Below are positions 1-10,923 of a stretch of 10,923 bases of DNA, in pieces. Numbering within the stretch: position 1 is the stretch's first letter; each line of letters opens with the position of its first letter. The position numbers and the translations under genes were made by a program. Source of the DNA: Dysgonamonadaceae bacterium. GTDB taxonomy: Bacteria; Bacteroidota; Bacteroidia; Bacteroidales; Azobacteroidaceae. The stretch covers positions 1 to 10,923 of the forward strand of contig JAITCT010000284.1 in the NCBI GenBank assembly GCA_031282925.1, given 5' to 3'. The notes below the pieces were generated by a model. It searched no databases. It had not been told where the DNA came from and saw only the letters and a program-made list of their open reading frames with translations.

Positions 1-17
1 TTATTAAAGTAAAATTC

Positions 18-3000
18 ATGAAAAGATTGTTTTTAGTATTGACATGTTTTTTAATAAGCATGAGTTTGGCAATCGCACAGACCAAACAGGTCTCAGGGAT
101 TGTAACGGATGAGAACGGAGAGCCTGTGATCGGCGCTTCCGTGATTGCAAAGGGAACAACAGCGGGTACTGCAACCGACATGGAAGGAAGATTTTCCTTT
201 TCAGTCGGGGAAAATGTAAGCGCAATAGTTGTAAAGTACATTGGTTACGCGCCGGTAGAAGCGCCGGCCTCCACCGGCGTGAAAATTGAACTCCGTCCGG
301 CCTCTTCACTGTTAAACGAAGTGGTTATCACGGCGTTCGGCATTTCGAAAGAAAAGAAAGCGCTGGGATACAGCATCTCGGAAGTTAGCGGAAATGAAAT
401 GATTACTGCCCGGGGCGGGATGAACAACCCGATGAACGCTTTGCAGGGAAAGGTAGCAGGATTACAAATCGCAAGCAGCAGCGGATCTTTAGGCGGTTCT
501 TCCAAAATTCTCATCCGCGGGAATCACTCTATTTCGGGAAGCAATCAGCCGCTGTTCGTCATAGACGGAGTGCCTGTTGAAGGAAAAGATTTCAACGGAT
601 CGGAGAAGAACGGCAGCAGAAGCACGGAAACCGCCCGGGGGGCCGGCGGATATGATTACGGAAACCTGATACAGGACATTAATCCGGATGATATCGAAAG
701 CGTATCGGTACTGAAAGGCGCAAACGCTTCCGCTTTATACGGCTCGCGGGCAACCAACGGCGTGATTTTGATTACTACCAAAAAAGGAAAGAAAAGCGAA
801 ACGCCGGGCGGTTACGGGATTTCTTTCAATTCGTCCGTCGGTTTTGAAGTTGTGAATAAACTCCCCAAGTTACAACGCCTCTATGGAGGAGGAGGTTCCG
901 ACTTTGATGAAGTGGAAATTAACGGGAAAACTTATCTTTATCCCGATTATGCTACCGACGAAAGCTGGGGTCCCAAATACGAAGGTCAGGAAATCCTATC
1001 CTGGTATGATTTGGCAAAATGGGAAGCCGGAGGAAAAGCCGGTAATCCTACCACATCCAAATGGGTAGCGCCGGCAAATGATATTGACGCTTTTTTTGAA
1101 ACCGGCATTTCGTTTACCAACAATGTATCCGTTACGCAGGCGACCGACCGCAGCAACCTGCGTATTTCCTACACGAACAGCGACCTGAAGGGATATTTGC
1201 CGAACAGTTCCCTGAAGAAAAACGTGTTCAACATCGCCGCTTCTACTAAAAGCGCCGACAACAAACTGGAAGTTTTCACCAACGTGTCGTATCTCAACAC
1301 CGCCGCTCAGGGACGCAGCGAAACCGGTTACGGCGACAACAATCAAATGGTGAAATTCGTACAGTGGGGGCATCGCGAACTGGATTTGAAAGAATCAAAA
1401 GATTTATACCTGATGCCCGACGGCACACAGGCCACCTGGAACCGCACCGCATGGGACAACCCGACGCCGGCTTACAGCAACAATCCTTACTGGAGCCGTT
1501 ATATGAATTATGAAAATGATACCCGCAGCCGGATATACGGTAATGTCGGATTCAGCTATCTGATTCTTCCCGGATTAAAATTCCAGTATAAAGCAAATCT
1601 TGACTTCTTTGCGGATAAACAATTCGAGAGAAACGCGGTATATTCCCAGGAAATCTCCCGCTATCAGGAAATCTCCCGCCAGCGGTATGAGTTGAACAAT
1701 GAATTTTTATGCCTCTACAACAAAACGTTCAACGACTGGTCGGCAGGCGCTAATTTGGGCGGCAACCTGAGGACGGAAAAATATGAATACATCCATGGCG
1801 AAACAAGTGGCGGGCTGGGCGTCCCGCTGTTTTATAATTTGAAAAACTCCGTTTCGCCGGCGCTTTCATATAACAACGTATCGAAAAAGGCTGTCAATTC
1901 GTTGTTCGGGAACATAACGCTTGGATGGAAAAGCCTGGTATATATGGACGCTTCGCTTCGCAACGACTGGTCTTCCACTTTGCCGAAAGCGAATAATTCC
2001 TACAGCTATCCCGCGTTGACCGGCAGTTTCATTTTTTCCGAGCTGACCAGAGAAAGCCTTCCCTGGCTCTCCTTCGGCAAATTCCGTGCAGGCTATGCTT
2101 TTGTAGGAGGCGATACCGACCCGTATCAAGTGGACGATACTTATTCCCATTATACGCATATTGACGCTGTGGCCGGAACGCCGGGATATACCCTGGCTAC
2201 CAAACTCAAAAACAAAGACCTGAAACCGGAAAGAACCGGCTCGTTTGAAACCGGTTTGGAAGCAAACTTTTTCAACGACCGCCTGGGTTTTGAAGTAACT
2301 TTTTATTCCACCGAAACGAAAGATCATATCCTTGACCTTTCCCTGTCGGGATCAACCGGTTATCTGCAACGGGTAATCAATGCCGGCCTGATAACCAATA
2401 AGGGAGTGGAATTGGCCGTTCACGCTTCACCTGTGAAAACGAAAGATTTTGAATGGGCTACCAACTTTACGCTTACTTCGAATAAAAACAAGGTAGTGGA
2501 TATTATCGACGACACGGAATATCTCCGTTTGGTAAGCGCTCCGTTTAAAGTGGAAATAGGCGCTATGAAAGGCCAGCCCTATGGAATCATTATGGGTACG
2601 GATTACATTTACGACGATAACGGAAATAAGGTGGTAAACGAAGACGGCCTTTATCTTTCCACAACCGGGAATGTCAATCTCGGCTCGATTTTCCCCGATT
2701 TTTCCGGCGGATGGAGCAATACTTTCCGTTATAAAAATCTGGATGTAAGCATCCTGCTGGATTTCTCCGGAGGCGGGCATTATTTTTCCACTTCTTATAT
2801 GTGGGGAATGTATTCCGGTATGCTGGAAGAATCGGCTGCAAACGGAATCCGTGAAGACGGAATTATTCTGTCCGGCGTAACGGGTGATGTGCAATTTAAT
2901 GACGACGGTTCCTGTACGGTTACGAATACAGCCGCGAATACGATAACGGTAGATGCGCAGACTTACGGCAAAAGCTATAACACGGGGCCTGCCGCGCAAA

Positions 3001-3251
3001 GCGTGCTTAAATCGGATTATCTGAAACTCCGGGAAATCAACGTGGGCTATACTTTTCCTTTGGCAAGCAGATATTTTGTAAAATCGCTCCGTTTGTCGGC
3101 CTACGGACGTAATTTGGCGGTATGGGGGCCGGATACGAAACATTTCGACCCGGAAACAATTATTACAAACTCAGGGAATATTCAGGGAATTGAAGGCGGT
3201 TCGATTCCGGGAATTGCTAATTTTGGTATTAACGTAAGCTTAAAATTTTAA
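18..3251 (+). CDS. SusC/RagA-family TonB-dependent outer-membrane transporter
   Basis: Outer-membrane barrel that imports a ligand using TonB-ExbBD energy, working with the SusD-like lipoprotein encoded 5 bp downstream. The 1077-aa product starts with a Sec signal peptide (positive MKR, hydrophobic core, likely cleavage after Ala20 in AIA-Q). A carboxypeptidase-regulatory-like beta domain follows at about residues 23-95 (VSGIVTDENGEPVIGASV). A TonB-box-like segment LNEVVITAFG begins at about residue 99. The plug has the typical NALQGKVAGLQI, ILIRGN, PLFVIDGVPV and SVLKGANASALYGSRATNGVI motifs. The remainder is a beta barrel with FPDFSGGWSNTF near the C-terminus and a terminal Phe (NFGINVSLKF). 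Length is normal for the family. The ATG at 18 is the start giving a full signal peptide. Only 17 bp of upstream DNA is visible, so promoter and regulator cannot be judged. The substrate is unknown: glycan is the usual family role, but RagA-type members import peptides. Confidence 0.96.
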   Translation: MKRLFLVLTCFLISMSLAIAQTKQVSGIVTDENGEPVIGASVIAKGTTAGTATDMEGRFSFSVGENVSAIVVKYIGYAPVEAPASTGVKIELRPASSLLNEVVITAFGISKEKKALGYSISEVSGNEMITARGGMNNPMNALQGKVAGLQIASSSGSLGGSSKILIRGNHSISGSNQPLFVIDGVPVEGKDFNGSEKNGSRSTETARGAGGYDYGNLIQDINPDDIESVSVLKGANASALYGSRATNGVILITTKKGKKSETPGGYGISFNSSVGFEVVNKLPKLQRLYGGGGSDFDEVEINGKTYLYPDYATDESWGPKYEGQEILSWYDLAKWEAGGKAGNPTTSKWVAPANDIDAFFETGISFTNNVSVTQATDRSNLRISYTNSDLKGYLPNSSLKKNVFNIAASTKSADNKLEVFTNVSYLNTAAQGRSETGYGDNNQMVKFVQWGHRELDLKESKDLYLMPDGTQATWNRTAWDNPTPAYSNNPYWSRYMNYENDTRSRIYGNVGFSYLILPGLKFQYKANLDFFADKQFERNAVYSQEISRYQEISRQRYELNNEFLCLYNKTFNDWSAGANLGGNLRTEKYEYIHGETSGGLGVPLFYNLKNSVSPALSYNNVSKKAVNSLFGNITLGWKSLVYMDASLRNDWSSTLPKANNSYSYPALTGSFIFSELTRESLPWLSFGKFRAGYAFVGGDTDPYQVDDTYSHYTHIDAVAGTPGYTLATKLKNKDLKPERTGSFETGLEANFFNDRLGFEVTFYSTETKDHILDLSLSGSTGYLQRVINAGLITNKGVELAVHASPVKTKDFEWATNFTLTSNKNKVVDIIDDTEYLRLVSAPFKVEIGAMKGQPYGIIMGTDYIYDDNGNKVVNEDGLYLSTTGNVNLGSIFPDFSGGWSNTFRYKNLDVSILLDFSGGGHYFSTSYMWGMYSGMLEESAANGIREDGIILSGVTGDVQFNDDGSCTVTNTAANTITVDAQTYGKSYNTGPAAQSVLKSDYLKLREINVGYTFPLASRYFVKSLRLSAYGRNLAVWGPDTKHFDPETIITNSGNIQGIEGGSIPGIANFGINVSLKF
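1647..1679 (+). repeat. Short in-frame tandem duplication in the SusC-like barrel
   Basis: A 15-nt stretch at 1647-1661 recurs identically at 1665-1679, an 18-nt period in frame. It encodes QEISRY followed by QEISRQ (residues 544-555). The perfect nucleotide identity suggests a recent duplication or slippage event, probably in a barrel loop or strand end; the structural placement is inferred. Confidence 0.7.
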
Positions 3252-3256
3252 TTATA

Positions 3257-4930
3257 ATGAAAACAAAAGTATATAGTAGAGGAGTAAACGAGTTGACAAG
3301 TAAACGAGTAAACGAGGGGGCAAGTAAACGGGTAAAACGATTCTCGTTAACTCGTTTACTCGTCTACTCGTTTACTATTTTTTTATTTTCGTGCCAGGAT
3401 TTTGAAGAAATCAATACAGACCCGAACAATCCGGTCGAAACGCCTTCAAACATGCTGTTTAGCGGAACGCAAAAGAAAATAATGGATTATGTTTACGACG
3501 TTTGGTTTAGCGGACGTCAAAGCCTGGTGTATGCGCAATACTGGGGACAGCGGAATTATACGGAAGAAGACCGTTATCTAATCCGTGAAAGTGTAAATAA
3601 CAATTATTTCAATACCTTTTATTCGTTAATTGCAAGTCTGGATAGAGTAATCGAATTGAATACGAATCCGGAAACGGCCGCAATATCTTCTCTGTACGGC
3701 AATAACGACAATCAGATTGCTGCCGCCAAGATTCTGAAAGTTTGGCTGTTTTCCATCATGACCGATACATGGGGCAATATCCCTTATTCCGAAGCAGGAA
3801 AACTGGACAAAGGAATTTATTATCCCGAATATGACGATCAGGAAAAGATTTATGAAGAGCTGATAAACGAATTAACGGACGCCGCCGGTTTGATTGATGA
3901 ATCGGAAATTGCGTTTGTTGGCGGCGACAGGATTTATTCCGGCGATGCTTCCAAATGGAAAAAGTTCGCCAATTCGTTGAAATTGCGGTTGGCCGTTCAT
4001 ACTTCCAAAGTATCCGGCTCCAAATGGAAGGAACAGATAGAGGAAGCGCTGGCAGGCGGCGTGTTTGAAAGCAACGGTGATGCAGCGGCCTATCACTATG
4101 GGTCGGCTCCCGAATACAGTTATTTTTACGAAGGATTTTTTATTTCTGCCCGAAACGACTTCAGTCTTACCCGTCCTTTTATTGACATTTTGAAAGGACA
4201 GCGGGATACGTTGAATAATAAAACCCATCCATGGGAAAATGTAATCGATCCGCGTCTCGCCATCTATACAACTCCCCGCAACGGTGAATACATCGGCATT
4301 CCCTACGGCATTCCGTCCGGAGACATGACGGCGGCTTTCCGGAATATGGCGCCGGATCTCTATGCCGCGCCGCCGGTAGTGTTAAATCCCGATTTTCCCG
4401 TTCCTTTGATGACTTACGCCGAAGTTCAATTTATTATCAGCGAATACAAAGGTTTCTCAAAAGAGGAATATAGGGAAGGCGTAAACGCTTCGATTGAATA
4501 TTGGGCAGACTTGGACGGAATCAAGCCGGATAAAGCGAAAACAGATACATATATAGACGCTGTCAGCCAACATGTAAATGCGGAAACTGTCGCCCTGCAA
4601 AAATACATCGACTTGTATATGAACGGAATGGAAGCATGGACGGAAATTCGCCGCACCGGTTATCCTACCCAGTTGCTGAGTCCGTATGAAATATCCGCCA
4701 TAAGCGCCGCTACCGAAACTGCGCCGAGCAAGGAGCTGAAGTTTGAACCGCTTTCGGCTGCCAAAGGACTGATTATTGCACGGGTAAAATATCCGACCAA
4801 CGAAAGTACTTTAAATAAACCGGGTTTTGATAAAGCGGTAAGTAAACTGGAAGACCGGACAAACAATTATTATACGCCGATGTTCTGGGATAAACGCAGG
4901 ACGGAAGGGCTGCATCCGGCTAATAAATAA
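3257..4930 (+). CDS. SusD/RagB-family outer-membrane lipoprotein (SusD-like_2 type)
   Basis: Surface lipoprotein expected to cap the SusC-like barrel and bind its ligand. The 557-aa product carries a lipoprotein signal peptide with lipobox LFSC at Cys46. The mature N-terminus QDFEEINTDPNNP is characteristic of the SusD-like_2 branch. Helical-repeat motifs of the family follow: LKVWLFSIMTDTWGNIPYSEA (about residues 160-180), YDDQEKIYEELINELTDA, WKKFANSLKLRLA and YAEVQFIISEY. The protein ends YYTPMFWDKRR, again family-like. The ATG at 3257 lies 5 bp after the susC-like stop, so the two are almost certainly co-transcribed. The signal peptide is odd: its n-region is about 30 residues long with many Lys/Arg, and residues 9-40 are encoded by an inverted array of 8-bp units (see the repeat entry). 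No in-frame ATG or GTG lies between 3260 and the lipobox; a TTG at 3293 (Leu13) is a less likely alternative start. No hydrolase or regulator is adjacent, so the ligand cannot be inferred. Confidence 0.95.
   Translation: MKTKVYSRGVNELTSKRVNEGASKRVKRFSLTRLLVYSFTIFLFSCQDFEEINTDPNNPVETPSNMLFSGTQKKIMDYVYDVWFSGRQSLVYAQYWGQRNYTEEDRYLIRESVNNNYFNTFYSLIASLDRVIELNTNPETAAISSLYGNNDNQIAAAKILKVWLFSIMTDTWGNIPYSEAGKLDKGIYYPEYDDQEKIYEELINELTDAAGLIDESEIAFVGGDRIYSGDASKWKKFANSLKLRLAVHTSKVSGSKWKEQIEEALAGGVFESNGDAAAYHYGSAPEYSYFYEGFFISARNDFSLTRPFIDILKGQRDTLNNKTHPWENVIDPRLAIYTTPRNGEYIGIPYGIPSGDMTAAFRNMAPDLYAAPPVVLNPDFPVPLMTYAEVQFIISEYKGFSKEEYREGVNASIEYWADLDGIKPDKAKTDTYIDAVSQHVNAETVALQKYIDLYMNGMEAWTEIRRTGYPTQLLSPYEISAISAATETAPSKELKFEPLSAAKGLIIARVKYPTNESTLNKPGFDKAVSKLEDRTNNYYTPMFWDKRRTEGLHPANK
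3273..3378 (+). repeat. Inverted array of 8-bp units forming the SusD-like signal-peptide coding region
   Basis: From 3282 the sequence parses into consecutive 8-bp units: GAGTAAAC, GAGTTGAC, AAGTAAAC, GAGTAAAC, GAGGGGGC, AAGTAAAC, then a degenerate GGGTAAAAC. After a short centre (3339-3345) come reverse-complement units GTTAACTC, GTTTACTC, GTCTACTC, GTTTACTA (3346-3377). As an inverted repeat, 3273-3308 matches 3343-3378 at 29 of 36 positions. In an alternative register, 3299-3316 pairs with 3351-3368 at 17 of 18. The forward units encode VNELTSKR and VNEGASKR (24 nt = 8 aa period). The reverse units encode LTRLLVYSFT, the hydrophobic core. It could be an inserted palindromic element or a locally grown microsatellite-like array; the sequence alone does not decide. 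Confidence 0.9.
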
Positions 4931-4936
4931 TGGTTT

Positions 4937-4996
4937 ACACTATGCGCACTGCGCCGCAAGCATCCCGTAGCGGGGAATGACGTTTGCGCACAGTGT
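4937..4996. repeat. Intergenic inverted repeat just after the SusD-like gene
   Basis: Arms 4937-4948 (ACACTATGCGCA) and 4985-4996 are complementary at 11 of 12 positions, with the single mismatch A4942/C4991. Inside is a smaller stem, CCCG-TAG-CGGG (4964-4974). It begins 7 bp after the stop codon and could be a 3'-end-stabilising or attenuating hairpin of the susCD-like transcript. No U-run follows directly, so I do not call it an intrinsic terminator. An 11-nt piece at 4949-4959 (CTGCGCCGCAA) recurs with one change at 5007-5017. Confidence 0.55.
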
Positions 4997-5013
4997 TGCA
5001 AGTACTCTGCGCG

Positions 5014-5083
5014 GCAATTTGCAAAGTTCGCGTAATTTGCGTTCCGGTTTTTGAATGCAAATTACGCGAATTTCGCAATAAGA
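5014..5083. repeat. Intergenic inverted array with 9-bp phasing, strong hairpin
   Basis: Arms 5027-5044 and 5053-5070 are complementary at 17 of 18 positions, the exception being a G/T pair that can wobble in RNA. The loop is 8 nt (5045-5052). Pairing extends outward to 5019 and 5078 with two further mismatches. The left arm reads as 9-mers GCAATTTGC, AAAGTTCGC, GTAATTTGC (5014-5040); the right arm as GCAAATTAC, GCGAATTTC, GCAATAAGA (5057-5083). A T6 run occurs at 5089-5094, about 10 nt beyond, so the hairpin may end susCD-like transcription, but the distance is too great for a canonical intrinsic terminator. The design resembles the 8-bp array in the SusD-like gene, with a different unit. 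Confidence 0.75.
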
Positions 5084-5129
5084 ACATGTTTTTTCTAATA
5101 CGGGTACATGAAAATTCAATTTTATTATG

Positions 5130-5137
5130 TAAATTTG
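5130..5137 (+). promoter_or_regulatory. Putative Bacteroidetes -7 promoter box for the rhomboid-EEP operon
   Basis: TAAATTTG fits the Bacteroidetes primary-sigma -7 consensus TAnnTTTG and lies 23 bp before the rhomboid ATG, leaving a short leader. I see no convincing TTG-type -33 element at the expected distance (around 5107), so this rests on the -7 box and its position alone. Confidence 0.45.
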
Positions 5138-5160
5138 CAGCAAAAAATTAAACTTCAATT

Positions 5161-5784
5161 ATGATATCCTATTACCGAAAAAATAATTTTTACAGTCACA
5201 TTCCTGCATTTACAAAAAATCTGTTGATTATCAATTTAATTGTTTGGCTGGCCTGCCTTTTATTCAAACAGTTGGAATTTTATTTAGCCCTGTTTAATTA
5301 TGATTCGGGGTATTTTCATGCCTATCAACTGATTACCTACATGTTTACTCATGCCGATTTCGATCATATCTTCTTTAATATGCTTGCCCTGTTCATGTTT
5401 GGAGGCGTACTTGAAAATTTCTGGGGAAAAAAACGATTCCTTACTTATTATATGGTAACGGGAATCGGGGCCGGGCTGGTGCAATTATTGGTCTGTCATT
5501 TGCAGGGTATTATGTATCCCGTTCCGACCATTGGCGCTTCGGGCGCAATTTTCGGATTGCTGCTTGCTTTTGGAATGCTTTTTCCGGATACCCCTCTGTT
5601 TTTGATGTTTATACCTGTTCCGATTAAGGCGAAATACATGGTTATCGGTTACGGATTGATCGAATTTTTCTTCGGCGTAGCCAACCGGACGGGCGATAAT
5701 GTGGCTCACTTTGCCCACTTGGGCGGCATGTTATTTGGAATTATCCTGATTTTGTGTTGGGGAAAAAAACAGTATTACAGATGA
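5161..5784 (+). CDS. Rhomboid-family intramembrane serine protease
   Basis: Polytopic inner-membrane protease that cleaves transmembrane segments of other proteins; its substrate here is unknown. The 207-aa product has about six hydrophobic segments, the minimal rhomboid core without an added domain. The catalytic Ser is Ser127 in GASG (residues 125-128). The catalytic His is His186 in AHLGG, at the start of the last helix. The second-helix motif HADFDHIFFN supplies the oxyanion-side His69 and Asn73. All residues needed for activity are therefore present. The ATG at 5161 follows a promoter-like box and an A/T-rich leader. The TGA stop overlaps the ATG of the next gene (ATGA, 5781-5784), indicating translational coupling. 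From memory, Bacteroidales often place rhomboid genes beside EEP-family genes, which this arrangement matches. Confidence 0.96.
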   Translation: MISYYRKNNFYSHIPAFTKNLLIINLIVWLACLLFKQLEFYLALFNYDSGYFHAYQLITYMFTHADFDHIFFNMLALFMFGGVLENFWGKKRFLTYYMVTGIGAGLVQLLVCHLQGIMYPVPTIGASGAIFGLLLAFGMLFPDTPLFLMFIPVPIKAKYMVIGYGLIEFFFGVANRTGDNVAHFAHLGGMLFGIILILCWGKKQYYR

Positions 5785-6893
5785 AACCCGCCAAAAATCT
5801 TTTTCGAGTTATCATTTGTATTTTGAATGTTTTAGCATTGGCGGCTTTACTGATAGCCGCTTTTTCCGATTTTATTTCCCCGTTTAGAGCAGTGATTTTT
5901 TCCTATTTTGGACTGTTCTTTCCTTTTATTTTTCTGTTTAATCTGGCGCTGTTTTTTTTTCTGCTGTTTACCAAACAATGGATATCAGCCGGTTTGAGTT
6001 TCGTGGTTTTCCTTATCTGCACAAGCGCTATTCATACTTATTTCCCCATTCACCCGAAAACAAAAAATGTTCCCGACGATTGCATTAAGATACTTACATA
6101 CAATGTGATGCGTTTTGGTCAACAGGGCGGAAAATCGAAAAAAAAATCCAACAAAATTCTCCGGTACATTCGGGAAAATGATGCGGATATCGTCTGTATC
6201 CAGGAATTTGGCGCTTTAAGAAGCGACAATGGTACACGGCTGACGGAGAAAGATATAACTGTTGCTCTGGATAAATACCCGTATCATAATATCAATGAAT
6301 TAAAATTTCCTCATCCGGATGAAACTTTCGGGGTGGCTGTTTTTTCCAAATATCCTGTTTTGTCGGTAAAGAAAGTTCCTTACGAAAGCGAATACAACGG
6401 TTCGATAATATGTGAATTGAACGTCAAAGGGAGAAAAGTTACCCTGATTAATAACCATTTGGAATCTAATAAATTATCATACGAAGAAAGGAATAATTAC
6501 TATCAAATGACTCAAGAACCGGATTCCCGTTCGCTGGATGTTTTCACAAAAATGATGACCAAACGATTGACTCCCGCTTACCGGTTACGGGCAATTCAGG
6601 CACAAAGCATTTCCAAAATAATAGCGGAGGATACAAATCCGTATATCATTGTTTGCGGGGATTTTAACGATACGCCTGTTTCTTATGCGCGCCGCAAAAT
6701 CAAAGGAAATCTTCGGGATGCTTTCGTGGATAGCGGTTGCGGTTTGGGGATTACCTACAACCGCTACCGGTTTTTATTCCGCATTGACTACATTTTACAC
6801 AGCAGCAACATCAAATCATATAATTGTACCGTGGGGAAATTGCGCGATTCCGACCATTTTCCGGTTTGGTGTTATTTGGAGTTAAGCAAGTAA
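5781..6893 (+). CDS. Membrane-anchored endonuclease/exonuclease/phosphatase (EEP) family protein
   Basis: Predicted metal-dependent phosphodiesterase or phosphatase of the DNase I/exonuclease III fold. I take the ATG at 5781 as start because it makes a 4-bp ATGA overlap with the rhomboid stop; an upstream in-frame ATG at 5754 would add nine residues. The 370-aa product has about three N-terminal transmembrane helices (roughly residues 7-31, 35-62, 66-88). The EEP domain follows with its full catalytic set: Asn108 in TYNVM, Glu142 in QEFG, His226 in NNHLES, Asp294 and Asn296 in GDFND, Asp336 in RIDYIL, and Asp358-His359 in SDHFPV. By the positive-inside rule (Lys near the N-terminus and in the loop after helix 2), the catalytic domain would face the periplasm; this is inferred. 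The substrate is unknown: nucleic acid, a lipid head group or a sugar phosphate are all possible. Two 9-nt homopolymers (T9 at 5952-5960, A9 at 6138-6146) lie inside the gene. Confidence 0.93.
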   Translation: MKPAKNLFRVIICILNVLALAALLIAAFSDFISPFRAVIFSYFGLFFPFIFLFNLALFFFLLFTKQWISAGLSFVVFLICTSAIHTYFPIHPKTKNVPDDCIKILTYNVMRFGQQGGKSKKKSNKILRYIRENDADIVCIQEFGALRSDNGTRLTEKDITVALDKYPYHNINELKFPHPDETFGVAVFSKYPVLSVKKVPYESEYNGSIICELNVKGRKVTLINNHLESNKLSYEERNNYYQMTQEPDSRSLDVFTKMMTKRLTPAYRLRAIQAQSISKIIAEDTNPYIIVCGDFNDTPVSYARRKIKGNLRDAFVDSGCGLGITYNRYRFLFRIDYILHSSNIKSYNCTVGKLRDSDHFPVWCYLELSK

Positions 6894-6915
6894 AAACAGA
6901 ACTCGTAACTGTTTT
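6893..6915. terminator. Possible bidirectional terminator between convergent genes
   Basis: AAAACAG (6893-6899) and CTGTTTT (6909-6915) form a 7-bp stem with a 9-nt loop in the gap between the EEP stop and the TamB-like stop. The A-run on one side and T-run on the other give a U-rich 3' stem side in either direction, as expected for a shared terminator. The stem is short and A/T-rich, so efficiency is doubtful. Confidence 0.4.
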
Positions 6916-6918
6916 CCG

Positions 6919-9900
6919 TCACTGTTCACCTATAGAATCAATCGAAAGCGTGTTGTGTTTCTTTCCCAACAAATCGGAAAAGTGGTTGAAATCTTTCCTG
7001 AAAAGGATACCGACTCCCTGCGTCATTTCGGGAGCTAAATTATAATAATTGCGGTAATTGTAGTGATTGAAAAACTTCAGGCGGGTGTTTCCTTTCTTTG
7101 TCAATTTGTATTCGAGGTCGAAATCGCCTATCCAGTGGATATTACTCCCTTGATTGTCATTGTCCAAATAAATATTGTCCCGATAGCCTACATTTCCATT
7201 GATAATTAACCGGTTATCCAGTAGCTGACTGGATAGGAGAAGTTCCATTTCAGTGCTGCTCCCGCTTTCTTCGTTTGATTGGTAGAATTTTGTGCCGACC
7301 AGTTGGATTTTGTCCGTAAAAGCGTCCAAAATATTGGAAAATTGAGTGGACAAAGTAGAGGTGAGCAGCGACACGTCGGTGCTGCTTTTTGCATTTCCGC
7401 TGTATTCCGGGGTAGGGTAGAAAGTATTCAATACCAGGAGGTAAAAAATCTGGCGGTTCATCATGTCTTCGGTGCGGATATAGCTTTTAACTTGCCGGTT
7501 CAATTCGGGCGTCGAATTGGGGAGTTCCAAATCAAAAGCAATGGACGGATGGTTCATCCCGCCGGTCAATTGAAGGACGCAATTGACTGTGGTATTTATT
7601 CTTTGCTGATCTTTAATCAGTTGTTGATCTAAGTCGCCCAGATTGGCGGTTAATTTATAATTGGCTTTTACATTTAAATCGGCCGTATAGGGATCGCCCC
7701 GGAAAGAAACGGAACTTCCTTCCTGAATATCGAAATTGCGGTAAATCGCTTGCTGGAAGCTGAAATTATATTTTCCTTTTTCGATGGTATAGGTTCCCAA
7801 TACTTTCGGGGGCATTTTTGTCCCGTACTGGATTTGCAGCGTCCCGTTTCCGTAAGCGCTTATTTTATCGCCGGATACGGGATCCATCATCATTTCAATC
7901 GTTGCTTGCGGATTGGCGTCCAACATGAGGTTGAGGCGAATTTCCGTTCCGGAATCCGGTGCGGGCAAGTGGACGGTTGTTCGCGCAGGAATTAAATTTT
8001 TTTTTGGTTTGACAAAGCGGATGAAATCGTAATCGGCAATGTCCGGTTCGTCCGTAAAGTTCAAGGTAATCTTTGTGTTTGCGGTATTTTGCATCGTAAC
8101 GTCAATATCTACCAAATCTTCCGTCCCCGACAAACTTACGGTTCCCGTACCGTAAGCCGTTCCGTAAAATAGCGGATTTTTCGTTTTATTAGCATTGAAT
8201 ACCATGAAATTATTGAAAGAAATGTTGGCCGAATATTTAAAATCTTCAAACAAGGTGTGCTTGACATAGCCGTTTGCCAAAGCCTGCTGTCCGTGTTCGT
8301 CAACAAGGCGAATGTTTTCGGCGCGTATTTCATCGGGATAACACCTGATTGTATCGCTGAAAGTGTAATAGGTGTTGAGAAAGTCAATACCGAACCGGCA
8401 GTTTTCAGCATAAACCGTTCCTTTGATAGCAGGGTCGTTCAGATCTCCGAAAAGACGTATATGTCCGGTCAGGCTTCCGCTAAGGTTTTGAGCTATATTA
8501 TTTAAGTATTTCCGGAGGAAACTAGCATTCAGGCTCGTTGCGTCAAAATCAACGGACAACAGTTCTTTTCCCGGATAAATAACGCCGTTAATATTCAGGC
8601 GGGGCGAGTTGTTTTCATAAACGATACCCTTCAGGAGAACGCCCTGGTTTTCGTCGTTCCATTTGCCGGTCAAATCCAAATCGCCCACAGTAACCCGGTT
8701 GAAAGCGAAATTTTTGACATCCAGATGCGTGGATAACTTCCGGGTTTTATACAGGTCTTGGACGTTGACAAATCCGGTAGCTATTCCGCCAAATTCCAAA
8801 GCTTTGATTTTCAATGACTGAAAGATGTAATCCAAATTCACTTTGTTTAATTCGACGAGCAGTTGCTGTTCGGGGTTGTGGGAAATAGCACCGTCGATTT
8901 TAAGGAACTGGTCATCGTGTGCGGCTAATAAATGGTTTATCTTAACGGTCGATGAATCGGCATGAATTTCGGTAGGATAAAGCGTCCATATCAAATCGTT
9001 GAACACCAGCTTCGACTGTTGGATATTGATTTGGGTTCTTTTCCCTTTTGAAAAAGAAGCGTTCAGGTTCAAATCACCGCGATATTTTTCGGATATATTT
9101 CCCCAGTTTAAATGGGCTTTAATCAGGTCGTCGCCGGCATTGAGCCGGACGGTGAAATGCAAAGGGCGGTCGTTTTTTTGCAGCAGGTTTCCCGACAGGT
9201 TCAACAGGGCTTCTCCGGTCGAATTGTTCAATGCTATTTTCAGGTCTTTCAGACTTGAATTTCCGAATTTTGCACTGTGAACGCCTGCGTCCAGGTTGAA
9301 ATTATCGTAAACGCTGTTGTATTGTCCGGTGATGCGGGTTTGTTCCCGAAAAGTAAACGGGAGTTCGAGAACGTGGGAAAGATATGTCAGGTCTTCAATC
9401 GTCAAATCGAAAGAAAAAAGATTTTCTTCGGATGCGAATGATTTGTTATTTGTATCAAACAGAGAGGGAAGATGCCGGGACAAAGTCTTTTTTATTTTGG
9501 GGATGAAAGTACCGACCGAATACATTCCGCGAACTTCACCATGAAATACATCCGAGTTGACGCTCAGGGTTTTTTCATTTCCGGACGAAACGGATGTAAG
9601 GGCTAACCGTTCGAGGTCATAATTTCCTTTATCCGTTTCGAAATGGATATTGTTTAAGCTGACGGTTCCCAGTAAATTGTCGGGATTGTTTCCGGTTAAA
9701 TTGGCGTTGGCTTCAAAAGAAAGGGAAGTGTTTTTGTACTTTGGGGCTATATTTAGTTTATCCAAGTGTAAATCAGTTGCTTTTGCCGTAAATTCAAATT
9801 CGGACTTCGCGCCTTTCAACAGGAAAAGTCCGTTAGCCGAGATTTTTCCTTCGGGGCTGTCCAAGTTTAGCCGTCCGGTAAAACTTTCGGGAGTAAAATT

Positions 9901-10923
9901 GCCTTTGAAACTAAAATTATTGTAAGTATAACTTTTGTACTCAAATTTTTCGATATCTCCGTCAATCAAGCCTGCGAACTTTTTGTTTGCCTGTTGTTTG
10001 ACGTCGAAAACGATTTTGAAAACGGTTTCACCGAAATCCTTGTTGCCGGTTAAGGTTGCTATATTCAGTTTCGGCGAAGCGATTTGCCCCTTAAAAGCAG
10101 CGGCATTGGGAGTTATTTCGACATTGGCGGCGAGAGTGCCGATTTCGCTGTAGAATGTTCCGCCGACAGATAAACTGTCAGGAGAACCGCAGACACTCCC
10201 TTGAAAACTCATGCTTTGCATTTGCCTGATTGGAGCCGGCAATTCAAAAGGATTTTTGCCTAAATTGTTTACTATTTTTTCAACAGCAGCCGGGGCAAGG
10301 AATGAGTCCTCAATTTGTGCATTGATAAAAAGCGCTTTGGAATTTGAATCGAAAAGGTTTTTTATTTCGGCGTTTATTTTGAACATCAAAGAGTTGTAAT
10401 ATCCGATACGGAGGTTTTGTATGTTCAAAACATCCTGCGTTCCCGAAAAATAACCGTTTATGTTTATTTTATCGCCGAATTGCGACAATACGGGGACGAA
10501 TGGACTAATGTCTTTTAAATAGACGTCCGAATTATCCATCGTCAACCGGAAAGTTAGATTTTTGAAGCGGTTATCATTTTCCGGTTTACCGTAATCAGCG
10601 GTTATATCTTTGATTGTCAGGGAAGTGTTTTCTAATTTCAGCAATAACCGGCTTATGGCGGCTTTCTCTTTACCTGCTTTCAGGTCAAATGCCAAGCGTT
10701 TCACTGTGAAACCTGTTTTTGCCTTGAAACTTAGCCTGTTTACGACAATATCCAATGTATCGCCGGTAAAGTCGCGGACTTTGATTTTGGAAGTTATATC
10801 ATTTAACCGGAACGATTTAGGATTGAATTTACCGAACGTTTCGGATGCGTCCTTTTCGCGGTAAGAAAAACTTCCGCTACGCAAATCAATGTCTTTTATT
10901 TGTAAATCAATGGAATTGTTTTT
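6919..10923 (-). CDS. tamB: TamB-like translocation/assembly module protein (5' end outside window)
   Basis: Very large envelope protein related to TamB/AsmA-type inter-membrane bridges, which in Proteobacteria work with BamA-family TamA in outer-membrane protein assembly and in phospholipid transport. The window holds the last 1334 codons. The frame is open without a stop to the window edge, so the gene continues to the right. A TTG at 10884 can serve as a nominal start but is not the true one: the preceding 13 codons (NNSIDLQIKDIDL...) continue the same beta-rich pattern, and the expected N-terminal membrane anchor is absent. The visible protein is mostly short amphipathic beta-strand repeats, consistent with an elongated hydrophobic groove. 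The C-terminal TamB/DUF490 domain spans about the last 450 visible residues, including NPQATIEMMMDPVSGD, GNGTLQIQYGT, LLSSQLLDNRLIINGNVGY and the ending GVGILFRKDFNHFSDL. It converges on the EEP gene with a 25-bp gap. From memory, a tsaD gene often neighbours tamB in Bacteroidales; that would lie beyond this window. Confidence 0.93.
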   Translation of the reverse strand, partial: KNNSIDLQIKDIDLRSGSFSYREKDASETFGKFNPKSFRLNDITSKIKVRDFTGDTLDIVVNRLSFKAKTGFTVKRLAFDLKAGKEKAAISRLLLKLENTSLTIKDITADYGKPENDNRFKNLTFRLTMDNSDVYLKDISPFVPVLSQFGDKININGYFSGTQDVLNIQNLRIGYYNSLMFKINAEIKNLFDSNSKALFINAQIEDSFLAPAAVEKIVNNLGKNPFELPAPIRQMQSMSFQGSVCGSPDSLSVGGTFYSEIGTLAANVEITPNAAAFKGQIASPKLNIATLTGNKDFGETVFKIVFDVKQQANKKFAGLIDGDIEKFEYKSYTYNNFSFKGNFTPESFTGRLNLDSPEGKISANGLFLLKGAKSEFEFTAKATDLHLDKLNIAPKYKNTSLSFEANANLTGNNPDNLLGTVSLNNIHFETDKGNYDLERLALTSVSSGNEKTLSVNSDVFHGEVRGMYSVGTFIPKIKKTLSRHLPSLFDTNNKSFASEENLFSFDLTIEDLTYLSHVLELPFTFREQTRITGQYNSVYDNFNLDAGVHSAKFGNSSLKDLKIALNNSTGEALLNLSGNLLQKNDRPLHFTVRLNAGDDLIKAHLNWGNISEKYRGDLNLNASFSKGKRTQINIQQSKLVFNDLIWTLYPTEIHADSSTVKINHLLAAHDDQFLKIDGAISHNPEQQLLVELNKVNLDYIFQSLKIKALEFGGIATGFVNVQDLYKTRKLSTHLDVKNFAFNRVTVGDLDLTGKWNDENQGVLLKGIVYENNSPRLNINGVIYPGKELLSVDFDATSLNASFLRKYLNNIAQNLSGSLTGHIRLFGDLNDPAIKGTVYAENCRFGIDFLNTYYTFSDTIRCYPDEIRAENIRLVDEHGQQALANGYVKHTLFEDFKYSANISFNNFMVFNANKTKNPLFYGTAYGTGTVSLSGTEDLVDIDVTMQNTANTKITLNFTDEPDIADYDFIRFVKPKKNLIPARTTVHLPAPDSGTEIRLNLMLDANPQATIEMMMDPVSGDKISAYGNGTLQIQYGTKMPPKVLGTYTIEKGKYNFSFQQAIYRNFDIQEGSSVSFRGDPYTADLNVKANYKLTANLGDLDQQLIKDQQRINTTVNCVLQLTGGMNHPSIAFDLELPNSTPELNRQVKSYIRTEDMMNRQIFYLLVLNTFYPTPEYSGNAKSSTDVSLLTSTLSTQFSNILDAFTDKIQLVGTKFYQSNEESGSSTEMELLLSSQLLDNRLIINGNVGYRDNIYLDNDNQGSNIHWIGDFDLEYKLTKKGNTRLKFFNHYNYRNYYNLAPEMTQGVGILFRKDFNHFSDLLGKKHNTLSIDSIGEQ

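Follow-up and report, generated by a model that had tools for sequence, protein, structure and literature searches.

Inverted octamer arrays of Bacteroidales and one array within the signal-peptide codons of a SusD-like gene

The window, by which the whole analysed stretch of 10,923 nt is meant, carries a SusC-like TonB-dependent receptor gene (18..3251, + strand; Pfam Plug, 5.5e-17, and CarbopepD_reg_2, 3.5e-15) upstream of an intact SusD-like lipoprotein gene of 557 aa (3257..4930, +). The latter was placed among the SusD-like lipoproteins by its SusD-like_2 domain (2.2e-90), which stands behind an LFSC lipobox that was judged by inspection. The remaining genes look ordinary and comprise a rhomboid protease (5161-5784, +), an endonuclease/exonuclease/phosphatase family protein (5754-6893, +), and TamB (6919-10884, -).

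The initial annotation had described an inverted array of 8-bp repeats within the signal peptide of the SusD-like gene, and this array turned out to be real. It occupies positions 3274-3377, or about codons 7-40 of the open reading frame, with the lipobox Cys following as residue 46. The forward arm (3274..3337, +) consists of eight units in phase from 3274, five of them exact matches to RAGTWRAC (TAGTAGAG, GAGTAAAC, GAGTTGAC, AAGTAAAC, GAGTAAAC, GAGGGGGC, AAGTAAAC, and GGGTAAAA), and reads RGVNELTSKRVNEGASKRVK. A loop (3338..3345) separates it from the reverse arm (3346..3377, +), whose four GTYWACTY units, three of them exact (GTTAACTC, GTTTACTC, GTCTACTC, and GTTTACTA), read SLTRLLVYSFT. 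The two arms are 91% complementary (3283-3316 against 3343-3376), and the RNA fold of 3275-3378 reached -44.2 kcal/mol (z = -7.1), with 0 of 200 dinucleotide shuffles folding as well. An Rfam search of 3150-3500 gave seven matches up to E 1, all far under the gathering scores. Searching proteins with the array-coded N-terminus returned the window protein alone among 4 candidates, which carries little weight because shared 5-residue words were required.

The array was absent from all six of the closest SusD orthologues (G022, 86% identical; G016, 77%; G002, 75%; G004, 75%; G018, 66%; G007, 64%), and since close orthologues lack it, the array state is most simply derived. Alignment to these array-free genes located the junctions. 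Where the G022 gene, which starts with MKTKLYQYLIISVIASFSFSCQDFEEIN, has 29 bp of signal-peptide core (CAATATCTTATTATATCCGTTATTGCTTC), the window has 104 nt (3275..3378, +; boundaries from a local alignment, precise to a few bases), a difference of +75 nt that keeps the frame. The proposal that MKTKVY and FSC on either side of the array are leftovers of the original signal peptide held up, as array-free orthologues show both: the start codon and n-region remnant (MKTKVY; 3257..3274, +) reads ATGAAAACAAAAGTATAT against ATGAAAACAAAACTATAT in G022, with the bases upstream conserved too, and the remnant of the h-region and lipobox (FLFSC; 3379..3394, +; Cys codon 3392-3394) aligns with SFSFSCQDFEEIN in G022.

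The rebuilt core, LLVYSFTIFLFS, is made of LLVYSFT from the array and the remnant IFLFS, and has a mean hydropathy of 2.07 compared with 2.14 in G022, 2.41 in G016, and 2.32 in G002. The array alone reached 1.03 in its best 12 residues, and 2.07 was attained only together with the remnant, so that the h-region of the window is a hybrid. Over 523 codons, dN was 0.077 and dS 0.415 between the window SusD and its G022 orthologue, and single changes polarised by G016 amounted to 35 silent and 18 replacing changes on the window branch and 33 and 7 on the G022 branch. The relatively more numerous replacing changes on the window branch could possibly reflect some relaxation of constraint.

The initial annotation had held that an array occurring nowhere else would count against its mobile-module idea; the array belongs to a dispersed family present in this genome and in its relatives. 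Searching the host genome (G000; 2.04 Mb in 349 contigs, 74% complete) gave 174 matches to the 20-base pattern RAGTWRACRAGTWRACRAGT and 0 to its reversed control. On 41 contigs (320 kb), all of which had been picked for carrying pattern matches, 84 arrays in 54 elements were found, and neither mononucleotide-shuffled nor reversed sequence gave any. These are short-unit dispersed arrays, with many tandem copies of one unit far over control. The arms stood in forward-then-reverse order in 51/51 two-armed elements from three genomes, and in 95/95 with named loci added, these sets overlapping as the named loci partly coincide with the genomes analysed (L155, for example, is a G015 gene). In the unit profile, collected with one mismatch tolerated, positions 2, 3, 4, 7, and 8 hardly change; variation is found at positions 1 (mostly G/A), 5 (A/T), and 6 (A/G). 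L049 (3291-3498) holds a forward octamer array joined to a common AAGAAGGGTTTTAGCCCT segment in triplicate, in direct orientation and at a spacing of about 84 bp.

The octamer array family is patchy across Bacteroidales. Pattern matches occurred in 13 of 58 relatives, this genome counted in; within the genus, G015, G016, G017, G019, and G022 had 31 to 339 matches, four others had 1 to 3, and 24 of 33 had none. A sample of the order gave matches in 8/295 genomes, only three of them with more than two (this genome with 174, G176 with 55, and G161 with 18; control 0 in each). The reversed control pattern matched 14/295 genomes of the same sample, with up to 31 matches in one, and order-sample counts of one or two therefore carry no weight. 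This control pattern was itself repeated in G188 (31 matches), G135, G108, G085, G102, and G151, and may represent a further short-unit repeat family. In a phylum sample, 1/395 genomes matched, namely this one, with a few control matches elsewhere. Scanning named genomes with one 19-mer gave at least 106 stretches, and among the matches listed (80) the titles were of Bacteroidales, isolates included, save one unclassified 'uncultured bacterium'; they include Prevotella, other Prevotellaceae, Muribaculaceae, Dysgonomonadaceae, Bacteroidaceae, Parabacteroides, Paludibacter, Azobacteroides, and Marinifilum. The octamer alphabet is also present in isolate records such as those of Prevotella jejuni DSM 26989 and Segatella buccae ATCC 33574.

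The position of the elements relative to genes was assessed on contigs of G000, G022, and G019. Of 90 elements, 77 had a gene on either side and the other 13 were at contig edges. Set against 332 gaps of 60 bp or more that held no element, elements were found more often between co-oriented genes (63/77 vs 214/332, p = 0.003) and less often between divergent genes (4/77 vs 66/332, p = 0.0012), with 10/77 vs 52/332 between convergent ones. The median distance to a stop codon was 5 bp (n = 83) and that to a start codon 17 bp (n = 71), and several elements finish 5-25 bp before an ATG. Placement relied on simple ORF calls, and an ATG within 90 nt after an element filed it as upstream of a gene, a rule that misfiled the window copy in this way. 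Signal-peptide placement was seen in 2/54 elements of this genome (the window and L042), the rest, judged from simple ORF calls, looking intergenic or uncertain.

The claim made at the outset, that the reverse arm has no stops and is hydrophobic whatever the frame, describes a tendency and not a rule. Over 30 nt, reverse arms were stop-free in 229/303 arm-frames compared with 69% of random 30-mers, and the stop-free arm-frames had a mean Kyte-Doolittle value of +0.92 (random: -0.26), 40% of them exceeding 1.0 (random: 12%). Forward arms were open in 63/303 arm-frames with a mean of -1.00, and frame independence is only partial. The underlying argument that every frame reads the same cyclic set of codons is exact for identical units and does not extend to mixed ones, because GTTAAC units yield TAA in one of three frames. 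A 24-bp coding super-repeat was rejected, as unit similarity had no peak at lag 3 and anticorrelation was confined to neighbouring units, and an excess of open frames in forward arms (44/101 vs a shuffled mean of 36.2, sd 4.3, maximum 49) was too weak to be used.

Arrays in the signal peptides of other exported proteins were found both in this alphabet and in sister alphabets. Nine exported-protein genes from six genomes of the genus carry 7- or 8-mer arrays within their signal-peptide codons, with the signal peptides judged by eye and 6/9 of the genes reached via array-led or homology-led searches. A frame screen covering 249 elements (overlapping sets, leaving out loci such as L042 with an ATG up to 18 codons after the element) yielded two more SusD genes with an array-coded signal peptide, L056 in G012 and L155 in G015. 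The L056 signal peptide, MKKFKYLVYSLTCLLVYSSC, is coded by four reverse octamers; its orthologue in G017 (80% identical) begins MKQIYFLISKRVNELTSKQVFASFVTCHLSLACLLFSC, from forward octamers followed by GTCACTT-type heptamers, and the orthologue in G019 (74%) begins MKKQFSILSFQFSILITVLSGC, from CAATTCT-type heptamers. One orthologous SusD thus has three different repeat alphabets in its signal peptide in three species, and a more distant homologue in G013 (42%) has an ordinary signal peptide. In L312, a second SusD of G019, both octamer arms lie in signal-peptide codons, which also hold arrays in a GH30 enzyme of G017 (L302 3769), in an outer-membrane efflux protein of G000 (L042 2945), and, as CCCTTTA-type heptamers, in a GH16 protein of G022 (L221). 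L155, L221, and L042 are weaker cases because a hydrophobic stretch persists outside the array coding (L155 and L221) or an ATG is present after the array (L042 and L221).

A leader of the form MK[QH][SL].[LI]TNT with its own ATG matched in three loci, preceding reverse arrays as MKHSRLTNT (L042 2945), MKQLCLTNT (L052 1439, -), and MKQSCITNT (L155 1362), and L098 has a looser relative of it. In an ABC-transporter ATPase (L034 6578-7459, +) and a radical SAM protein (L294 10687-11982, -), the N-terminus is coded in frame by heptamer arrays.

The frequency with which arrays reach gene starts was estimated from 770 genes on contigs of G000, G022, and G019, of which those of G000 and part of the others had been picked for octamer arrays and none for signal peptides. 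Strong period-7/8 arrays covered codons 1-45 in seven genes, codons 45-90 in none, and codons 100-145 in one. At the N-terminus, no array had a period of 5, 10, 11, or 13, and four had period 14, which is a multiple of 7; a single period-13 array fell in codons 100-145. At a looser threshold, 11 N-terminal arrays were found for periods 7 and 8 compared with 3 for periods 10 and 11. Among the seven strong N-terminal arrays, three are in signal peptides (the window, L042, and L221), two are in frame in cytosolic-looking proteins (L034 and L294), and for two the start was probably miscalled (L075 and L227). The 3/5 among the in-frame arrays do not prove a preference for exported proteins, because a crude rule assigned a signal peptide or something similar to 251/770 genes. 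A set of 174 loci enriched for arrays (720 genes, some of them duplicates), screened at a looser threshold, gave 26 N-terminal period-7/8 arrays but also 7 in codons 100-145. Across the order, an ATG with a close reverse arm was found at five places in 4/393 genomes (reversed control: 2/393), using a strict pattern that would not match the window itself.

Turnover of the arrays was evident where orthologous places could be compared, which was the case for 11/54 elements against 60 G022 contigs (flank identity 85-95%). Both genomes had octamer arrays at 6/11 places, with unit orders that differ by eye; G022 had other sequence at 3/11, of which L043/L227 and L040/L229 carry heptamer arrays and L084/L214 an inverted repeat, and no array at 2/11, having 29 bp at the place of the window array and 16 bp at that of L076. 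These two array-free comparisons are both replacements, and neither shows a visible target duplication. Periods 7 and 8 together made up 143/218 tandem-repeat rows in G000 contigs and 192/354 in 40 G022 contigs, and were not dominant among the tandem repeats of G019. Most of the 27 loops compared were private: shared 10-mers linked three pairs among the matches listed, and of these L041/L086 has common flanks too.

Maintenance of the hairpin by compensatory change was rejected, as arms of the same element were no more alike than re-paired arms (0.674 vs 0.686, sd 0.013, 72 pairs) and swapped halves folded equally well (-0.399 vs -0.397 kcal/mol per nt for native ones). The arm comparison equally spoke against fold-back copying as the source of the second arm. 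By these arm-likeness and swapped-half tests, the strict inverted order is kept but exact pairing is not. Nor was the sense strand the more stable one (12/35 elements, p = 0.053), which likewise spoke against compensatory change. A Y1 transposase (PF01797) as driver was also rejected, since its presence does not appear to track array richness: in these incomplete genomes, none was found in the array-rich G016 and G019, only sub-cut-off matches in G015, and 12 in the array-free G004. The suggestion that the array moves as a unit was not borne out, as most loops are private, no target duplication is visible at the two array-free comparisons, and Y1 does not appear to track array richness. Arms that are independent of each other, loops that are for the most part private, and replacements that leave no visible target duplication appear to fit recombination or template switching from one array to another, together with slippage, better than transposition, and arrays would arrive by that route.

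I consider it likely that the arrays are rapidly turning-over intergenic repeat hairpins which are now and then captured as signal peptides. In some Bacteroidales, arrays of RAGTWRAC units, loop, and GTYWACTY units normally reside between genes of the same orientation, and one such array would have been copied into, or have grown within, the 5' end of the SusD-like gene, displacing about 29 bp of its core. Outcomes with stops or polar cores would have been lost, and the reading of the reverse arm, mostly stop-free and fairly hydrophobic, would have made survival likely, with the forward arm open here as a Lys/Arg-rich peptide. Because both arms are open in this frame, n-region, h-region, and lipobox are still encoded and the gene was kept. 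Similar captures would have taken place in other exported proteins of the genus, in octamer and heptamer alphabets, and the array-coded signals would presumably function in export.

The secretion-signal module envisaged at the outset, taken as a dedicated mobile element under selection to insert at start codons and provide signal peptides, could account for the bias of reverse arms towards a hydrophobic reading, for the nine exported-protein genes, and for the elements ending 5-25 bp from an ATG. I nevertheless hold it to be quite improbable, and the claim was not upheld: the elements of this genome are nearly all intergenic, with 2/54 in signal peptides, the window core is incomplete without the remnant IFLFS, heptamer arrays of other sequence achieve the same, and the order-wide search gave just five places. 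Unlikely as well, if somewhat less so, is a MITE- or REPIN-like element moved by a host transposase and inserted by chance into the SusD-like gene. Its dispersed and inverted occurrence, patchiness among species, and the few elements with a common loop sequence would agree with this, but the common terminal repeats and interior that define a MITE were not seen in the 27 mostly private loops, one of the three sharing pairs among the matches listed shares its flanks too, 29 and 16 bp were replaced without visible target duplication at the two array-free comparisons, the arms are not mutual copies, and the array-rich G016 and G019 have no Y1 transposase as assembled.

It is very improbable that the array is an artefact, either untranslated, with the protein starting elsewhere, or misassembled. 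At other loci, ORF calls are indeed drawn upstream through intergenic arrays by reverse arms poor in stops, and the assembly, in 349 contigs and 74% complete, is fragmented; yet array-free orthologues share the start codon and the bases upstream, the stretch from the array to the lipobox Cys has no in-frame ATG, and the alphabet is present in named isolate records as well. Intergenic hairpins with occasional capture remain the preferred reading, by which export signals may occasionally be rebuilt from repeat DNA. A wider proposition is put forward tentatively, with slightly less than even confidence: signal peptides in the genus might evolve by capturing tandem-repeat DNA, whereby 7- and 8-mers, coprime with the codon, would invade gene 5' ends, and the mature protein would be conserved while its signal is repeatedly rewritten from a common repeat pool, with the reverse arm before the cleavage site serving as h-region. 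The source of new signal peptides is seldom visible, and here orthologues show both the array and the array-free state; with three alphabets in one SusD gene, it becomes possible to test whether signal peptides originate from non-coding repeats. This class of arrays can also mislead gene-start annotation because the reverse arm tends to hold frames open.

No description of this array class was found in the open-access literature, where a 12-base array string occurred only in unrelated organisms and six further strings or peptides did not occur. Intergenic palindromes and short tandem units in many copies are known from REP/REPIN palindromes with their RAYT transposases and from cyanobacterial STRR heptamers. 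Compared with REP/REPIN, the present arrays have no REP-type fixed palindrome, and the presence of Y1 transposases does not appear to track them.

As far as searched, the closest systems in print are the TAACTGA heptamers, the Rickettsia palindromic elements, and the BrickBuilt MITE. TAACTGA heptamers are direct repeats found in Beggiatoaceae, Cyanobacteria, and some Bacteroidetes, patchy across lineages and mostly intergenic; in BOGUAY they lie mostly just upstream of start codons, and a few overlap or lie inside ORFs (PMC4679880). Like the present arrays, they are short-unit, tandem, mostly intergenic, near start codons, and patchy; in contrast to the inverted arms of RAGTWRAC units, they have a 7-nt unit of another sequence and are direct, with one inverted set reported, and the available part of that report describes no signal-peptide role (PMC4679880). 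Rickettsia palindromic elements, of about 150 bp and in ten families with a conserved peptide, are palindromic repeats in frame inside coding genes, and in this they are like the window and the eight further genes, whereas the present arrays have variable octamer arms, private loops, and coding cases that are mainly N-terminal (PMC10969869). The BrickBuilt MITE of Porphyromonas gingivalis, also from Bacteroidales, likewise has tandem repeats in a dispersed inverted-repeat element, but is described with an unrelated 23-nt unit, a defined leader and tail, and IS5-like ends, and as always intergenic (PMC4596501). The present arrays resemble the TAACTGA heptamers in kind but differ from them in unit and orientation, and resemble the Rickettsia palindromic elements in coding capture, not in build.

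The frame screen also showed a separate arrangement at the named-genome loci L103, L108, L174, and L151, three of them titled uncultured Bacteroidales or Prevotellaceae, where carA and carB are joined in frame by an octamer array that sits after the end of the one and before the start of the other. Both genes read as a single ORF across a linker such as NELTSKRVDKLVEEGNN, and this ORF stops about 570-580 aa into carB in L108, L174, and L151, and runs off the locus in L103.
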